NCBI RefSeq assembly: GCF_000722635.1
Contig: NZ_JOKH01000002.1
Span: 61,904 to 125,903, forward strand
DNA: 64,000 nt
From: Endozoicomonas numazuensis
Lineage (GTDB): Bacteria; Pseudomonadota; Gammaproteobacteria; Pseudomonadales; Endozoicomonadaceae
Direction: 5' to 3'
Shown here: positions 1 to 64,000 of the stretch, piece after piece
How the letters are laid out: every line of letters starts with the position of its first letter
How positions within the stretch are numbered: position 1 is the stretch's first letter
Program-made: the position numbers and the translations under genes
Notes under the pieces: generated by a model
What the model was told of the DNA's origin: nothing
What the model saw: the letters and a program-made list of their open reading frames with translations, nothing else
The model's database searches: none

Positions 1-108
1 GATGCCTGCACCAGTTTGATTGATGGAGCCGTCATCATGCTCACAAGAGACAGAGAAGAATACCAGGAGTTTGATATGTCATCCGAGCAGCCAAAAACCG
101 CAGCCTAA
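1..108 (+). CDS. C-terminal end of an unidentified gene cut by the window edge
   Basis: Frame 1 is open from the first base to a TAA at 106-108, giving 35 codons that end in a charged, ordinary bacterial tail (LTRDREEYQEF, then SEQPKTAA). It runs convergently towards ppx and the stop codon lies inside a hairpin, as expected for a real gene end. In pseudomonads ppk lies next to ppx and faces it, so ppk is one candidate, but I do not recognise the tail as Ppk. The identity remains open. Confidence 0.4.
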   Translation, partial: DACTSLIDGAVIMLTRDREEYQEFDMSSEQPKTAA

Positions 109-116
109 GGCTACGG
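98..116. terminator. hairpin between convergent genes
   Basis: CCGCAGCC at 98-105 pairs with GGCTACGG at 109-116 with one mismatch. The three-base loop is the stop codon of the upstream plus-strand gene. It lies between two convergent genes; there is a run of A on the left, which would serve as a U tract for the minus-strand ppx transcript. Confidence 0.45.
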
Positions 117-127
117 CTGAGCATCAC

Positions 128-1624
128 TCAATTAACATTCAATTTAAAGCCGACTTTATGAAGATACATTCTCTCTCGTTCGAAGTCGGCAGCTGTCAGT
201 GGATGCTCTTTTAACCAACCTCGCTCGAAGCCAACATTCAAAGTACGACTGCCTGCTTTTAACGCATAATTTGATAATGCCACACCTCGTATGTGATTAA
301 GAACAATCCCCATACGAAGGAGAACGGTCAGTTTCAGCAGGTGGTTACTATCGGAGTGTTCAAGCAATCCTTTTGGGATCCCCCTGCGGTGCCCTTGCAC
401 CAGCAGAGCCAATTTCCTTTGTCGCTCCTTACTGAACCCCATCAAATCCGAATGCTGTATCAGATAGGCTCCATGACGGTTGTATTGAGAGTGGGAAATA
501 TCCAGACCGACCTCACACACCAAAGAAGCCCAGTTCAACAACTCACGATCAGAAGCCTCAAGATCCCAGCTCTGACTTACCTGATCAAAACAGGCCAGAG
601 CGTGCCTGTTAATCCCTTCTGCATTGGCCCGGTCCACATGATAACGTTCCATCAATGCAGATATGGTTCTCCCCCTGACATCTTCATGGCGGTCCCTGCC
701 CAACATGTCATAAAGAACGCCTTCCCTGAGAGCGCCCTCTGAATATTGCATTTTCTCAAGCTCGAACGCATCGAAACAAGCCATCAATATTGCCAGTCCG
801 GCGGGGAAAATCGCCTGACGGTCAGGCTTCAAACCAGGAAAACGAACCCTGCCAGTATGAGAAAATTCCAGCACCCGGCTTTTCAGCATGTCCATTTTAT
901 CCCGGGTAATAACTTCACCATGCCCCATAGCCGAGAGGATAGTGCTCACCGCCCGGATAGAACCTGAAGAACCCACAGCATCAACCCAACCCAAACTTTT
1001 GTAGGCCTGTTCAATGTTCAGAAGCTCCAGACGTGCCGCATAATAGGCTGACTGGAAACGCTCAGTTGAAAGCTCTCCACCAGGAAAAAAACGGTCGGTA
1101 TATGCAACACAACCCATATGAAGGCTTTCCAGCAATTTAGGCTCAAAGCGCTCACCCACAATCAACTCGGTGCTACCCCCACCAATATCTACCACCACTC
1201 GGCGATCATTGTCGTCTGACTGAGTCTGTGCAACGCCAAGGTAAATCAGGCGAGCTTCTTCCCGACCAGCGATAATTTCAATGGGGTGATTAAGAATTTT
1301 TTCTGCTTTTTCAACAAAATGAGCGCTATTCTTCGCTTTTCGAAGAGCATTGGTTCCTACAACTCTGAGCGCTTGAAAGCATCTTCCTGACATATATTGG
1401 GCAAACTGCGCCAGACAATTTAGTCCTCTGGTCATGGCCTGTTCAGAAAGACAGTCGTCCTTACTCAACCCGGCAGCCAGCTGCACTTTTTCTCCCAGGC
1501 GCTCAATCGGCCTGATTTCACCCTGTTCCACTCTCGCAACAATCATGTGAAAACTGTTGGAACCCAGATCAATAGCCGCCACTAGTGGCTGGCTGTCGGA
1601 CTCAATACGACCCTGGTCTGTCAT
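128..1624 (-). CDS. ppx: exopolyphosphatase (Ppx/GppA family)
   Basis: It releases phosphate from the ends of inorganic polyphosphate, and some family members also hydrolyse pppGpp. The N-terminus carries the ASKHA phosphate-binding loop AIDLGSNSFHMIVAR, and the second family loop DIGGGSTELIVG lies near residue 145. A C-terminal HD-like helical part (about 310-498) completes a protein of 498 residues, close to the family norm of about 510. An upstream frame extension of 36 codons looks non-coding; I chose the ATG at 1624 because it follows an AGAAGAA purine stretch and places the ASKHA loop at residue 13. It is divergent from trxA, an arrangement common in Pseudomonas-like genomes. Confidence 0.93.
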   Translation of the reverse strand: MTDQGRIESDSQPLVAAIDLGSNSFHMIVARVEQGEIRPIERLGEKVQLAAGLSKDDCLSEQAMTRGLNCLAQFAQYMSGRCFQALRVVGTNALRKAKNSAHFVEKAEKILNHPIEIIAGREEARLIYLGVAQTQSDDNDRRVVVDIGGGSTELIVGERFEPKLLESLHMGCVAYTDRFFPGGELSTERFQSAYYAARLELLNIEQAYKSLGWVDAVGSSGSIRAVSTILSAMGHGEVITRDKMDMLKSRVLEFSHTGRVRFPGLKPDRQAIFPAGLAILMACFDAFELEKMQYSEGALREGVLYDMLGRDRHEDVRGRTISALMERYHVDRANAEGINRHALACFDQVSQSWDLEASDRELLNWASLVCEVGLDISHSQYNRHGAYLIQHSDLMGFSKERQRKLALLVQGHRRGIPKGLLEHSDSNHLLKLTVLLRMGIVLNHIRGVALSNYALKAGSRTLNVGFERGWLKEHPLTAADFERERMYLHKVGFKLNVN

Positions 1625-2043
1625 AATGTTCTTCTTCGACACTCCCGCAGCCCGATCAATCCGGGTGTTAGATCTAACACCCGGAGCTGATGGGTCAACG
1701 GTTGGTTGAATGATCAGGCCACGACCATACAATCAATTTTGTCATGCATATCATGGCATTGGAGCTTGCATAAACCAGCAATATACCAGAAGGCAGTGGT
1801 TACGGCATATTTACTGTAACCCTGATTCGTCTTTCTTCAAGCCTTCGTGCACGCGTCATTAGCCGCGAATTTGTGACATTAAACAAGGCGGGGGACCAGC
1901 TTTCTGGAACTAAAAAGTCATCCAGTGTATAAATCTCATCAGTCATGAATTTACGAATGACTGAATCTGATTCAGACTATCAGCCATATACAAATAACCA
2001 TAACTCTGTAAACTACCACTTATTATTAATCAGAGTGCCGAAT

Positions 2044-2073
2044 TTGTTTCCAGGGTAGCCCCTTTGCTATGAT
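2044..2073 (+). promoter_or_regulatory. probable sigma-70 promoter of trxA
   Basis: TTGTTT at 2044-2049 and TATGAT at 2068-2073 are 18 bases apart, about 40 bases before the trxA start codon. The rest of the 490-base gap between ppx and trxA (1625-2115) is AT-rich, and I see no gene in it. Confidence 0.45.
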
Positions 2074-2115
2074 TCGAGCTCTGACATTAAGCAAGATGGC
2101 TAGGAGATCCATTCC

Positions 2116-2439
2116 ATGAGCGAAATTGTCAATGTGACAGACGCTACCTTCGAAGAGGACGTGCTGAAGGCAGAAGGTCCTGTACTGGTCGACTATTGGG
2201 CTGAATGGTGTGGTCCTTGCAAAATGATCGCACCCGTGCTGGACGAAATCGCACAGGACTACGACGGCAAGCTGAAAATTTGCAAACTTAATATCGATGA
2301 CAACGAAGCCACTCCTCCAAAGTATGGTGTTCGCGGTATCCCAACCCTGATGCTGTTCAAAAGCGGCAACGTTGAAGCCACCAAGGTTGGAGCATTGTCC
2401 AAGTCTCAGCTGACAGCATTTCTTGACAGCAACCTGTAA
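2116..2439 (+). CDS. trxA: thioredoxin 1
   Basis: A small cytosolic dithiol oxidoreductase that reduces protein disulfides using electrons from thioredoxin reductase. It has 107 residues, the standard length. The active site WCGPCK sits near residues 31-36, preceded by the family stretch VLVDYWAEW, and the cis-proline loop GIPTLMLF is present. The ATG follows an AGGAG ribosome-binding site by about eight bases. rho lies downstream on the same strand, the usual trxA-rho order in gammaproteobacteria, although a hairpin and a long leader separate the two here. Confidence 0.97.
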
Positions 2440-2521
2440 TAGAACCATTCTTCTTGCTTCAGAAGCATTCAGAGGCAAACTGGTACTCCTGCTCAAAAGG
2501 CAGATGAGCTACCAGGAACCA

Positions 2522-2546
2522 GCCGGATGATCAGTCATCATCCGGC
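2522..2546 (+). terminator. perfect 10-bp hairpin after trxA
   Basis: GCCGGATGAT at 2522-2531 pairs perfectly with ATCATCCGGC at 2537-2546 around a 5-base loop, 83 bases after the trxA stop. No clear T tract follows, so it may be a 3'-end stabilising hairpin or a weak terminator. Confidence 0.55.
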
Positions 2547-3033
2547 AGCTTCAAGATGTTGTTGCTACCCCACATATATCAGTCTGAATAATCTGGCTTC
2601 CATTAATCTGCTCAGGATGAGGTTCATGGACTTAAAGCCACAGGCAGGGAACAGCTGTTCTATGCATGCTCCGACGGGAAATATTTCTCAATTAATAGCT
2701 TCTGAAAAGTTGACGTAACAGGAGTTCTTGATTATTTTCCAGAAAAGGATATAGACTGTGAATTCGGGAGTTATCAGATCTGCTTGTTTCAGGCATGACT
2801 TTTAGAGATGTTCCTGGAGCCTTAGCGGCCCTTCTGATAAGCAGTAGAAAATACTCCGGCCACGTTTGTTTCAAGCTTGTCTTTTCGATTTAGGTCATAG
2901 CTTGAAAGCTGTTTTTAATGAGCTTAAGCAGGCATCGATATTGAACGATGCTGAATATAATAATCTCAATAATATCCGATCTTCCTGCAACTACGACGGC
3001 CATTACCTTTCAATTTAACGTTCGCGAACTGTT
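2547..3033 (+). promoter_or_regulatory. long untranslated leader of rho
   Basis: About 490 bases precede rho without a convincing coding frame. The two short frames here have no ribosome-binding site and no family resemblance. In other gammaproteobacteria rho has a long leader through which Rho attenuates its own transcription; a similar role is inferred here from position only. Confidence 0.35.
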
Positions 3034-4293
3034 ATGCATCTTACCGAACTGAAAAAAAAATCTGTTCCTGAACTTCTGGCGATCGCTAATGAAATGGGCC
3101 TTGAAAATCTGGCCCGTTCCCGGAAGCAGGATGTAATCTTCTCAATCCTGAAGCGCCATGCCCGCAGCGGGGAAGACATCTATGGCGATGGTGTTCTTGA
3201 GATCCTGCAAGATGGCTTCGGCTTCTTGCGTTCCTCCGACAGCTCATACCTGGCGGGACCTGATGACATTTATGTTTCACCCAGTCAGATTCGTCGTTTT
3301 AATCTGAGAACCGGTGATAGCATTGCAGGTAAAATTCGACCACCTAAAGAAGGTGAACGTTATTTTGCCTTGCTGAAAGTTAATGAAATTAACTTTGATC
3401 AGCCTGAAAATGCACGTAACAAAATTCTGTTTGAAAACCTGACGCCATTATTTCCTCAGAATCGCCTGATTATGGAAATGGGTAACGGTTCTACAGAAGA
3501 TTTAACAGGCCGCATCATCGACCTGGTGGCTCCAATCGGTAAAGGCCAGCGTGGTCTTATCGTATCGCCACCCAAGGCAGGTAAAACCCTGATGCTGCAA
3601 AATATTGCGGCAAACATCACGCGAAATAATCCTGAATGCCATCTGATCGTTCTGCTGATTGATGAGCGTCCAGAGGAAGTGACAGAAATGTCTCGTTCCG
3701 TTCGTGGTGAAGTGGTTGCTTCTACCTTTGACGAACCACCATCACGTCACGTACAAGTGGCTGAAATGGTTCTGGAAAAAGCCAAACGCCTGGTTGAGCA
3801 CAAGAAAGACGTAGTGATCCTGCTGGACTCCATTACCCGTCTGGCTCGTGCTTACAACACCGTCATTCCTTCATCCGGTAAAGTTCTGACCGGTGGTGTG
3901 GACGCCCATGCTCTGGAGCGCCCCAAGCGTTTCTTTGGTGCCGCCCGTAATATCGAAGAAGGTGGCAGCCTGACTATCATGGCTACCGCTCTGGTCGATA
4001 CGGGTTCCAAGATGGACGAAGTTATCTTTGAGGAATTCAAAGGTACCGGCAACATGGAACTGAATCTTGACCGTCGCATTGCCGAGAAGCGCGTATTCCC
4101 TGCAATCAACTTCAACAAGTCCGGCACACGTCGAGAAGACTACCTGACGACCGAAGAAGAGTTGCAGCGTATGTGGATTCTTCGCAAGATTCTGCACCCA
4201 ATGGACGAAATTGGTGCCATTGAGTTCCTGCTGGATCGCATGAAGCACACCAAAACCAATGAAGAATTCTTCCAGGCTATGAAGCGGAAGTAA
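3034..4293 (+). CDS. rho: transcription termination factor Rho
   Basis: A hexameric RNA-dependent ATPase that ends transcription of untranslated RNA. The 419 residues match the E. coli protein in length. Visible are the N-terminal helical part and cold-shock-like RNA-binding domain (about 1-130, with DGFGFLR), the Walker A loop PPKAGKT near residue 180, the Walker B strand [16 protein letters not shown], the Q-loop/R-loop region ([15 protein letters not shown]) and the C-terminal [13 protein letters not shown] segment. It starts with ATG and is followed at once by a hairpin. No anomalies were seen. Confidence 0.98.
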
Positions 4294-4307
4294 TCCCTCA
4301 TTCTCCG

Positions 4308-4331
4308 GGGGATGAGCATCAGCTCATCCCC
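4308..4331 (+). terminator. perfect 10-bp hairpin after rho
   Basis: GGGGATGAGC (4308-4317) pairs with GCTCATCCCC (4322-4331) around the loop ATCA, 15 bases after the rho stop. A pyrimidine-rich run follows. An ATG at 4312 inside the stem could start a longer ubiD frame, but this stem argues against it. Confidence 0.65.
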
Positions 4332-4368
4332 ATCCTCTCTCTACCACCAGCCTCAGCTTATAATTCCA

Positions 4369-5835
4369 ATGAAATACAGGGACCTCCGGGACTTCATCAA
4401 GCTGCTGGAAAAGCAGGGTGAACTCGTCAGAATCAAGACTGAAGTCGATCCATACCTAGAAATGACTGAAATCAGTGATCGAACCCTTCGAAAGAAAGGG
4501 CCGGCACTGCTGTTTGAAAACCCAAAAGGCTATGACATGCCCGTACTGGCCAATTTGTTTGGCACAGAACGGCGGGTTGCTCTGGGTATGGGGCAGGATA
4601 ACGTCAGCGCACTTAAAGAAGTTGGGCAACTTCTGGCTTACCTGAAAGAGCCTGATCCACCCAAGGGCTTTCGTGATGCACTGACAAAACTTCCTGTATT
4701 CAAACAAGTACTGAATATGGGGCCCAAAGTTGTCAGCAAAGCGGCCTGTCAGGAAGTAGTTCTAAAAGGTGATGAGATAGACCTGAACCGGATCCCTATT
4801 CAAACTTGCTGGCCCGGTGACGCGGCTCCTCTGATCACCTGGCCTCTGGTCATCACCAAAGGTCCTGAAAAAGAACGGCAGAACCTTGGCATTTATCGCC
4901 AACAGCTCATTGGCAAAAACAAATTGATTATGCGCTGGCTCTCTCACCGTGGTGGTGCGCTGGACTTCCGTGACTGGCAACAAAAGCACCCTGACAAGCC
5001 TTTCCCTGTCACAGTGGCACTAGGCGCTGATCCGGCCACGATCCTGGGTGCAGTCACCCCTGTTCCTGACAGCCTTTCAGAGTATGCCTTTGCCGGCCTG
5101 CTCAGAGGCAGCAAAACTGAACTGGTTAAAAGTATGACCAATGACCTTCAGGTTCCTGCCAGTGCAGAAATCGTTCTGGAAGGTCATATCTACCCCGGAG
5201 AAATGGCCGATGAGGGCCCGTTCGGGGACCATACCGGTTACTACAACGAGGTTGAACGTTTCCCGGTCTTCACAGTGGAATGCATCACTCACAGGCGTGA
5301 CCCCATATACCACAGCACCTATACAGGCAGACCACCCGATGAGCCAGCCATTCTGGGTGTAGCCCTGAATGAGGTGTTTATACCCATTCTGAAAAAACAG
5401 TTCCCTGAAATTGTGGACTTTTACTTGCCACCGGAAGGGTGCTCGTACCGAATGGCGGTGGTCACCATGCGCAAAGAATATCCAGGTCATGCCAAGCGGG
5501 TCATGCTTGGTGTATGGTCATTTCTCAGGCAGTTCATGTACACAAAATTCGTGATTGTCACTGATGACGATGTGAATGCCAGGGACTGGAATGATGTAAT
5601 CTGGGCCATGACGACTCGAATGGACCCCAAGCGGGACTGTGTTTTTGTTGAAAACACCCCCATCGACTACCTGGACTTTGCCTCACCGGTTGCAGGCCTT
5701 GGCTCTAAAGTTGGCTTTGATGCTACTAATAAGTGGTCTGGAGAAACGGACAGGGAGTGGGGTCAAACCATCACTATGACAGAAGAAGTCAAAGACAGGA
5801 TTGATGCACTCTGGGATGAATTGGGTATAGACTGA
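4369..5835 (+). CDS. ubiD: 3-octaprenyl-4-hydroxybenzoate decarboxylase (UbiD)
   Basis: It removes the carboxyl group from the prenylated 4-hydroxybenzoate ring in ubiquinone synthesis, using prenylated FMN made by UbiX. The 488-residue product (starting [19 protein letters not shown]) matches UbiD in length and in landmarks such as [27 protein letters not shown] and the acidic triad region [15 protein letters not shown] chose the ATG at 4369 because family members begin at this motif and the upstream 19 codons run through the rho hairpin. The next gene is a Fre-type flavin reductase; ubiD and fre are also neighbours in E. coli. Confidence 0.95.
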
Positions 5836-5880
5836 AACAGTATCAACTCTGGATAATTGCCTGACCTCCCAGGAGCCATA

Positions 5881-5943
5881 CCGTTCGCACTGAGCCTGTC
5901 GAAGTGCATTACCCGAATCGTTCGACAAGCTCAGGATGAACGG
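5881..5943. repeat. REP-like palindromic intergenic repeat, copy 1
   Basis: Two arms related to GTTCACCCTGAGCCTGTCGAA face each other (CCGTTCGCACTGAGCC at the left, GCTCAGGATGAACGG at the right). A related element lies at 30050-30112. The shared cores are CTGAGCCTGTCGAA and TTCGACAAGCTCAG. Such palindromes are spread widely in many bacterial genomes, usually between genes. Confidence 0.75.
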
Positions 5944-6060
5944 AGTATGTATGTGTATTCTCGCTTGGTAGAATAAGGTGATACCCAGTTGCTTTTTTAT
6001 CGCAATCAGCAGCGACATTCATAACCTCCTGCTGACTGTGACTTTCCGGAGGAAGGCATT

Positions 6061-6795
6061 GTGCAGATATCCAAACCGTCTAGCCTGCAATGCTCTGTAG
6101 CCGACACCCAGCTTCTCAGTTCCGACATCTACCGGGTCAAACTGACCATCGAATCAAACTGCTTTCCTGACTATTATCCGGGTCAGTATTTGATGGTCCA
6201 CCTTCAGAATAATGAAAGCAGTTGTTTTTCTATCGCCTCTGCTCCCAAAAAAAACCAACAACATCTGGAACTGCATATTCAACGGCTGAAAGACAGCCCA
6301 AACTCTCAGCAGCTGTTTCAGGAAATAAAAGAAGGTGTACTGAATATCAGTTTACCTGCAGGGAATTGCTACCTTCCAGACACAATAGACACACAACAAC
6401 CACTGCTTTTTATTGCGGCCGGGACTGGCTTCTCCCAAATGAAAAGTATGATTGAACATTGCCTGCGTCATCAGCATAGCGGAGAGATACATCTCTATTG
6501 GGGAGCCCGAACCCCCGCAGATTTCTATCTGCCAAGCCTTCCAGTGCAATGGTCTGGCAAGGGTCTTCATTACCATCCTGTCGTCAGTGAAGCCAACCAT
6601 GAAGATGACTGGTGTGGACGCCACGGATTACTTTATGAAGCTATTCTGGCTGATCGGGAACAGCTCATCGATTGCCAGACCTACCTCAGTGGCTCACCAA
6701 GAATGGTCTATACGACATATGACGCAATGATCGAGAATGGATTCCCGAAAAAAAACCTATACTCTGACGTTTTTGACTACGCATCCAGAAAATAA
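6061..6795 (+). CDS. fre: NAD(P)H-flavin reductase (Fre/LuxG type)
   Basis: A ferredoxin-reductase-fold enzyme that passes electrons from NAD(P)H to free flavin. Of its 244 residues, the N-terminal half is the flavin-binding barrel (PGQYLMVHL, then SCFSIASAP, the RxYS-like site altered to SCFS) and the C-terminal half binds the nucleotide (LFIAAGTGFSQMKSMIEH, YWGARTPADFY). It starts at GTG 6061, six bases after a strong GGAGGAAG site. Its place after ubiD, the length and the motifs fit Fre; the reduced flavin could feed UbiX/UbiD cofactor supply, which is inference. Confidence 0.87.
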   Translation: MQISKPSSLQCSVADTQLLSSDIYRVKLTIESNCFPDYYPGQYLMVHLQNNESSCFSIASAPKKNQQHLELHIQRLKDSPNSQQLFQEIKEGVLNISLPAGNCYLPDTIDTQQPLLFIAAGTGFSQMKSMIEHCLRHQHSGEIHLYWGARTPADFYLPSLPVQWSGKGLHYHPVVSEANHEDDWCGRHGLLYEAILADREQLIDCQTYLSGSPRMVYTTYDAMIENGFPKKNLYSDVFDYASRK

Positions 6796-6969
6796 CATTT
6801 GTGAAAATTTCGCTATCCTCCTGAATTTCAAATAAAAATCCTGACTATTTGGCAGAAAAATAAAACACCATTGTCGTGATTTAAATATTTGCAGCGAATG
6901 GCAATTGCGTGACTCTTGTCTATATTCATAGTCGATAGTCATAACACCTAATCAATATACGGAGATTTT

Positions 6970-7620
6970 ATGCAATCTTCCGCTGCCAAGGTTCAGCAGA
7001 CGGCCGTGAAGAGCAGCCGCGTACGCCAGAAGAACATCCAGGTCATACTGCAAGCTGCGGAGGACGAGTTCGTTCTTAGTGGCTTTAAAGGGGCTTCAAT
7101 CAGGGATATTGCAAATAGAGCTGGATTGCCAAAAGCCAATGTTCATTATTACTTCAACAGCAAAGTAGACCTTTATAGCGCTGTACTCAGTCATATTATG
7201 GAACTCTGGGAAGCCGTTTTTTCCGGCCTGAACAAAGAGGATGATCCGGCTTCAGCTTTTCGTCAGTATATTCAGGCAAAAATGCAGTATTGTTTGGCAC
7301 ATGCCAATGCTTCGCGCATTTTCAGCAGTGAAATCATTCATGGAGGGCAACACCTTAAAGAGCACTTTGAGCACTTCAAGGCATGGATTAAAGAGAAATC
7401 ACTGGTGATTGAGTCCTGGGTACAACAAGGAAAAATGGATCCGGTCGACCCTTTACATCTGTTATTCACGATCTGGGCTACTACCCAGTATTATGTTGAT
7501 TACAGCCCTCAGGTAGCCTGTGTTATTGGCAAGGAGGCTTTATCAGAAGAGGATCTGGAGGCTGCAACAGAGCACCTGTGCAACCTCATCATAAAGGGTT
7601 GTGGTATCAGGAGTAGCTGA
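6970..7620 (+). CDS. TetR-family transcriptional regulator, RutR-like
   Basis: A 216-residue repressor-type protein. Residues about 20-70 are the TetR helix-turn-helix (GASIRDIANRAGLPKANV, then HYYFNSKVDLYSAVL). The C-terminal ligand domain resembles the YcdC/RutR subgroup (LLFTIWATTQYYVDYSPQV near the end, close to the RutR motif WASTQHYADF). RutR controls pyrimidine degradation in E. coli, but no rut genes are near. The ligand is therefore unknown; local targets are not apparent. It has an ATG start after TACGGAGATTTT, a good ribosome-binding site. It lies convergent to parC. Confidence 0.85.
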   Translation: MQSSAAKVQQTAVKSSRVRQKNIQVILQAAEDEFVLSGFKGASIRDIANRAGLPKANVHYYFNSKVDLYSAVLSHIMELWEAVFSGLNKEDDPASAFRQYIQAKMQYCLAHANASRIFSSEIIHGGQHLKEHFEHFKAWIKEKSLVIESWVQQGKMDPVDPLHLLFTIWATTQYYVDYSPQVACVIGKEALSEEDLEAATEHLCNLIIKGCGIRSS

Positions 7621-7729
7621 TCACACAACCATTCGTTTAATAAGCCATCATGGGTTTTTAACTGCCGCAGGAGCTCCCGGCTATAAAAACCCTGTTGTCA
7701 TGGCTATTAAATTGCAGCATTTTCAACGC

Positions 7730-9997
7730 TTAACTTTCTTCCTTCTCGTCCGCCCGAATAACTTCAACTGTATCCACTTTCTGGAAGCCACGGGGCAACT
7801 TGTTACCTCTGCGGCCTCTCTCTCCGTGATAATGTTCCATGTCTGCAGGCTTTAAGGTCACATGGCGCTTCCCAGCATAGAGCACCAGAGAGTCATTCGA
7901 ACTCATAACCGACAGATGAACCATCAGTTCAATCCGATCCGATGCCCGGGCTGTAGGAATATTGATAATCTTGTTCCCCTTACCTCTTGCCAATTTAGGC
8001 AGCTCAGAAAGAGGGAATACCAGCATACGTCCTTCATTGGTGATAGCTGCCAACACTTGCTCTTCTCCTGTCACCGGAATGGGCGACATGACCTGAGCAT
8101 ATTTAGGCAGTGTCAAAAGCGCTTTACCGGCTTTGTTTTTACTGACCATATCACCGTGTTGAACGACAAAACCGTATCCGGCATCACTGGCCAACAAATA
8201 GCAGTCTCCGCCATCACCTACACACAGTCCTTCAAATGTGGCTCCGGAAGGTGGGTTCACCCGCCCGGTCAGCGGCTCTCCCTGACCCCGGGCAGAGGGC
8301 AGGGTATGAGTCTGAATAGAATAGGCACGACCGGTAGAATCTATAAAGATAGAGGATTGGTTACTCTTGCCTTTGGCAGACAATCGATACTTATCCCCAG
8401 CCTTATAGTTCAGGCTGGTTGGGTCAGCATCATGGCCTTTTGCACAACGCACCCAGCCTTTTTCAGATAACACTACTGTCACTGGATCAGACGTCATCAG
8501 ATCGGTTTCTGAAAGAGCCTGAGCTTCCTGGCGAATCATCAGTGGAGAACGGCGGTCATCGCCAAACTCTTCAGCATCCGCCTTGATTTCCTTTTTGACC
8601 AGGGTTTTTAGACGACGCTCGGAGCTCAGTATTAATTCAAGATTCTTGCGCTCTTCTTCCAGCTCTTTCTGCTCTGCACGAATCTTGATTTCTTCCAGCT
8701 TGGCTAACTGGCGCAGCTTGATTTCCAGAATGGCATCAGCCTGAATCTCAGAGAGACCAAATCGGGCCATCATGACGTCTTTTGGCTTATCTTCAGTGCG
8801 GATAATGTCAATGACTTCATCAATATTCAGGAATGCTGCCAACAGCCCCTCAAGAATATGAAGCCTTGCCAGTACCTTGTCCAGACGATACTGCAAACGA
8901 CGTCTGACAGTATCTGTTCTCCAAACCAGCCACTCTTTCAGCATGGTTTCTAGAGATTTAACCTGAGGCTTTCCATCCACGCCGATCATGTTCATGTTGA
9001 CCCGATAGGTCTTTTCAAGATCAGTCGTGGCAAACAGGTGGTTCATCAAACCATCCACATCAATGCGGCTGGAGCGGGGAACAATCACCAATCGGGTGGG
9101 GTTTTCATGATCAGACTCATCCCTCAGGTCTGCCACCATAGGTAGCTTCTTTGCCTGCATCTGGGCAGCAATCTGCTCAAGAATCTTCGCCCCTGACGCT
9201 TGATAAGGCAGAGCAGTAATAATGATCTCCCCACTGTCTTTCTGGAAGACAGCTCTCATTCTCAATGAGCCACGTCCCTGCTCATAGATCTTCTGAATTT
9301 CATCCCGGGGAGTAATGATTTCAGCATCCGTTGGAAAGTCAGGTCCCTGAACATGCTCCAGCAGCTCAGTAGTCGTTGAGCCCGGATGATCCAGCAGGTG
9401 AATACAGGCGTTAGCCACTTCCCTCAAATTGTGGGGAGGAATATCAGTCGCCATTCCTACCGCAATGCCGGTAGTCCCATTCAACAGCAGGTTAGGCAGC
9501 CTGGCAGGTAACGTAGAGGGCTCTTCCAGAGTCCCGTCAAAATTAGGTACCCAGTCAACGGTGCCCTGGCCCAACTCTCCAAGCAATACATCCGAATAAC
9601 GGGTCAGCCTGGATTCGGTGTAACGCATGGCAGCAAAAGATTTGGGATCATCCGGAGACCCCCAGTTTCCCTGCCCGTCCACCAGCGGATACCGATAGGA
9701 GAAGGGTTGTGCCATCAATACCATGGCTTCGTAACAGGCGGAATCGCCGTGGGGATGAAATTTACCCAGAACATCACCCACCGTTCGGGCTGACTTCTTG
9801 AACTTGGCGGTATTTTTCAGTCCCAGTTCGCTCATCGCATAGACAATACGACGTTGCACGGGCTTAAGGCCATCACCAATATGGGGCAGGGCGCGATCCA
9901 GAATGACATACATTGAATAATTCAAGTAAGCGCTTTCTGTATAAGCCCTCAGTGACTGACGTTCTATTCCATCATCGCCGATGAAGGTCTGTTCCAT
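7730..9997 (-). CDS. parC: DNA topoisomerase IV subunit A
   Basis: The DNA-cleaving subunit of topoisomerase IV, which decatenates sister chromosomes with ParE. The 755 residues follow E. coli ParC closely through most of the length: LNYSMYVI near the N-terminus, [12 protein letters not shown] (the quinolone-resistance region with Ser and Glu in the susceptible state), the catalytic Tyr in [10 protein letters not shown] near residue 120, the coiled-coil tower, and the C-terminal beta-pinwheel with GERGRRG. I chose the ATG at 9997; a TTG two codons upstream is possible. parE is not in the window; the upstream neighbour is an endA pseudogene. Confidence 0.97.
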
Positions 9998-10084
9998 TCT
10001 CAATAAACCTTGGGAGCTTTAAAAGTGGGCTAATCGGAATATCATAATACCCAGATCGCCGAGAGGACAGTCGAATGAGCTTAT

Positions 10085-10625
10085 TCATCCTTGTGGCTGT
10101 CTTGAAACATAAGGATTCATCCAGCCCTGAACCTCAGAAATCCGGATATTACGCTCAATTTTCCACGGTGTTGCCGAATAAAATCGATCCCAGGCTTCAT
10201 AGAGTTTTCTTTGATCTTTACCGAGTCTGAAAAGGTAACGATCTGCCATATCTCCAACCGCAGATACCAGATTATGGAAGTTGGATTCCATTTTGCGAAA
10301 GTCGGGATTCTTTTTACATCGCTTTCGGCCTCCTTCCTACCAGCACTGCAACTGATGACCAAACTCTCAAGCTGGCACTGCATGCTCCCACTCAACTCTT
10401 GAGGCCCGTTTTTTCTGTTTGCGAACCTCGTAACCGCACGAATCAAGATCAGGTACCAGCTTCTTGCCCTGTACCTTGATGTCGCTGCCACAATAAAAGC
10501 TGTTGATCGACGTAGATTTTCACCGCTTCCCGCTTGGCCTTGGAAAAACTGGCAGGCGCAGACCAGACAGAAAAGGGTAGAGAGACAAAGCAGGCTAAAA
10601 CCAGTAAACGAAAAGCAATGGACAC
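10085..10625 (-). pseudogene. endA: decayed endonuclease I gene
   Basis: Read on the minus strand, the pieces spell a periplasmic endonuclease I. A GTG at 10625 opens a signal peptide (IAFRLLVLACFVSLPF, cleaved near VWSAPA), followed by [15 protein letters not shown]. After a one-base frameshift near 10500 the second frame gives [33 protein letters not shown] (the catalytic His region) and, past an in-frame TGA and a TAG, GGRKRCKKNPDFRKMESNFH. The last piece, GDMADRYLF to VQGWMNPYV, lacks roughly 45 residues present in E. coli EndA. Two stops, one shift and one deletion make it non-functional. It is not obvious from any single reading frame. Confidence 0.88.
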
Positions 10626-10654
10626 AAATCAGACCCGGACATAAAAAACTCAGG

Positions 10655-10891
10655 TCTGATGGAAGAAAGGTCTGAACCAGTTGCTTGAGCTGATCATGAA
10701 GCGACAAATCAAAAGGCTGGTACTCTCGTAAAAAAGAATCCCACAAGGACAGACTGCTTCGGTTCGGTGCCGAGTGGGTCTTTTCGCTCTGTGACATACA
10801 GGGCATTGAAATTATCATCATCCACAAAGGCGACCAGCCATCGTTTGAAGAAGAGCGGGCTAATGATGTGTTGGAAATCATTACCGTGTTT
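10655..10891 (+). pseudogene. remnant of an IS607-type serine recombinase
   Basis: Two frames on the plus strand read KKGLNQLLELIMKRQIKRLV and then KDRLLRFGAEWVF, IQGIEIIIIHKGDQPSFEEE and ANDVLEIITVF. This is the C-terminal half of the catalytic domain of IS607-family serine recombinases (TnpA). A frameshift near 10730 splits it, and the element at 10892-10994 is inserted right after the VF residues. Beyond that element, GGGTCGTAGTCAT may continue the gene (GSRSH-like). No start or partner TnpB gene was found. Confidence 0.75.
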
Positions 10892-10994
10892 AGGGGGCTG
10901 ACCGAGAATAGACAGCCCGGCCTAAAACCCAGAAAGAACGGCCATCTTTTCTACTGAATTTTATGCTCGGACGCTATTCTCGGTCAGCCTCCCG
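10892..10994. mobile_element. short inverted-repeat element (MITE-like family A), short copy
   Basis: The left end GGGGGCTGACCGAGAATAG (10893-10911) and the right end CTATTCTCGGTCAGCCTCCC (10974-10993) are inverted repeats with one mismatch. About 60 internal bases include AACGGCCATCTTTT. A longer relative with the same ends sits at 35764-35932. There is no coding capacity, so it must be moved by a transposase elsewhere. The 220 bases that follow, up to the next gene, show no gene I can support. Confidence 0.82.
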
Positions 10995-11216
10995 GGTCGT
11001 AGTCATAGCGACGCCTCGTTTTAAACTGCTGTCGTATTTTTCCCAAAAACAGATGAGTCACCTCTCTGCTTTGGAGCTTGTGCGTTTGAGCAAAGGGATG
11101 CTGCACGCGAAAGGCGCGAAACCTATCGAACCTCAACCATAGGGTCAATGCGCATTGGCCGCTATCGCTGTAAGCGCTAATATCTTTGGAACTAAAACCT
11201 TGCTGTACCAGATGCC

Positions 11217-12404
11217 ATGCCTGTATACCTGACAGAACCTGTAGCCCAGCGCATTGTTGACCGAGCCATGAGTATTATTGGCCGTAACGTCAACGTTATG
11301 GATAGAACAGGCATTATCATCGGAACAGGAGACAGCGACCGGCTACACAAGATTCATGAAGGAGCTGTCCGGGTTCTGGAAACCGGTAATCAATACGACA
11401 TTGATAAAACCAACGCCGACAAGCTCAAAGGAGTACAACACGGCATCAACAGGCCGATTCGTTTTCGCAGGGAAGTCGTGGGGGTAGTGGGTGTTACAGG
11501 AACCCCTTCGGACGTATCGCAGTTTGCCGATCTGGTCGTTATGACGGCCGAGCTGATGATTGAAAATGCTTCCGTTATGTCAGAGATTCACTGGAATCAA
11601 CGACAGCGGGAAAACATTATTTCTGAAATGATTCATGGAGAAGCCGAGTCGGACGATCTCTTTGAAGTCCGAACCCGCAAGCTGGGCATCAATCCCCACA
11701 TAGCCAGAGTTGCTCTTCTTTTCAGCCTGAAAAGTGAACAGGGCAAGGACCTATCGGTTGAGAAAGTCGAGCACATTCAACAATTATTAAAGTACAACCA
11801 CCCTGATGACCTGGTTGCTCTTATCTGCCCAACCCAGATTGTGCTTTTGCATACTATTGATGACTCTATTACCTGGCACCCTGATAATATTCTCAAATTC
11901 TTGAAGTCACTCATGCTGCGTATAGAGAGCCTGGGGGAAATACAGTACCGGGTCGCACTGGGGCGTTTCATTCCAGGACTCAGAGGTCTGCCTCTTTCCT
12001 ACCAGAGTGCCCAGGAAGCCATGCAGCTGGGTCTGGAGTTGGAGCCCGAAAAAAAACTCTATCGCTATTTTGACTTTCAACTCGACAGTTTGCTGCTGGA
12101 ACATGTTGGAAGCTGGAAGGGAGAAGAACTCAGATCCCTTGCCAAGCCTCTAATAGACGTCGACAGTCGAAAGATTTTAAGAAAAACCCTGCGTACCTAC
12201 ATTAATCAGCACACCGACGCCAATGCCACAACCAAAAAGCTGCACATTCATCGCAACACACTCACCTATCGGCTGGATAAAATCCACCAGCTGACAGGAA
12301 GGAACCCCAGACGTTTTGACGACCTGATATTTTTGCATTTTGCTCTGCGACTGTATGAAATACAGAATTGTGCAATTGCACAAAATTCACATGAAAATTA
12401 TTGA
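11217..12404 (+). CDS. cdaR: CdaR-family regulator (sugar diacid/glycerate)
   Basis: A 395-residue transcription activator of the CdaR/SdaR family. Residues 1-135 are the diacid recognition domain (PVAQRIVDRAMSIIGRNVNV, MDRTGIIIGTGD, VVGVVGVTG). The C-terminus is a PucR-type helix-turn-helix (NATTKKLHIHRNTLTYRLD). Family members switch on glucarate, galactarate and glycerate genes; the permease and glycerate kinase directly downstream fit that role well. A start at ATG 11217 gives the expected N-terminus, although no strong ribosome-binding site precedes it. It begins just after a decayed mobile region. Confidence 0.9.
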   Translation: MPVYLTEPVAQRIVDRAMSIIGRNVNVMDRTGIIIGTGDSDRLHKIHEGAVRVLETGNQYDIDKTNADKLKGVQHGINRPIRFRREVVGVVGVTGTPSDVSQFADLVVMTAELMIENASVMSEIHWNQRQRENIISEMIHGEAESDDLFEVRTRKLGINPHIARVALLFSLKSEQGKDLSVEKVEHIQQLLKYNHPDDLVALICPTQIVLLHTIDDSITWHPDNILKFLKSLMLRIESLGEIQYRVALGRFIPGLRGLPLSYQSAQEAMQLGLELEPEKKLYRYFDFQLDSLLLEHVGSWKGEELRSLAKPLIDVDSRKILRKTLRTYINQHTDANATTKKLHIHRNTLTYRLDKIHQLTGRNPRRFDDLIFLHFALRLYEIQNCAIAQNSHENY

Positions 12405-12417
12405 ACAATCTGTTCAA
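12368..12417 (+). promoter_or_regulatory. two palindromes upstream of the glycerate permease
   Basis: TTGTGCAATTGCACAA at 12368-12383 is a perfect 16-base palindrome within the last codons of cdaR. TTGAACA at 12401-12407 and TGTTCAA at 12411-12417 form a second dyad over the stop codon. They lie 75-125 bases before the permease start, a plausible position for CdaR or another regulator to bind. Function is inferred. Confidence 0.45.
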
Positions 12418-12492
12418 CACCACGATCACTCTTTGCACGCTTATCCCGATAATCACCAGCATTCCAAATAAATTTTTTATGCTGGCGTCCCA

Positions 12493-13758
12493 ATGATCCA
12501 AATAACAACCTTGGGGGCTCTTAGTGGTCTCGCAATCTCTATCGCCCTGATTCTTCGTAGAGTTCCACCTGCCTACGGCATGATGATTGGTGCCTTATTG
12601 GGCGCACTGATTGGTCTGGCTGATCTGGCAGAAAGTGTCACTCTGATGATTAATGGCGTTAAAGGTATCACGCCTTCCATACTGCGCATTCTGGCCGCAG
12701 GTGTACTGGCTGGCGTTCTCATTGAGTCTGGTGGAGCCAACGTCATTGCAGAAAAGATTGTAGATGCCGTGGGCGAAGCGCGCGCTGTGATTGCTTTGAT
12801 TCTTGCTACGATGCTGCTGACCGCTGCCGGTGTATTTGTTGATGTGGCTGTCATCACGGTAGCCCCCATTGCCCTGGCTATTGCCGGCCGGGCCAACATT
12901 TCTGTTTTGGCAGCTCTGGTTGCCATGGTTGGCGGTGGTAAGGCCGGTAACCTTATCTCTCCAAACCCCAACACTATTGCAGCAGCCGATGCTTTTAACC
13001 TCCCTTTGACCGATGTCATGATGGCAAATCTGGTGCCTTCCCTGATCGGATTGATTGTTACCTATGTAGTGGCTAAATCTCTGGTTAATAAAGGACCCGG
13101 AGTTAATCCGGAACTGCTCGTTGACCATACTTCTGACAGCCGTCGTCCAGGGCTATTAGCAGCTCTGACCGCTCCTCTGGTGGCCATTGCGCTTCTGGCT
13201 CTTCGTCCTGTTGCTGGCATCGCTATCGACCCCATGATCGCCTTGCCGTTGGGTGGTGCTGCAGGAGCTCTGGCTATGGGCCGCTTTAAGGACATCAACA
13301 CTTTCGCCATTGGTGGGCTGCAACGTATGAGCGGTGTTGCCATCATGTTGATCGGTACTGGTACTCTGGCAGGCATTATTGCTAACTCCGGCCTGAGTGA
13401 CTCTCTTGTTGAGCTTTTAAAAGCTTCTGGCCTGCCGGCTTACCTGCTGGCACCTTTCAGTGGCATGATGATGTCAGCGGCTACAGCCTCTACCACCGCT
13501 GGTACAGCAGTTGCCTCCAATGTATTTGGACCTATTATTCTGGCTCTGGGTATTCCTTCACTGGGTGCAGCAGCCATGATGCACTCTGGTGCAACGGTTC
13601 TTGACCACATGCCCCACGGCAGTTTCTTCCACGCGACCGGTGGCAGTGTTGGTATGAACATTCGCGAGCGACTGAAGGCAGTTCCCTACGAAACGCTTAT
13701 CGGTTTCAGTATGGCTCTGACGTCTACCATTATTTACGGCATCCTTAAGATCGCCTGA
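12493..13758 (+). CDS. GntP-family permease, probably for glycerate
   Basis: An inner-membrane proton symporter of the gluconate permease family with 421 residues and about 12 hydrophobic segments. Typical stretches are VPPAYGMMIGALLGALIGL, MVGGGKAGNLISPNPNTI and HSGATVLDHMPHGSFFH. Its place between a CdaR regulator and a glycerate kinase (18 bases downstream) suggests D-glycerate as substrate, although gluconate-like acids cannot be excluded. The start at ATG 12493 has no strong ribosome-binding site. It is likely transcribed with the kinase and controlled through the palindromes just upstream. Confidence 0.88.
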   Translation: MIQITTLGALSGLAISIALILRRVPPAYGMMIGALLGALIGLADLAESVTLMINGVKGITPSILRILAAGVLAGVLIESGGANVIAEKIVDAVGEARAVIALILATMLLTAAGVFVDVAVITVAPIALAIAGRANISVLAALVAMVGGGKAGNLISPNPNTIAAADAFNLPLTDVMMANLVPSLIGLIVTYVVAKSLVNKGPGVNPELLVDHTSDSRRPGLLAALTAPLVAIALLALRPVAGIAIDPMIALPLGGAAGALAMGRFKDINTFAIGGLQRMSGVAIMLIGTGTLAGIIANSGLSDSLVELLKASGLPAYLLAPFSGMMMSAATASTTAGTAVASNVFGPIILALGIPSLGAAAMMHSGATVLDHMPHGSFFHATGGSVGMNIRERLKAVPYETLIGFSMALTSTIIYGILKIA

Positions 13759-13776
13759 CAGGGAAGAGTAAGACTG

Positions 13777-14910
13777 ATGAAAATTGTCATTGCCCCAGAT
13801 TCTTTTAAAGAATGTCTGACAGCCGCTCAGGTAGCATCTGCGATCGAGACCGGCTTTAAAGAGATTCTTCCTGATGCTGAGTACATCAAGGTACCTGTTG
13901 CAGACGGCGGAGAAGGCACTCTCCAGTCTCTGGTTGATGCCACAGGCGGACGCCTTATAGAAGTGCCCGTAACGGGCCCACTGGGTAACCAGATTCACGC
14001 TGAGTTTGGTGTACTGGGTGATGGCAAAACGGCTGTTATCGAAATGGCCAGAGCCTCCGGACTGGAATTGGTCAGCCCGGAGCAGCGCAACCCAATGATT
14101 GCCACTACTTTTGGTACCGGTGAGCTGATTCACAGTGCTCTGGATATTGGCGTTGAGAAAATAATCGTCGGCATTGGTGGCAGTGCAACCAATGATGGCG
14201 GTGCCGGCATGATGCAGGCTTTGGGTGTTCGTTTACAGGACGAGGAAGGAAAAGAACTGCGCTATGGGGGTGGCCAGCTAAAAAACCTCTGTCGTATTGA
14301 TGTCAGCAAAATGGATCAGCGCCTGAAGTCCGTAGAATTTATCGCAGCTTGTGATGTCGATAACCCCCTGACCGGTGAAAACGGAGCCTCTGCCATCTTT
14401 GGCCCACAAAAGGGTGCCACTGCAGAAATGATCAAGGCTTTGGATCAGTCTCTTGAACATTATGCTCAAATGATGGAGCGCGAGCTGGGTATTTCAGTCC
14501 TTGATGTCCCGGGAGCTGGCGCTGCCGGTGGCATGGGCGCCGCCCTGCTGGGCTATCTCAATGCCCGACTGGAGCCCGGTATTGAAATTGTCATGGAAGC
14601 TGTTGACCTGGCTGAGAAAATTAAAGGCGCCAATCTTGTTATTACCGGCGAAGGCCGAATTGATGGCCAGACTGCACAAGGGAAAACACCAGTGGGCGTT
14701 GCCCGTATTGCCAAGTCAGTTGATCTCCCGGTAGTGGCATTGGCCGGCTCTGTAGGTCAAGGTGTTGACGCAGTTTACTCGCAGGGGATTGATGCCCTGT
14801 TTCCTGTCGTGCATGGCGCAGTGAGTCTGGAGCAGGCATTAAAAAAAGGGAAAGAAAACCTGGTCAGGGCAGCCAGGAATCTGGCAGCAGTAGTCACAAT
14901 GAAACTTTAA
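13777..14910 (+). CDS. garK: glycerate 2-kinase (GarK/GlxK type)
   Basis: It phosphorylates D-glycerate with ATP, feeding the product into glycolysis. The 377 residues match the GlxK/GarK family: MKIVIAPDSFKECLTA at the start, PVADGGEGTLQSLVDATGG, GIGGSATNDGGAGMMQALG near residue 130 and the C-terminal VITGEGRIDGQTAQGKTPVG. The ATG follows GGGAAGAG. It is the last gene of the regulator - permease - kinase cluster and is followed by a hairpin. No irregularities were seen. Confidence 0.95.
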   Translation: MKIVIAPDSFKECLTAAQVASAIETGFKEILPDAEYIKVPVADGGEGTLQSLVDATGGRLIEVPVTGPLGNQIHAEFGVLGDGKTAVIEMARASGLELVSPEQRNPMIATTFGTGELIHSALDIGVEKIIVGIGGSATNDGGAGMMQALGVRLQDEEGKELRYGGGQLKNLCRIDVSKMDQRLKSVEFIAACDVDNPLTGENGASAIFGPQKGATAEMIKALDQSLEHYAQMMERELGISVLDVPGAGAAGGMGAALLGYLNARLEPGIEIVMEAVDLAEKIKGANLVITGEGRIDGQTAQGKTPVGVARIAKSVDLPVVALAGSVGQGVDAVYSQGIDALFPVVHGAVSLEQALKKGKENLVRAARNLAAVVTMKL

Positions 14911-14935
14911 AAACCTTCCAGACCAAAAGCTTTTC

Positions 14936-14978
14936 AGGGGCGAATCATGCAATGAGTACTTGCAATATGATGGCCCCT
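14936..14978 (+). terminator. hairpin after glycerate kinase
   Basis: GGGGC near 14937 pairs with GCCCC near 14973 and the interior (ATCAT, CAA / TTG, ATGAT) continues the stem with small bulges. It lies 26 bases past the stop. There is no strong T tract. Confidence 0.45.
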
Positions 14979-14998
14979 AATACTTCTATGAAGAAGAA

Positions 14999-15217
14999 TT
15001 ACTCTTCAACCGGAACCAATACTTCGGATAAATGGCAGCTCAACATGCCAGCAACAAAAATAGTCAACGCAATACCTGCACCAGACTGTGCTGATGCCCA
15101 AAGAGAACCTCCCTGCACAACATAGTAGTACGCTGTTCCAATAAATAACCAGAGCCACCAGAAGCCCAGCGAAGCAATAGCAGCCACCTTCAACAGCGCC
15201 GACAACGCAATTCTCAT
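14999..15217 (-). CDS. small membrane protein of unknown function
   Basis: A 72-residue, strongly hydrophobic product with two predicted membrane segments (LLKVAAIASLGFWWLWLFIG and GIALTIFVAGMLSCHL) and a short acidic tail (EVLVPVEE). The ATG follows a good GAGGAAGAG site, which is the main reason to accept it. I recognise no family. It lies alone between the glycerate cluster and decayed insertion sequences, convergent with the kinase gene. Confidence 0.6.
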   Translation of the reverse strand: MRIALSALLKVAAIASLGFWWLWLFIGTAYYYVVQGGSLWASAQSGAGIALTIFVAGMLSCHLSEVLVPVEE

Positions 15218-15433
15218 CTTTATCTCTTCCTCATTATCAGATGTCTATGACGATATAAAAATTCAAACCGTGAGCTACTAGACTAGCGTCGGGAACAACA
15301 ATGAGGCATCAGGGTTTAACGCAATATTGTTTTTGATAGTCCTGCAACCCTTGTTATTAAAGGATTTCGTCACCTATACCCGTGACCATTGAAGATGCTT
15401 GATTTTTCAACGAGTTTTTAACACGCTTCACAA

Positions 15434-15667
15434 ATGCCAAAATTCACGCTAACACCTCAGCAAAAAACAGCATTGGAATCTCGCCACAAGAAGTCGCGAG
15501 ATGCTCGAGAGTGTGACCGTATTAAAGCGGTATTACTGAGATCTGAAGGATGGGCAATCCCCTCAATTGCTCAGGCATTAAGAATCAGCGAATACACTAT
15601 CAGCCGACACTTGGATGATTACCTGAAAAAGGAAAAAATGAAGCCTGAAAATGGTGCTCGGGTTTAG
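15434..15667 (+). pseudogene. IS630-family transposase, N-terminal fragment
   Basis: The 77 codons encode the helix-turn-helix part of an IS630-type transposase (KAVLLRSEGWAIPSIAQALR, ISEYTISRHLDDYLKKEK). The family proteins continue for about 250 more residues with the DDE domain, which is absent: the frame stops soon after KPENGARV. It is a 5' relic, perhaps truncated by the neighbouring element. Confidence 0.8.
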
Positions 15668-15752
15668 AGAATCATAAGCACTAACGTTTTATATTTTTCG
15701 AACTCGAATAAAGTTAAGAAACCGTTCTGATTATCACAACGGAACGGTTGCC

Positions 15753-17080
15753 ATGCTCACTTCAGAACAGAAAGTTATCCTCCGGGAGCTTTCTTTATAT
15801 ACAACATTTCTCACAGGCGCGCTATCATCAATTGCGGCACCAACGTTCTGCGAGTTGCTTCTGGGGAGTATGATTTCTGGTGAAGGGTTTCTTACACAAG
15901 CCCTTCTGGTAATTCAATATGAAAACGTCTGGAGCAGCTATCACCATTGGGTCTCACAGGGCAAGTGGCGATGGCGAGATCTGGCCCACCGTCTGATATT
16001 GCTGGTTTGCTCCAAAGTACCTGACGGCCAGATCACTTCCATTATCCTCGACGACCTGACAATTGAGCGGTGCTCTGCCAAAGCTCCGGCATGCAGAATA
16101 CATCGCCAGCACAGCAAGAAAAAGAACCGTGGTCTTTATATCCTTGGTCAATGCTGGGTTTTTCTGGCGATTGCCTTCCAGCGGCCATCAGACAAAGTGC
16201 ACACCGCTATTCCTGTGATGACATTTCCGTCTCCCAAATCAGGAAACATCAGCAAGATTAAAATGGCAAAAGCCATGCTTAAATCTGTACGGCAGTCCCT
16301 TCAGGGGCGGATACTGCGGCTGCTCACTGACAGCTGGTTTATGAATGGCCCCATGATGCAACCCGCACTCGAACTAGGTTACGAAGTCATTGGTCATATC
16401 CCCAAGAACCGGGCACTTTATGCGCTTCCTGTTGAAGCAAACCCACCTTCTCCCTTTAAGCGGAAAGGACGCAAGCGTATTTATGGTGCCAAAATGACGC
16501 CCGAGGAAGTAGAGAAGTTACCGGAAACCATGATGACTGTCTGGCTTTACAGAAAATACCGGACCGTCTCATTCCGTTCCTGTATTTGCCGTGCCCGTTT
16601 TCTGAAAGGTCGTATTGTCCGTGTCGTCTGGAGTCGCTTCGAAAATGACAAGGGACAAACAGAAACCAAATTATTTCTCTCGATTAATCCTGACCTGGAA
16701 GCCCATGAGGTGCTTTTGGCTTACTCGCTGAGATGGCCTATAGAGCCCATGTTTCAACAGCTGAAACACGAATTCGGATGTAAACATTTGTGGCAACGAA
16801 GGCTCAGAACAGTGTTGCGATGGATGCATAAAATAAAATGGCGGGGTATGCATTGATGCAATTACTGACCATTTGTCAAAATCCAGCGGCTATTGCAATA
16901 GCCAAAATCGCCTGAAGGCTCCCGGATACCGTCACAGCCGGAACGCTTAGGCGCGCAATGTTTTGGATTATTCCGCAGTTTCGAATTCGTGACTGCTGGA
17001 ACCGATATGAGCAAAAATTAGAGCTGGAATTACCAGATAAAGACGAACGTTCGGGAAGTATTTTGCCAAAGGCAACATAA
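15753..17080 (+). pseudogene. DDE transposase gene (DDE_5/IS701-like), frameshifted
   Basis: The first 365 or so codons encode a DDE-type transposase: SIILDDLTIERC (first Asp region), LLTDSWFMNGPMM (second Asp) and SLRWPIEPMFQQLKHEFGC (Glu region). Near 16830 the frame shifts; a second frame continues with MAGYALMQLLTICQNPAAIA, hits an in-frame TGA at about 16912, then runs RLPDTVTAGTLRRAMFWII and ends at the TAA at 17078-17080. With one shift and one stop it is probably inactive. I could not define the terminal inverted repeats. IS4-superfamily assignment is from motifs only. Confidence 0.82.
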
Positions 17081-17397
17081 CTGAACGCAAAAGCAACTAT
17101 TTAATGAGCTCAGGCAGGTTTGCGTCCTACGCCTGGCGGTGTTGGTTGTCTACATCCTACATATTTTACCGAACGTTCATGTTTTTAAAACTCTAAACCT
17201 GAACACCCATTAATACCGGCAGTTTTTATCCTTCCGTGTATACCGTGAAACGCGCTCCTGCCAAGAATAAGTATCAGTCCAGACCCATCTGTTTGAACTG
17301 GTCACAGGCATTATCGCCATTACAGGCTTTATTGTTTCACAGCTTATCTGATAACGGTTACCCCCGGCGGGCTGTGTACATATTCGTAATGAGAAAT

Positions 17398-17425
17398 GTC
17401 TGGCTATCAAGCACACTAGCCAGAC
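17398..17425 (+). promoter_or_regulatory. hairpin in the sdaA leader
   Basis: GTCTGGCTA (17398-17406) pairs perfectly with TAGCCAGAC (17417-17425) around a 10-base loop, 28 bases before the sdaA start codon. It could be a leader structure or the end of an older transcript. The remaining part of the 373-base gap (17081-17453) holds a short frame ending FELVTGIIAITGFIVSQLI that may be a gene tail, but I cannot support it. Confidence 0.4.
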
Positions 17426-17453
17426 GACAATAACCAAAAGTTGACAAAACGGC

Positions 17454-18875
17454 ATGCTGAGTATTTTTGATATTTTCAAAGTTGGTATTGGTCCATCCAG
17501 CTCCCATACTGTCGGGCCCATGTGGGCGGGCCAGCGCTTTGTGTCCGAGCTCCATGAGAAAGCAGGTATCGATAAAGCAGCTACTGTTAAAGTCAATTTA
17601 TATGGGTCATTGGCCCTGACAGGGCATGGGCATGGTACCGACAAGGCCACGCTGCTGGGCCTGGCCGGCTTTCAACCCAACACGGTTGACCCTGATGAAG
17701 CGGATAATATTGTTGAGCTCATCAAAACGAACCAGAGCATCAAGCTGGCAGGGCATCACCCGGTCAGATTTGATTACGACGCCCAAATGGTTTTCCATAA
17801 TGAAACCTGTTTGCCCGAGCACCCTAATGGTATGCAGATTCTAGCCAAAGACAGAGACGGTATTGTCATTCATGAAAATACCTACCTGTCGATTGGTGGT
17901 GGTTTTATCAAAACACTGGCAGAATTCTCCCAACCTTCTACATCTGCCGATTGCAAAGACACCCCTGACGACGCTGAGATCCCCTACCCCTTTCGCTCAG
18001 CAGAACAACTGTTAACACTCTGTCGTGAAAATAACCTTTCTATTGCCCAGCTGACGATGGCCAATGAACAGGCCAGACACCAGGGCGATATTGATGCCGT
18101 ACACAGCAAAATTGACAGCATCTGGTCAGTGATGAAAGCCTGTATTGATCGCGGTCTTTCTCAAGAAGGCCACCTGCCTGTTAGTGGTATCAAACGAAGA
18201 TCATCAAACATGCACAAGCATTTGATGGCCAACACTGAAGCCATGCTGAGCGATCACTTTGCCATCATGGACTGGGTGACCCTTTTTGCCATGTCGGTGA
18301 ATGAAGAAAATGCCTGTGGCGGTCGTGTAGTAACCGCCCCCACCAATGGCGCTGCTGGCGTTATTCCAGCGGTTCTAGCCTATTACACACGTTTCATTTC
18401 CAGAAATAATACGCAAGGGATCCGCGACTTTATTGCCACGGCCGCAGCGATTGGCTCTCTTATCAAGATGAATGCTTCGATATCCGGTGCGGAGGCTGGC
18501 TGTCAGGCAGAAGTTGGCTCCGCCTGCTCTATGGCGGCAGCAGCTCTGGTCGCTGTTCAGGGCGGTACCATTGAACAGGTTGAGAATGCTGCTGAGATTG
18601 GTATGGAGCACCATCTGGGTATGACGTGTGACCCAATAGCAGGATTGGTACAGATTCCTTGCATTGAGCGAAATGGCATGGCAGCCATCAAGGCTATCAC
18701 CGCTGCTCGTTTGGCCATGCGTGGTGACGGTACACATGCCGTATCACTGGATAGCTGCATTGAAACCATGTACCGCACCGGTTTGGATTTACAGGCGAAA
18801 TACCGTGAAACCTCATTGGGTGGACTGGCCATTTATGCTAGGGAAGCCAAAGAATATAACGCGATAGTAGCCTGA
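17454..18875 (+). CDS. sdaA: L-serine ammonia-lyase (iron-sulfur type)
   Basis: It deaminates L-serine to pyruvate and ammonia in the cytosol using a [4Fe-4S] cluster. The 473 residues carry the single-chain layout: an N-terminal beta domain ([16 protein letters not shown] near residue 12, [10 protein letters not shown]) and a catalytic alpha domain with Cys near residues 287 ([15 protein letters not shown]), 351 ([11 protein letters not shown]) and 391 ([14 protein letters not shown]). Length and motifs fit SdaA/SdaB. Transcribed alone; a hairpin precedes it and another follows its stop. Confidence 0.96.
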
Positions 18876-19513
18876 ACTCACAGGTGGCAGACTGGAATAC
18901 AGGCTGCCACCTGCATCTAGTTGACAAATAAATCATCCTCAATTGAAATTGAAAGCTTGCATTGTCTGATGACGCATAACCCAAACCCACAAGATGCCCT
19001 GATTTCAGCTTATCGAGGTGTAAATCTAATTTAGCACTCATCACCCTGAATGGAGCCTCCCCCATTCCATATCCATAGTCTGCCACCAGATAGTAAAACA
19101 GCCTGATAGCACTAAGAACCTTCATGCTTTCATCATTCAGAGCCTGCTGCCAGCCATTAGACAAAAGACGGGCCAACCTTTCATCCAAACCAGGGACATG
19201 CCACTGCAGTGGCTCTCATTCCCGAGTAAATTGCACCCGATCGGCTTGCGAAAAGAAACTTTGATGGACACTGATATCCAGTGAATGACTCCTTGAAAGG
19301 TATATTGTCACTTTCACTGGGCACGAGAAGTTTGTAATACGACAGTGTAACTTCACTCACACCATCGTTTACGCTCACTTCACCTCTGGATGGCAAAATC
19401 TGAATACTCAAGGCATCCACAGAAGGTGATATAAAGGTCAGGATAATAAATTTAAAAAAGACAAGAAATGAATGATGAGAATCATACAAGCATTGTCGCG
19501 TTCGTTCTCTCAT
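18838..19513 (-). pseudogene. frameshifted secreted protein at the end of the cyo cluster
   Basis: The ATG at 19513 follows a strong AGGAGGG site 22 bases after cyoD, and opens a signal-peptide-like start (HSFLVFFKFIILTFISPSVD, then ALSIQILPSRG). The frame ends at 19181 (VACPWFG), but a shift of one base at about 19190 would continue as PGLDERLARLLSNGWQQALN and ESMKVLSAIRLFYYLVADYG down to a stop inside sdaA at 18838. The second frame has no own ribosome-binding site and reads through the sdaA hairpin, so its original end is probably lost too. Family unknown; a protein of about 190 secreted residues is inferred. Confidence 0.6.
18881..18913. terminator. perfect 10-bp hairpin after sdaA
   Basis: CAGGTGGCAG (18881-18890) pairs with CTGCCACCTG (18904-18913) around a 13-base loop, six bases past the sdaA stop. 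It could serve both sdaA and the converging cyo-linked gene. No long T tract follows. Confidence 0.6.
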
Positions 19514-19535
19514 ATACCCTCCTGAGAGGCGGAAG

Positions 19536-19838
19536 TTACATCATTCTGAAATTAAGGTCATAAAGAATCCAGATGGTTCCACCTACCATAATAAAAATCA
19601 GCACACCTGCAAAAAACAGAGCCGTCAGATAATCCTTGCCCGTATGTTTTAAGCTGATATTTAAAAAGAAGCGTAAGTGAACAATGACCTGAATGAGCGC
19701 ACACAGGGTAATAATGCCAAACAGGACTTTGGCCGAAAAAGCTGAAGTCCAGACAACCCAGAAAGGGATTGCGGTCAGGATAACAGCCAGAACAAGTCCG
19801 GTAAGATAATCCTGCAGGCTATGTTCGTGTGTTTGCAC
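19536..19838 (-). CDS. cyoD: cytochrome bo3 ubiquinol oxidase subunit IV
   Basis: The small, three-helix subunit (100 residues) that supports assembly of the bo3 quinol oxidase. Family hallmarks are the HSLQDYLTGLVLAVILTAIP start, IQVIVHLRFFLNI in the second helix and IMVGGTIWILYDLN near the end. It starts 10 bases after cyoC. It is the last intact gene of the cluster; cyoE (heme O synthase), which often follows, is not present in this window. Confidence 0.94.
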   Translation of the reverse strand: MQTHEHSLQDYLTGLVLAVILTAIPFWVVWTSAFSAKVLFGIITLCALIQVIVHLRFFLNISLKHTGKDYLTALFFAGVLIFIMVGGTIWILYDLNFRMM

Positions 19839-19848
19839 TGGGAGCCTC

Positions 19849-20451
19849 CTATATAAATACCGGAAGATAAACCACTGAGAAAATGCCTATCCAGACAATA
19901 TCCAGAAAATGCCAGAACAAACCAAGACGAAATAATCTGGAACAGACCTGTGGCGACAGACCTTTGATCATGACCTGAAGCACCATCATAAGAATGCCCA
20001 GCATCCCAATACTCACATGAATGCCATGAGTGGCTACCAGCGTAAAAAAAGACGACAGGTAACCACTGGCTTGGGGACCCGCTCCCTGACGGATCATATC
20101 CAGAAATTCTATGACTTCCAGATAGACGAATGACAGGCCAAAAACCAGAGTAATGATTAACCAGAACATTACAATCTGCCGTTTCTGATGCAGTGCTGCC
20201 AGCCAGGCAAATCCAAAAGTAACACTGGAAGTTAACAGACAGGCGGTTTCAAGAAATACATGTTTGAGATCAAACAAATCAATGGGTTCAGGACCATTGG
20301 CCGTATTTCTGAACATACTGACATAAGTAGCAAACAGAAGAGCAAAGAGAATCGCATCAGTCATCAGGTAGAGCCAGAATCCAAACTCCCGGTTATCAAG
20401 GCACTCCTCATGATGTTCCGCCATGGCTTGCTGAAGGATATCGGGTCTCAT
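19849..20451 (-). CDS. cyoC: cytochrome bo3 ubiquinol oxidase subunit III
   Basis: Inner-membrane subunit III of the heme-copper oxidase, 200 residues with five membrane helices. Motifs include FGFWLYLMTDAILFALLFAT, FDLKHVFLETACLL and the conserved ATHGIHVSIGMLGIL. Its ATG overlaps the end of cyoB by four bases, showing translational coupling. Length agrees with E. coli CyoC (204). Confidence 0.95.
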   Translation of the reverse strand: MRPDILQQAMAEHHEECLDNREFGFWLYLMTDAILFALLFATYVSMFRNTANGPEPIDLFDLKHVFLETACLLTSSVTFGFAWLAALHQKRQIVMFWLIITLVFGLSFVYLEVIEFLDMIRQGAGPQASGYLSSFFTLVATHGIHVSIGMLGILMMVLQVMIKGLSPQVCSRLFRLGLFWHFLDIVWIGIFSVVYLPVFI

Positions 20452-22448
20452 AAGGGTGCTCCCATAGCTACAGACTGCCCACCAGAGATCAACTGCGCTT
20501 TTCGCTGACTCTCAATACGCATAATCGTCTCTGGTTCAATGATCTCCTCTGCATGATCATTACAACTTCTGAAGATCAGCACCGTCATCCCCCCAACCAT
20601 CGCCAGAACCGCCAACCACCAGATATACCAAACTGCAGCAAAACCCACTAAAAACCCGAAAAGTCCAATGAATACGCCCGCTCCTGTCCTCGCAGGCATA
20701 ACAATAGGTGGATACTGCTCAGGAAACGGATATGCAGAGCCTTCTTTCTTCAGGGTCCAGAAGGCATCAACCGAACTCACTCTGGGAATAACCGCAAAGT
20801 TATAAGGTGCTGCAGGTGAGGATGTGGCCCATTCCAAAGTTCTTCCATCCCATGGATCACCCGTAAGGTCACGGTTTTCATTTCGATCCCTGATACTGAC
20901 GTAAAACTGCATAAACACACTGAAAATCCCCACTAAAACAAAGCAGGAACCGATAAAGGCCACCAGCAGAAAAGATTGCCAGTCAGGATTAGTGTATTGC
21001 TCCAGCCGTCTTGGCATCCCTAAAAACCCCAGGGCGTAAAGCGGCATGAAAGCCAGATAAAAACCAATGAACCAGCAGTAGAACACCATTTTTCCCCAGA
21101 ACTCATTGAGCTTGAATCCAAAAGCCTTGGGAAACCACAGCTGTGTACCCGCAAAGTAGCCAAACAAAGCGCCAGGGATGAGCATGTTATGAAAGTGGGC
21201 GACCAGGAATGTTGTGTTATGCATCAGGTAGTCTACAGGTGGTATGGCAAGCAACACCCCCGTAACACCACCTATTACAAAAGTGATGATAAACCCGATA
21301 GTAAACAGCATGGCCGGATGGAAAATAATGCGCCCACGAACCATGGTAAAGAGCCAGTCAAAAATTTTGACCCCGGTTGGAACCGCAATAATCATCGTGG
21401 CAATACCAAAGATGGCATTAACGTTAGGACTCGAACCCATGGTAAAGAAATGATGCAGCCAGACGGTAAACGACAGGAGTGCAATCACCATGGTGGCATA
21501 AACCAGTGAACGATAACCAAACAGTCTTTTCTTCGAGAATATCGCCGTCACTTCTGAGAACACACCAAAGGCTGGCAAAATCAATATATAGACTTCGGGG
21601 TGGCCCCAAATCCAGATCAGGTTGGCAAAGTTCATCATATTGCCGCCCAGCTCATTGGTAAAAAAATGCATGCCCAATGTTCTGTCCAGCCCCAGTAAAA
21701 CCGCAACAACGGTTAAAGCAGGAAATGCAAAAGCCATCAAAATACTGGTGCAGAATGATGTCCAGACAAAAAGGGGCATCTGCATCAACTTCATGCCGGG
21801 AGCGCGACACCTGAGAATGGTCGTTATAAAGTTAATCCCGGTCATGGTACTGCCAACACCACTGACCAGAAGCGCCCAAATCCAATAATCTACCCCCACC
21901 CCCGGGCTGTAACCTATGCCTGAATAGGGCGGATATCCAGTCCAGCCAGCTGTCGAAAACCGTCCAATCACCAGTGAAATACCCATCAGGCCTGCACCGG
22001 CAGCGGTTAGCCAAAGACTGACAGAATTCATGAAGGGAAAGGCGACATCCCTGGCTCCCAGTTGCTGAGGAACGACGACATTGATCAACCCCGTCAGGAA
22101 TGGCATGGCCATAAAAAAAATCATGATGGTGCCATGGGAGGTAAAAATCTGTTCAAAATGCTCCGGCGGCAAATACCCTTCGTTATTCAGTGCAATGGCC
22201 TGTTGTGCACGCATCATGATGGCATCAATAAAGCCTCTGACCAGCATGAGCAGAGCTAACACGATGTACATGACACCAATGCGTTTGTGATCAACGCTGG
22301 TCAGCCACTCTACCCATAAATATCGCCACTGACCTGCCCAGGTCACTGCCCCGGCAGCCAGAACAACGGTCAGAATAGTAACAACCGCTCCCCCCATGGC
22401 CACCCAGCTATAAAATGGCAGGGCTTCAATTGTCAGTCTGCCCAACAT
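20448..22448 (-). CDS. cyoB: cytochrome bo3 ubiquinol oxidase subunit I
   Basis: The catalytic, proton-pumping subunit that holds low-spin heme b, high-spin heme o3 and CuB. Its 666 residues match CyoB in length with about 15 membrane helices. Key stretches: VDHKRIGVMYIVLALLMLVR, the TSHGTIMIFFMAMPFL low-spin heme His, IWGHPEVYILILPAFG with the His-Tyr crosslink pair, WLHHFFTMG for CuB, and VAHFHNMLIPG with the heme ligands. It starts three bases after cyoA and overlaps cyoC. Confidence 0.97.
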   Translation of the reverse strand: MLGRLTIEALPFYSWVAMGGAVVTILTVVLAAGAVTWAGQWRYLWVEWLTSVDHKRIGVMYIVLALLMLVRGFIDAIMMRAQQAIALNNEGYLPPEHFEQIFTSHGTIMIFFMAMPFLTGLINVVVPQQLGARDVAFPFMNSVSLWLTAAGAGLMGISLVIGRFSTAGWTGYPPYSGIGYSPGVGVDYWIWALLVSGVGSTMTGINFITTILRCRAPGMKLMQMPLFVWTSFCTSILMAFAFPALTVVAVLLGLDRTLGMHFFTNELGGNMMNFANLIWIWGHPEVYILILPAFGVFSEVTAIFSKKRLFGYRSLVYATMVIALLSFTVWLHHFFTMGSSPNVNAIFGIATMIIAVPTGVKIFDWLFTMVRGRIIFHPAMLFTIGFIITFVIGGVTGVLLAIPPVDYLMHNTTFLVAHFHNMLIPGALFGYFAGTQLWFPKAFGFKLNEFWGKMVFYCWFIGFYLAFMPLYALGFLGMPRRLEQYTNPDWQSFLLVAFIGSCFVLVGIFSVFMQFYVSIRDRNENRDLTGDPWDGRTLEWATSSPAAPYNFAVIPRVSSVDAFWTLKKEGSAYPFPEQYPPIVMPARTGAGVFIGLFGFLVGFAAVWYIWWLAVLAMVGGMTVLIFRSCNDHAEEIIEPETIMRIESQRKAQLISGGQSVAMGAPL

Positions 22449-22451
22449 GGC

Positions 22452-23351
22452 TCACTCCAGATTTCTGGGTTTTTGCAGAGGCAAAGCACCTTTTGCTCCA
22501 GTGTATTTGCCAATGATTCGACCAAACAGGTCCGGCTCTACCCACGAGAAGTATTCAACCGGATGTTTATTTTCAAGCTTAAGGAGGTTCTGGTAGTGCA
22601 CATCATCCAGCCTGTTATTGCTCGTTTTGACGCGCTCAAGCCACTGATCAAAATCGGCTTCAGAAAGAGACTGGACATCAAACACCATATGAGGAAACCC
22701 CCGACCACTGAACTGTGTATTACGTCCGGTATAGAGGCCTGGCCCATAAGCTTTAAGGTTTAACCTTGTTGTCATACCTGCCATGGCATAAATCTGACCA
22801 CCCAGCGCAGGAATCATGAAAGATGTCATTACTGTGTCTGACGTAATCTCAATACTGAGAGGCCTGTCACAGGGAAAAGCCAACTCATTAACCACTGCCA
22901 CCTGCTGATCGGGGTAGATAAAAAGCCACTTCCAGTTTTGGGCAACAGCCTGAACCCTGAAAGCCTGTTCACTGTCAGCTAATGATTTATAGGGATCCAA
23001 CCGGTAGGTGTAGACGACGACCAGTATTCCAATGACCACAACAATGACCAGAGGCCCGGTCCAGATAAACAGTTCAACGAAAATGGATTGATGCCAGTTA
23101 GGCCGATAGGCCCCCTTACCCTTGGCTCGATATCGCCAGCATGACCAGAAAGTAATCAGGTAAACCGGTAATAGAGTAAAAAGCATAATGCCAGTGGCCA
23201 GAAATAGCAGATCTCGTTCGGTTTCCGCCACAGGTCCTTTTGGATAAAGGATGGGTGATGACTGCATACTGCAGCCCAACAATAGAGAAAGTGCTAACAG
23301 AATAGTCAGCCATTTTGACAAAAAAACCGTTCGACTGGATAGCATCGACAA
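22452..23351 (-). CDS. cyoA: cytochrome bo3 ubiquinol oxidase subunit II
   Basis: A lipoprotein subunit with two membrane helices and a periplasmic cupredoxin domain. The signal peptide ends in a lipobox (LALSLLLGC, Cys near residue 27). The cupredoxin fold is recognisable (QAVAQNWKWLFIYPDQ, TSDTVMTSFMIPALGGQIYA), but the CuA ligands are missing, as expected for quinol rather than cytochrome c oxidases. The 299 residues are slightly shorter than E. coli CyoA (315). First gene of cyoABCD; its promoter must lie in the gap upstream. Confidence 0.95.
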   Translation of the reverse strand: MSMLSSRTVFLSKWLTILLALSLLLGCSMQSSPILYPKGPVAETERDLLFLATGIMLFTLLPVYLITFWSCWRYRAKGKGAYRPNWHQSIFVELFIWTGPLVIVVVIGILVVVYTYRLDPYKSLADSEQAFRVQAVAQNWKWLFIYPDQQVAVVNELAFPCDRPLSIEITSDTVMTSFMIPALGGQIYAMAGMTTRLNLKAYGPGLYTGRNTQFSGRGFPHMVFDVQSLSEADFDQWLERVKTSNNRLDDVHYQNLLKLENKHPVEYFSWVEPDLFGRIIGKYTGAKGALPLQKPRNLE

Positions 23352-23610
23352 ATTCCAGAGTCACATAGAACTGATCAGAATGACCCGTTTCAAGCTCACT
23401 ACAGGTTAGATCAAAACTTGAAAGAGTGAGTCAAACTCTAAAGATTTGTGTCAAGTCAGACCTGAGTCTCATCGACCATGGTCGAGTATTACGCAGGAAA
23501 TCCTCTCCCCTATTCTGTGTCTGACATTGAATGAACACTATTAGTTGAGGCTGGATGCTGGCAACGGAACCACTGCTCAAAGCTGCAAATGGCATAACAA
23601 TGACTTCTTC

Positions 23611-23646
23611 CCCAGAGAAAGAAGTACGCCCAGAGAAAGAAGCACG
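23611..23646. repeat. 18-bp tandem repeat, two copies
   Basis: CCCAGAGAAAGAAGTACG is followed directly by CCCAGAGAAAGAAGCACG, differing at one base. It lies in the gap of about 375 bases between cyoA and the chimeric relic, where I see no intact gene. Confidence 0.8.
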
Positions 23647-23728
23647 CTCATCCCGAAATACGGGTTGTATTGGCTGGTTTCCTGTACGCCTGTTCAGCAC
23701 TTAAATACCTTGCTTGTGAAGCCGTTGA

Positions 23729-24337
23729 GTACTTCCACCGCCCTCAAAAAAACTTGAGCACCTGCACGGTCGCATCGGCTGTAATGTCCTGGCAGAACAG
23801 TTACTGGGCATTGCCCGAGATCTGGGGATTAAAGTCAAAAATGATGATGCAGAAGTGACTGAAATAGGTCCAGACAGCATCACACTGAAAGATAAAACGG
23901 TTGTTAAATACGATCAGCTTGCGGGTGTTGACGGAGCCCACTCTAAAATGAGGAAAGCTTTAACCAGTGAATCAGTGGAACAGGGTGAGGCTGTAAACCT
24001 CAATGCCTTTGGCAGAGAAGACAATAACGACGAATTTATTCTTTCGATTCGAGTCATGAGAGCATTTAAACCAAACTCCTGGACGGACAATCCACCGCCT
24101 CGTACACGACGTTTTGTTAGTAATGTCGAGGTATTGGCGTCAGATCAGGAAAACTGTTTTGAAACCTACAGCGACCTGATGGTCAGTTACAGCCGACACC
24201 AGAAAGATAATCACCCACTCTCTGCCCAGAGAAAAGATTTGCTTCGATTAGAGGGAGGAGAATTCAAAATTGTTCAAAGAGAAGTGATATTGGATTGGAA
24301 TGTCATAACCGGACCTTCTTTGAGCCTGTTTCTTTAA
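23729..24337 (+). pseudogene. chimeric relic: FAD monooxygenase piece joined to dioxygenase beta-subunit tail
   Basis: A single frame, open from 23729, reads first as the middle of a PHBH-type FAD monooxygenase (HGRIGCNVLAEQLLGIARDL, then the FAD-contact-like LAGVDGAHSKMRKAL), and from about 24030 as the C-terminal half of a ring-hydroxylating dioxygenase beta subunit (NPPPRTRRFVSNVEV, REVILDWNVITGPSLSLFL, close to the HcaF/BphE ending). Neither half has its N-terminus. A deletion probably fused two genes of an aromatic-degradation cluster. Whether the internal GTG at 23855 is used is unknown; no ribosome-binding site is evident. Confidence 0.72.
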
Positions 24338-24480
24338 CAGGTTTCTCGAAAGGAAAGGTTTCTTAAATCATTTCATCGGTTTTGGAGGATTAATAAACGC
24401 CGAAATACAAATCTGTTCTATATTATTGTTCCCATCGCCCCTTTAAGTACAGATGTGTTCAAAAAAACAGGAGAAAGCCA

Positions 24481-27400
24481 GTGAATAATTATGGCAAGGA
24501 GGGGCATAAATTTACATTATATGGCTCGGTATGGGTCTTTCTGATCTATTTCTGGCCGAGCCTGCTGGCTGCCTCTGCTTTTGAAGGCTATCTGGGAGGT
24601 GTTGATTATCTGGCTGCTGCCCAGATGATCCAGGGCAAGAATGTAGGGTTGGATTCTTTTGGAATGGGATCATTTGGTTTAGTGACTGAGTGGCCCAACA
24701 ACTGGCAGAATCAGCAATGGTTCAACCCGGATTTTCATGACAATGCTGGAGAGCAAAGTTTACTGTGGTGTCTGTTTAGCGGATGTTTCCTGCGGCAGGC
24801 TAATCCGGGTTCTGAAAATAACCCTTCTCAAGGGTTAGCCACTATAAAGGCAAACAGCGCCTATTATGCGAGATGCAGCCGAACGCTGATGCCTACCTGG
24901 AATCTGGCTAAAGAAGTTAGCGATATACCTGAACACTGTGATATTTATCTCATGCCTGGAGAATACCCGCTCCATGAGGCCGTTGTTTTAAAGAAAGGTC
25001 AGGTTCTGATTGGCCTGTCAGGGAAAAAAAACAAAATTAATTCGAGCGTTCTAACATATCTGATTCGATCGTATTCAGTGAAAAAAAACAGTGATGGTTT
25101 TTATTATCTGGCTCTGGATCGATTGTCGAGAGTCAGCCATTCCCAAGAACCTGCCATTCTTCATCTGACCCCTGAGTTTTCCAATAATGGGCTCTTGCAA
25201 CTACCCCCGCAGACTTCACTACGAAACCTGATCTTACGTCCGTGTATTGCTGAAAGGTGTGTACATGCTGTGGTTTCAGATATTCCACAGGTCATCTTTG
25301 AACAGCTGGTATTAGATCTGTCACTCATATCACCGGAAGAGTATGAAGAAGAGCTAACTGAGAGTGATATGGACTCTGACCCTCCGCCCAATAACGGACA
25401 GTTACCGCCCGGTTCCAACAATGAAGAAGAGAGCGGCTCTGAGTCGGATGGTGGCAATGATGATGACTCGGAAGAGGGTGAGTACGAAGGAGATGACGAA
25501 GGAGATGACGAAGATGATGACGAAGATGATGACGAAGATGATGATAATTCCTGGGTTTCCGACAGTTCAGACGATCCGGATGAGGAAGATCTGTATGAGA
25601 TTGATCTGGTGGAAAGTCTGTACCAGCTGCTTCTCAATCCCCAAAACCGTCTTTTATATCTAAGAACGCTGGCTCGCTGGTTAGGTCAACCCAGAAACTT
25701 TTATTATAAGAGACAGTTCAATCGTCTCCTGGCGAACTGGTTCAACTTGGCTTTGGATAACTACGAAGGGTCTGCATTACAAGTCCTTGAACGTATAAAA
25801 GATTGGAAGCTAAACGAACTTTCTGACTCGGATCTAAAGACTTTGCTGACCCATGTTTTTAAAGAGGTGAGGCTTAATCTTGCTGTTGAGATTGATATGC
25901 ATTTCAGGGGATTTCATCCAGACCTGGTGATTCAGTGGATCAAAACTGATGGAGGAATACATACTTTTCCTTCTTTTCCGATGAGTAGAAGATTGGCATC
26001 AAGCAGCGTTTCAAGTTCAAACCAGCCGGTAGCAGCCAAACCAAAGAACAGAAGGAGCCAGAGTCCCCAGAATGGGGTAGCGGTTGATCTCGACTCATTG
26101 GTCTCAGTCATCATGCAGAGTCAGGATGGCGTTCATCGCCTGGCTGAATTAATGAGAGCCATTTGTGCCGATGACATGCATCTGGAAGAGAGGCTATTTA
26201 GAATTCTTCGTTCTCTGCTTGTAGGGTTGAGAGCCAGAACACTGGATCAGCTTATTTCTCAACAGTACGATCTGTTGCTGGGTCTGATGACCAACGAACA
26301 GTTATTGACCGATCTGGTTTTCAATTTACTGAGGCTTGTATCTCCAGATGAGCAGTCAATAGCTGTCCAGCAGGTTTTCAGTCAGGAACCAATGGTTTCA
26401 AGTCACCCTGACTGGGTGCTAAATAGCGATGAGGATACTGATACAAAAGTTGAGACTGAAAGGAATGTTCGCAGCAATCCATTCAGCCATAATGTGAAGC
26501 CACCCATGATAAGATTGATTCCGCTGCCAATACCGGCAATATATCAAAGGCTTCTGAGAACGCCTCTGCAAAATCTGGTTGCATTCAAGAATCTGTTGCT
26601 CTTCCAAAAGAAAAGCAAGTCAGAGCGAGCCATCAATCTGATTATGAAAGACATGAGAGCCAAGTATCAGAGTCTTAAAACCATTTATGATTTTCATATT
26701 GCCAGAAGTTTTTTCTCTATCAGTTACCGAACTTCCTGGATGCAGGTTCTGTCTCCCTATCTCAATTCTATGGACAAAGTTCAGGAGTTTATTCTGCTCT
26801 TGAGAGTGGCTCTGGAATCTCTGGGCGATCATCGCTGGTATCAAGTGACGCATATTCTGGACACTGAAGATCATCAGGAGTTGATGCAATGGCTGCTTAA
26901 CTGGCTGGAAGGTGAACTCAGTAACAAGGTGCCGGAATCAGTCGCTCTGGCACTGGGCTATTTCCTCAGCGAAAATGATTTTGATCTGATGTCGAGTCAA
27001 ATGCAGGAGGAGATGAACAGAGTCGACACTCATCAATCTATAAGCCCTGAGTCGGTTTCTTATCCCTTACAGATCGGGCAGAATTCTCCACCTCCTTCTT
27101 ATCATCAGATCATGCTAGACAGTCACAGGTTCGGCAATGGTTATCTGCCCTTGTCTCAGCATACCAATAGAGCTCAAACGAGAACAGGAAGCGATCACTC
27201 TGTCAGAGCAGGACTACAGCCCTTCAATCCATACACCCCTCAAGATCATTTTCTTCTACCTCCCACCTTGGGGACGCACATGGTGCCAGTTCAGTATGGC
27301 TATCAGCTACCTTCTGTTGTCCCCATTCATCATGATGCTTCTCAAAGCAGGTTTGTGCCTAACAGGGCTCTGGTGGAGGATAATCTGAAGTTTATGACAG

Positions 27401-27486
27401 AGCCCTATAGAAAGTTTGAAGATGTTCCTACTGACCCATCAGAGGCTGAAAGTGATACGCCAGCTGACTCTGATGATGAACAATAA
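24481..27486 (+). CDS. large secreted acidic protein of unknown function
   Basis: I do not recognise this 1001-residue protein. The start GTG follows CAGGAGAAAG. A hydrophobic N-terminus (VWVFLIYFWPSLLAASA) looks like a signal peptide. Residues about 130-260 could be the start of a beta-helix (DIYLMPGEYPLHEAVVLKKG, then VLIGLSG, and later LRNLILRPC), with several Cys. Residues about 290-375 are extremely acidic, with runs of Asp/Glu. The remaining 600 residues are mostly helical and Leu-rich, with repeated RLL/LLxWL patterns. Near the C-terminus are Pro-rich stretches including SPPPSYHQI, a PPxY motif, and an acidic tail. Codon use looks AT-richer than the neighbours. A host-directed effector is possible but unproven. 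Confidence 0.72.
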   Translation: MNNYGKEGHKFTLYGSVWVFLIYFWPSLLAASAFEGYLGGVDYLAAAQMIQGKNVGLDSFGMGSFGLVTEWPNNWQNQQWFNPDFHDNAGEQSLLWCLFSGCFLRQANPGSENNPSQGLATIKANSAYYARCSRTLMPTWNLAKEVSDIPEHCDIYLMPGEYPLHEAVVLKKGQVLIGLSGKKNKINSSVLTYLIRSYSVKKNSDGFYYLALDRLSRVSHSQEPAILHLTPEFSNNGLLQLPPQTSLRNLILRPCIAERCVHAVVSDIPQVIFEQLVLDLSLISPEEYEEELTESDMDSDPPPNNGQLPPGSNNEEESGSESDGGNDDDSEEGEYEGDDEGDDEDDDEDDDEDDDNSWVSDSSDDPDEEDLYEIDLVESLYQLLLNPQNRLLYLRTLARWLGQPRNFYYKRQFNRLLANWFNLALDNYEGSALQVLERIKDWKLNELSDSDLKTLLTHVFKEVRLNLAVEIDMHFRGFHPDLVIQWIKTDGGIHTFPSFPMSRRLASSSVSSSNQPVAAKPKNRRSQSPQNGVAVDLDSLVSVIMQSQDGVHRLAELMRAICADDMHLEERLFRILRSLLVGLRARTLDQLISQQYDLLLGLMTNEQLLTDLVFNLLRLVSPDEQSIAVQQVFSQEPMVSSHPDWVLNSDEDTDTKVETERNVRSNPFSHNVKPPMIRLIPLPIPAIYQRLLRTPLQNLVAFKNLLLFQKKSKSERAINLIMKDMRAKYQSLKTIYDFHIARSFFSISYRTSWMQVLSPYLNSMDKVQEFILLLRVALESLGDHRWYQVTHILDTEDHQELMQWLLNWLEGELSNKVPESVALALGYFLSENDFDLMSSQMQEEMNRVDTHQSISPESVSYPLQIGQNSPPPSYHQIMLDSHRFGNGYLPLSQHTNRAQTRTGSDHSVRAGLQPFNPYTPQDHFLLPPTLGTHMVPVQYGYQLPSVVPIHHDASQSRFVPNRALVEDNLKFMTEPYRKFEDVPTDPSEAESDTPADSDDEQ

Positions 27487-27509
27487 GGATTTGTGGTACA
27501 GCAGATGAA

Positions 27510-27683
27510 TGGGCAGGAATAAAACAATTTGGTGTCGTTCAATCCGACCGGACAATTAATGACAAAACTACAACAGCTCTGAGGTTCTACATTTCCAGTA
27601 AAACCATGACGGCTGAGGAGCTGCTCAGCGCAACACGCCAGCACTGGGAAGTTGAAAACAACCTGCATTGGATGCTGGATGTC
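27510..27683 (+). pseudogene. ISAs1-family transposase, C-terminal relic
   Basis: The frame reads WAGIKQFGVVQSDRTIN, TTTALRFYISSKTMTAEELL and RQHWEVENNLHWMLDV, the conserved end of ISAs1-type transposases (the ENxLHWxLDV signature). The rest of the gene and the element ends are missing. Confidence 0.8.
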
Positions 27684-27757
27684 AAAAACGGCTGGAGCGA
27701 TTTAACGGCTGGAGCAATATAAAGGAAGGATGGAAAAAACGGGTAGATTAAAGAGCA

Positions 27758-27790
27758 GAGAGCTGGAACTACCAAGGAGTTCCAGCTCTC
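27758..27790 (-). terminator. 13-bp perfect hairpin after htpG
   Basis: GAGAGCTGGAACT (27758-27770) pairs with AGTTCCAGCTCTC (27778-27790) around a 7-base loop, ten bases past the htpG stop on the minus strand. The following bases in the htpG direction contain TGCTCTTTAAT. Confidence 0.75.
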
Positions 27791-27799
27791 CAACAAGCC

Positions 27800-29716
27800 T
27801 TAGCCTGCCATTTCCAGCAACAGCTTGTTCAAACGCTGTACATAACTGCCCGGATCATCCAGTTGACCACCTGCCGCCAGGTTAGCCTGATCAAATACAA
27901 CTCGGCTCAGGTCAGCAAAACGATCTTCATCCGCTTCCTGATCCAGACGGGTGATCAGAGGATGTTCTGGATTAATTTCAAAGATAGGCTTGGACTCTGG
28001 CATTGCCTGGCCCGCAGCTTCCATGATCTTACGCATCTGGGCGCCCATATCATGATCGCCTACCACCAGACAGGCTGGCGAGTCGGTCAGTCGATGCGTC
28101 ACACGGACTTCTTCAACCTGATCGACCAGAGCATCTTTAATTCGCTTAAGCAGATCCTCTTTCTCTTTGGCGCTTTCTTCCAGGGCTTTCTTGTCTTCAT
28201 CGTCGTCAAGCTGACCCAGATCCAGATCACCACGGGCAATGTCTGCAAACTGCTTGCCATCAAATTCGTTCAGATGGGACATCAGCCACTCATCTACACG
28301 ATCGGACAACAACAGGACTTCAATACCTTTCTTCTTGAAGACCTCAAGGTGTGGACTGTTAGCCGCTGCATTAAACGTTTCTGCAGTGATGTAGTAGATC
28401 TTGTCCTGACCTTCTTTCATGCGGGAGAGATAGCTTTCCAGAGACTGGTTCTGTTCTGAGCCCTTGCTTTCGGTAGAAGCAAAACGCAGCAGTTTAGCCA
28501 CTTTCTCACGATTGGCATGATCTTCAGCAGGACCTTCTTTAAGAACCTGACCGAACTCTTTCCAGAATTCTGCGTACTGTTCTTCTTCCTTTTTGGCCAT
28601 TTTTTCCAGCATATCAAGAACACGCTTGGTCAAGGCGGCCTTCATGCTGTCAACTGCAGGGTCTTTCTGAAGGATTTCACGGGAAACGTTCAGGGACAAA
28701 TCATTGGAATCCACTACACCCTTGATGAAACGAAGGTACATAGGCAGGAATTCATCAGCCTGATCCATGATGAAAACGCGCTGAACATAAAGTTTCAGGC
28801 CTTTCTGCATGTCACGGTTGTACAGGTCAAACGGTGCCTTGGCAGGAATAAACAACAAACTGTTGTATTCCAGTTTTCCTTCAACCCGGTTGTGACTCCA
28901 CTTCATGGGGTCAGTGAAATCGTGGCTGATATGCTTGTAAAACTCTTTGTACTCTTCGTCAGAGATGTCAGAACGGGAACGGGTCCATAGTGCTTTGGCA
29001 GTGTTGACTGTTTCCCACTCAGGAGCTTTATCTTCTTCCGGTTTGTCTTCGTCTTCTGTTGGCATATCCTGCTTGATCATCAGGATCGGCATGGAGATAT
29101 GATCAGAATACTTCCGGATAATATTGCGTAGACGCCAGCCATCAGCAAACTCTTCTGCATCATCTTTCAGGTGCAGGATAATAGCAGTACCACGCTTTTC
29201 CTTGCTAATGCCTTCAACCGTAAACTCACCGGAACCATCAGAAACCCAGCGAACGGCTTCGTCTGCTGCAACACCAGCCTTGCGGGTTTCAACAGTCACC
29301 TTGTCAGCAACAATAAATGCGGAATAAAAACCTACACCAAACTGACCAATAAGCTGAGAATCTTTTTTCTGATCACCGGTCAACTGTTGCAGAAAATCGG
29401 CAGTTCCGGACTTGGCAATAGTACCCAGGTGAGCGATAACATCGTCACGATTCATACCAATGCCATTATCAGCAATGGTGATGGTTTTCGCTTCCTTGTC
29501 AAAATCAATACGAATATCCAGATTAGGATCGCTTTCCAGCAGGCCGTCTTTATGCAGCGCTTCAAAGCGCAATTTGTCAGCAGCATCAGAAGCGTTAGAG
29601 ATCAACTCCCGCAGAAAGATTTCGCGGTTGGAATACAGGGAGTGGATCATCAGTTGCAGAAGTTGTTTAACTTCAGTCTGAAAACCCATTGTTTCTTTTT
29701 TAGCTTCGACAGTCAT
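27800..29716 (-). CDS. htpG: molecular chaperone HtpG (bacterial Hsp90)
   Basis: A cytosolic homodimeric ATP-driven chaperone. The 638 residues fit the family (E. coli 624). The GHKL ATPase domain shows [31 protein letters not shown] and [17 protein letters not shown]; the middle domain has LNVSREILQ, and the C-terminal dimerisation part contains [15 protein letters not shown] and ends MLEMAG-like. The ATG follows AGAGGG. A sigma-32-type promoter lies about 90-115 bases upstream, so heat induction is expected. Confidence 0.97.
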
Positions 29717-29804
29717 TTGACCCTCTACGTTGCTTTCTCGCAGCGGCCGCCATTCAGAACCCTCTTCTGAGCGGTCAGCCTGATCATTAATTACTTTGGA
29801 ACTT

Positions 29805-29832
29805 ATGTGGGGACAGTGATTTTGATTTCAAG
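29805..29832 (-). promoter_or_regulatory. sigma-32 heat-shock promoter of htpG
   Basis: On the minus strand CTTGAAA (29832-29826) and CCCCACAT (29812-29805) are 13 bases apart. This matches the sigma-32 consensus CTTGAA ... CCCCAT and sits about 90 bases before the htpG start codon. Confidence 0.8.
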
Positions 29833-29854
29833 GCAAATTACCGATTTTTTTACA

Positions 29855-29898
29855 TCAACCTCTAATCAACCTCTAATCAACCTCTAATCAACCTCTAA
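29855..29898. repeat. 11-bp tandem repeat, four exact copies
   Basis: TCAACCTCTAA is repeated four times without a change. It lies just upstream of the htpG promoter (on the minus-strand view), so copy number could vary without touching a gene. Confidence 0.9.
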
Positions 29899-30049
29899 AA
29901 GTGATGCTGTCAAAGCCACCCGCCGGCCCTAAAGACAGGTCATGCAGACTTATACCCATACATTTTCTAATTGCCTTAATGAGCTTGGCAAGCTGGTCAT
30001 AAGACTAAGGGTTTGTCTCAAAATAAATTCCCTATTAGAGCATGGGCTC

Positions 30050-30112
30050 TGTTCACCCTGAGCCCTGTCGAAGGGTGGTGGCTCTGGACTTCGACAGGCT
30101 CAGCCCGAACGG
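30050..30112. repeat. REP-like palindromic intergenic repeat, copy 2
   Basis: GTTCACCCTGAGCCCTGTCG at the left and the inverted GACAGGCTCAGCCCGAAC at the right form a large palindrome related to 5881-5943. The surrounding 390 bases up to the DUF599 gene hold no gene; 30150-30240 resembles a degraded part of the inverted repeat at 33093-33273. Confidence 0.75.
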
Positions 30113-30290
30113 GTTTGTTCAAATACGGAAGTTATTTCAGGACTATTCCTAAGGCGGAATGACGAGTAATAGGCAGAGCTATTGCGAGGAGCTCCAACGC
30201 AGAACTGGTGTTCAAATTGTAAGTGTAATTGCGTAGCCGGAAGACCGACTTGTCTATTTTTGGTCAGGCTCCCAGTATCTGCGATTGGTA

Positions 30291-31001
30291 TTACTCCCTT
30301 TCACTGACCGAAAGGGCATCCAGCACTTTGGAATGAAACTCTCTACGATAGAGAATCACCACCACCATGATGGTACTGATGATAAAAATAGACGGATGAA
30401 TAAACCAGGACAGTGTGGCCAAAGCAAAGTAGTAAGCACGCAGACCGTAGTTAAAGTGGTTGGCGGCCAGCGTCAGTATATGACCCGCTTTGTCAGCAAA
30501 TACTTTCTGTTCCGTTTTATTGCCACTGATATCATGCATCAACGGCGCACTGCCCATCAGAACACAGGTAAAATTGTACAGCCTCAGGCTCCAGGTAAAT
30601 TCAAAAAAGGTGTAAACAAAAATGATCAGCATCACCAGTACCTTGAGTTCCCATAACTCCCGGGTATAGGTCGTCACAAAAGGCATCGTCGAAAGCACCC
30701 CGACGGCCTCTTCTGAGGCGGCAATGCCCGTAATCAATCCTGCCATTACCAAAATACTGGTAGAAGCAAAAAAACTGACAGAAGCTCTGAGGCTGGATAA
30801 CAAACTAGCATCCGCTATTCGATTATCTCTACCCAACAACCGGTACATCCAGTCTCTTCGATAGAGCGCCAGTACACTGGCAAGACAAGCAGTAGTCTGT
30901 CCTTTTCGATACGCAAAGACCGTATAGCCTACCCACAACACAATGAGTGACAACAGTGCAAACCAGTCAAACCAGGAGGCAATTCCAGATATATTGGTCA
31001 T
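30291..31001 (-). CDS. DUF599 family membrane protein
   Basis: A 236-residue inner-membrane protein with about five hydrophobic segments. Marks of DUF599 are the start (WFDWFALLSLIVLWVGYTVF), RRDWMYRLLGRDNRIADASL, FFEFTWSLRLYNFTCVLMGS and HFNYGLRAYYFALATLSWF. The family has no established function. It is a single gene, flanked by long gaps on both sides. Confidence 0.87.
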   Translation of the reverse strand: MTNISGIASWFDWFALLSLIVLWVGYTVFAYRKGQTTACLASVLALYRRDWMYRLLGRDNRIADASLLSSLRASVSFFASTSILVMAGLITGIAASEEAVGVLSTMPFVTTYTRELWELKVLVMLIIFVYTFFEFTWSLRLYNFTCVLMGSAPLMHDISGNKTEQKVFADKAGHILTLAANHFNYGLRAYYFALATLSWFIHPSIFIISTIMVVVILYRREFHSKVLDALSVSERE

Positions 31002-31476
31002 AGTGTCCTTCCTCTCCGGGTTATTATTATCTGTCGCTTTGGGTCATTTTTTTAAAGTATCCCTATCTCTTCTCTAATGACAGCATTACAGGTCACTAAA
31101 CAAGGTGCGAACAGACTCTGTGTGTATACGTATAAGACTGCCTGTCAGTACATCGCAGTAAAAGACTTTTTTGTATCATCCTTAATGTACCTACTTGTTA
31201 ATCGGGAAAAAATAGCGACTCCAGTCCACAGGCAAAAGATTTAAACACCCAAAACATATGTTAAAGTTATCCAGGGTCTGGTGGTGTGCAAATGGCTTAA
31301 TCAGGCTCCTTGACTGCCTCTGGTTCAGTACTCACTGGTTAACACCAGCATCAATATAGACTATTGTTTCAGTTTATATCGACTGGCACTTCAGGTTAGA
31401 TCACCTGAATTTTCATTTCGGCTATTTTGATTTCACGCCAAGGCTTCATCCCGTGCCATCGTCAACAGGAGAAAGG
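31002..31476. other. gap without a supported gene
   Basis: About 475 bases between the divergent DUF599 and small membrane protein genes. I find no coding frame with a ribosome-binding site, no strong hairpin and no mobile-element trace. It must hold the promoters of both neighbours. Confidence 0.5.
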
Positions 31477-31875
31477 ATGACAAGTTCACATTTTATCATA
31501 GGCTGGGCAGTCTACCTGGCAGGTGCAACGGGCTGTCTGCTGGCTCTGATGCTAATCACAGGCAGGCTTCCCGTTCGATTCAAACGGGCACTTCGTTTCA
31601 CGACCGCAGCCTTGCTGTACACACCCTGGTGGTTAAGCCCGGGGTCAAACCTCCTGTCACCGGCGCTCTTTACCATGGCTTATGATGGTCTGACCGATGG
31701 CATTGAAGGCATGGCAAGGACCGGGTTAATCACTGTGATTGCAGCTGGCTCCGCCGCTCTGATTGCCATTATTCTTCCCGTTAAGAAGAGCAAGGCAGGC
31801 AAGGAAAAAGAAGAAAACACACCCGCAACGGCAGGGCATCGTAAAAAACCCAAACGGCAGGAACCGATTTGCTAA
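31477..31875 (+). CDS. small inner-membrane protein of unknown function
   Basis: A 132-residue product with three predicted membrane helices (FIIGWAVYLAGATGCLLALML, a central LRFTTAALLYTPWWL, and GLITVIAAGSAALIAIILP) and a basic, hydrophilic C-terminal tail rich in Lys. The ATG at 31477 follows AGGAGAAAGG, better than an upstream start eight codons before. I do not know its function. It is 154 bases ahead of the yafJ-like gene on the same strand. Confidence 0.7.
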   Translation: MTSSHFIIGWAVYLAGATGCLLALMLITGRLPVRFKRALRFTTAALLYTPWWLSPGSNLLSPALFTMAYDGLTDGIEGMARTGLITVIAAGSAALIAIILPVKKSKAGKEKEENTPATAGHRKKPKRQEPIC

Positions 31876-32029
31876 TTGAAGCGGGTACTTTTGGGCAGGT
31901 CATAACGCCTTACCCAATCGCAAAAGTTAAGACGACAAACCAATCCTGAAAGCCATTACAAAATTAATCCATTTTTTGTTACTTCATGGGACTAAAAATG
32001 CTTAGAAACAATAAAAACGGACAGTTGAG

Positions 32030-32806
32030 ATGTGTGAACTGCTGGGCATGAGTGCCAATACACCCACCGATATCTGCTTCAGCTTCAGTGGCTTGATGCA
32101 GAGGGGCGGCCGTACCGGCCCTCATAGTGATGGTTGGGGCATAGTCTTTTACGAAGGGGCTGGAGTTCGTGAGTTCCGGGACCCTCACCCCAGCTGTGAG
32201 TCTGAAATTGCCAGACTGGTCAGAAATTACCCCATCAAAAGTGATATTGTCATCAGTCACATCCGACAAGCCAATGCCGGTCGAGTTTCGCTTGAAAATA
32301 CACACCCTTTTACACGAGAATTTTGGGGGCGAAACTGGACATTTGCCCATAACGGGCAGCTGAAAGGTATCAAGAAAAAAGAGCTTTGCTATTACCGTCC
32401 TGTCGGCACTACAGACAGTGAATATGCTTTTTGCTGGCTAATGTGCAAGCTCAGGGAACGTTTCCCAAAGCCCCCTGCCCGTCCTGCTACCTTGCAGCGC
32501 TACATTCATACACTGGCACTGGAGTTACGAGAGCTGGGTGTATTCAATATGTTATTGACTGACTCTAAGCACCTTTATTGTTTCTGCTCAACCAAATTAA
32601 GCTGGATTACCCGAAAAGCACCTTTTGAAAAAGCAACTCTGAAGGATGATTCTTTAAGTGTTGATTTTAAAAAGGTCACCACAGAAAATGATATTGTTAC
32701 TGTGGTGGCTACTGAACCTCTCACAACCAATGAATCCTGGAATATCATGAAACCCGGAGAATTAATTGTCTTCAGGGAAGGCCAGGTTGAATACCATAAA
32801 GAATGA
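32030..32806 (+). CDS. yafJ: class II glutamine amidotransferase (YafJ type)
   Basis: An Ntn-hydrolase-fold protein of 258 residues. The putative nucleophile is Cys2 right after the initiator Met ([10 protein letters not shown]), and the glutamine-binding landmarks follow: [34 protein letters not shown] and WTFAHNGQL. Family members hydrolyse an amide of unknown physiological substrate; no synthetase partner is adjacent. Length equals that of E. coli YafJ (255). The stop is followed by a long AT-rich hairpin. Confidence 0.92.
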
Positions 32807-32816
32807 ATAAATAATC

Positions 32817-32874
32817 GGGATGATGATAAATAAGTGCTTTTAACTGATATTAAAGCAACTTTATTATTCATCCC
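32817..32874 (+). terminator. long imperfect hairpin after yafJ
   Basis: GGGATGA at 32817-32823 pairs with TCATCCC at 32868-32874, and the interior (TAAATAA/TTTATTA, CTTT/AAAG) extends the stem with bulges. It lies 10 bases past the stop. The AT-rich 200 bases after it show no gene. Confidence 0.45.
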
Positions 32875-33092
32875 AATTACTTTCAATTAATATAAAGCCC
32901 TAATAATAAAATAGATGAATTATTATTAACAACCTGATTATCTATATCGTGTTCTTTATTTCATTAAAGCCATCAACAAGGCAGTTATACTCTTTTGCCA
33001 GCATAGAAAGTTTTTTTCAGTTTTCAAGATTCTCAGAAGCTAAAAAGCCAGAACCAACGACTGAAATTAGTCGATAATTCTGGCTTGGGGAT

Positions 33093-33273
33093 TGATACCA
33101 ATCGCACTTTCAAAATCCCCTACTGTGCAGCCATTTGAGTCCAATATTCTGCGTTGGGGATCGTCCTCATAGCTACGGCTATGACTCCTCACCCCGCCTT
33201 TATGCCCTGTGGGTATTGCCTATTGGACTCAAATGGCTTGCTCATAACGGGGTTTGAAAGTTTGATTGGTATA
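33093..33273. mobile_element. nested inverted-repeat element (MITE-like family B)
   Basis: The outer arms are GATACCAATCGCACTTTC at the left and GAAAGTTTGATTGGTATAAC at the right, an imperfect inverted repeat. Inside, CCATTTGAGTCCAATA (33131-33146) is inverted exactly as TATTGGACTCAAATGG (33221-33236), and a third inner pair surrounds CATAGCTACGGCTATG. About 180 bases long with no coding capacity. The ends resemble terminal inverted repeats; no matching transposase is in the window. Confidence 0.7.
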
Positions 33274-33284
33274 ACAATTGACTT

Positions 33285-33911
33285 TTATTTTCTTTGAGAT
33301 GCGAGTAAGCCAGCAATACCTGGGTAATCACGTTCCATACGATCTATTGCATTACAAACACGAGAAAACTCTGCGTCCACTCTATTGTAATAACTCCTCA
33401 ATTCTCTACAATTGGTGCGCCCTTCAAAATATGCACTTTTTTGACTTCCATCCAGAGCGCGAGAAGTTCTTGCTAAATCATTTTGAAGATTATCACGTTG
33501 TTCTAGAAGACCTTGGTATTCATCAAGAGTTTTAGCCCCAATGACATCCATAAGTGTCTGCATCTTTTCCGCTTTTTCTCGTGCTTCAACATTACACGTA
33601 ACGGTGCTTAGAGTTTCTTGAAAACTGAACTGTCTGATTTTATTCTCAGCAAAAATGAATCTTTCAGCTCTGCCCATGTCCATTCCCTTGGTTTCAACAA
33701 ACTGAATTAAACGGTCATTGATACTTTTTCCTTCAACCCCTTTTTTAACTGGGTTACTGCGCAGATGACCAGCAAACTCAGTCTGATCTGATGAGCGTGT
33801 CACGTTTCGGTTATTAAATAAGCCAACGGTCATTAATGTAGTGATAGCTTCACGGTAGTGACCGGTATTGTAGGCATCAATAGCCTGCTGAACAAAAGTA
33901 GGTATTTGCAT
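33285..33911 (-). CDS. hypothetical cytosolic protein
   Basis: A 208-residue hydrophilic protein I do not recognise. The ATG at 33911 follows AAGGAGAACG, which decides the start over an upstream one. The N-terminal part (FVQQAIDAYNTGHYREAITT) looks like one helical repeat of TPR type. The C-terminal half is highly charged and likely coiled coil (YQGLLEQRDNLQNDLARTS). There is no signal peptide. It lies next to a nested inverted repeat and other poorly conserved sequence. Confidence 0.6.
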   Translation of the reverse strand: MQIPTFVQQAIDAYNTGHYREAITTLMTVGLFNNRNVTRSSDQTEFAGHLRSNPVKKGVEGKSINDRLIQFVETKGMDMGRAERFIFAENKIRQFSFQETLSTVTCNVEAREKAEKMQTLMDVIGAKTLDEYQGLLEQRDNLQNDLARTSRALDGSQKSAYFEGRTNCRELRSYYNRVDAEFSRVCNAIDRMERDYPGIAGLLASQRK

Positions 33912-34512
33912 AGTCGTTCTCCTTAACTGTGAGCTTATGAGCCTCAGCAATGCTTACGCCCAGAACGATATTAGCAAAGCGGTGTTCCAGCATTACTAAC
34001 CAGCTGTTAAGTATTCCTAACCTTTTAAAAATGGCGCTCACAACCTCTGCTTCAGTCAGTGCCAAAAAAAATTCAGAAGATTAAATCCATTCCCAAACCG
34101 TTAAAAAAAGTCGTTACAAGTATGACCAATAAGTTCTTTCAAAGCAGAACTATCAAGAAAACCCAAAAGCAATTAGTTAAACACCCAAAGGAACAATTCA
34201 ACACAGTGTTCGAATGGAATCGAGAGCTGATCATGGATCAGGCGAAAGAATCTGTTACAAAGGATCAGTGCGATCCTCAAGAACGCCCTGTCAGCTGATC
34301 ACTCTGTTTTCAGCCAAAGCCGGACACTTTCCCTTTCTCTATCTTACTGCCTGTGTGACAGAGAACAGGAAAGATCTGGCATACCGGCTGGATGATTTAC
34401 CTCAATGGCAACAGGTTTCACTCAACGACTTCAGCCTGCTCCTGAAGCGCTTCAGTCTGGCAGCAGAAAACAACCGAAAGGCCTTTTACAACCGCCGTTG
34501 AATGTCATCTGA
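33912..34512. other. gap with two weak frames only
   Basis: A 600-base stretch. On the plus strand a very basic frame (34059-34298, 79 codons, rich in Lys) and a partly overlapping frame (34214-34501, ending RFSLAAENNRKAFYNRR) are open, but neither has a ribosome-binding site or a known motif. They could be relics of one frameshifted gene. I do not call either as a gene. Confidence 0.35.
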
Positions 34513-35568
34513 TCAGCCCTGAATCTCACTCCAGTTGACTTCTTCTGAGAGAATTCGTTGAGCTGACATGTAATAAATCAGCTGACCTGCTTTGACAGGC
34601 TGTTCAGCAACAGGATTCAGAACAAGGTCGTCACCCGTAGCCGTTTCAGCAATGCCCAGTACAATAGCTTCATGCTGCTTCTTCATACATTCCAGCAAGC
34701 GGCTGAAAGTAACCCCCTTAAAGTCATCAGGCACTCTGACACTGTATTGTGTGGGGCCAATAAGGGTAGAGAGTAGCTGTCCCTGAACCCGGGAGGAACC
34801 CGGATCCTGAGCGGACCGAACCAGCATTTCCATAGAAATACTGGTATGGCATTCAACGTCCGGGCAATGAGACTTTAACAGCTTGACCATATGCCCCTGT
34901 TCAAACCATGCAACTATATGAGCCGTTTCTGTCAGGGCTGCAACCGTCAAACAGCTGGTTAACGTTTTGTCATCTGTAGAGCGATAAATGATCACGCGGT
35001 CTGCATAGATGACACCGGCCCTGCTCAACAACTCGTCATCACTTAAACTATCACCCTGGATAAACAAAACCTGATCAGGAAAGGGGTTATCCATCTCTTC
35101 CGTTGCACAAAGCACTATTTTCCGGTCTTCCCTTCGGGTGTCCCCAAAAATCAGCCTGATCATTCTGGGCGTCTGTTCCGGATGCCAGCCCAAAATCACA
35201 ATATGACCCGACAATGCTGAATAATCTCCTTTTCCCTTCATATTCTTTCTCCATAACTCGACAAAAAATGAGGACAGTTTGCCGAGAATACCGGCAAAGA
35301 CCACCACACCACCGGGCATAACCAGCAGTGAAGCCGTCATTCTTCCACCGGTTGTCTGTGGGCTGTAGTCACCGTAACCGACCGTGGTTGCTGTGGTAAC
35401 AAAATAATAAAACCAGGTTTCCGGGGTAATCAGCTCAGACTCTCCGGCCAGAAACATGAACAACCAGCTGCCAAAAAACAACAGCATAAAGAGCACAAGC
35501 AGAGCCAGCCAACTCAATTTCAAAAGATGCTGATTAATAAAATGCAGGGTTGTTTTTAGCCGTCCCAA
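34513..35568 (-). CDS. potassium channel with cytosolic RCK domain
   Basis: Two hydrophobic helices (LSWLALLVLFMLLFFGSWLF and TASLLVMPGGVVVFAGIL) flank the pore loop TTATTVGYGDYSP, the K+ selectivity signature. A cytosolic RCK/TrkA-N domain follows (SGHIVILGWHPEQTPRMIR, then FIQGDSLSDDELLSRAGV) and a TrkA-C-like end. I chose TTG 35568 because GGAGG lies seven bases before it; the frame could extend 24 codons upstream through a 20-bp tandem duplication that looks non-coding. With 351 residues it is a Kch-like channel; the gating ligand is unknown. Confidence 0.88.
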   Translation of the reverse strand: MGRLKTTLHFINQHLLKLSWLALLVLFMLLFFGSWLFMFLAGESELITPETWFYYFVTTATTVGYGDYSPQTTGGRMTASLLVMPGGVVVFAGILGKLSSFFVELWRKNMKGKGDYSALSGHIVILGWHPEQTPRMIRLIFGDTRREDRKIVLCATEEMDNPFPDQVLFIQGDSLSDDELLSRAGVIYADRVIIYRSTDDKTLTSCLTVAALTETAHIVAWFEQGHMVKLLKSHCPDVECHTSISMEMLVRSAQDPGSSRVQGQLLSTLIGPTQYSVRVPDDFKGVTFSRLLECMKKQHEAIVLGIAETATGDDLVLNPVAEQPVKAGQLIYYMSAQRILSEEVNWSEIQG

Positions 35569-35590
35569 TGAATGTCCTCCATGAAGCCTA

Positions 35591-35630
35591 TAGCCATTTA
35601 AAGAAGCCTGTAGCCATTTAAAGAAGCCTG
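35591..35630. repeat. 20-bp tandem duplication before the channel gene
   Basis: TAGCCATTTAAAGAAGCCTG occurs twice in direct succession with no change. It lies just upstream of the chosen TTG start of the potassium channel gene, in its leader. Confidence 0.9.
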
Positions 35631-35763
35631 AATGAATCACCTGTCAGTCTTGACCGGAAAGTATGCCGGAAGATAACAACAACAGCTATGAAGAATCGAA
35701 AACAAAGTCACATCAGCCCTCAGTGTATTTATCTGAATGATGGATATGAATCAGGATTCATCA

Positions 35764-35932
35764 CTAGGAGGCTGACCGAGAATAGACAGCCCGGCCTAAA
35801 ATCCAGAAAGAACGGCCATCTTTTTCACTGAATTTGCTTAAATAGGTCAACTATTCGCACAAATTCAGTGAAAAAGCTGACTCGTTCTACTGAATTTTAT
35901 GCTCGGACGCTATTCTCGGTCAGCCTCCTAGT
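35764..35932. mobile_element. short inverted-repeat element (MITE-like family A), long copy
   Basis: The ends ACTAGGAGGCTGACC and GGTCAGCCTCCTAGT are perfect inverted repeats that continue inward to GAGAATAG/CTATTCTC. The outermost CTAG on both sides may be a target duplication. The internal part shares AACGGCCATCTTTT and CTACTGAATTTTATGCTCGG with the copy at 10892-10994 but has about 65 more bases (an AATTTGCTTAAATAGGTC stretch with its own inverted ATTCAGTGAAAAA). No gene inside. It lies between the channel gene and the orphan secreted protein. Confidence 0.85.
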
Positions 35933-36072
35933 AAAAAAATGAGCTCATGATCATATAACCTGCATTTTCCCTGTGTATCTTTTTCTTTAGGATACCCTGA
36001 TTTATTACTACACAGCCCCTGTGAATTGACTAATCTTGCGTCTTACCCAAACGTTAAAAAGAGCAAGAGACT

Positions 36073-37842
36073 ATGAAAATGCCACCCTTTTTATGTAATA
36101 GCCGAGGTGGCGAGAGGAGTCAGTCACTCTTATTAAAAAGCCTCACTCGGCAGGGAAATACTCTGTGCGTTTTTCTGTCCTGTCTTATCACTACCCTGAG
36201 CCCAAATGCACAGTCAGCCTTAAGCATTAAATCGGGCGAGATCGATTTTGGCATGGTTCCGGTGGGAGCTATTGAAAAGAAGGTCATCGAGGTTTGCAAT
36301 TCAGCCGATGCCCCGGCTCAAACCATTCACGTATTCAAAACGCCTGAACATTTTCGAGTAGAGGGCGTCACCCCCTACCGGCTGGGTTCAGGAGAATGTC
36401 AGCCTTATATCCTTGAATTCCAACCCAAGCTCACTGATACCGGCCTGACGCGCTATGGGATTCTCATCAATGACGAAGGTCAGGTTGAAATGGAAGAGTA
36501 CCTCTCACGACTGGTCGTCACTGTTGAACCTTCTGACAGTGATGGACCCGTCGCAGATATTCTGCTGGGACGATTAAGTGGGATCTCTCTTGACCCTGAA
36601 GAATGGATTCACCGGATCCCCCCACTCTTCCAGCAGGGTACTTACCGTTACCAGGGATTGATTGAAAACAATAATAACGGTTACAGGTTAATAGAATCCG
36701 AGTTTGGAAAAATGGGAAACTTCATTCTGGAACAGGATGAAGTCTTATTTTCGCTATCCAATGATCTTCCCAACAGTTTACTCTCAGAGTTTCAATGGTC
36801 CAGAAACAAACATTCATGGGTCAAACGCCCAAATCAGTACACACCCCCAGAAGGAAGTTGCGGTGTTGCACTTCACCCTGCTCAACGTTGGTTAATCTCT
36901 GGCTCAAAATTCGACTCTACACTGATGTCTTATGACCGAACTGGCATTGAGCCTTTACCTGTCAAAGCTTCCAGCCACTCCGGCCGATTTACCAAATTCT
37001 GCAATCTGCTGTTCGATGTGACCGGTAACACCCTGTTCAGTCTGGCCTTTACCAGCCAATATACTGGGAAACAGACTCAGCTGATTGCCATGAGATTCAA
37101 CACATCTACCGGCATACTGGAAGATCCAACCTACGTACCTCTTGGCTCTGATGTCAGTTTCAGTACCTTAAGCAGCCTGCACTCTATGTCCCTGGACAAT
37201 CAGAACAGGCTGGCTGTCCACCCTATGCGCTCAGGCACTAAACAAGCCAGTATCTATCAGTATTCTCCTAATCAGCACAGTCTAACGCTCGAAGAAAGTC
37301 TCTCTTTCGATGATGATGAACCCGCACTCAGAACCATTGATCAATCCCGAAATGGTCAATATCTATTGACGAACAGTGAAAAAGTCGGGGAGTTCAAGGT
37401 AAAGCAGAAGCTTGATAAACAATGGCAAACCATGATGCTTGCCCCTTGGCTGCGCTTCACACAAGACCTTAACGAAGCCGAGTTTGTGCCCGTAGATGGA
37501 CGATTTGCACATTACTCTGACGACTTTGTGATCGCCACACGCGACAACAATAGTCTGAGGCTATACACAGAAGAGACCCCTGGCACCCAGAACTGGAGAT
37601 GTCGTCAGGCATTCTTCGAACAGGAAGGTCTACCGCTGAGTGCGCCGGCCAGAAAAGTGATGTACAGCAAAGATGACCATTGGATAGCAGTCATGAATGA
37701 TCAGACTATTCTGTTCTTCCAAAAGATGAGCTGTTATACCACGAAAAACCAGTTCTTCTGGCCAAAAGGCAAACCCGAATGGTGGGAGCAGTATGAAGAT
37801 AAAATCTGTACAACTCACATGAGAGAATTCGCCCATCCATAA
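36073..37842 (+). CDS. orphan secreted protein with ASH-like and propeller-like parts
   Basis: A 589-residue protein. An N-terminal signal region (LCVFLSCLITTLSPNAQSA, residues about 31-50) is followed by an immunoglobulin-like module of the ASPM/SPD-2/Hydin type (IDFGMVPVGAIEKKVIEVCN, then FRVEGVTPYRLGSGECQPY). From about residue 170 the sequence shows repeated short strands ending in W/Y-rich turns (QRWLISGSKFDSTLMSYDR, NRLAVHPM, GQYLLTNSEKVGEFKV, DHWIAVMNDQTILFF), suggesting a beta-propeller. I do not know a family for the whole. The gene is alone and is closed by a good terminator. Confidence 0.72.
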   Translation: MKMPPFLCNSRGGERSQSLLLKSLTRQGNTLCVFLSCLITTLSPNAQSALSIKSGEIDFGMVPVGAIEKKVIEVCNSADAPAQTIHVFKTPEHFRVEGVTPYRLGSGECQPYILEFQPKLTDTGLTRYGILINDEGQVEMEEYLSRLVVTVEPSDSDGPVADILLGRLSGISLDPEEWIHRIPPLFQQGTYRYQGLIENNNNGYRLIESEFGKMGNFILEQDEVLFSLSNDLPNSLLSEFQWSRNKHSWVKRPNQYTPPEGSCGVALHPAQRWLISGSKFDSTLMSYDRTGIEPLPVKASSHSGRFTKFCNLLFDVTGNTLFSLAFTSQYTGKQTQLIAMRFNTSTGILEDPTYVPLGSDVSFSTLSSLHSMSLDNQNRLAVHPMRSGTKQASIYQYSPNQHSLTLEESLSFDDDEPALRTIDQSRNGQYLLTNSEKVGEFKVKQKLDKQWQTMMLAPWLRFTQDLNEAEFVPVDGRFAHYSDDFVIATRDNNSLRLYTEETPGTQNWRCRQAFFEQEGLPLSAPARKVMYSKDDHWIAVMNDQTILFFQKMSCYTTKNQFFWPKGKPEWWEQYEDKICTTHMREFAHP

Positions 37843-37861
37843 TGTATGGGCGCTCTTTTTT
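37830..37861 (+). terminator. rho-independent terminator
   Basis: CGCCCAT (37830-37836) pairs with ATGGGCG (37846-37852), followed by CTCTTTTTT. The loop contains the stop codon of the orphan secreted protein gene. Confidence 0.8.
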
Positions 37862-37868
37862 ATGAGTA

Positions 37869-38318
37869 TCAGCTATGTCGATCGATCAGAAGCGTCATGC
37901 CTTCTGCGCCTGTAATGATCACAGGACAACCCTTCTCAAGGTGTCCAACTGCTTTTACAGACCAGAGAGTATCACCGATCTGAATCTTACCTTGCCCTCC
38001 CGGCAGGTCATTTTCCAGAACAACAACCCGCCCAATCAATTGCGCTGCACGCTGATTCAGCTGAGGGTAATCGCTTTTTTCATTAACCCCCCGGAAGAAC
38101 TTCCAGTAGGCTACGGTAAAGATCAAACTGCCCACTGCAAACCATACCAGCTGCCATGCCCACCCGGTCTCAGGAAGAAGCCACAGTACAGCCGCCAATA
38201 AAAAAGCCGCTGCTGCACTGCCGAGCAGAAAGCCTCCCGCCCCCAGAGCTTCCAGCCCCAAACACAGAAAGGCAACAATCAACCAATGCCAGGGCTGCAG
38301 AGTGTTAAGAAAGTCCAT
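37869..38318 (-). CDS. NfeD-like membrane protein
   Basis: A 149-residue protein with N-terminal membrane helices (WHWLIVAFLCLGLEALGAGG, FLLAAVLWLLPETGWAW and LVWFAVGSLIFTVAYW) and a C-terminal OB-fold soluble part (QLIGRVVVLENDLPGGQGKI, then VKAVGHLEKGCPVIIT). This is the short NfeD type that accompanies SPFH proteins (E. coli YbbJ with QmcA). The qmcA-like gene lies 18 bases upstream on the same strand, so they form an operon. Role: membrane microdomain or protein quality control, inferred from the family. Confidence 0.9.
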   Translation of the reverse strand: MDFLNTLQPWHWLIVAFLCLGLEALGAGGFLLGSAAAAFLLAAVLWLLPETGWAWQLVWFAVGSLIFTVAYWKFFRGVNEKSDYPQLNQRAAQLIGRVVVLENDLPGGQGKIQIGDTLWSVKAVGHLEKGCPVIITGAEGMTLLIDRHS

Positions 38319-38336
38319 AGTATTATCTGCGTCCTG

Positions 38337-39251
38337 TCAGGGAGTTTTCTTCAAATCATCAACAAGCTCTTTAATACCCGCCAATGAACCAATCACACTG
38401 CCTGCTTCCAGAGGCATCATAATGGTTTTACTGTTGTTCGCTGACGCTACTGCTTGCAGGGCAGCCACATATTTTTGAGCCACAAAATAGTTAATCGCTC
38501 TGGCATCCCCTGTTGCTATCGCCTGGGAGACCACGTCTGTAGCTCTCGCTTCAGCTTCTGCCAGCCTTTCTCTGGCTTCTGCTTCTCTTTTCGCCGCTTC
38601 AAGCTCACCTTCCGCTTTCAATATCTGAGCCTGCTTCTCACCTTCAGCTACTTCGATTGCGGCCGCTCGACTGCCTTCGGCTTCGAGTATTTGCGCCCGC
38701 TTCTCCCGCTCTGCTTTCATCTGGCGAGCCATGGACTCCACCAGGTCAGCAGGAGGCGCTATATCCCTGATTTCGATACGAGTGACTTTGACTCCCCAGG
38801 GATTCGTGGCTTCATCCACCTTGGCAAGCAACATACTGTTAATGCGGTCACGGTTGGACAACATTTCATCCAGTTCCATGGAGCCCAATACAGCACGAAT
38901 GTTCGTCATTACCAGATTCTGCATGGCTCGATAGAGTTCATTCACTTCATAGGATGCACGAACGGCGTCTTGCACCTGATAAAAGCAGACAGCATCGGTG
39001 GTTACCTGGGCATTATCAGAAGAAATGATTTCCTGAGGCGGAATATCAAGAACCTGCTCCATCATATTGATTTTTTTACCAATCATATCCACAACAGGCA
39101 CAATAACATGCAAACCAGGAGGCAATGTCCGGGTGTATTTACCAAACCGTTCTACGGTGAAATGAAAGCCCTGGGGAACCATTCTGACACCTGTACCGAT
39201 CAGTACAGCAATCAGAACGACTAATGCAATGGCTGTAATTTCAAAACCCAC
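38337..39251 (-). CDS. qmcA: SPFH/Band 7 membrane protein (QmcA-like)
   Basis: A 304-residue stomatin-like scaffold with one N-terminal membrane helix ([17 protein letters not shown]) and a cytosolic or membrane-facing SPFH domain ([37 protein letters not shown]). A long Ala/Glu-rich coiled coil follows ([20 protein letters not shown]), ending with a short [16 protein letters not shown]. Such proteins assemble in rings in the inner membrane. Paired with an NfeD gene, the classic arrangement. The gene is divergent from the ammonium transporter gene. Confidence 0.93.
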
Positions 39252-39398
39252 TGAGTCACTCCTTCGCCTGAAAAATGAATTATATCCAGTCCACAGTCTG
39301 ACAGAAAATAGTGACTCTGTCCTGAACCTGCAGTAAAGGCCATAAAGTCTCCCCCTTAATCGCAGATAGCAGTTACAGAACTTTTGAGGGCTGCTCGA

Positions 39399-40772
39399 AT
39401 GCCATACGGCTATCTAAACACTCTGTTCCTTACTTTTTGTATTTTACTGATATTTTTAATGCAGATTGGTTTTTTATGCTTGGAAGCAGGGGCTGTCAGA
39501 AGCAAGAATAACGTCAATGTAGCTGCCAAGAATCTATTGGACTTTATTGTTGTCACCCTGGTTTATGCGCTGTTCAGTTTTTCAATACAATTTGGCTCCT
39601 TTGATACCCTCATGGACAACGCCCATCCACGATCACCGGGCTACCCTTATCTGTTCTTGATTTTTCAATCATTCTTTGCCGTCACCGCCAGCACTATTGT
39701 TTCTGGTGCCATTGCTGAACGGAGCAGCCTGAAGGCTTATTTGCTGATTGCCCTTATGATTGCCCTGCTGATCTATCCGGTTGCCGGACAATGGATTTGG
39801 GGTGGATTACTGGGTACCCCCCAGGGCTGGTTGTCTGCCATGGGTTTTATTGATTTTGCAGGCTCTACTGTTGTACATGTGCTGGGGGGCTCGGTTGCTC
39901 TGGCTGCGGTTCTGGTTATAGGCCCCAGAGAGGGCTTTGCGGAACAAAGCTACAAGAAATTCAGAGGCCAGAATCAGGTGATCACCCTGATGGGAGCCAT
40001 GATGATCTGGCTAGGCTGGTTTGGATTTAATCTGGGTAGCTTATTAAAAGTCGATGCCTCTATACCGGCCATTTTGACTACTACCCTGCTGGGAGCCTGC
40101 TCAGGAGGACTCGCAGCCACGCTCTGGAGTCTGGTGTTTTTCAAAAAATTTGATGTCCCTGTCATCGCCAATGGTGTGCTGGCCGGACTGGTAGGTATCA
40201 CAGCCGGAGTCCATATTCTTGAGATCTATACAGCCATTCTTACAGGATTTATCGCAGGCTTAATTTGTTGTGGCGCAATGGTTCAATTAGAAAACTGGAA
40301 GATTGATGACGTTATCGGAGCCATTCCGGTTCATTTAACTGCTGGTATTTGGGGCACAATAGCCGTTGCCCTGCTCGGAGACCTCAGTCTCATCAACAAT
40401 GGCTTGAACACCGTTGAACAATTAAGCGTTCAGGCGCTGGGCGTAGCCGTCACCTTTGCCTGGGCTTTTGGTATCAGCTACGTTGCCTTAACGGCCATCA
40501 ATAAATTTATGCCGCTGCGAGTCTCTCGTCAGGCAGAACAGTTGGGACTTAATATTGCTGAGCATGGCAGTACAACCGAATTGTCTGACCTGGTTAACAA
40601 GCTTGAGAAACAAGCAGAACAAGGCCACTTCAAGCCTGTCATACATGACCCTTTTTCAGAACTGAGTGGCATCACCCGCCAATATAATCACGTGCTAGAA
40701 CGCTTTTTAGAGACTCAATCCCGATTAAACCTAAACATCAAAACATTGAAAAACATTGAAAAACATTCGTGA
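39399..40772 (+). CDS. amtB: ammonium transporter domain of a split Amt-histidine kinase
   Basis: An 11-helix Amt/Mep/Rh channel of about 400 residues. Landmarks are [55 protein letters not shown] (first pore His), [11 protein letters not shown] and [17 protein letters not shown] (second pore His). The ATG at 39399 is chosen over an upstream TTG. After residue 390 a cytosolic linker ([36 protein letters not shown]) continues, as in Amt proteins fused to signalling domains. A 10-bp tandem repeat at 40740-40769 throws the frame to an early stop at 40772; the kinase follows in another frame. Confidence 0.9.
40740..40769 (+). repeat. 10-bp tandem repeat that breaks the Amt-kinase frame
   Basis: AAAACATTGA, AAAACATTGA and AAAACATTCG follow each other. 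With three units the Amt frame stops after KNIEKHS; with two units the reading would run [20 protein letters not shown] and enter the kinase. Loss of one unit therefore restores a single fused gene. Confidence 0.88.
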
Positions 40773-41517
40773 CCAGTTAGAGATGCAAAGAGACAAGACT
40801 GAATCAGCCAATCGTCACAAAAGTATTTTTCTGACAAAAATGAGTCATGAAATCAGAACACCCCTTAACGGCATTGTCGCGACTTCTGACTTGATGAAAG
40901 ATGAGGAGCTTACCGACGAACAGGCTCAATATGTTGAAATCATACAGCAGTCTGGCATGGCATTAATGAGCATTATCACCGACGTGCTGGACTACTCTAA
41001 AATCGAATCCGGCAAACTGGAACTGGATCAACAACCCTTTGACCTGGCCATTTTGATTGAACAGAGCAAGGCAGTTTTTATACCAGAAACCCTGTCTCGA
41101 CCTATAGAGCTCAGCAGCTCGATTGATCTGGGAACACCTCTGCAACTGATGGGAGACTTTAATCGCCTCAGACAGGTACTGATCAATTTACTGGGCAATG
41201 CCTTCAAATTTACCCTAACCGGCACGGTTACTTTAAAAGCCTCTACCGTCTCTGAAACAGACAATTTATTGATCGAGGTTGTTGATACAGGCCCAGGCAT
41301 TCCGGAAGAAAAGCTAAAGTCCATTTTTGACTCTTTTGAACAGGCCGACAATACCTACAGCAGAAAGTTTGGAGGCAGTGGATTAGGCCTGACTCTGAGC
41401 AAACACCTGGTTGAGTTAATGGGTGGCAGCCTGAGTGTCTCAAGCCGGACCGATAAAGGAACAACCTTCTCTATCAAGCTGCCTATTGTTCGTCAGACCC
41501 CGCAAAAGCCTGCCTGA
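40756..41517 (+). CDS. histidine kinase domain of the split Amt-histidine kinase
   Basis: Contains the HisKA dimerisation domain with the phospho-acceptor His (FLTKMSHEIRTPLNGIV near residue 30) and a complete HATPase (N box RQVLINLLGNAFKFT, G1 VDTGPGIPEE, F box FDSFEQAD, G2 GGSGLGLTLSKHLVELMGG). There is no receiver or Hpt domain. It has no ribosome-binding site: the frame simply enters at the 10-bp repeat (a TTG at 40756), so it was the C-terminal part of the upstream transporter. As a separate piece it might be poorly made. No response regulator is adjacent. The stop is five bases from the convergent cysK stop. Confidence 0.85.
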   Translation: MKNIRDQLEMQRDKTESANRHKSIFLTKMSHEIRTPLNGIVATSDLMKDEELTDEQAQYVEIIQQSGMALMSIITDVLDYSKIESGKLELDQQPFDLAILIEQSKAVFIPETLSRPIELSSSIDLGTPLQLMGDFNRLRQVLINLLGNAFKFTLTGTVTLKASTVSETDNLLIEVVDTGPGIPEEKLKSIFDSFEQADNTYSRKFGGSGLGLTLSKHLVELMGGSLSVSSRTDKGTTFSIKLPIVRQTPQKPA

Positions 41518-41521
41518 GCCA

Positions 41522-42493
41522 TTACTGAACCGTCTCGTTATCCGAGAATACACCTTCAAACAAGGCGGTTGAAAGATAACGTTCGCCTGAATCAGGCAAA
41601 ACAACCACAATGTTTTTGCCTTTATGGACCGGCTGCTCTGCCACTTTCAAGGCAGCTGCCAAAGCCGCTCCTCCAGAGATACCTGCCAAAATGCCTTCTT
41701 CTTTCATCAGCTTCAATGCGGTTTCAATAGCCTCTTCATTACTGACCTGTTCAACCTCATCCACCAGATTCAAATCAAGGTTGGCGGGAATAAAACCAGC
41801 ACCAATACCCTGAATTTTATGAGGGGCAGGTTTCACTTCCTGGCCTGCCAGCGTCTGGCTGATAATAGGAGAAGCACTGGGCTCCACAGCGACTGAAGTA
41901 ATAGCCTTACCCTGAATATTCTTGATGTATCGGGAGACCCCCGTAATGGTACCTCCGGTACCTACCCCAGCTACAAACACATCGATCTCACCATCGGTGT
42001 CATGCCAGATTTCCGGGCCGGTGGTTTCTTCATGAATTCTTGGGTTAGCCGGATTTTCAAATTGCTGGAGCAACAAATACTTTTCAGACTCTGCTTCAGC
42101 CAGCTCTTTGGCTTTAGCAATAGCGCCGGGCATGCCCTTGGCTGGTTCCGTCAGAATAATATTGGCACCCAGGGCCTTCATGACTTTTCTTCTTTCCAGA
42201 CTCATGGAAGCAGGCATCGTCAGTGTTAGAGGAATACCTTTTGAAGAAGCAACAAATGCCAGAGCGATACCGGTATTGCCACTGGTAGGTTCAATCAATT
42301 CCATGCCCGGTTTCAGCCGACCTGATGCTTCAGCATCCCAGACCATGCTGGCACCTATACGGCATTTAACACTGTTAGCAGGATTACGAGACTCAATCTT
42401 AACAAAGATATTATGATCACCCGCCAACCGATTCAGCTTCACCAGTGGCGTACTTCCGATAGATTGAGAGTTGTCCTGAAATACCTTCTTCAT
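41522..42493 (-). CDS. cysK: cysteine synthase A
   Basis: A PLP enzyme that makes cysteine from O-acetylserine and sulfide. The 323 residues show [13 protein letters not shown], the PLP lysine in [19 protein letters not shown], the substrate loop [16 protein letters not shown], and [16 protein letters not shown] for phosphate binding; Ser in [12 protein letters not shown]. Length and motifs fit CysK rather than CysM. It starts 166 bases before the divergent moxR-like gene; a 20-base palindrome lies in between. Confidence 0.95.
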
Positions 42494-42566
42494 GAGTTCG
42501 AATCCTTAATAAATAAACACTGACTCTACCCCACTTATAAATATCTTAAAGTAATAAAATATTATT

Positions 42567-42586
42567 ATTCGATATCGATATAGAAT
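42567..42586. promoter_or_regulatory. near-perfect 20-base palindrome between cysK and moxR
   Basis: ATTCGATATCGATATAGAAT is self-complementary except for one symmetric pair. It lies 74 bases before both starts in a divergent intergenic region, a typical operator position. The regulator is unknown. Confidence 0.4.
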
Positions 42587-42659
42587 AAGCGTTCACAGCA
42601 GTGGTAAACCTCGATAGAGTGCAATCAAAACTATAATGCCACGAAACCCGACTGTGACC

Positions 42660-43496
42660 ATGAAATTCGATTCTACTGACAGCTATATTGCAACCAGCGA
42701 ACTGAAAACCGCTGTTAATGCTGCTATTGCCCTGCAGCGTCCTCTCTTGATCAAAGGTGAGCCGGGAACTGGCAAAACCATGCTGGCTGAAGAAGTCGCA
42801 GAGTCTCTGGGCAAACGACTGCTGCAATGGAATATCAAGTCCACGACCAAAGCTCAACAAGGGCTGTACGAATACGATGCGGTGTCGCGTTTGCGTGACT
42901 CCCAACTGGGTGACGAAAAAGTACACGACATAGGCAATTACATTGTCAAAGGCAAACTCTGGGAAGCCTTTGAAGCCGACGAGCAGGTTGTTTTGTTGAT
43001 TGACGAAATCGACAAAGCCGATATCGAGTTTCCTAATGACCTGCTTCAGGAACTGGATAAAATGGAGTTTTTTGTTTACGAAACCCAAAAAATCGTCAAA
43101 GCAAAACAGCGACCTATCGTCATTATCACCAGTAATAATGAAAAAGAACTCCCTGACGCCTTTTTAAGACGCTGTTTCTTCCACTACATTCGTTTTCCTG
43201 ATCCTGCCACCATGCAGCAGATTGTCGATGTTCACTTCCCCAAACTGAAACAGGAGCTGGTGTCTGAAGCCCTGCAGATGTTTTTTGATTTAAGAGATAT
43301 TCCAGGCCTGAAGAAAAAGCCTTCTACCTCTGAGCTGATTGACTGGCTGAAGCTACTGAACTCCGACGACATACCTGAAGATGTATTGAGAAACCGGGAT
43401 TCACGCAGTGCCATTCCACCTCTCTACGGAGCACTGGTCAAAAATGAGCAGGATGTTCAACTGCTCGAAAGACTGGCCTTTATGACCCGTCGATAG
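42660..43496 (+). CDS. MoxR-type AAA+ ATPase
   Basis: A 278-residue AAA+ protein. Walker A is GEPGTGKTMLAEEVAES near residue 35, Walker B VVLLIDEIDKADIEFPNDLL, sensor 1 PIVIITSNNEKELPDAFLRR with the Arg finger. The length and sequence fit the MoxR/APE2220-like group that works with a vWA partner to load metal or mature a protein complex. The next gene, nine bases on, encodes that vWA partner. I chose ATG 42660 (MKFDSTDSYIATSELK) as in relatives; an ATG eight codons earlier is possible. Confidence 0.9.
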   Translation: MKFDSTDSYIATSELKTAVNAAIALQRPLLIKGEPGTGKTMLAEEVAESLGKRLLQWNIKSTTKAQQGLYEYDAVSRLRDSQLGDEKVHDIGNYIVKGKLWEAFEADEQVVLLIDEIDKADIEFPNDLLQELDKMEFFVYETQKIVKAKQRPIVIITSNNEKELPDAFLRRCFFHYIRFPDPATMQQIVDVHFPKLKQELVSEALQMFFDLRDIPGLKKKPSTSELIDWLKLLNSDDIPEDVLRNRDSRSAIPPLYGALVKNEQDVQLLERLAFMTRR

Positions 43497-43505
43497 GGCG
43501 AACCC

Positions 43506-44687
43506 ATGCTGACTAATTTCTTCGACACGGTACGCGCCTTTGGTGTTCCGGCCAGTACCCGGGAATATCTGGATCTGCTCAGAGCGATGCAGACACACGT
43601 CGTATTTGCGGACACCGAAGCATTCTATCAACTGTCCAGAGCCATCCTGGTCAAGGATGAACGTTTTTATGACCGTTTCGATAAAGCGTGCAAGGCTTTT
43701 TTCGAAGGCATTGAGAGCATAGAAGACCTGCTCGAAGCCACCATACCTGAAGAATGGCTCAGGCAAGAATTCATCAACCAGCTCAGTGAAGAAGAACGGG
43801 AAAAACTAAAGGCACTGGGCAGCCTTGAAGAGTTGATGGAGACACTGAAAAAACGTCTACAAGAACAAAAAGAACGCCATGCCGGTGGCAATAAATGGAT
43901 TGGCACAGGGGGTACTTCTCCATTTGGTGCTTACGGCAATAATCCCATGGGTGTCCGTATAGGTCAGCATGAGAGCAGAAACAAGCAAGCCACCAAGGTC
44001 TGGGATAAGCGAGAATTCCAGAACCTGGATGACGACGAAAGGCTGGGCAGCCGTAACATGAAAATGGCTCTACGCAGACTCAGAAAGTTTGCCCGTCAAG
44101 GTGCTGCTGATCTGCTGGATCTTGATGACACCATTCGCTCCACTGCCAATAAGGGCATGCTGGACATCAAAATGGTTCCGGAACGACGTAATTCTGTAAA
44201 AGTATTGCTCTTTATGGATATCGGTGGCTCAATGGATGCTCACATCAAAATCTGTGAAGAGCTGTTTTCCTGTGCCCGTTCCGAATTCAAACATATGGAG
44301 TTCTATTACTTTCACAACTATCTCTACGAGAACGTCTGGAAAAACAACTTCCGTCGTCAAAGTGAGATGAGTGAAACATGGGATATCATTCACCGGTTTG
44401 GTAAAGACTACAAAGTAATCTTTGTGGGGGATGCTCAAATGTCACCGTATGAAATAACCTCATCAGGTGGCAGTGTTGAGCATTGGAATGATGAAGCAGG
44501 CCACACCTGGATGCAGCGTATTCTGGATCATTTTGACAATACTATTTGGTTGAACCCCATACACAAGGACAGCTGGGAATTCACCCATTCCACAGAGATC
44601 ATCCATGAGCAGTTCGAAGGCAGGATGTACCCTCTGACGGTCAAAGGACTGGAAGAGGGAATGAAAGAACTGTCGACAAAAAGTTGA
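43506..44687 (+). CDS. vWA-domain (CoxE-like) protein
   Basis: A 393-residue partner of the MoxR ATPase. The N-terminus is helical (MLTNFFDTVRAFGVPASTRE, typical of CoxE-like proteins). The C-terminal half is a vWA domain with the MIDAS motif MDIGGSMD near residue 238, then the family stretch FEYYFHNYLYENVW-like and KVIFVGDAQMSPYEI. MoxR-vWA pairs act as ring ATPase plus metal-binding adaptor. The SH3 gene starts three bases after its stop, implying a tightly coupled operon of three. Confidence 0.9.
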   Translation: MLTNFFDTVRAFGVPASTREYLDLLRAMQTHVVFADTEAFYQLSRAILVKDERFYDRFDKACKAFFEGIESIEDLLEATIPEEWLRQEFINQLSEEEREKLKALGSLEELMETLKKRLQEQKERHAGGNKWIGTGGTSPFGAYGNNPMGVRIGQHESRNKQATKVWDKREFQNLDDDERLGSRNMKMALRRLRKFARQGAADLLDLDDTIRSTANKGMLDIKMVPERRNSVKVLLFMDIGGSMDAHIKICEELFSCARSEFKHMEFYYFHNYLYENVWKNNFRRQSEMSETWDIIHRFGKDYKVIFVGDAQMSPYEITSSGGSVEHWNDEAGHTWMQRILDHFDNTIWLNPIHKDSWEFTHSTEIIHEQFEGRMYPLTVKGLEEGMKELSTKS

Positions 44688-44690
44688 AAC

Positions 44691-45050
44691 ATGAAAACAG
44701 TTAAGGTTTTAGAAGATTACCAGGCCAGCTTCCCGGACCCCGTCACCTTCAACGAAGGAGACAATCTGACGCTGGGTAAAAGTGATGAAGAGTTTCCCGG
44801 CTGGATCTGGGTAACTGTATCATCCGGAAAAGAAGGCTGGGCTCCCCTGCCCCTGATACGACGACTCAGTCAGAAACAGGGAACGGCAATAGAAGATTAC
44901 ACCGCCAGAGAGCTCAACATAAAGGCCGGTGAAGAGCTGAAGATTTTGCGGGAACTGAATGCCTGGGCCTGGGTCGAAAACCGGGTAAAAGAAAGTGGCT
45001 GGGTGCCGGTTTCGAAGCTGGACCAGACATCCGACACGTCGTTCGGATAG
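44691..45050 (+). CDS. protein with two tandem SH3-like domains
   Basis: A 119-residue cytosolic protein built almost entirely from two SH3-like modules: residues about 3-55 (VLEDYQASFPDPVTFNEGDN, then GWIWVTVSSGKEGWAPLPLI) and 64-112 (AIEDYTARELNIKAGEELKI, then AWAWVENRVKESGWVPVSKL). Each has the ALYDY-like start, an acidic RT loop, the Trp pair and the GWxP end. No signal peptide. It has no known role, but its position as last gene of the MoxR-vWA operon suggests an adaptor that brings clients, perhaps with proline-rich segments. It is followed by a terminator. Confidence 0.82.
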   Translation: MKTVKVLEDYQASFPDPVTFNEGDNLTLGKSDEEFPGWIWVTVSSGKEGWAPLPLIRRLSQKQGTAIEDYTARELNIKAGEELKILRELNAWAWVENRVKESGWVPVSKLDQTSDTSFG

Positions 45051-45062
45051 TCAGAATTATGA

Positions 45063-45090
45063 GGCTGTCACATCTGACAGCCCTTTTCTT
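45063..45090 (+). terminator. rho-independent terminator of the MoxR operon
   Basis: GGCTGTCA (45063-45070) pairs with TGACAGCC (45075-45082) around a 4-base loop, followed by CTTTTCTT. It lies 13 bases past the SH3 gene stop. Confidence 0.78.
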
Positions 45091-45227
45091 AGATAGCCTT
45101 AACCCGATTTATTGAGCCGAATAAATCATCTACAGCAGAATACTGCTTTGAGTTCAGGGATATGACTCAACTGTTGTATAAATAACCGTCAACCTCAGGG
45201 CGGTAGCGTGCCTGAACTAAAGCCGCT

Positions 45228-45330
45228 TTACTCATGGCTATCCGTAATCGTCGACCTCCTGAGAGGCTGATCTTTCACACAGATCAAGGTATCGAATAGA
45301 AGGCTATGCGCATACAGAATATCCATAAAC
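45228..45330 (+). pseudogene. IS3-family transposase relic
   Basis: One short frame reads MAIRNRRPPERLIFHTDQGI E, the segment of the rve DDE domain around the second Asp (HTDQG) of IS3-type transposases. It stops two codons later and continues weakly as an AHTEY-like piece in another frame. Only a small fragment remains. Confidence 0.65.
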
Positions 45331-45377
45331 GCTATACTTTCATCCAGCTTCAATCAAGCCATGTGTATTCCGGGTAC

Positions 45378-45505
45378 TATACCCATTGGATTTCAAGATG
45401 CTACTAGGCGACAAGTGAGCGAAGCCCTGTGAGCTTACAAGTAGTAGGTGATCAGGGTGAGCGAACGCTGGCAACAACGTAGCATCTTGAAAGGCGATGG
45501 GTATA
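45378..45505. mobile_element. 128-bp inverted-repeat element (MITE-like family C), copy 1
   Basis: It begins TATACCCATTGGATTTCAAG and ends with GCATCTTGAAAGGCGATGG then GTATA, an inverted repeat of about 20 bases with small differences. A copy of the same length lies at 59741-59868, differing in only a few bases. No coding capacity. Confidence 0.88.
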
Positions 45506-45553
45506 ATACTATTATTTTGAACTTGGTAGCTATGGAGTAAGAATACTTTTCTA

Positions 45554-46882
45554 TCAAGTCTTCAGATTACAAGGATCGATTGCTGATAAATAATAGAGGA
45601 TGGCTGCAACTGACATGGTTATTAGTGGGCTGGGCCAACCAACCGGCAGAAGGTAACCCAAACTGGATGCTATCAGAAGAATGATCAGTGATCTGATATT
45701 GAGCCCTTGTCTATACCAGTAAATCCCTTCTTTTCTATAAAGTGGTTGTACATCTAACTTCCAGTTTCTTAACCAGTAATCCACCAGCAAAAGTCCTGCA
45801 ATAGCCGAGAAAATCATCCCGAATGCAGTGGCAATTTCAAGAAAGCGGTCAATAATGACAGGGAAACAAGACAGCACCACTGATGGCACACTGACCAATA
45901 ATGTTGAGCGAATCCGTCCGAGCGATTCAAAGGTATGACTGATAGACAGTCCGCCACTGTAGAGGTTAATAACATTGATGGTCCAGTTGTCCATGACAAT
46001 CAGGATCAGTATGGACAGAGCCATCCAAAAGCCCGGCACTCGTTCAAGAATGCCATTAAACAGCTCTTTACTGTCTCCTCCCACCAGTGACATCGCAAAA
46101 GCACCGGTTGCCGCTCCCAGCAATACGCCCAGAGCTGAACCGGTCATCGAACCCACCCATAAAGCGCGCCTGCTTTTCTGGTACCGGGTAAAGTCAGCCG
46201 CGTCGGTGATCATAGTCAACATGCCCGAGAAAATACCGTTGAACCAGGCCATGATCAACAGCCAGTTGTTCTCATTATTGATTGAAAAAGAAACAGAGTC
46301 GGGCCCAGCCTGTTGCCAGAGCATAATGATAATAAATCCCAGGCTGATCAGTTTTAGTGGTAAAGCCCAACGGAACAAACCTTTTAACCAGTGATACCCG
46401 TAGGATGCGACCAGAACCTGTAAAAATGCAAAAGGGAGCGAAACCTGAACCAAAGTGACGTTGATGGAGAGACACACTTTCAGAATGGCAGCAATTGCCA
46501 TACTGCCTGCCAGCGTCTGGAAGGCAAACCAGTACACGGAGCAAAGGGCACGCAGAGGTGAAGTCAGCCATCGCCCTCCCCTGACCCCCAGAGCTGCGCG
46601 ACAGGCCATTTGTCCTGTGAGACCGTAATCTACCCCGACTCTGCCCATGATAAGAAACGCCACCATGCTTAACATAACCGCTGAAAGCTGAACCAGCACC
46701 ACAGTCAGAAATGAAAGGCCGCCCGCGACTCCCATGGCCGCTGAGAATATTGTACCGGGATTAATCAGGTAATTAATCATGATCAGGAAGCTGTCGGTGC
46801 TTCCCGATGTTTGCAGGGACGAAGGAACCTGCTCAGTTCCATAGCATTCAGCTGCCCATTGAGATACGGAGGGTTCTGCCAT
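45554..46882 (-). CDS. NCS1-family permease (cytosine/purine type)
   Basis: A 442-residue membrane protein with about 12 helices, resembling CodB and related transporters of nucleobases, allantoin or thiamine. Signature-like stretches: YLINPGTIFSAAMGVAGG, GQMACRAALGVRGGRWL, ITDAADFTRYQKSRRALWVG and IVMDNWTINVINLYSGGL. The ATG at 46882 is preferred over a TTG two codons upstream. No catabolic gene is linked, so the substrate remains open. CobB lies upstream on the same strand, 56 bases away. Confidence 0.85.
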   Translation of the reverse strand: MAEPSVSQWAAECYGTEQVPSSLQTSGSTDSFLIMINYLINPGTIFSAAMGVAGGLSFLTVVLVQLSAVMLSMVAFLIMGRVGVDYGLTGQMACRAALGVRGGRWLTSPLRALCSVYWFAFQTLAGSMAIAAILKVCLSINVTLVQVSLPFAFLQVLVASYGYHWLKGLFRWALPLKLISLGFIIIMLWQQAGPDSVSFSINNENNWLLIMAWFNGIFSGMLTMITDAADFTRYQKSRRALWVGSMTGSALGVLLGAATGAFAMSLVGGDSKELFNGILERVPGFWMALSILILIVMDNWTINVINLYSGGLSISHTFESLGRIRSTLLVSVPSVVLSCFPVIIDRFLEIATAFGMIFSAIAGLLLVDYWLRNWKLDVQPLYRKEGIYWYRQGLNIRSLIILLIASSLGYLLPVGWPSPLITMSVAAILYYLSAIDPCNLKT

Positions 46883-46938
46883 AATCAACGATCTTATTTT
46901 CAGTAAACACCCGAAGATAGACCATCTTTAATGAATGC

Positions 46939-47640
46939 TTATCCCAACAGAGCGTTAAAAAAATCAGGAACCAGCTCTGTAGCATGGCCTGTAAGACTTC
47001 GATCGAACTGGGAAGCATTAGAGCCGGGCTCAAGATTCAACTCGACAGTTTCGGCACCCGCAGCTTTGGCTTCTGCAAAGAAACCAGCGGCCGGATAGAC
47101 ATTGCCAGAGGTTCCAATCGAAACAAAAAGATCACATTGAGACAGTGCCTCATAAATACGATTCATCTCCAGAGGCATCTCACCAAACCAGACAATATTC
47201 GGCCTCAGATTACCCGCCTGCTTACAACATGGACAAAGTGTTTGCGTTGTCAGATCTTCATGCCAGTCGAACACCTGCTCAGTATCCTGACATCGGGCTT
47301 TATAAAGCTCGCCGTGCATATGAATCAAGTTCTGGCTGCCCGCCCGTGAATGCAGGTCATCTACATTCTGGGTGACCAATAGAAAGTCTCCATCAAACGC
47401 TTTTTCAAAGTCTGACAGGGCTTTATGAGCGTCATTACAGACCACTTCTGACAGTTGTTGCCGTCTGCCATTGTAAAAAGACTGCACTAACGCAGGGTTA
47501 CGATAATAGCCTTCGGGGGTAGCGACTTCTTCCACCGGATGGTTTTCCCAAAGGCCATCACTGGCCCTGAAAGTACGAATCCCGGATTCGGCAGAAATAC
47601 CGGCACCGGTCAGCACAACAATAGATTGGTAACGGGGCAT
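46939..47640 (-). CDS. cobB: NAD-dependent protein deacylase (sirtuin, CobB)
   Basis: Removes acetyl or succinyl groups from lysines using NAD. The 233 residues carry the sirtuin signature [17 protein letters not shown] at the N-terminus, the NAD/substrate loop [13 protein letters not shown], the catalytic His in [11 protein letters not shown], the zinc Cys residues (KARC and LCPCCK) and [12 protein letters not shown]. The Tyr-Arg pair (YNGRRQQL) of class III sirtuins is visible, which often indicates desuccinylase ability. It precedes the NCS1 permease gene on the same strand. Confidence 0.94.
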
Positions 47641-47733
47641 GGTGTTTTCATCAATAGCAAAATCGGTCTCTATTTTGCCACAGGCAAGAAGCCCGAACGA
47701 CTGATCTCTTCAGGCTTCTGGAGGTTACAGACA

Positions 47734-49131
47734 CTACCGGGAATAAACCGAGGTATAGGTGAAGGTTTTCTTGCCTTTTGCAGGCACTTTGACCTTGATG
47801 GTATCGGTCTTCTCCAAATTACCACCTTTAACATCTTCGAGCTTCAGCAGCGAATGATCCCGATCGGTTGTCAACAGGGTTACGGCTTCATCACTGTCGT
47901 TGAAAACCGTTGCCTGCCAGCGACTGATCAGTTGTTTCTCGCGCTGCTGATTATCCAGACGAATTCTTTCCACCCTGACGGCCAGTGCTTCACCCATGGC
48001 TAGACGAGCATAATCCCCTTTGGTTGTTTGTGGAATCATGGCATTGCCACTGATAATCACGGTGCCATCCTGACTGGACTCCAGAATCTTAACCTCGCCG
48101 GCCGGAAGATCCCGATCAGCCTTAAATCGATAGTTCAGTCTTGGGCGCTGAAGCTCTGAGCCTCTGCCGGAGTATGAACGACCATAAACATCCAGTTGAT
48201 AATACTGATCCAGCACCAGCTGGTCGTCTTTATACAGGGTAATTTGTTGCCAGGAGAACGGGGCGAGCTTAGTTTTATCCTTTGGCAACGGTGTAACCAT
48301 AAGCTCCCCTACCCTCTGACTCTCCTGATTGGGCAGTGCACCTGCTGCGGCATCCATCATCACCATTTTGCGGGCATAACCTACATTAGGCCTTCCCATA
48401 TCTCCGGCGACCAGCTTGATATCGGCGTTGCTGTAATCGGTCTCTGTATTGTTGTTTAACAATGCTGTCAGCTCAATGCGAGCTTTACCCTCATCGTCCA
48501 ACGTCATGCGATAATGGCTGGAATAGCGAATGGAGGGTGTGATGTAGGACAGACGTAATTGATCAGTACCATCCAGCTCTGGAAAACGGGCCATCAAACG
48601 AGCCTGGTAATCTTTTTCCAGAAATACCTGTTCTCGGGCGGCCAGTCTGATGCCTTCAGGATCATTCCAATCCACCAGGTACTGTCGACCATTACTGCCT
48701 TGTACCAATCCCATGCCACTGTCGTAAGAGAGCATAACCCCCTGCACAGGAACATTCAGCCCTCCTCCCATCAACTCGACTGATCTACCCACCAGCCTTC
48801 GATAAAGACGATCGCGATCCAGACCACCTCGCTGCCAGGTCAGGCTGTCGGGCACCAGGCCCTGCTTTCCTTTCATGTATTCCAGTTCAAGACTGTCATC
48901 TTCCCAGTCATGAGCCATGCCCTCAACGATAAGAGTCCCTTCCGGACCCGGTATCACTTTAAATTGTTGTCTTATCAGGGCTCTGTCCGGGTAGAGGGTC
49001 AAACCGGTACTTTTGGCATGGCTGACTTCCACTCTGCCTACCTGTTCGTCTGCCAAAACCATATTGACATTCAAGGCACTGAGCACAATGGCACTGCTTA
49101 ATAGTCCTGTCAGATTAGATCTGGCTCTCAT
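47734..49131 (-). CDS. exported DUF4139 protein
   Basis: A 465-residue protein with a signal peptide (ARSNLTGLLSSAIVLSALNV, cleaved after MVLA). The C-terminal two thirds match the DUF4139 type, with a beta-rich architecture (PSIRYSSHYRMTLDDEGKA, RVELTALLNNNTETDYSNAD-like and TFTYTSVYSR near the end). The ATG at 49131 follows GGGAGAAAG, better than the frame extension upstream. Function unknown; likely periplasmic or surface exposed. It stands alone between cobB and fabY on the same strand. Confidence 0.85.
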   Translation of the reverse strand: MRARSNLTGLLSSAIVLSALNVNMVLADEQVGRVEVSHAKSTGLTLYPDRALIRQQFKVIPGPEGTLIVEGMAHDWEDDSLELEYMKGKQGLVPDSLTWQRGGLDRDRLYRRLVGRSVELMGGGLNVPVQGVMLSYDSGMGLVQGSNGRQYLVDWNDPEGIRLAAREQVFLEKDYQARLMARFPELDGTDQLRLSYITPSIRYSSHYRMTLDDEGKARIELTALLNNNTETDYSNADIKLVAGDMGRPNVGYARKMVMMDAAAGALPNQESQRVGELMVTPLPKDKTKLAPFSWQQITLYKDDQLVLDQYYQLDVYGRSYSGRGSELQRPRLNYRFKADRDLPAGEVKILESSQDGTVIISGNAMIPQTTKGDYARLAMGEALAVRVERIRLDNQQREKQLISRWQATVFNDSDEAVTLLTTDRDHSLLKLEDVKGGNLEKTDTIKVKVPAKGKKTFTYTSVYSR

Positions 49132-49412
49132 TAAGACTTTCTCCCTGTAATGCGACACCGGGGACTGATGGGATCGTCTTTCAGACATCAGCCCCGACAA
49201 TGAGGTCAAGCTATTGAAGAGCATGCCCGCAAAATAGCCCACAAATCAACCACAGCCCACTGCTTCCGGCGTAACTTTACATAGTTAATATGTTTTTCGT
49301 GACAGCCGAACATGGCAGCAGTCAGGATTTATGACAATCATTACAGCCAGATTAACCTGTGAAAAACAATAGAAGGGAAATAAGGCTGGACACCTCCAGC
49401 CTTGAAGACGCC

Positions 49413-51254
49413 TTAAAAAGACCAGAAAGGATTTTTCACATCAAGATCAACCGGACGACCATACCCGGGCACTTTAATAGACTGGTTGGTGTACTCCAGA
49501 TCATCGTCTTCCAGAACCCCCTCACCAAATTGATAAATAGGCCGGGCTTCACCTGAAAGCTGAGCACACTCATAGTCTTCCTGACGTCGAGCGGTATTCT
49601 CATAGCCCTGCTGCCAGGAAGAGAGTGTTTGTTCGCCATGCTTAGCTTTTAACATATCGCGGGTCACGTCAGGACTCAGTACCAGTGCAGTAGCATTGTT
49701 TCCACCAAAGCCCTTGGCGTTAATCAGCGACATAGCCATCTGTGACGGATCCATTTCTTTATGATCCCTACTGATATCGAGATGAGAGTGATGCACATCT
49801 TCAGCAATATCAGGAATCGTTTTGATTCCGGGGATAATACCCTGATGCCATACACCCAGCGTTGACATCAGCTGATCACCGGCGGCTACACCGATGGAAT
49901 GCCCTACATAACTCTTGACTGCGGTTACCGTCCAATTATCCATACCAAAGTTACGAGCCGTCTCATTGAGGATATGGGATTCGGTCACCCTGTTCTGAGG
50001 GGTTCCAGTACCATGGGCCTGAACAAAGCTTCGATGTCTCAGAGCCTCTTCACCCATAATCGCCCGACCCAGAGCCGCAGCTCTGGCAACCGTCAGGTAA
50101 TTACCGGCACCAGGCGCTGAAATGGATTTTTTATAGCCATCGGCATTCACAAACACATCAGCTACCGCACCCAGAATTTCAGCACCGGACTCCAGGGCCA
50201 GTTCATCATCCATCAGGACAAAATACTGGGAAGATTCTGCAATAGTAAAACCGGCATTCTCTGCAAAAGGGCGACAAGCTTTACGCCAGTCAGGCGGCGT
50301 TTCTGCAGACAGGCCATCGAGCTTTCGCAATGCATCATCTGTAGCCAACGCCCCCATGGTACTGTAACCCTCCATGATTTCAGGCGTAACCGGTGCTTCG
50401 CTGTTCCCTACAATCACCACTCGGCGCTTGCCAGAGCGAATGTCATTCACTGCCAGCTGCAGGTTATAGAGCAAGGTGGCGCAGGCCCCCATGGAGGTTC
50501 CGGTATTACCCAGAGAGCCCAGAATATAGGCATTGATAAAATCAGCCGACATTTCAGCAAAGCCCAGCGGGCATTGCTTGGAAGTGACCCGTTTACCCAT
50601 TAAACGGGCTTTGAGCATACCGCCGTAACCGTTGTAATCCAGCTGGCTCATGGCACTGCCGGAATAAACCGCGATCTGTTCTGGAGACAGTTTCTCTTTC
50701 AAGAGCAGCCAGTCCAGACCGGAGGACTGCAGCGCATCTGAGGCACCGTAAACCGTCATCGCCAATGAGCGTGGGTGGTTTCTGGACTGATAAAGATCGG
50801 CAGGATCAAAACCACTGGGCAACTGACCTGCTGCATTCACTATCCCAGCTCGGGTAGAAGGGAGCATCAGAGATTGCAGCCCGGAAAAACGAACCCTGAC
50901 ATTTCGGCCATCAGCCAGTTCTTCTACCTGCCAGTTTTCAGGCAATGGATTGGGCAGCCGACGCTTGGGCAGTATCAGCTCTGAACCTTCAGCGGCTTTA
51001 AGAGGCTGGTGATAATAGAGGGCATTATTATCAAACAGATTGGTTTCAAGCTGCCTGATCAAAGTACCTGAAAGAAGTGCATCTGCCGGAGTATTGTTGT
51101 CCAGTCCCCTGAGTCGGGCAATTGCAGTCAGCGTTTTCTTCTGCTGTTCAGCCGCCAGTCGATCAAATACCAGACGGTGATAGCCATGAAATCCTGAACT
51201 TCGTCCCGCCGGGCTAATGCCCCCCTGCGCGACAATTACCGGCAATCTGCTCAA
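49413..51254 (-). CDS. fabY: beta-ketoacyl-ACP synthase FabY
   Basis: A long ketoacyl synthase that starts fatty-acid synthesis from acetyl-CoA and malonyl-ACP, as shown for Pseudomonas aeruginosa FabY. The 613-residue product begins (M)SRLPVIVAQGGISPAGRS like FabY. Active-site Cys lies in SMGACATLLYNL, the His residues in FVQAHGTGTPQNR and KSYVGHSIGVAAG. I chose TTG 51254 since GGAG lies eight bases upstream and the family starts there. It is divergent from a GlxA-type regulator, beyond which lies fabV. Confidence 0.9.
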   Translation of the reverse strand: MSRLPVIVAQGGISPAGRSSGFHGYHRLVFDRLAAEQQKKTLTAIARLRGLDNNTPADALLSGTLIRQLETNLFDNNALYYHQPLKAAEGSELILPKRRLPNPLPENWQVEELADGRNVRVRFSGLQSLMLPSTRAGIVNAAGQLPSGFDPADLYQSRNHPRSLAMTVYGASDALQSSGLDWLLLKEKLSPEQIAVYSGSAMSQLDYNGYGGMLKARLMGKRVTSKQCPLGFAEMSADFINAYILGSLGNTGTSMGACATLLYNLQLAVNDIRSGKRRVVIVGNSEAPVTPEIMEGYSTMGALATDDALRKLDGLSAETPPDWRKACRPFAENAGFTIAESSQYFVLMDDELALESGAEILGAVADVFVNADGYKKSISAPGAGNYLTVARAAALGRAIMGEEALRHRSFVQAHGTGTPQNRVTESHILNETARNFGMDNWTVTAVKSYVGHSIGVAAGDQLMSTLGVWHQGIIPGIKTIPDIAEDVHHSHLDISRDHKEMDPSQMAMSLINAKGFGGNNATALVLSPDVTRDMLKAKHGEQTLSSWQQGYENTARRQEDYECAQLSGEARPIYQFGEGVLEDDDLEYTNQSIKVPGYGRPVDLDVKNPFWSF

Positions 51255-51365
51255 GGTAACAACTCCATTGATATAAGGGATATGGCGGTAGTTTAATAGG
51301 ACATACACAAAGGTACCTGTACATATACGCCATTAAACCCGATAATTGAGCCATTCGATGGATTC

Positions 51366-52388
51366 ATGGGTATAACATTGGTGCAGAACACACTCTCCCT
51401 GAACAGGGTATTGATCCCGCTGCTGGATCACATGCTCTCCACCAGCATCAGTTTACCGCTGGAAATGATTCATGCAGGGGTCACCTATAGCCGTTTGAAT
51501 CATCAGGACTCCAATGTTGAAGTCTGCTTTTGCGCTGAGCGTCTCGACCCGGTGACCAGTATGGGTGGTATCCCTTTAACCCCTGAAGTTACCTTTTCTG
51601 AAACAGGTCCGGGCGACCTGATCATTGTTCCCGGTCTCTGGAGGAATCCTCTGCCTGTTGCCCGACAATCTAAAGCATTAGTGCAATGGCTCAAATACCA
51701 ACATCAACAAGGCGCTACTTTCTGTGTCGCAGCCACTGGGGTTACTTTCATGGCAGAAACGGGCTTACTGGACCATCAACCCGCTGCTACCCACTGGTAT
51801 TTTCTTGAACGACTGAAACGCAATTATCCGGATGTTGATTTCAAGCCACACCATCTGATTACCCGTTCAGGCAGAATCTTCTGTGCCGGCAGCGTCAATT
51901 CGGTCGCTGATCTGATGGTACATCTGATCAGCCAAAGCATGGGGGAACAGATCGCCCATAAAGTAGAGCAACAGTTTTCCCATGAAATCCGTCGCCCACT
52001 GGACCAGATTCTGTTTGCTGAAGATCATACAACAGCCCACAACGATGAAGTCGTGATACAGCTACAGGAATGGATAAGGCAGCATTACTGTGAAGATATT
52101 GATATGGACAACCTGATTGAAGCTTCAGGCCTCACCCGAAGAACCCTTCACAGAAGGTTTAAGGAGGCTACAGGTTTCTCTCCCACCACTTATATTCAAC
52201 GCATGCGGTTAACACTGGCTTCTGACCTTTTGAAAAGTACCGATCTTTCAATCAGGGAAGTGGCCTATCAGGCCGGATATACTGACCCGGACTATTTCAG
52301 CCGGTTGTTCCAGAAGCACTTTCAGCTGACTCCCAGTGACTTCAAGCGCAGTGTACGGGGCAAACTTTTTTATCTTGAGAGCCCTTGA
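51366..52388 (+). CDS. GlxA-type AraC-family regulator
   Basis: A 340-residue regulator: an N-terminal DJ-1/PfpI-like amidase fold (about 1-190; PGDLIIVPGLWRNPLP, FCVAATGVTFMAETGLLD) and a C-terminal AraC helix-turn-helix pair (MDNLIEASGLTRRTLHRRFK and IREVAYQAGYTDPDYFSRLF). Such proteins sense small ligands and control adjacent genes. It lies between fabY (divergent, 112 bases) and fabV (same strand, 226 bases), so control of fatty-acid synthesis is a reasonable inference. The ATG at 51366 has a weak ribosome-binding site. Confidence 0.88.
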   Translation: MGITLVQNTLSLNRVLIPLLDHMLSTSISLPLEMIHAGVTYSRLNHQDSNVEVCFCAERLDPVTSMGGIPLTPEVTFSETGPGDLIIVPGLWRNPLPVARQSKALVQWLKYQHQQGATFCVAATGVTFMAETGLLDHQPAATHWYFLERLKRNYPDVDFKPHHLITRSGRIFCAGSVNSVADLMVHLISQSMGEQIAHKVEQQFSHEIRRPLDQILFAEDHTTAHNDEVVIQLQEWIRQHYCEDIDMDNLIEASGLTRRTLHRRFKEATGFSPTTYIQRMRLTLASDLLKSTDLSIREVAYQAGYTDPDYFSRLFQKHFQLTPSDFKRSVRGKLFYLESP

Positions 52389-52613
52389 TACATTTCGTAT
52401 CAATATACCTACTGATATATACCGCCTGCGCCTTTTAGACCTTGCCAGATTTGGATAAGCTTGCCCTACTCAGACAGCCATGAGCGGAAAATACAGCTCA
52501 CTCAAATCTAGATATGGTTATGAAACCCGATAGAGCTGTATTTTCATACTAAATAGCACGGCGCAGCGAATCTTGTTCGTACTGCCGTCTCTTATCATTG
52601 ACTGGAGCCAAAG

Positions 52614-53816
52614 ATGATTATCAAGCCAAGGATTCGCGGATTTATCTGCACAACGACCCACCCTGTCGGGTGCGAGGAAAACGTTAAGGAGCAGATCGCT
52701 TATACCAAGGCTCAGGGTGAAATAACCGATGGCCCCAAGCGAGTTCTGGTCATTGGCTCATCCAGTGGTTATGGCCTTGCCTCCCGAATCACCGCTGCCT
52801 TTGGTTCAGGGGCTGCAACGATCGGCGTGTTTTTTGAAAAGCCTGCCACTGAGAGAAAGCCCGGAACCGCAGGCTGGCACAATTCTGCAGCTTTTGAAAA
52901 GCTGGCCCATGAAGAAGGTTTGTATGCCAAAAGCCTTAATGGTGATGCATTCAGCCACGAAGCGAAAGCGAAGACTATCGAACTGATCAAGGAAGACCTT
53001 GGCCAGATTGATATGGTCGTTTACTCACTGGCGTCTCCCGTTCGCAAGCTGCCAGACTCAGGCGAAGTGATTCGCTCCGTACTTAAGCCAATGGGCCAGC
53101 ACTACAAGGCCACAGCGGTAGATACCAATAAGGACGAACTGTTTGAAGCCTCTGTTGAACCAGCCACTGAAGAAGAAGTGTCGGCAACAGTTACCGTTAT
53201 GGGCGGAGAAGACTGGGAGCTCTGGATGAATGCCCTGTCAGAAGCAGGCGTTCTGGCAGAAAACTGCAAAACTGTGGCTTATAGCTACATCGGTACTGAA
53301 ATCACCTGGCCTATCTATTGGGAAGGCGCTCTGGGTCAAGCCAAAAAAGATTTGGATCGCGCTGCACACGCTATCGATGAGCAAGTGAAAAGCCTGAACG
53401 GTTCAGCCAATATCGCTGTATTGAAAAGCGTTGTGACTCAGGCCAGCTCAGCTATTCCTGTAATGCCACTTTATATTGCCATGGTCTTCAAGAAGATGCG
53501 TGAAGAAGGTGTCCATGAAGGCTGTATCGAGCAAATCAACCGCATGTTCCGTGAGCGTCTTTACAGAACTGATGGCTCAGCTCCGGCAGTGGACGACAGC
53601 AATCGTCTGCGTTTAGACGACTGGGAACTCAGAGAAGATATTCAGGCCCATTGTCAGGCGCTCTGGCCCAAGCTGACTAACGAAAACCTGGCTGAGCTGA
53701 CAGACTATGTTGAATACAAGGAAGAGTTCCTGAAGCTGTTTGGTTTTGGTGTTGAAGGCGTTGATTACGAAGCGGATGTGAATCCTCTGGTTCCTTTTGA
53801 CGTCATTGATATCTAA
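52614..53816 (+). CDS. fabV: enoyl-ACP/CoA reductase FabV
   Basis: An NADH-dependent enoyl reductase of the FabV group, which completes each fatty-acid elongation round and is not inhibited by triclosan. The 400 residues fit, with [20 protein letters not shown], the nucleotide loop [16 protein letters not shown], and the catalytic Tyr...Lys region [20 protein letters not shown] followed by AKKDL. Its ATG follows GGAGCCAAAG. No other enoyl reductase is in the window. It ends with a hairpin shared with pyrF. Confidence 0.96.
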
Positions 53817-53833
53817 TACCAGTCAGTCATTCC

Positions 53834-53857
53834 GGGAGGGCTTTCAACAGCCTTCCC
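53834..53857. terminator. hairpin between fabV and pyrF
   Basis: GGGAGGGCT (53834-53842) pairs with AGCCTTCCC (53849-53857), one G-T pair, 18 bases past the fabV stop; a pyrimidine run (TTTCTCTC) follows. It lies between convergent genes. Confidence 0.65.
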
Positions 53858-53872
53858 AGCTTTCTCTCGGTC

Positions 53873-54963
53873 TTACGCTTCCTCAACCTCTGTCACTACA
53901 CGACGTGCTACTTTAGCTGGGTCTTGTGCCTGAATAATAGGCCTGCCAACCACCAGATGAGTTGCTCCATTCAGTGCAGCTATGGCGGGAGTACCTGAAC
54001 GAACTTGATCACCTTTGTCATCTTCAGCCAACCGAATTCCCGGAGTAATGATCAAAAAGTCTTTGGGGACAATACCCTTGATTTTCTTTGCTTCTTGGGA
54101 AGAAGCAATAACGCCATGACAGCCCGACTTTACCGCTAACTCAGTTAGCCTGATTACCTGCTCAAGTGGAGAACAATGCCACCCCAATTCATTCATTGCC
54201 CTTTGATCCAAGCCTGTAACAACGGTAAGGGCCACAACCTTCATCCTTGAGAACTCTTCAGCAGCCGCTACGGCAGCTTTCATCATTGCCTGCCCACCGG
54301 ATGCATGTACTGACACCATGTCAACCCCATGCCTCCCTGCAGACCTCACAGCGGCGGTAACAGAGTTCGGGATTTCATGAAGTTTCAGATCAAGAAAAAC
54401 GGTTTTATGCTGCTCTTTCAAATAATGAATAGCGGTCGGGCCTTCTGAAGTCATCAGCTGGTGACCTATCTTGTAGTACTCAACTTCAGGGCCAAGCTGA
54501 GAAACAAGTTTTTTAACCTGATCCAGTGTTTCAACGTCCAAGGCTACGACTAATTCACTTCTTCCTGACAAAGCTTTTCTCCCTTCTCCCTTCTCCCACT
54601 CAGCCTGCTCAGTGGCCAACCGTTCTTTTTGTTTTAATTTAATTTCAGCCCAGGTTTTGCCCTGCTGAAGACCGTCCATCCGTTCTGAATATTTTATATA
54701 AGCTCGCTCAAATACACGATTTGGCTGAATACGGCCTTCCTTTTCAAGACTTAAAAGAAAGTTAAGGTAATCCCAGAGCACGTCGCCTAATTCATCTTCT
54801 AAATGACAGACTCTTCCAGAGGCTATCTCTTCAGAGACTTCCTGAAGTTCCAGATGCATTTCACGGAAATAAGTCTGACTGTCTTGAAACCACTGTTGTT
54901 CTCGTCATATTGATTCTTGGTGCGAGCCACTTCAAACAGCTGAGCAATAACATCTGAATTCAT
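53873..54963 (-). CDS. pyrF: MazG-like and PyrF fusion, frameshifted near its start
   Basis: The C-terminal 230 residues are orotidine 5'-phosphate decarboxylase (SELVVALDVETLDQ; catalytic VFLDLKLHEIPNSV; TVVTGLDQRAM; VVGRPIIQAQDP), the last step of UMP synthesis. The first 95 residues of the open frame from ATG 54859 are the second half of a MazG-type nucleotide pyrophosphohydrolase (ELQEVSEEI and HLEDELGDVLWDYLNFLL). The first half lies upstream in another frame: ATG 54963 encodes MNSDVIAQLFEVARTK and QYDENN, and a one-base gain near 54898 would join it to WFQDSQTYFREMHLEL. So a full fused gene is broken by one base. PyrF might still be made from the internal ATG, although no ribosome-binding site precedes it. 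Confidence 0.85.
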
Positions 54964-55032
54964 AGAGCACTACCCCTGTGCTTCCAAGCCTATTGAAAGC
55001 CAGAGTATAACTTACTAGACTACGATAATCGC

Positions 55033-55779
55033 CTATTCATGAAAGGAGGCTTCGCGACTGTACCAGGATTCAGAACGACCCACTGGCTGTCTGAAATCTG
55101 GAAATGGCAGTAATTTGCCATTAGGTCCTTTTGCCATTTGATAGTCCTGCCAGCGATCTTCAATGTACAGCTCATCGCCGGCACACGTGAATTTTAACTG
55201 GGCATAAATAGCAACCGGTAGCGTCTTACCCTCTGCGGTATTAGTCGTTCCAGAGGTTATACCGGTCAGCTCAAAAGCACTCTTCAACCAATCCACACTG
55301 CCCTTGAGACCCTGGGATTCAACTATTCGAGGATCGCTGTGGGAAAGGATAGTGCTTTCAAAATGCCACTGATGATCGTCATCCATTCTCATGATGTAAC
55401 GAATCGCCAGATAACGGTGCTCGAGGAACTTTTTCTTTCGCTGATCGTTTTTTATGATTTCGTAGACCGTTTGCCGAATGGCCTCAATCATGTCAAACGC
55501 AACGGCATCACCCATGCGATAAGGATTGCCAATAAGCACTTCACCCTTGGAGACTGTCAGAATTTCAGGTTCATTTTCAACCGGTTTATTCTTGAACTCC
55601 TTATCAATTACGATTCGAAACTGCCTGGCCTGCATCGGTTCATATCGCCCAAGTACTGACTGCAAATGCTGGAAGCCTTCATCCAGGTTTACAGGTGAAG
55701 GGACCGTTTCTTCCGCGAACAGTGGCCATATGAGGATTGAGACTGCAGTAGATGCAATCGTCATCGCCCGTTTTTTCAT
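55033..55779 (-). CDS. hypothetical exported protein
   Basis: A 248-residue protein with a signal peptide (MTIASTAVSILIWPLFAEE) and a mature part of mixed strands and helices (GFQHLQSVLGRYEPMQARQF, LGFRDAVAFDMIEAIR-like, RYLAIRYIMRMDDDHQWHFE). I do not recognise a family. Two Met codons (residues 1 and 6) could start it; the first follows AAGGCAAGAAGTGCG. Lone gene, on the same strand as pyrF. Confidence 0.65.
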   Translation of the reverse strand: MKKRAMTIASTAVSILIWPLFAEETVPSPVNLDEGFQHLQSVLGRYEPMQARQFRIVIDKEFKNKPVENEPEILTVSKGEVLIGNPYRMGDAVAFDMIEAIRQTVYEIIKNDQRKKKFLEHRYLAIRYIMRMDDDHQWHFESTILSHSDPRIVESQGLKGSVDWLKSAFELTGITSGTTNTAEGKTLPVAIYAQLKFTCAGDELYIEDRWQDYQMAKGPNGKLLPFPDFRQPVGRSESWYSREASFHE

Positions 55780-56051
55780 CGCACTTCTTGCCTTATTACT
55801 CTTACTTAAACCTTAAAACTCATCAGGTTTATCAGGAAAGGAACTCACGTCAGATAACGTTTAAAATCTATATAGCTCAGAACACTAATAAGATTTTACT
55901 CAGAAGCTCCAGAAATATAACAAGTCATACTTTTCATGCCTAATCAGCTGTAACTTAGTTCATTAAACAAAAGTGTCCAGCAAGAACTTGAACAAAGCGA
56001 TAGATACAGCGCAATATAAAACATTGACCGGTAACAGAGCTCTTTCAGGAT

Positions 56052-56591
56052 ATGACAACCCTCGAACAAACCCTCCTGATTCTGGTCTTCTGTGCTGGCA
56101 GCCTGATCACTCTTTCTATTGTTTACTGGAGCCTCAGGCTTGGTATTACCCCAACCGCCACGACTGGCAAAGTAAAGTTAAACATTCAGAACTGTCTGCC
56201 TGCTGTTATTGATGGCAATATTTATGAACTCGGATGCGGCTTTGGTTCTTTGATTCCCGTGCTGGCCAGACATTACTCAGGCCATATTATTTTCGGGATT
56301 GAACGCTCCACTGTTCCTTACTGGATTTCCAGACTTCGCTGCAGGCACCTCAAGAATGTCACAATTATTAAACAGGATTTTTTCAATATAGAATGGGAAG
56401 ATACCGGGTTAATAATCTGTTACCTGTACCCGGGCGCTATGGAGAGATTATCCGGAGAGTTTCAAAAACGGCTCAAGAGTGACTGTTACATTATCAGTCA
56501 TACTTTCAGACTCCCGGGATGGGAGCCTGAACTGGAAAGCAAGGCTGGCGATTTATACCGTAGCCCTGTGTATCGATATAGATGCCCATAG
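56052..56591 (+). CDS. membrane-anchored SAM-dependent methyltransferase
   Basis: A 179-residue protein with one N-terminal membrane helix (LLILVFCAGSLITLSIVYWS) and a class I methyltransferase fold: motif I IYELGCGFGSLIPVLARHY near residue 57, an acidic end of strand 2 (FGIERSTVPYW), and KQDFFNIEWEDTGLIICYLY. The short size suggests a minimal fold. The methyl acceptor is unknown. The ATG follows CAGGAT. It is convergent with feoC. Confidence 0.85.
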   Translation: MTTLEQTLLILVFCAGSLITLSIVYWSLRLGITPTATTGKVKLNIQNCLPAVIDGNIYELGCGFGSLIPVLARHYSGHIIFGIERSTVPYWISRLRCRHLKNVTIIKQDFFNIEWEDTGLIICYLYPGAMERLSGEFQKRLKSDCYIISHTFRLPGWEPELESKAGDLYRSPVYRYRCP

Positions 56592-56602
56592 CGAGCATTA
56601 AA

Positions 56603-56857
56603 CTACTCGCTCTGATTACAGACAGGAATCAGATCATATGGGCTCGAACTCATCCAACGATAGACAATCAACTGCTCAGGCGCACAACTGACACAGCCCT
56701 GCTTACAACCTGACTGCTCCTCGACCAGCTTACCCTTTCTGACCCAATGACCCAGCATACCCTTCATGGCTTCAGGATCGACAGCAAAATGCTGACAGAG
56801 TTCTGCCAGGGTGCATACACCCTTATCAGACAGGAAGTCTCTGATAGGTAATAGCAT
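56603..56857 (-). CDS. feoC: FeoC-like iron-sulfur regulator
   Basis: An 84-residue winged-helix protein of the FeoC group (LPIRDFLSDKGVCTLAELCQ) with the Cys-rich loop QSGCKQGCVSCAPEQ expected to bind an Fe-S cluster, followed by a short tail. FeoC modulates FeoB stability or function. The ATG at 56857 overlaps the feoB stop (TGATG); a GTG three codons earlier is an alternative. Last gene of feoABC. Confidence 0.88.
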   Translation of the reverse strand: MLLPIRDFLSDKGVCTLAELCQHFAVDPEAMKGMLGHWVRKGKLVEEQSGCKQGCVSCAPEQLIVYRWMSSSPYDLIPVCNQSE

Positions 56858-59211
56858 CAGTGGCACCCCGAGGATCTTTGAGGCCTTTCAGACGGCACTT
56901 CTATAGGCGAAAGCACCATTCTTTGCCCTGCTCTTCTGAGGAACACAAACATCAGTACCATGGCTGCCAGAATTGTCGAGAGCCAACTGATAGCGGTGAC
57001 AGGCTGAAGAGTGATAAGCGACAGCTGATAATAAATAGTAGCGACCGAATACCCCAGAAAGAAGGTCCAGCCAGCAACAAAGAATGTCCAGCGTAGGCCT
57101 GATTCACGATAGATAGCACCTAATGCTGCAACACAAGGCGTATAGAGCAGGATCATCAACAGATAGGCGATCACCGCCGCATCACTGGTAAAGAGCCTTT
57201 GCATAACACCAAAGGTGGTCACTTCCACTTCCTGATCCTGAGCTACCTCTTCAAGATTACTCAAATCTCCCACACTCAACCCGAGAGGGTCAGCCAGGGA
57301 AGATGCAATCGCTGACAGGTTAGCAGGTATGGTAGCCAAAGCTTCATTCAGGCTTGCCATAAAATCAAAACCATGAGCCTTGGCAACCGTACCATTCTCC
57401 TGATCTGCGATGGAGGTGTACATGGAATTCAGCGTACCGACTACCGCTTCTTTTGCCAGAATTCCTGTAAAAAGACCCACCGCAGCTGGCCAGTTGTCAT
57501 CGGTCATTCCCATGGGTGCAAAAGCCGGAGTAATGGTTTGGCCAATCTTGCTCAATACGGATGACTGGGTATCTTCATGGCCAAAACTGCCGTCAGTTCC
57601 CAGTGAATTCAGAGTATTGAGGATGACCACCACCACTACAATTGCCTTACCTGCCCTGAACAGAAATGCCTTCAGACGATCCCAGGTTCTAAGCAATACA
57701 TGCTTAACAGAAGGCATATGATAGTTGGGCAACTCCATCACAAAAGGGGTGACCTCACCACTAAAGAGACATTTCTTTAACATCAACCCGGTCATAACCG
57801 CAGCCAGAATACCGGCCAGATAGAGTGTAAAAACAACATTCTGCCCCGAGCCCGGAAAAAATGCCGCAGCAAATAAAGCATAAACTGGCAGACGCGCACC
57901 GCATGACATAAAAGGAGCCATGGCAATGGTAAGCATTCGATCTTGCTGATTTTCAAGGGTTCGAGTGGCCATAATGGCAGGAACATTACAGCCAAAGCCC
58001 ACCAGCATAGGTACAAAAGATTTGCCCGGAAGCCCCAGAAAGCGCATAGCCCTGTCCATAACAAAAGCCGCTCTGGCCATATAGCCGGAATCTTCCAGGA
58101 CAGACAGAAACAGGAACAGAAAAGCAATGACCGGGATAAAGGTAGAGACCGTCTGTATACCACCACCAACGCCATTACCCAGAAGAGCAATAATCCAGCC
58201 CGGTGCGCCTATATTTTCCAGAAGATGACTCACACCATCCACAAAAAGCGTGCCGGAAAGAATATCAAAAAAGTCGATAAACGCACTGCCGATATTCACT
58301 GAAAACATAAACATGAGGTACATGACCCCAAAGAAAATCGGTAATCCCAGAATTCGGTTCAGAACAATGCTATCAATCCGTTCTGTCAAACCATGACTGA
58401 CAATACCGGCGATGTTCACGGTATCTTTCATGATCAGGCTAATCGTTTCGTAGCGCCCGTTGGCTACAATAATGTCCATATCCGCATCATAAGCTGCTTC
58501 CAGTTGTGAGCGTTCTACTGCAGCCTTGTCGATCAGATCCAATGAAACCTTATCCAGGAAATCGTCTTCACCTTCCAGCAGCTTAAGGGCCACCCAACGG
58601 GCTGCAGAGAGATCTGTCACCTCACTGGAAACATGCGCCTGAAGGGAACAGACAGATTCCTCCAACGGCATGCCCAGAGATTGTGAACGGGCAGGTTCGA
58701 TTCCATTAAGAAAACACTGATTGATCAGGTCTTTTAATTCTCTTGTTCCTCTGTCTCGTGACGCAACCATAGCGTGAACAGGGCAACCAAGATGCCTGGA
58801 CAGGCTTTCAGCATTAATCTTAAGACCTTTATCCTTCGCTACATCCATCATGTTAAGAACAACAATGACAGGAAGTCCCATATCCAATAGCTGTGTTGTC
58901 AGATACAGATTACGTTCGATATTTGAGGCATCGACAACATTAACAACCAACCGTGCTTCCCGGGCAAGGATAAAGTCCCGGGCTATACGTTCATCCATGG
59001 ATACCTGATCGTCGACCACATCGAGACAATAAGTACCCGGCAGGTCAACCACTTCCACAGACTGGTTTTTGTGCTGATAGCGGCCACTGCGCTTTTCAAC
59101 GGTTACTCCCGGCCAATTGCCTACATGCTGCCTGGCGCCCGTCAGAGCATTGAAGACAGTAGTTTTACCGCAATTAGGGTTACCTACGATGGCAAATACA
59201 TGATCCTTCAT
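56857..59211 (-). CDS. feoB: ferrous iron transporter FeoB
   Basis: Inner-membrane Fe(II) transporter with 784 residues. The cytosolic GTPase domain shows G1 VGNPNCGKTTVFN, G3 VVDLPGTYCLD and G4 VLNMMDVAKDKG. A GDI-like helical region follows, then two Gate motifs typical of FeoB (SGYMARAAFVMDRAMRFLG with GFGCNVPAIMATRTLE; AKEAVVGTLNSMYT) and about ten helices. Its start overlaps feoA by four bases. Length agrees with E. coli (773). Confidence 0.97.
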   Translation of the reverse strand: MKDHVFAIVGNPNCGKTTVFNALTGARQHVGNWPGVTVEKRSGRYQHKNQSVEVVDLPGTYCLDVVDDQVSMDERIARDFILAREARLVVNVVDASNIERNLYLTTQLLDMGLPVIVVLNMMDVAKDKGLKINAESLSRHLGCPVHAMVASRDRGTRELKDLINQCFLNGIEPARSQSLGMPLEESVCSLQAHVSSEVTDLSAARWVALKLLEGEDDFLDKVSLDLIDKAAVERSQLEAAYDADMDIIVANGRYETISLIMKDTVNIAGIVSHGLTERIDSIVLNRILGLPIFFGVMYLMFMFSVNIGSAFIDFFDILSGTLFVDGVSHLLENIGAPGWIIALLGNGVGGGIQTVSTFIPVIAFLFLFLSVLEDSGYMARAAFVMDRAMRFLGLPGKSFVPMLVGFGCNVPAIMATRTLENQQDRMLTIAMAPFMSCGARLPVYALFAAAFFPGSGQNVVFTLYLAGILAAVMTGLMLKKCLFSGEVTPFVMELPNYHMPSVKHVLLRTWDRLKAFLFRAGKAIVVVVVILNTLNSLGTDGSFGHEDTQSSVLSKIGQTITPAFAPMGMTDDNWPAAVGLFTGILAKEAVVGTLNSMYTSIADQENGTVAKAHGFDFMASLNEALATIPANLSAIASSLADPLGLSVGDLSNLEEVAQDQEVEVTTFGVMQRLFTSDAAVIAYLLMILLYTPCVAALGAIYRESGLRWTFFVAGWTFFLGYSVATIYYQLSLITLQPVTAISWLSTILAAMVLMFVFLRRAGQRMVLSPIEVPSERPQRSSGCH

Positions 59212-59483
59212 AGACGGGTCACCTCAACGGCTGCTGCCTCATGACGGCGCAAGCTGAGCTGAAATCCACGCACCTGCAGCTGGATAGGATCACCCAAAGG
59301 GGCAACCCTGCACACGGTAAAACAGGTTCCGGGGGTGAGACCCATAGCCAGAAGCTTACGACGATAGGCAGAGCCCGCTTTTTTGAAAGCAGATACCTGT
59401 GCCTTTTCTCCAGTTTGGAGATCCCCCAATGTGACCGTCATCCCAATCTCCCGAACTCTTTCCCTGAACTGTCTGTTGTTCAT
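59208..59483 (-). CDS. feoA: FeoA, SH3-like partner of FeoB
   Basis: A 91-residue SH3-like cytosolic protein needed for full FeoB activity. The core matches the family (RRKLLAMGLTPGTCFTVCRV, then APLGDPIQLQVRGFQLSLR). First gene of the feoABC operon. The 16 residues before the core (RERVREIGMTVTLGDLQTG) are within usual variation. An Fnr or Fur site would be expected upstream, but I found none I can support. Confidence 0.93.
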   Translation of the reverse strand: MNNRQFRERVREIGMTVTLGDLQTGEKAQVSAFKKAGSAYRRKLLAMGLTPGTCFTVCRVAPLGDPIQLQVRGFQLSLRRHEAAAVEVTRL

Positions 59484-59740
59484 TAAAGAGTGCTTCCTGA
59501 TACATCTGGTGATGTGGTGAAAAGAGTAACCTGAGGCCGTTTATGAATAGACAACAACAGATTGAAAAACAAGCAAAGATTAGGCGTAAATGCGAATAGT
59601 TTCAATTCACAATTCAACCAATTAAGATAGTAATTTCCGAAGTATTCATACTTTGTTCATATAAATAGTTACTTTTATTTCTAACAGCTATAAAAAAGAT
59701 AGCAGGAACCCTTCATTGGCCATTCAGATTGCCAGCGCAA

Positions 59741-59868
59741 TATACCCATTGGATTTCAAGATGCCACTAGGCGACAAGTGAGCGAAGCCCTGTGAGCCTA
59801 AAAGTAGTAGGTGATCAGGGTGAGCGAACGCTGGCAACAACGTAGCATCTTGAAAGGCGATGGGTATA
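59741..59868. mobile_element. 128-bp inverted-repeat element (MITE-like family C), copy 2
   Basis: Nearly identical to 45378-45505, starting TATACCCATTGGATTTCAAG and ending GATGGGTATA. A second partial end (GCGATGGGTATA) lies a few bases further at about 59884-59895, as if another end were nested here. It lies in a 450-base gap between feoA and the ComEA-like gene that otherwise holds no gene. Confidence 0.88.
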
Positions 59869-59937
59869 GCGTCGTTAGGATATGCGATGGGTATAAGGCA
59901 AGATTATGATTAGACCCTTAAGTTCTCGAACATTCAC

Positions 59938-60228
59938 TCAGTCAAAAGCAATTCTATCCCGGTTTTTATCAAGAATGTGTTCATTCAATTGCTGGACTCT
60001 ATAAAGATCTTCCAGTGACTCAAAGGCACCATTTTTTTCCCGCTCTCTGATTATCCTTTCTGCCAGCGTACGAGGTACACCAATCAGGAATTCATCCAGC
60101 TCCTGAACAGTGGCTACGTTCACTTTAACTTTCATTCGGGAAGGGGCTTTATCGGCAACAATCGGGGCGGATAGGGCAAGCAGAGTGACTGCTGTCAGAC
60201 TGATTATTCTTTTTCTCATAGGAGACAT
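59938..60228 (-). CDS. ComEA-like helix-hairpin-helix protein
   Basis: A 96-residue exported protein: signal peptide (RIISLTAVTLLALSAPIVA) and one pair of HhH motifs (VNVATVQELDEFLIGVPRTL, ERIIREREKNGAFESLEDLY). Such small ComEA proteins bind DNA non-specifically in the periplasm and assist DNA uptake; other competence genes are not in the window. Starts at ATG 60228 after GGAAGAAAAGG. Followed downstream by the family C element. Confidence 0.87.
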   Translation of the reverse strand: MSPMRKRIISLTAVTLLALSAPIVADKAPSRMKVKVNVATVQELDEFLIGVPRTLAERIIREREKNGAFESLEDLYRVQQLNEHILDKNRDRIAFD

Positions 60229-60328
60229 CCTTTTCTTCCTGTCAGCCTTTCACTTACTTCTTGAAAACTGAAAGGCACTATTTACAGGTCTAGACAAGGA
60301 TGTTCAGCAAAACAAAGAAATGGGGATA

Positions 60329-61504
60329 TTACTCCCCTTCTACACCCTGAACGGGTGCAAGAGTGCCCCATTCATGGCAACCCGGACAATGCCAATGCAT
60401 TTCCTTACCGGCAAAACCACAACTGAAACATTGATAGACAGGTTTGGAAACCAGCATCTGATCCGTCACTTCTTTCAACAGTTTGATACTGGTCAGAGAA
60501 GGCTCAGACGGGTAATTTAACTGGATATTCATGAGCGCATTAAGCCCTCGCAGAGACGGCTGGCGGCGCAGTTGTCCAGTCAAAAAATCCATGGCTGAGA
60601 CTTCACCACGGCTGTTCATCAACTGAGCCGTCATGGCCAGAATGATAGCCGTACCCGGTTTCTCATTGAGACACTTTGCGAGATAACTGCCTAAAGCTCG
60701 CTGCTGATCACTTCGATGGCACACTGTCTCAAGCATATCGAGCGTCAGAGGCACATAACGATTGTCCTGATATGAGACTTTCTGAAGCGCTTTAATGGCA
60801 TCTCTGTCACGGCCCTCTTCCATCTCCATCCGGCCTAATATCAAGCTGGCTCTGACACAATTTTTGTCTCTGGAGTATGCCGCTCTTATATACTTTCTGG
60901 CGCCCGAACGATCGTTAAGACGAAGTTTGTCTTCCGCAATTTCGCAGTACAAATGCGCTAAACGCGGAGCATAGTCCTCGCCACACAGCTTACGAAGAGA
61001 TTCTGTAATCTCTACGGCCTGCGGCCATTCTTTTTCCCTTTCATAAATTCGCAATAGCTGCTGTAAAGCATCCACCCGATATTCATGGTTTTGTCTGGAA
61101 AGATCCACCAGCATGGCTTCAGCTCGATCAAACAAGCCTGCAGTCATATAATCTTTCGCCAGTTCAAGCTGAACTCGAATTGACTGCAGGGGAGTCAGAC
61201 TGGGCCGGGCCAACAGATCCTGATGCACTCGAATAGATTTATCGACCTCACCTCTTCGACAAAACAGACTGCCAAGAGCAAGATAAGTATCGACTGTGTC
61301 ATTATTGAGATCCAGAGCTTTGATAAAGGTTTCTATGGCCTCATCGGTCTGCTCATTTAACAGATAGTTCAACCCCACAAAGTATTCTTTGGAAAGAGGT
61401 TGCTCAGGGAAGTGTTCCTTTTTCTTCTTTTTTTCAGCACGCCCCAGAAGATATCCTGCCAGCATCGCCACCATGATCAGCGCCAGCAGTGCAAGGTCGG
61501 GCAT
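60329..61504 (-). CDS. lapB: LapB, lipopolysaccharide assembly regulator
   Basis: An inner-membrane-anchored TPR protein that recruits FtsH to degrade LpxC. The 391 residues include one membrane helix at the start (LALLALIMVAMLAGYLLGR), about nine TPR units, and a C-terminal rubredoxin-like zinc ribbon (YQCFSCGFAGKEMHWHCPGC). Length and layout match E. coli LapB (389). Its ATG overlaps the lapA stop. lapA and ihfB are upstream, as in E. coli and Pseudomonas. Confidence 0.96.
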   Translation of the reverse strand: MPDLALLALIMVAMLAGYLLGRAEKKKKKEHFPEQPLSKEYFVGLNYLLNEQTDEAIETFIKALDLNNDTVDTYLALGSLFCRRGEVDKSIRVHQDLLARPSLTPLQSIRVQLELAKDYMTAGLFDRAEAMLVDLSRQNHEYRVDALQQLLRIYEREKEWPQAVEITESLRKLCGEDYAPRLAHLYCEIAEDKLRLNDRSGARKYIRAAYSRDKNCVRASLILGRMEMEEGRDRDAIKALQKVSYQDNRYVPLTLDMLETVCHRSDQQRALGSYLAKCLNEKPGTAIILAMTAQLMNSRGEVSAMDFLTGQLRRQPSLRGLNALMNIQLNYPSEPSLTSIKLLKEVTDQMLVSKPVYQCFSCGFAGKEMHWHCPGCHEWGTLAPVQGVEGE

Positions 61505-61824
61505 CAGGTTAATCCTTTCAATGCATTCGCTCTGAGTTTTTGTATTTCTGCATCTCTTCGAGCAAGCTTCCGACTATAACTGGCATTAGCCAATCTCAAT
61601 CGGGTCATCGCGATCAGAGAAACCAGCAGCCCAAATACCCCTCCCATAATAAAGGAAATAACGACGACTGAAGAAGCCTTCAACTCTGGCAATGAGACAC
61701 CTGCCAGATCAAATCGTATCAGTTGAGGGTTGGCCACAATAAAATTGACGAGAATAACAAGGAGGGTCAGACTGCCAAGCAGTATGAATAGCCGCTTCAG
61801 CCAGATACCCAATAAAGAGATCAT
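61504..61824 (-). CDS. lapA: LapA, inner-membrane partner of LapB
   Basis: A 106-residue protein with two membrane helices (LFILLGSLTLLVILVNFIVA and SSVVVISFIMGGVFGLLVSL), then a short coiled coil (ASYSRKLARRDAEIQKLRAN). This is the DUF1049 type found directly before lapB. Role in LPS quality control together with LapB is known from E. coli. Confidence 0.94.
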   Translation of the reverse strand: MISLLGIWLKRLFILLGSLTLLVILVNFIVANPQLIRFDLAGVSLPELKASSVVVISFIMGGVFGLLVSLIAMTRLRLANASYSRKLARRDAEIQKLRANALKGLT

Positions 61825-62037
61825 ATCCGATCAAACTCCAGTGATCACTTATTTACGATGAGATTCTAAGCCATTCACGAAAATGGCCAAAGCATTCTTT
61901 ACTGGTAAAACGTTCTACCCATCGTTTTTCATGTTTGATAATGATACAAAAGGATAATTCTGTTCAGGAATGCTTCATTGCAAACCTGACACAAAAATAT
62001 ATTCATGACTTTAAAAAATCTTATTCCGCCTTTTGCT

Positions 62038-62331
62038 TCACTGATCCAGCAAACTGCTATTGACACGATCCCGCATATCTTTACCCGGCTTGAAATGAGG
62101 AACGTATTTACCATTCAGAACAACAGATTCACCGGTTTTAGGATTACGGCCTACTCTGGGTTCCCTGTAATGGAGAGAAAAACTGCCAAACCCCCTGATT
62201 TCCACCCTCGTTCCACTGGAGAGGGAGTGAGACATTTGTTCAAGAATAGATTTTATGGCCAGTTCTACGTCCTTTACCGACAACTGATCTTGCTGATCAG
62301 TCAGTCGTTCAATCAATTCTGATCGGGTCAT
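62038..62331 (-). CDS. ihfB: integration host factor subunit beta
   Basis: A DNA-bending subunit that dimerises with IhfA. The 97 residues are standard: [20 protein letters not shown], the beta arms with [38 protein letters not shown]. The ATG at 62331 follows AAGGAAGAAC; the longer open frame before it is not used. In most gammaproteobacteria rpsA precedes ihfB; here a terminator and a group II intron lie at that side. Confidence 0.96.
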
Positions 62332-62566
62332 TGTCGTTCTTCCTTTCCCTGTACCCTTGGGCAACACTGAAGCCCAGCATCAATATGAGCGCTGTACCCA
62401 GATCAGGCGACAGGTTGAAGGTCAACAGTCATAGTCAAAGCAACCATGCATCTCATAACCCGGAGCACCTGAAAAATTCAGGCAACCTCAGACCTGATAG
62501 GGATTACAGACAGTTCCTACCCTAGCCAACCCGATTCAATAAATCAAGCAACCTATTGATAAGCAT

Positions 62567-62597
62567 AAAAAAACCGCAGCCGAAGCTGCGGTTTTTT
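62567..62597. terminator. strong bidirectional rho-independent terminator
   Basis: A run of seven A, CCGCAGC, loop CGAA, GCTGCGG and TTTTTT. The stem is perfect and both sides carry a T tract for one strand. It probably ends the gene that lay before ihfB (rpsA in relatives). The intron border is seven bases away. The 235 bases between it and ihfB contain no gene. Confidence 0.93.
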
Positions 62598-62603
62598 AAG
62601 ATG

Positions 62604-64000
62604 ATCGGGATAGGGCGTAGCCTCACGGCTACGCTCCTCCCACAACACCCAGCATACGGGTCCGTACTGGGCGTTTCGGCCAGTTAAGCGGCCAACAATC
62701 TGATTAAACCTAACTTATCAAACCAACTATTGGGTAGCGCCATGTGTAACGCAGGACTCCGGCTCACTCGCCAATGTCCTTTTCCTGAAGCTACCGTTTG
62801 CCTTGTCAGTTTGTCACTGATTCCCTGCTTTCGCAGCTCCTTGTACCGCTTTGGGCTTCTCTTCCATTGATACCAGAGCAGACTTCGCAACCGCCTTCTT
62901 ATCCAACAGTCAAAGTGTTCAAACTCTGTGCGGGTTTCTACTTCTCGGAAGTAGTTCTTCCATCCCTGCAAGTACCTGTTGAGTCCTTCCAGCCTCTGCT
63001 CAAGGGATCGACCTCCCTTTCGGGTTAGCTGTCTGATTTTATCCTTGAAGCGCTTGCCACTCTTTGTCGCAAGGGTTTTCCTGCCGTCTCGGGTAAAACT
63101 GTACCCCAGAAAGGGGCGCTTCCATGCCCGATCAACCGCGCTCTTTGTGTGATTGACTTTCAGTTTCATTTTACCCTCGATCAGCTTGACCAGACTGGCC
63201 ATCACCCTTTCCCCTGCCTTCTTACTTTTAACAAACACACGACAGTCGTCAGCGTACCGAACAAATCGCAGACCTCGATTTTCGAGCGTTCTGTCAAGTT
63301 CGTCCAATACTATGTTTGAAAGTACAGGAGACAGGGGACCTCCCTGTGGCACACCCTCCGCTTGCGGTTTTACCAGCCCGTTTTCCATCACTCCGGACTT
63401 CAGGAATCGACGAATCAAACGCAATACATCCTTGTCCTCTATATGCTCTGCCAACTTTGCCATCAGTCGATCATGGTTGACCCGGTCGAAAAACTTCGAC
63501 AAATCAATATCCACCACCCAGTTGTAACCATCCTTTATATACAGCTGAGCCTGACTGATAGCCTGATGTGCAGACCTATAGGGCCTAAATCCGTAGCTGT
63601 AAGCCGAGAACCTTGGCTCCCACTCTGCCTGCAATACTTGTTGTATTGCCTGCTGCACCATTCGATCAAGAGCTGTTGGTATACCCAACTTTCGCTCTCC
63701 TCCGTCCGGCTTGGGAATCAGAACTCTTCTTACTGGAGTGGGTTTCCACAACCCTCTGCTCAAACACTGCCTCAGTTGACGACCATGCCCTTGTAAATAC
63801 GTGAACAGGTCTTCCACTGTCATGCGGTCAATGCCTGCCGCTCCTTTGTTGCGTTTTACTCGCTGAAAGGCTTTCTTCAGATTATTGGGGTGGGCGATAC
63901 GTGCCATCAAGCCTGTATCGCTTGCCGGGCTTTCGTAATCCTGTGATGCCGACACAACCTCAGCCCTCATAACGTCGCAGCCTCCGGTTCCGCCGTGACC
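62604..64000 (-). mobile_element. group II intron, 3' part (5' end beyond the window)
   Basis: On the minus strand the sequence after the maturase gene contains a domain V-like hairpin (GCCCAGTACGGACCCGTATG, then CTGGG) and a domain VI hairpin (GGAGCGTAGCC, GTGA, GGCTACGCCC) that leads to the end CTATCCCGAT at 62604. This end is typical of bacterial group II introns. The ribozyme domains I-IV precede the maturase or lie past the right edge. The flank after the intron is CATCTTAAAAAACCGC, i.e. the terminator. Confidence 0.85.
62684..63970 (-). CDS. ltrA: group II intron reverse transcriptase/maturase
   Basis: A 428-residue intron-encoded protein that splices the intron RNA and copies it into DNA. 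RT motifs are visible: RNKGAAGIDRMTVEDL (RT0/1), RKLGIPTALDRMVQQAIQQV (RT2), YSYGFRPYRSAHQAI (RT3), VVDIDLSKFFDRVNHD (RT3/4), GVPQGGPLSPVLSNIVLDEL (RT4), the catalytic FVRYADDCRVFV (RT5) and GYSFTRDGRK. A maturase (X) domain follows; there is no HNH endonuclease domain. The frame is complete, starting at ATG 63970, so it may be active. Confidence 0.95.
   Translation of the reverse strand: MRAEVVSASQDYESPASDTGLMARIAHPNNLKKAFQRVKRNKGAAGIDRMTVEDLFTYLQGHGRQLRQCLSRGLWKPTPVRRVLIPKPDGGERKLGIPTALDRMVQQAIQQVLQAEWEPRFSAYSYGFRPYRSAHQAISQAQLYIKDGYNWVVDIDLSKFFDRVNHDRLMAKLAEHIEDKDVLRLIRRFLKSGVMENGLVKPQAEGVPQGGPLSPVLSNIVLDELDRTLENRGLRFVRYADDCRVFVKSKKAGERVMASLVKLIEGKMKLKVNHTKSAVDRAWKRPFLGYSFTRDGRKTLATKSGKRFKDKIRQLTRKGGRSLEQRLEGLNRYLQGWKNYFREVETRTEFEHFDCWIRRRLRSLLWYQWKRSPKRYKELRKQGISDKLTRQTVASGKGHWRVSRSPALHMALPNSWFDKLGLIRLLAA

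Follow-up and report, generated by a model that had tools for sequence, protein, structure and literature searches.

In this report, we describe an Amt-histidine kinase gene of Endozoicomonas that is divided between two reading frames at a short 10-bp tandem array, and we consider it likely that a recent slippage duplication split a former Amt-kinase sensor and thereby uncoupled sensing from the kinase, with reversion possible by chance. A sequence-only reading of this DNA had proposed that one extra 10-bp unit breaks the fusion, and comparison with the nearest relative, G006 (Endozoicomonas arenosclerae, by contig match), bears this out: G006 encodes one frame of 702 residues at the same locus and has exactly ten bases fewer. 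What counts for a recent duplication is the presence of the gene at the same locus in four members of the genus, a repeat that is private to the window, even rates of change, and other losses within the family; what counts against it is that the even kinase rates would agree just as well with a kinase that works on its own, or with a gene that switches.

Results

The window is the whole stretch of 64,000 nt that was analysed, and all unlabelled coordinates count from its first base; it belongs to a draft assembly of 6.34 Mb in 31 contigs, and the features discussed here are collected in Table 1. The Amt domain of the first frame is well defined (Ammonium_transp PF00909, E 3e-101; NCBIfam TIGR00836 above the cut-off), and the frame ends with a shifted tail, EKHS, followed by TGA at 40770-40772. 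On the sequence evidence, ATG 39399 is the likelier Amt start, because it is aligned with the MPYG start of G006. The kinase frame is offset from the Amt frame by one base, the shift expected of a 10-bp insertion, and its product would have 253 aa if translation began at TTG 40756 and 244 aa if it began at ATG 40783; no clear Shine-Dalgarno sequence was found at either start, the best matches to AGGAGG being 2/6 and 3/6, respectively. The catalytic motifs of the kinase are intact, its phospho-accepting histidine is kept, and its frame contains no further stop codons. Programmed frameshifting into the kinase frame, for which a shift of +1 or -2 would be needed, is disfavoured, since inspection by eye found no site of the usual slippery motifs before the stop.

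Table 1. Features of the Amt-kinase locus and tandem arrays elsewhere in the same genome
Feature	Position	Strand	Description or basis
Conserved left neighbour	38337-39251	-	ORF; conserved position in relatives
First frame, Amt domain and signalling linker, 462 aa	39384-40772	+	ORF list, Pfam, G006 alignment
Linker with GLNxxEHG...QYN motifs	40497-40760	+	Located after Amt in fusions with a kinase or with GGDEF
Tandem array	40740-40769	+	AAAACATTGA, 2.8 perfect copies (sequence, Tandem Repeats Finder)
Second frame, histidine kinase	40756-41517	+	Open from TTG 40756; Pfam
HisKA	40819-41013	+	PF00512, E 5.3e-20
Phospho-accepting histidine codon CAT	40846-40848	+	Motif MSHEIRTPL
HATPase_c	41152-41487	+	PF02518, E 2.6e-31
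Conserved right neighbour	41522-42493	-	ORF; conserved position in relatives
GCTGGAAG x12	L178 11963-12059		Own genome; intergenic or beside runs of N
GCTGGAAG x20	L181 10004-10167		Own genome; intergenic or beside runs of N
CTGGAAAG x17	L175 16227-16361		Own genome; intergenic or beside runs of N
AAGG x14.5	L169 13434-13491		Own genome; intergenic or beside runs of N
GCTTTTG x5.9	L169 2597-2637		Own genome; survey list

The meeting point of the two frames had been described as three tandem 10-base units, and of this description the array and the frames stand, while the third unit is incomplete: AAAACATTGA occupies 40740-40749 and 40750-40759 and is followed at 40760-40769 by AAAACATT plus CG, which agrees with the unit at 8/10 bases and brings the perfect run to 28 bp, or 2.8 copies. 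The position of the meeting point at the repeat adds no further coincidence, because a frameshifting tandem duplication necessarily puts it there. Four exact arrays (period 4-12, at least 2.5 copies, run of at least 18) are present in the window, against none in 30 dinucleotide shuffles. The core pattern AAAACATTNNAAAACATT has two matches genome-wide (6.34 Mb), both within the array, and a dispersed repeat family or mobile element is ruled out by this confinement. A DNA query of the same assembly returned the window locus and one 47-base kinase fragment, and no second full gene copy with a two-unit allele. A survey of 464 kb of this genome covered twenty stretches of 20 kb besides the window. 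It listed 27 exact arrays with 2.5 copies or more, some rows overlapping, and 8-bp units reached 20 copies; the large frames around two of the long arrays are artefacts of runs of N.

Elsewhere in the window, a 328-aa frame at 53873-54859 (-) holds a MazG-like remnant together with an OMP decarboxylase (pyrF) domain, the MazG N-terminus lying in another frame; GGGAGAA occurs three times between the two parts, at 54577-54597, and could be a repeated Shine-Dalgarno sequence for a TTG start of pyrF. A group II intron reverse transcriptase/maturase is encoded at 62684-63970 (-).

Alignment of the window with G006 contains a single 10-base gap in G006, which places the extra ten bases in the 40740-40769 array, and the gene is otherwise gap-free, with its parts in the same order. 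At this site G006 carries AAAACCCTGC AAAACATTCG, an imperfect pair with 6/10 bases agreeing. Judged by these sequences, the Amt-kinase fusion is the ancestral form, because G006 encodes one protein and has exactly ten bases fewer; as is typical of a pseudogene, the homologue is intact in relatives and the frame is disrupted in the window. The repeat was absent from all 11 homologous junctions that were read by eye in the printed sequences. The same two neighbour genes, which we take to be an SPFH/stomatin-like gene on the left and a cysteine synthase (cysM-like) gene on the right, flank the Amt-kinase gene in G006, G010, G005 and G008, and they adjoin each other with no Amt-kinase gene between them in G007 and G009; the left neighbour has no close match in G001 and G002, and the right neighbour none in G003 and G004.

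In the block that can be aligned with G006 (17.4-44.1 kb), 28 G006 frames, each of at least 100 residues and with shadow frames included, find counterparts that are at least 55% identical. One of them, the Amt-kinase, is matched in two frames, and four are matched only partly, two of these being remnants of real genes. Gene erosion occurs nearby, and the type of frame breakage seen in the Amt-kinase gene is singular in this block. A short frame at 23855-24337 (+), apparently the product of a deletion, joins a piece of a 470-aa G006 protein to a Ring_hydroxyl_B domain, and the frame at 34277-34498 (+) is the C-terminal remnant of a 449-aa protein encoded in full by G006.

Between the window and G006, dN/dS is 0.043 for the Amt part, and the kinase gives 0.068; synonymous sites are close to saturation (pS ~0.7). 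Relative rates against three outgroups, given as window/G006 changes, are 9/7, 8/8 and 7/8 for the kinase, small counts with little power, and 24/19, 19/18 and 19/22 for Amt; neither they nor the stop scan gave any sign of relaxed constraint or further lesions in the window kinase. The lack of relaxed constraint argues against an old pseudogene and fits a very recent break, a kinase that is still used, or a switching gene.

The family set comprised 38 genomes. In 13 of them the G006 protein has a counterpart with an E value no higher than 1e-60, and genes with both Amt and kinase number 13 in 11 of the 38 genomes; G028:C101 and G019, which match in Amt and linker only, and G011, which matches in the kinase only, were left out of this count. 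The comparison of homologues that the sequence-only reading had called for found transporter and kinase fused in one frame in 10 of the 13 genes (one each in G006, G010, G005, G008, G028 and G030, two each in G035 and G036), and the gene is therefore usually useful, a point against its loss in the window. The G008 gene has one TAA among the first few codons of the alignment, and downstream of it an ATG starts an open frame of 686 residues. The remaining three genes are each broken differently, by the duplication in the window, by an insertion in G020 and by three frame changes in G009. In the G020 gene (L047 5094-8949), the break follows residue 336 and is due to an insertion that carries a frame of 557 residues resembling an IS66 transposase. 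The G009 gene (L211 2459-4552) consists of four segments of changing frame and does not lie at the locus of the window gene; a repeat search found no tandem duplications at its three breaks and returned two weak direct repeats, one of which (2685-2706, 11 bp, 91%) lies ~50 bases before the first break. With no repeat at any break, the G009 gene is ruled out as a second case of the mechanism in the window.

Among the best 80 of 490 linker loci, simple motifs identified 37 kinases and 27 GGDEF proteins, and at least 232 in-frame residues follow the linker motif in 74 loci, 139 in one and fewer than 100 in five. In one of these six short loci, L140 of an alphaproteobacterial MAG, the Amt-linker is immediately followed by a kinase that lies in a different frame. 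In four loci of Granulosicoccaceae (L130, L131, L137 and L146), the Amt has a tail resembling the linker but lacks an output domain, and another Amt gene comes immediately after it.

The phospho-accepting histidine is missing in 5 of the 13 family genes and kept in the other eight. It is replaced by Arg in G010 and G005, by Gln in G008 and by Asp in G035 and G036 (loci L005, L006, L007, L008 and L009 for G010, G005, G008, G035 and G036, respectively). In the best 80 of 490 loci, 35 of the 37 kinases keep the histidine, and the two that do not, from E. elysicola and E. cretensis, are the Asp genes. The tree of the Amt-linker part groups the window and G006 with G010, G005 and G008 (92/92), apart from G035/G036, and since it separates the former three histidine-less genes from the latter two, there were at least two histidine losses. 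The kinase domains of these genes have a dN/dS of 0.096 for G010/G005 and 0.140 for G035/G036 (Amt there, 0.156); purifying selection still acts on them, which points to a role other than phosphotransfer, and to judge from their sequences these domains may be pseudokinases that have kept a function.

Discussion

Our data suggest a model whereby an Amt-histidine kinase ammonium sensor of ~700 residues was the ancestral state and substitutions in the window lineage made two neighbouring 8-base stretches, ten bases apart, identical (AAAACATT); the slippable near-perfect pair would have arisen in this lineage, because G006 has only the imperfect pair. Replication slippage, or an equivalent event, would then have added one 10-bp unit to the linker, immediately ahead of the kinase. 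The Amt would be left with a shortened linker, and the kinase would either go untranslated or, through weak reinitiation, be made as a detached soluble protein. Ammonium sensing would thereby be uncoupled from kinase output, and loss of one unit would restore the fusion, with no sign of an evolved switch. Phase variation and a recent disabling mutation had both been put forward from the sequence. The disabling mutation is the better fit, since in the family two further genes are broken by unrelated means and five have lost the histidine; phase variation is not borne out, with no array at the 11 homologous junctions and an array as short as 2.8 copies.

A phase-variable switch, at which slippage in the array toggles between a fused, ammonium-regulated kinase and a split, uncoupled state, is in our view unlikely. 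The array is perfect over 28 bp in a gene that is otherwise intact, it has, as a contingency locus would, a period of 10 bp that is not divisible by three inside a reading frame, tandem arrays do expand in this genome (8-bp units, 12 to 20 copies), and the even kinase rates suit a gene that is still in use; however, the array is missing from 11/11 homologous junctions, and its copies are far fewer than those of the long arrays, which sit intergenically or near assembly gaps. A repeat that is conserved or variable among relatives, as is also expected of a contingency locus, is not what the 11 junctions and the 6/10 pair of G006 present. The more elaborate proposal that the unit number toggles between an ammonium-gated membrane kinase and a free, ungated kinase with a plain transporter, and that symbionts in this way hedge over host ammonium, we hold to be quite improbable. 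In literature largely outside subscription journals, we found no paper on phase variation in Endozoicomonas, and none on an ammonium transporter together with a histidine kinase in this genus.

It is also rather improbable that the split is itself functional, with a kinase made by coupled reinitiation at TTG 40756 or ATG 40783 and free of ammonium control. Coupling is favoured in principle by the overlapping frames and by an in-frame ATG eleven bases past the Amt stop region, the motifs and change rates of the kinase are preserved, and L140 likewise has its Amt-linker and kinase in different frames; but neither start has a convincing Shine-Dalgarno sequence, the ten other intact genes of the family are all fused, and L140 comes from a MAG, in which a sequencing error is possible. 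An assembly or sequencing error, with two units in truth, would agree with a draft of 31 contigs that has runs of N near other arrays; yet there is no N near this array, and a perfect 10-bp duplication within 28 bp, shorter than an ordinary read, is atypical as an error, so we judge this explanation very unlikely. A recent duplication that disabled the fusion remains our preferred reading.

The fusion itself is not novel, since Amt-kinase sensors are already known. Ks-Amt5 of Candidatus Kuenenia stuttgartiensis is, in the part of its description available to us, an ammonium sensor histidine kinase whose ammonium response needs the full-length protein, whose isolated kinase domain autophosphorylates unregulated, and whose pore is closed by the bulky helix-I residues F27, Y30 and F34 (PMC5764959). 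Like Ks-Amt5 (679 aa), the G006 protein (702 aa) is an Amt fused to a HisKA/HATPase_c kinase, and the Amt domain of the window can be aligned with that of Ks-Amt5 over its full length (6eu6, E 1.3e-71). At the places of the three pore residues, the alignment puts F30, L33 and A37 of the window, so that a transport-dead state would not be required. Unlike Ks-Amt5, the window gene is split by a frameshift; Amt, HisKA, HATPase_c and the histidine are all present, but not on a single polypeptide in this assembly. By analogy, the state in the window would be one of no kinase or of an ungated kinase. The same linker is found in Amt-GGDEF fusions and in the solved chains 8qj3 and 8qpf ('Ammonium transporter', 644 and 661 aa), with which the alignment reaches window residue 458; these two chains, which we take to be cyclase fusions, differ from the window gene in their output domain, and the GGDEF motif occurs in 27 of the best 80 loci.

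Sensor kinases altered via DNA repeats are reportedly also found in pheN of Pseudomonas tolaasii, through a reversible duplication, and in bvgS of Bordetella, through slippage; it is in pheN and bvgS, and not in the window, that switching is said to have been demonstrated. In the available part of one report, microhomology-mediated tandem duplications in ssp1 of fission yeast give reversible frameshifts, and similarly the coding segment between two microhomologous copies is duplicated here, with a frameshift that would be revertible (PMC13207564); unlike the fungal case, the window presents one fixed-looking event in a bacterial assembly. The accessible portion of PMC6083042 contains nothing on phase variation of a kinase, and that of PMC12817950 has promoter repeats as its subject.

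As a plain mutation, the break would be an uncoupling within an already known kind of sensor. If the array does switch, ammonium sensing would be under the control of a heritable toggle in a symbiont of corals and sponges, for which host ammonium is a central signal. Kinase-output loss in other genomes is no proof of loss in the window gene, and the break in the window would be part of a wider pattern in which, across the family, the Amt module is kept while the kinase output behind it is repeatedly lost, by frameshift, by insertion and by loss of the histidine.
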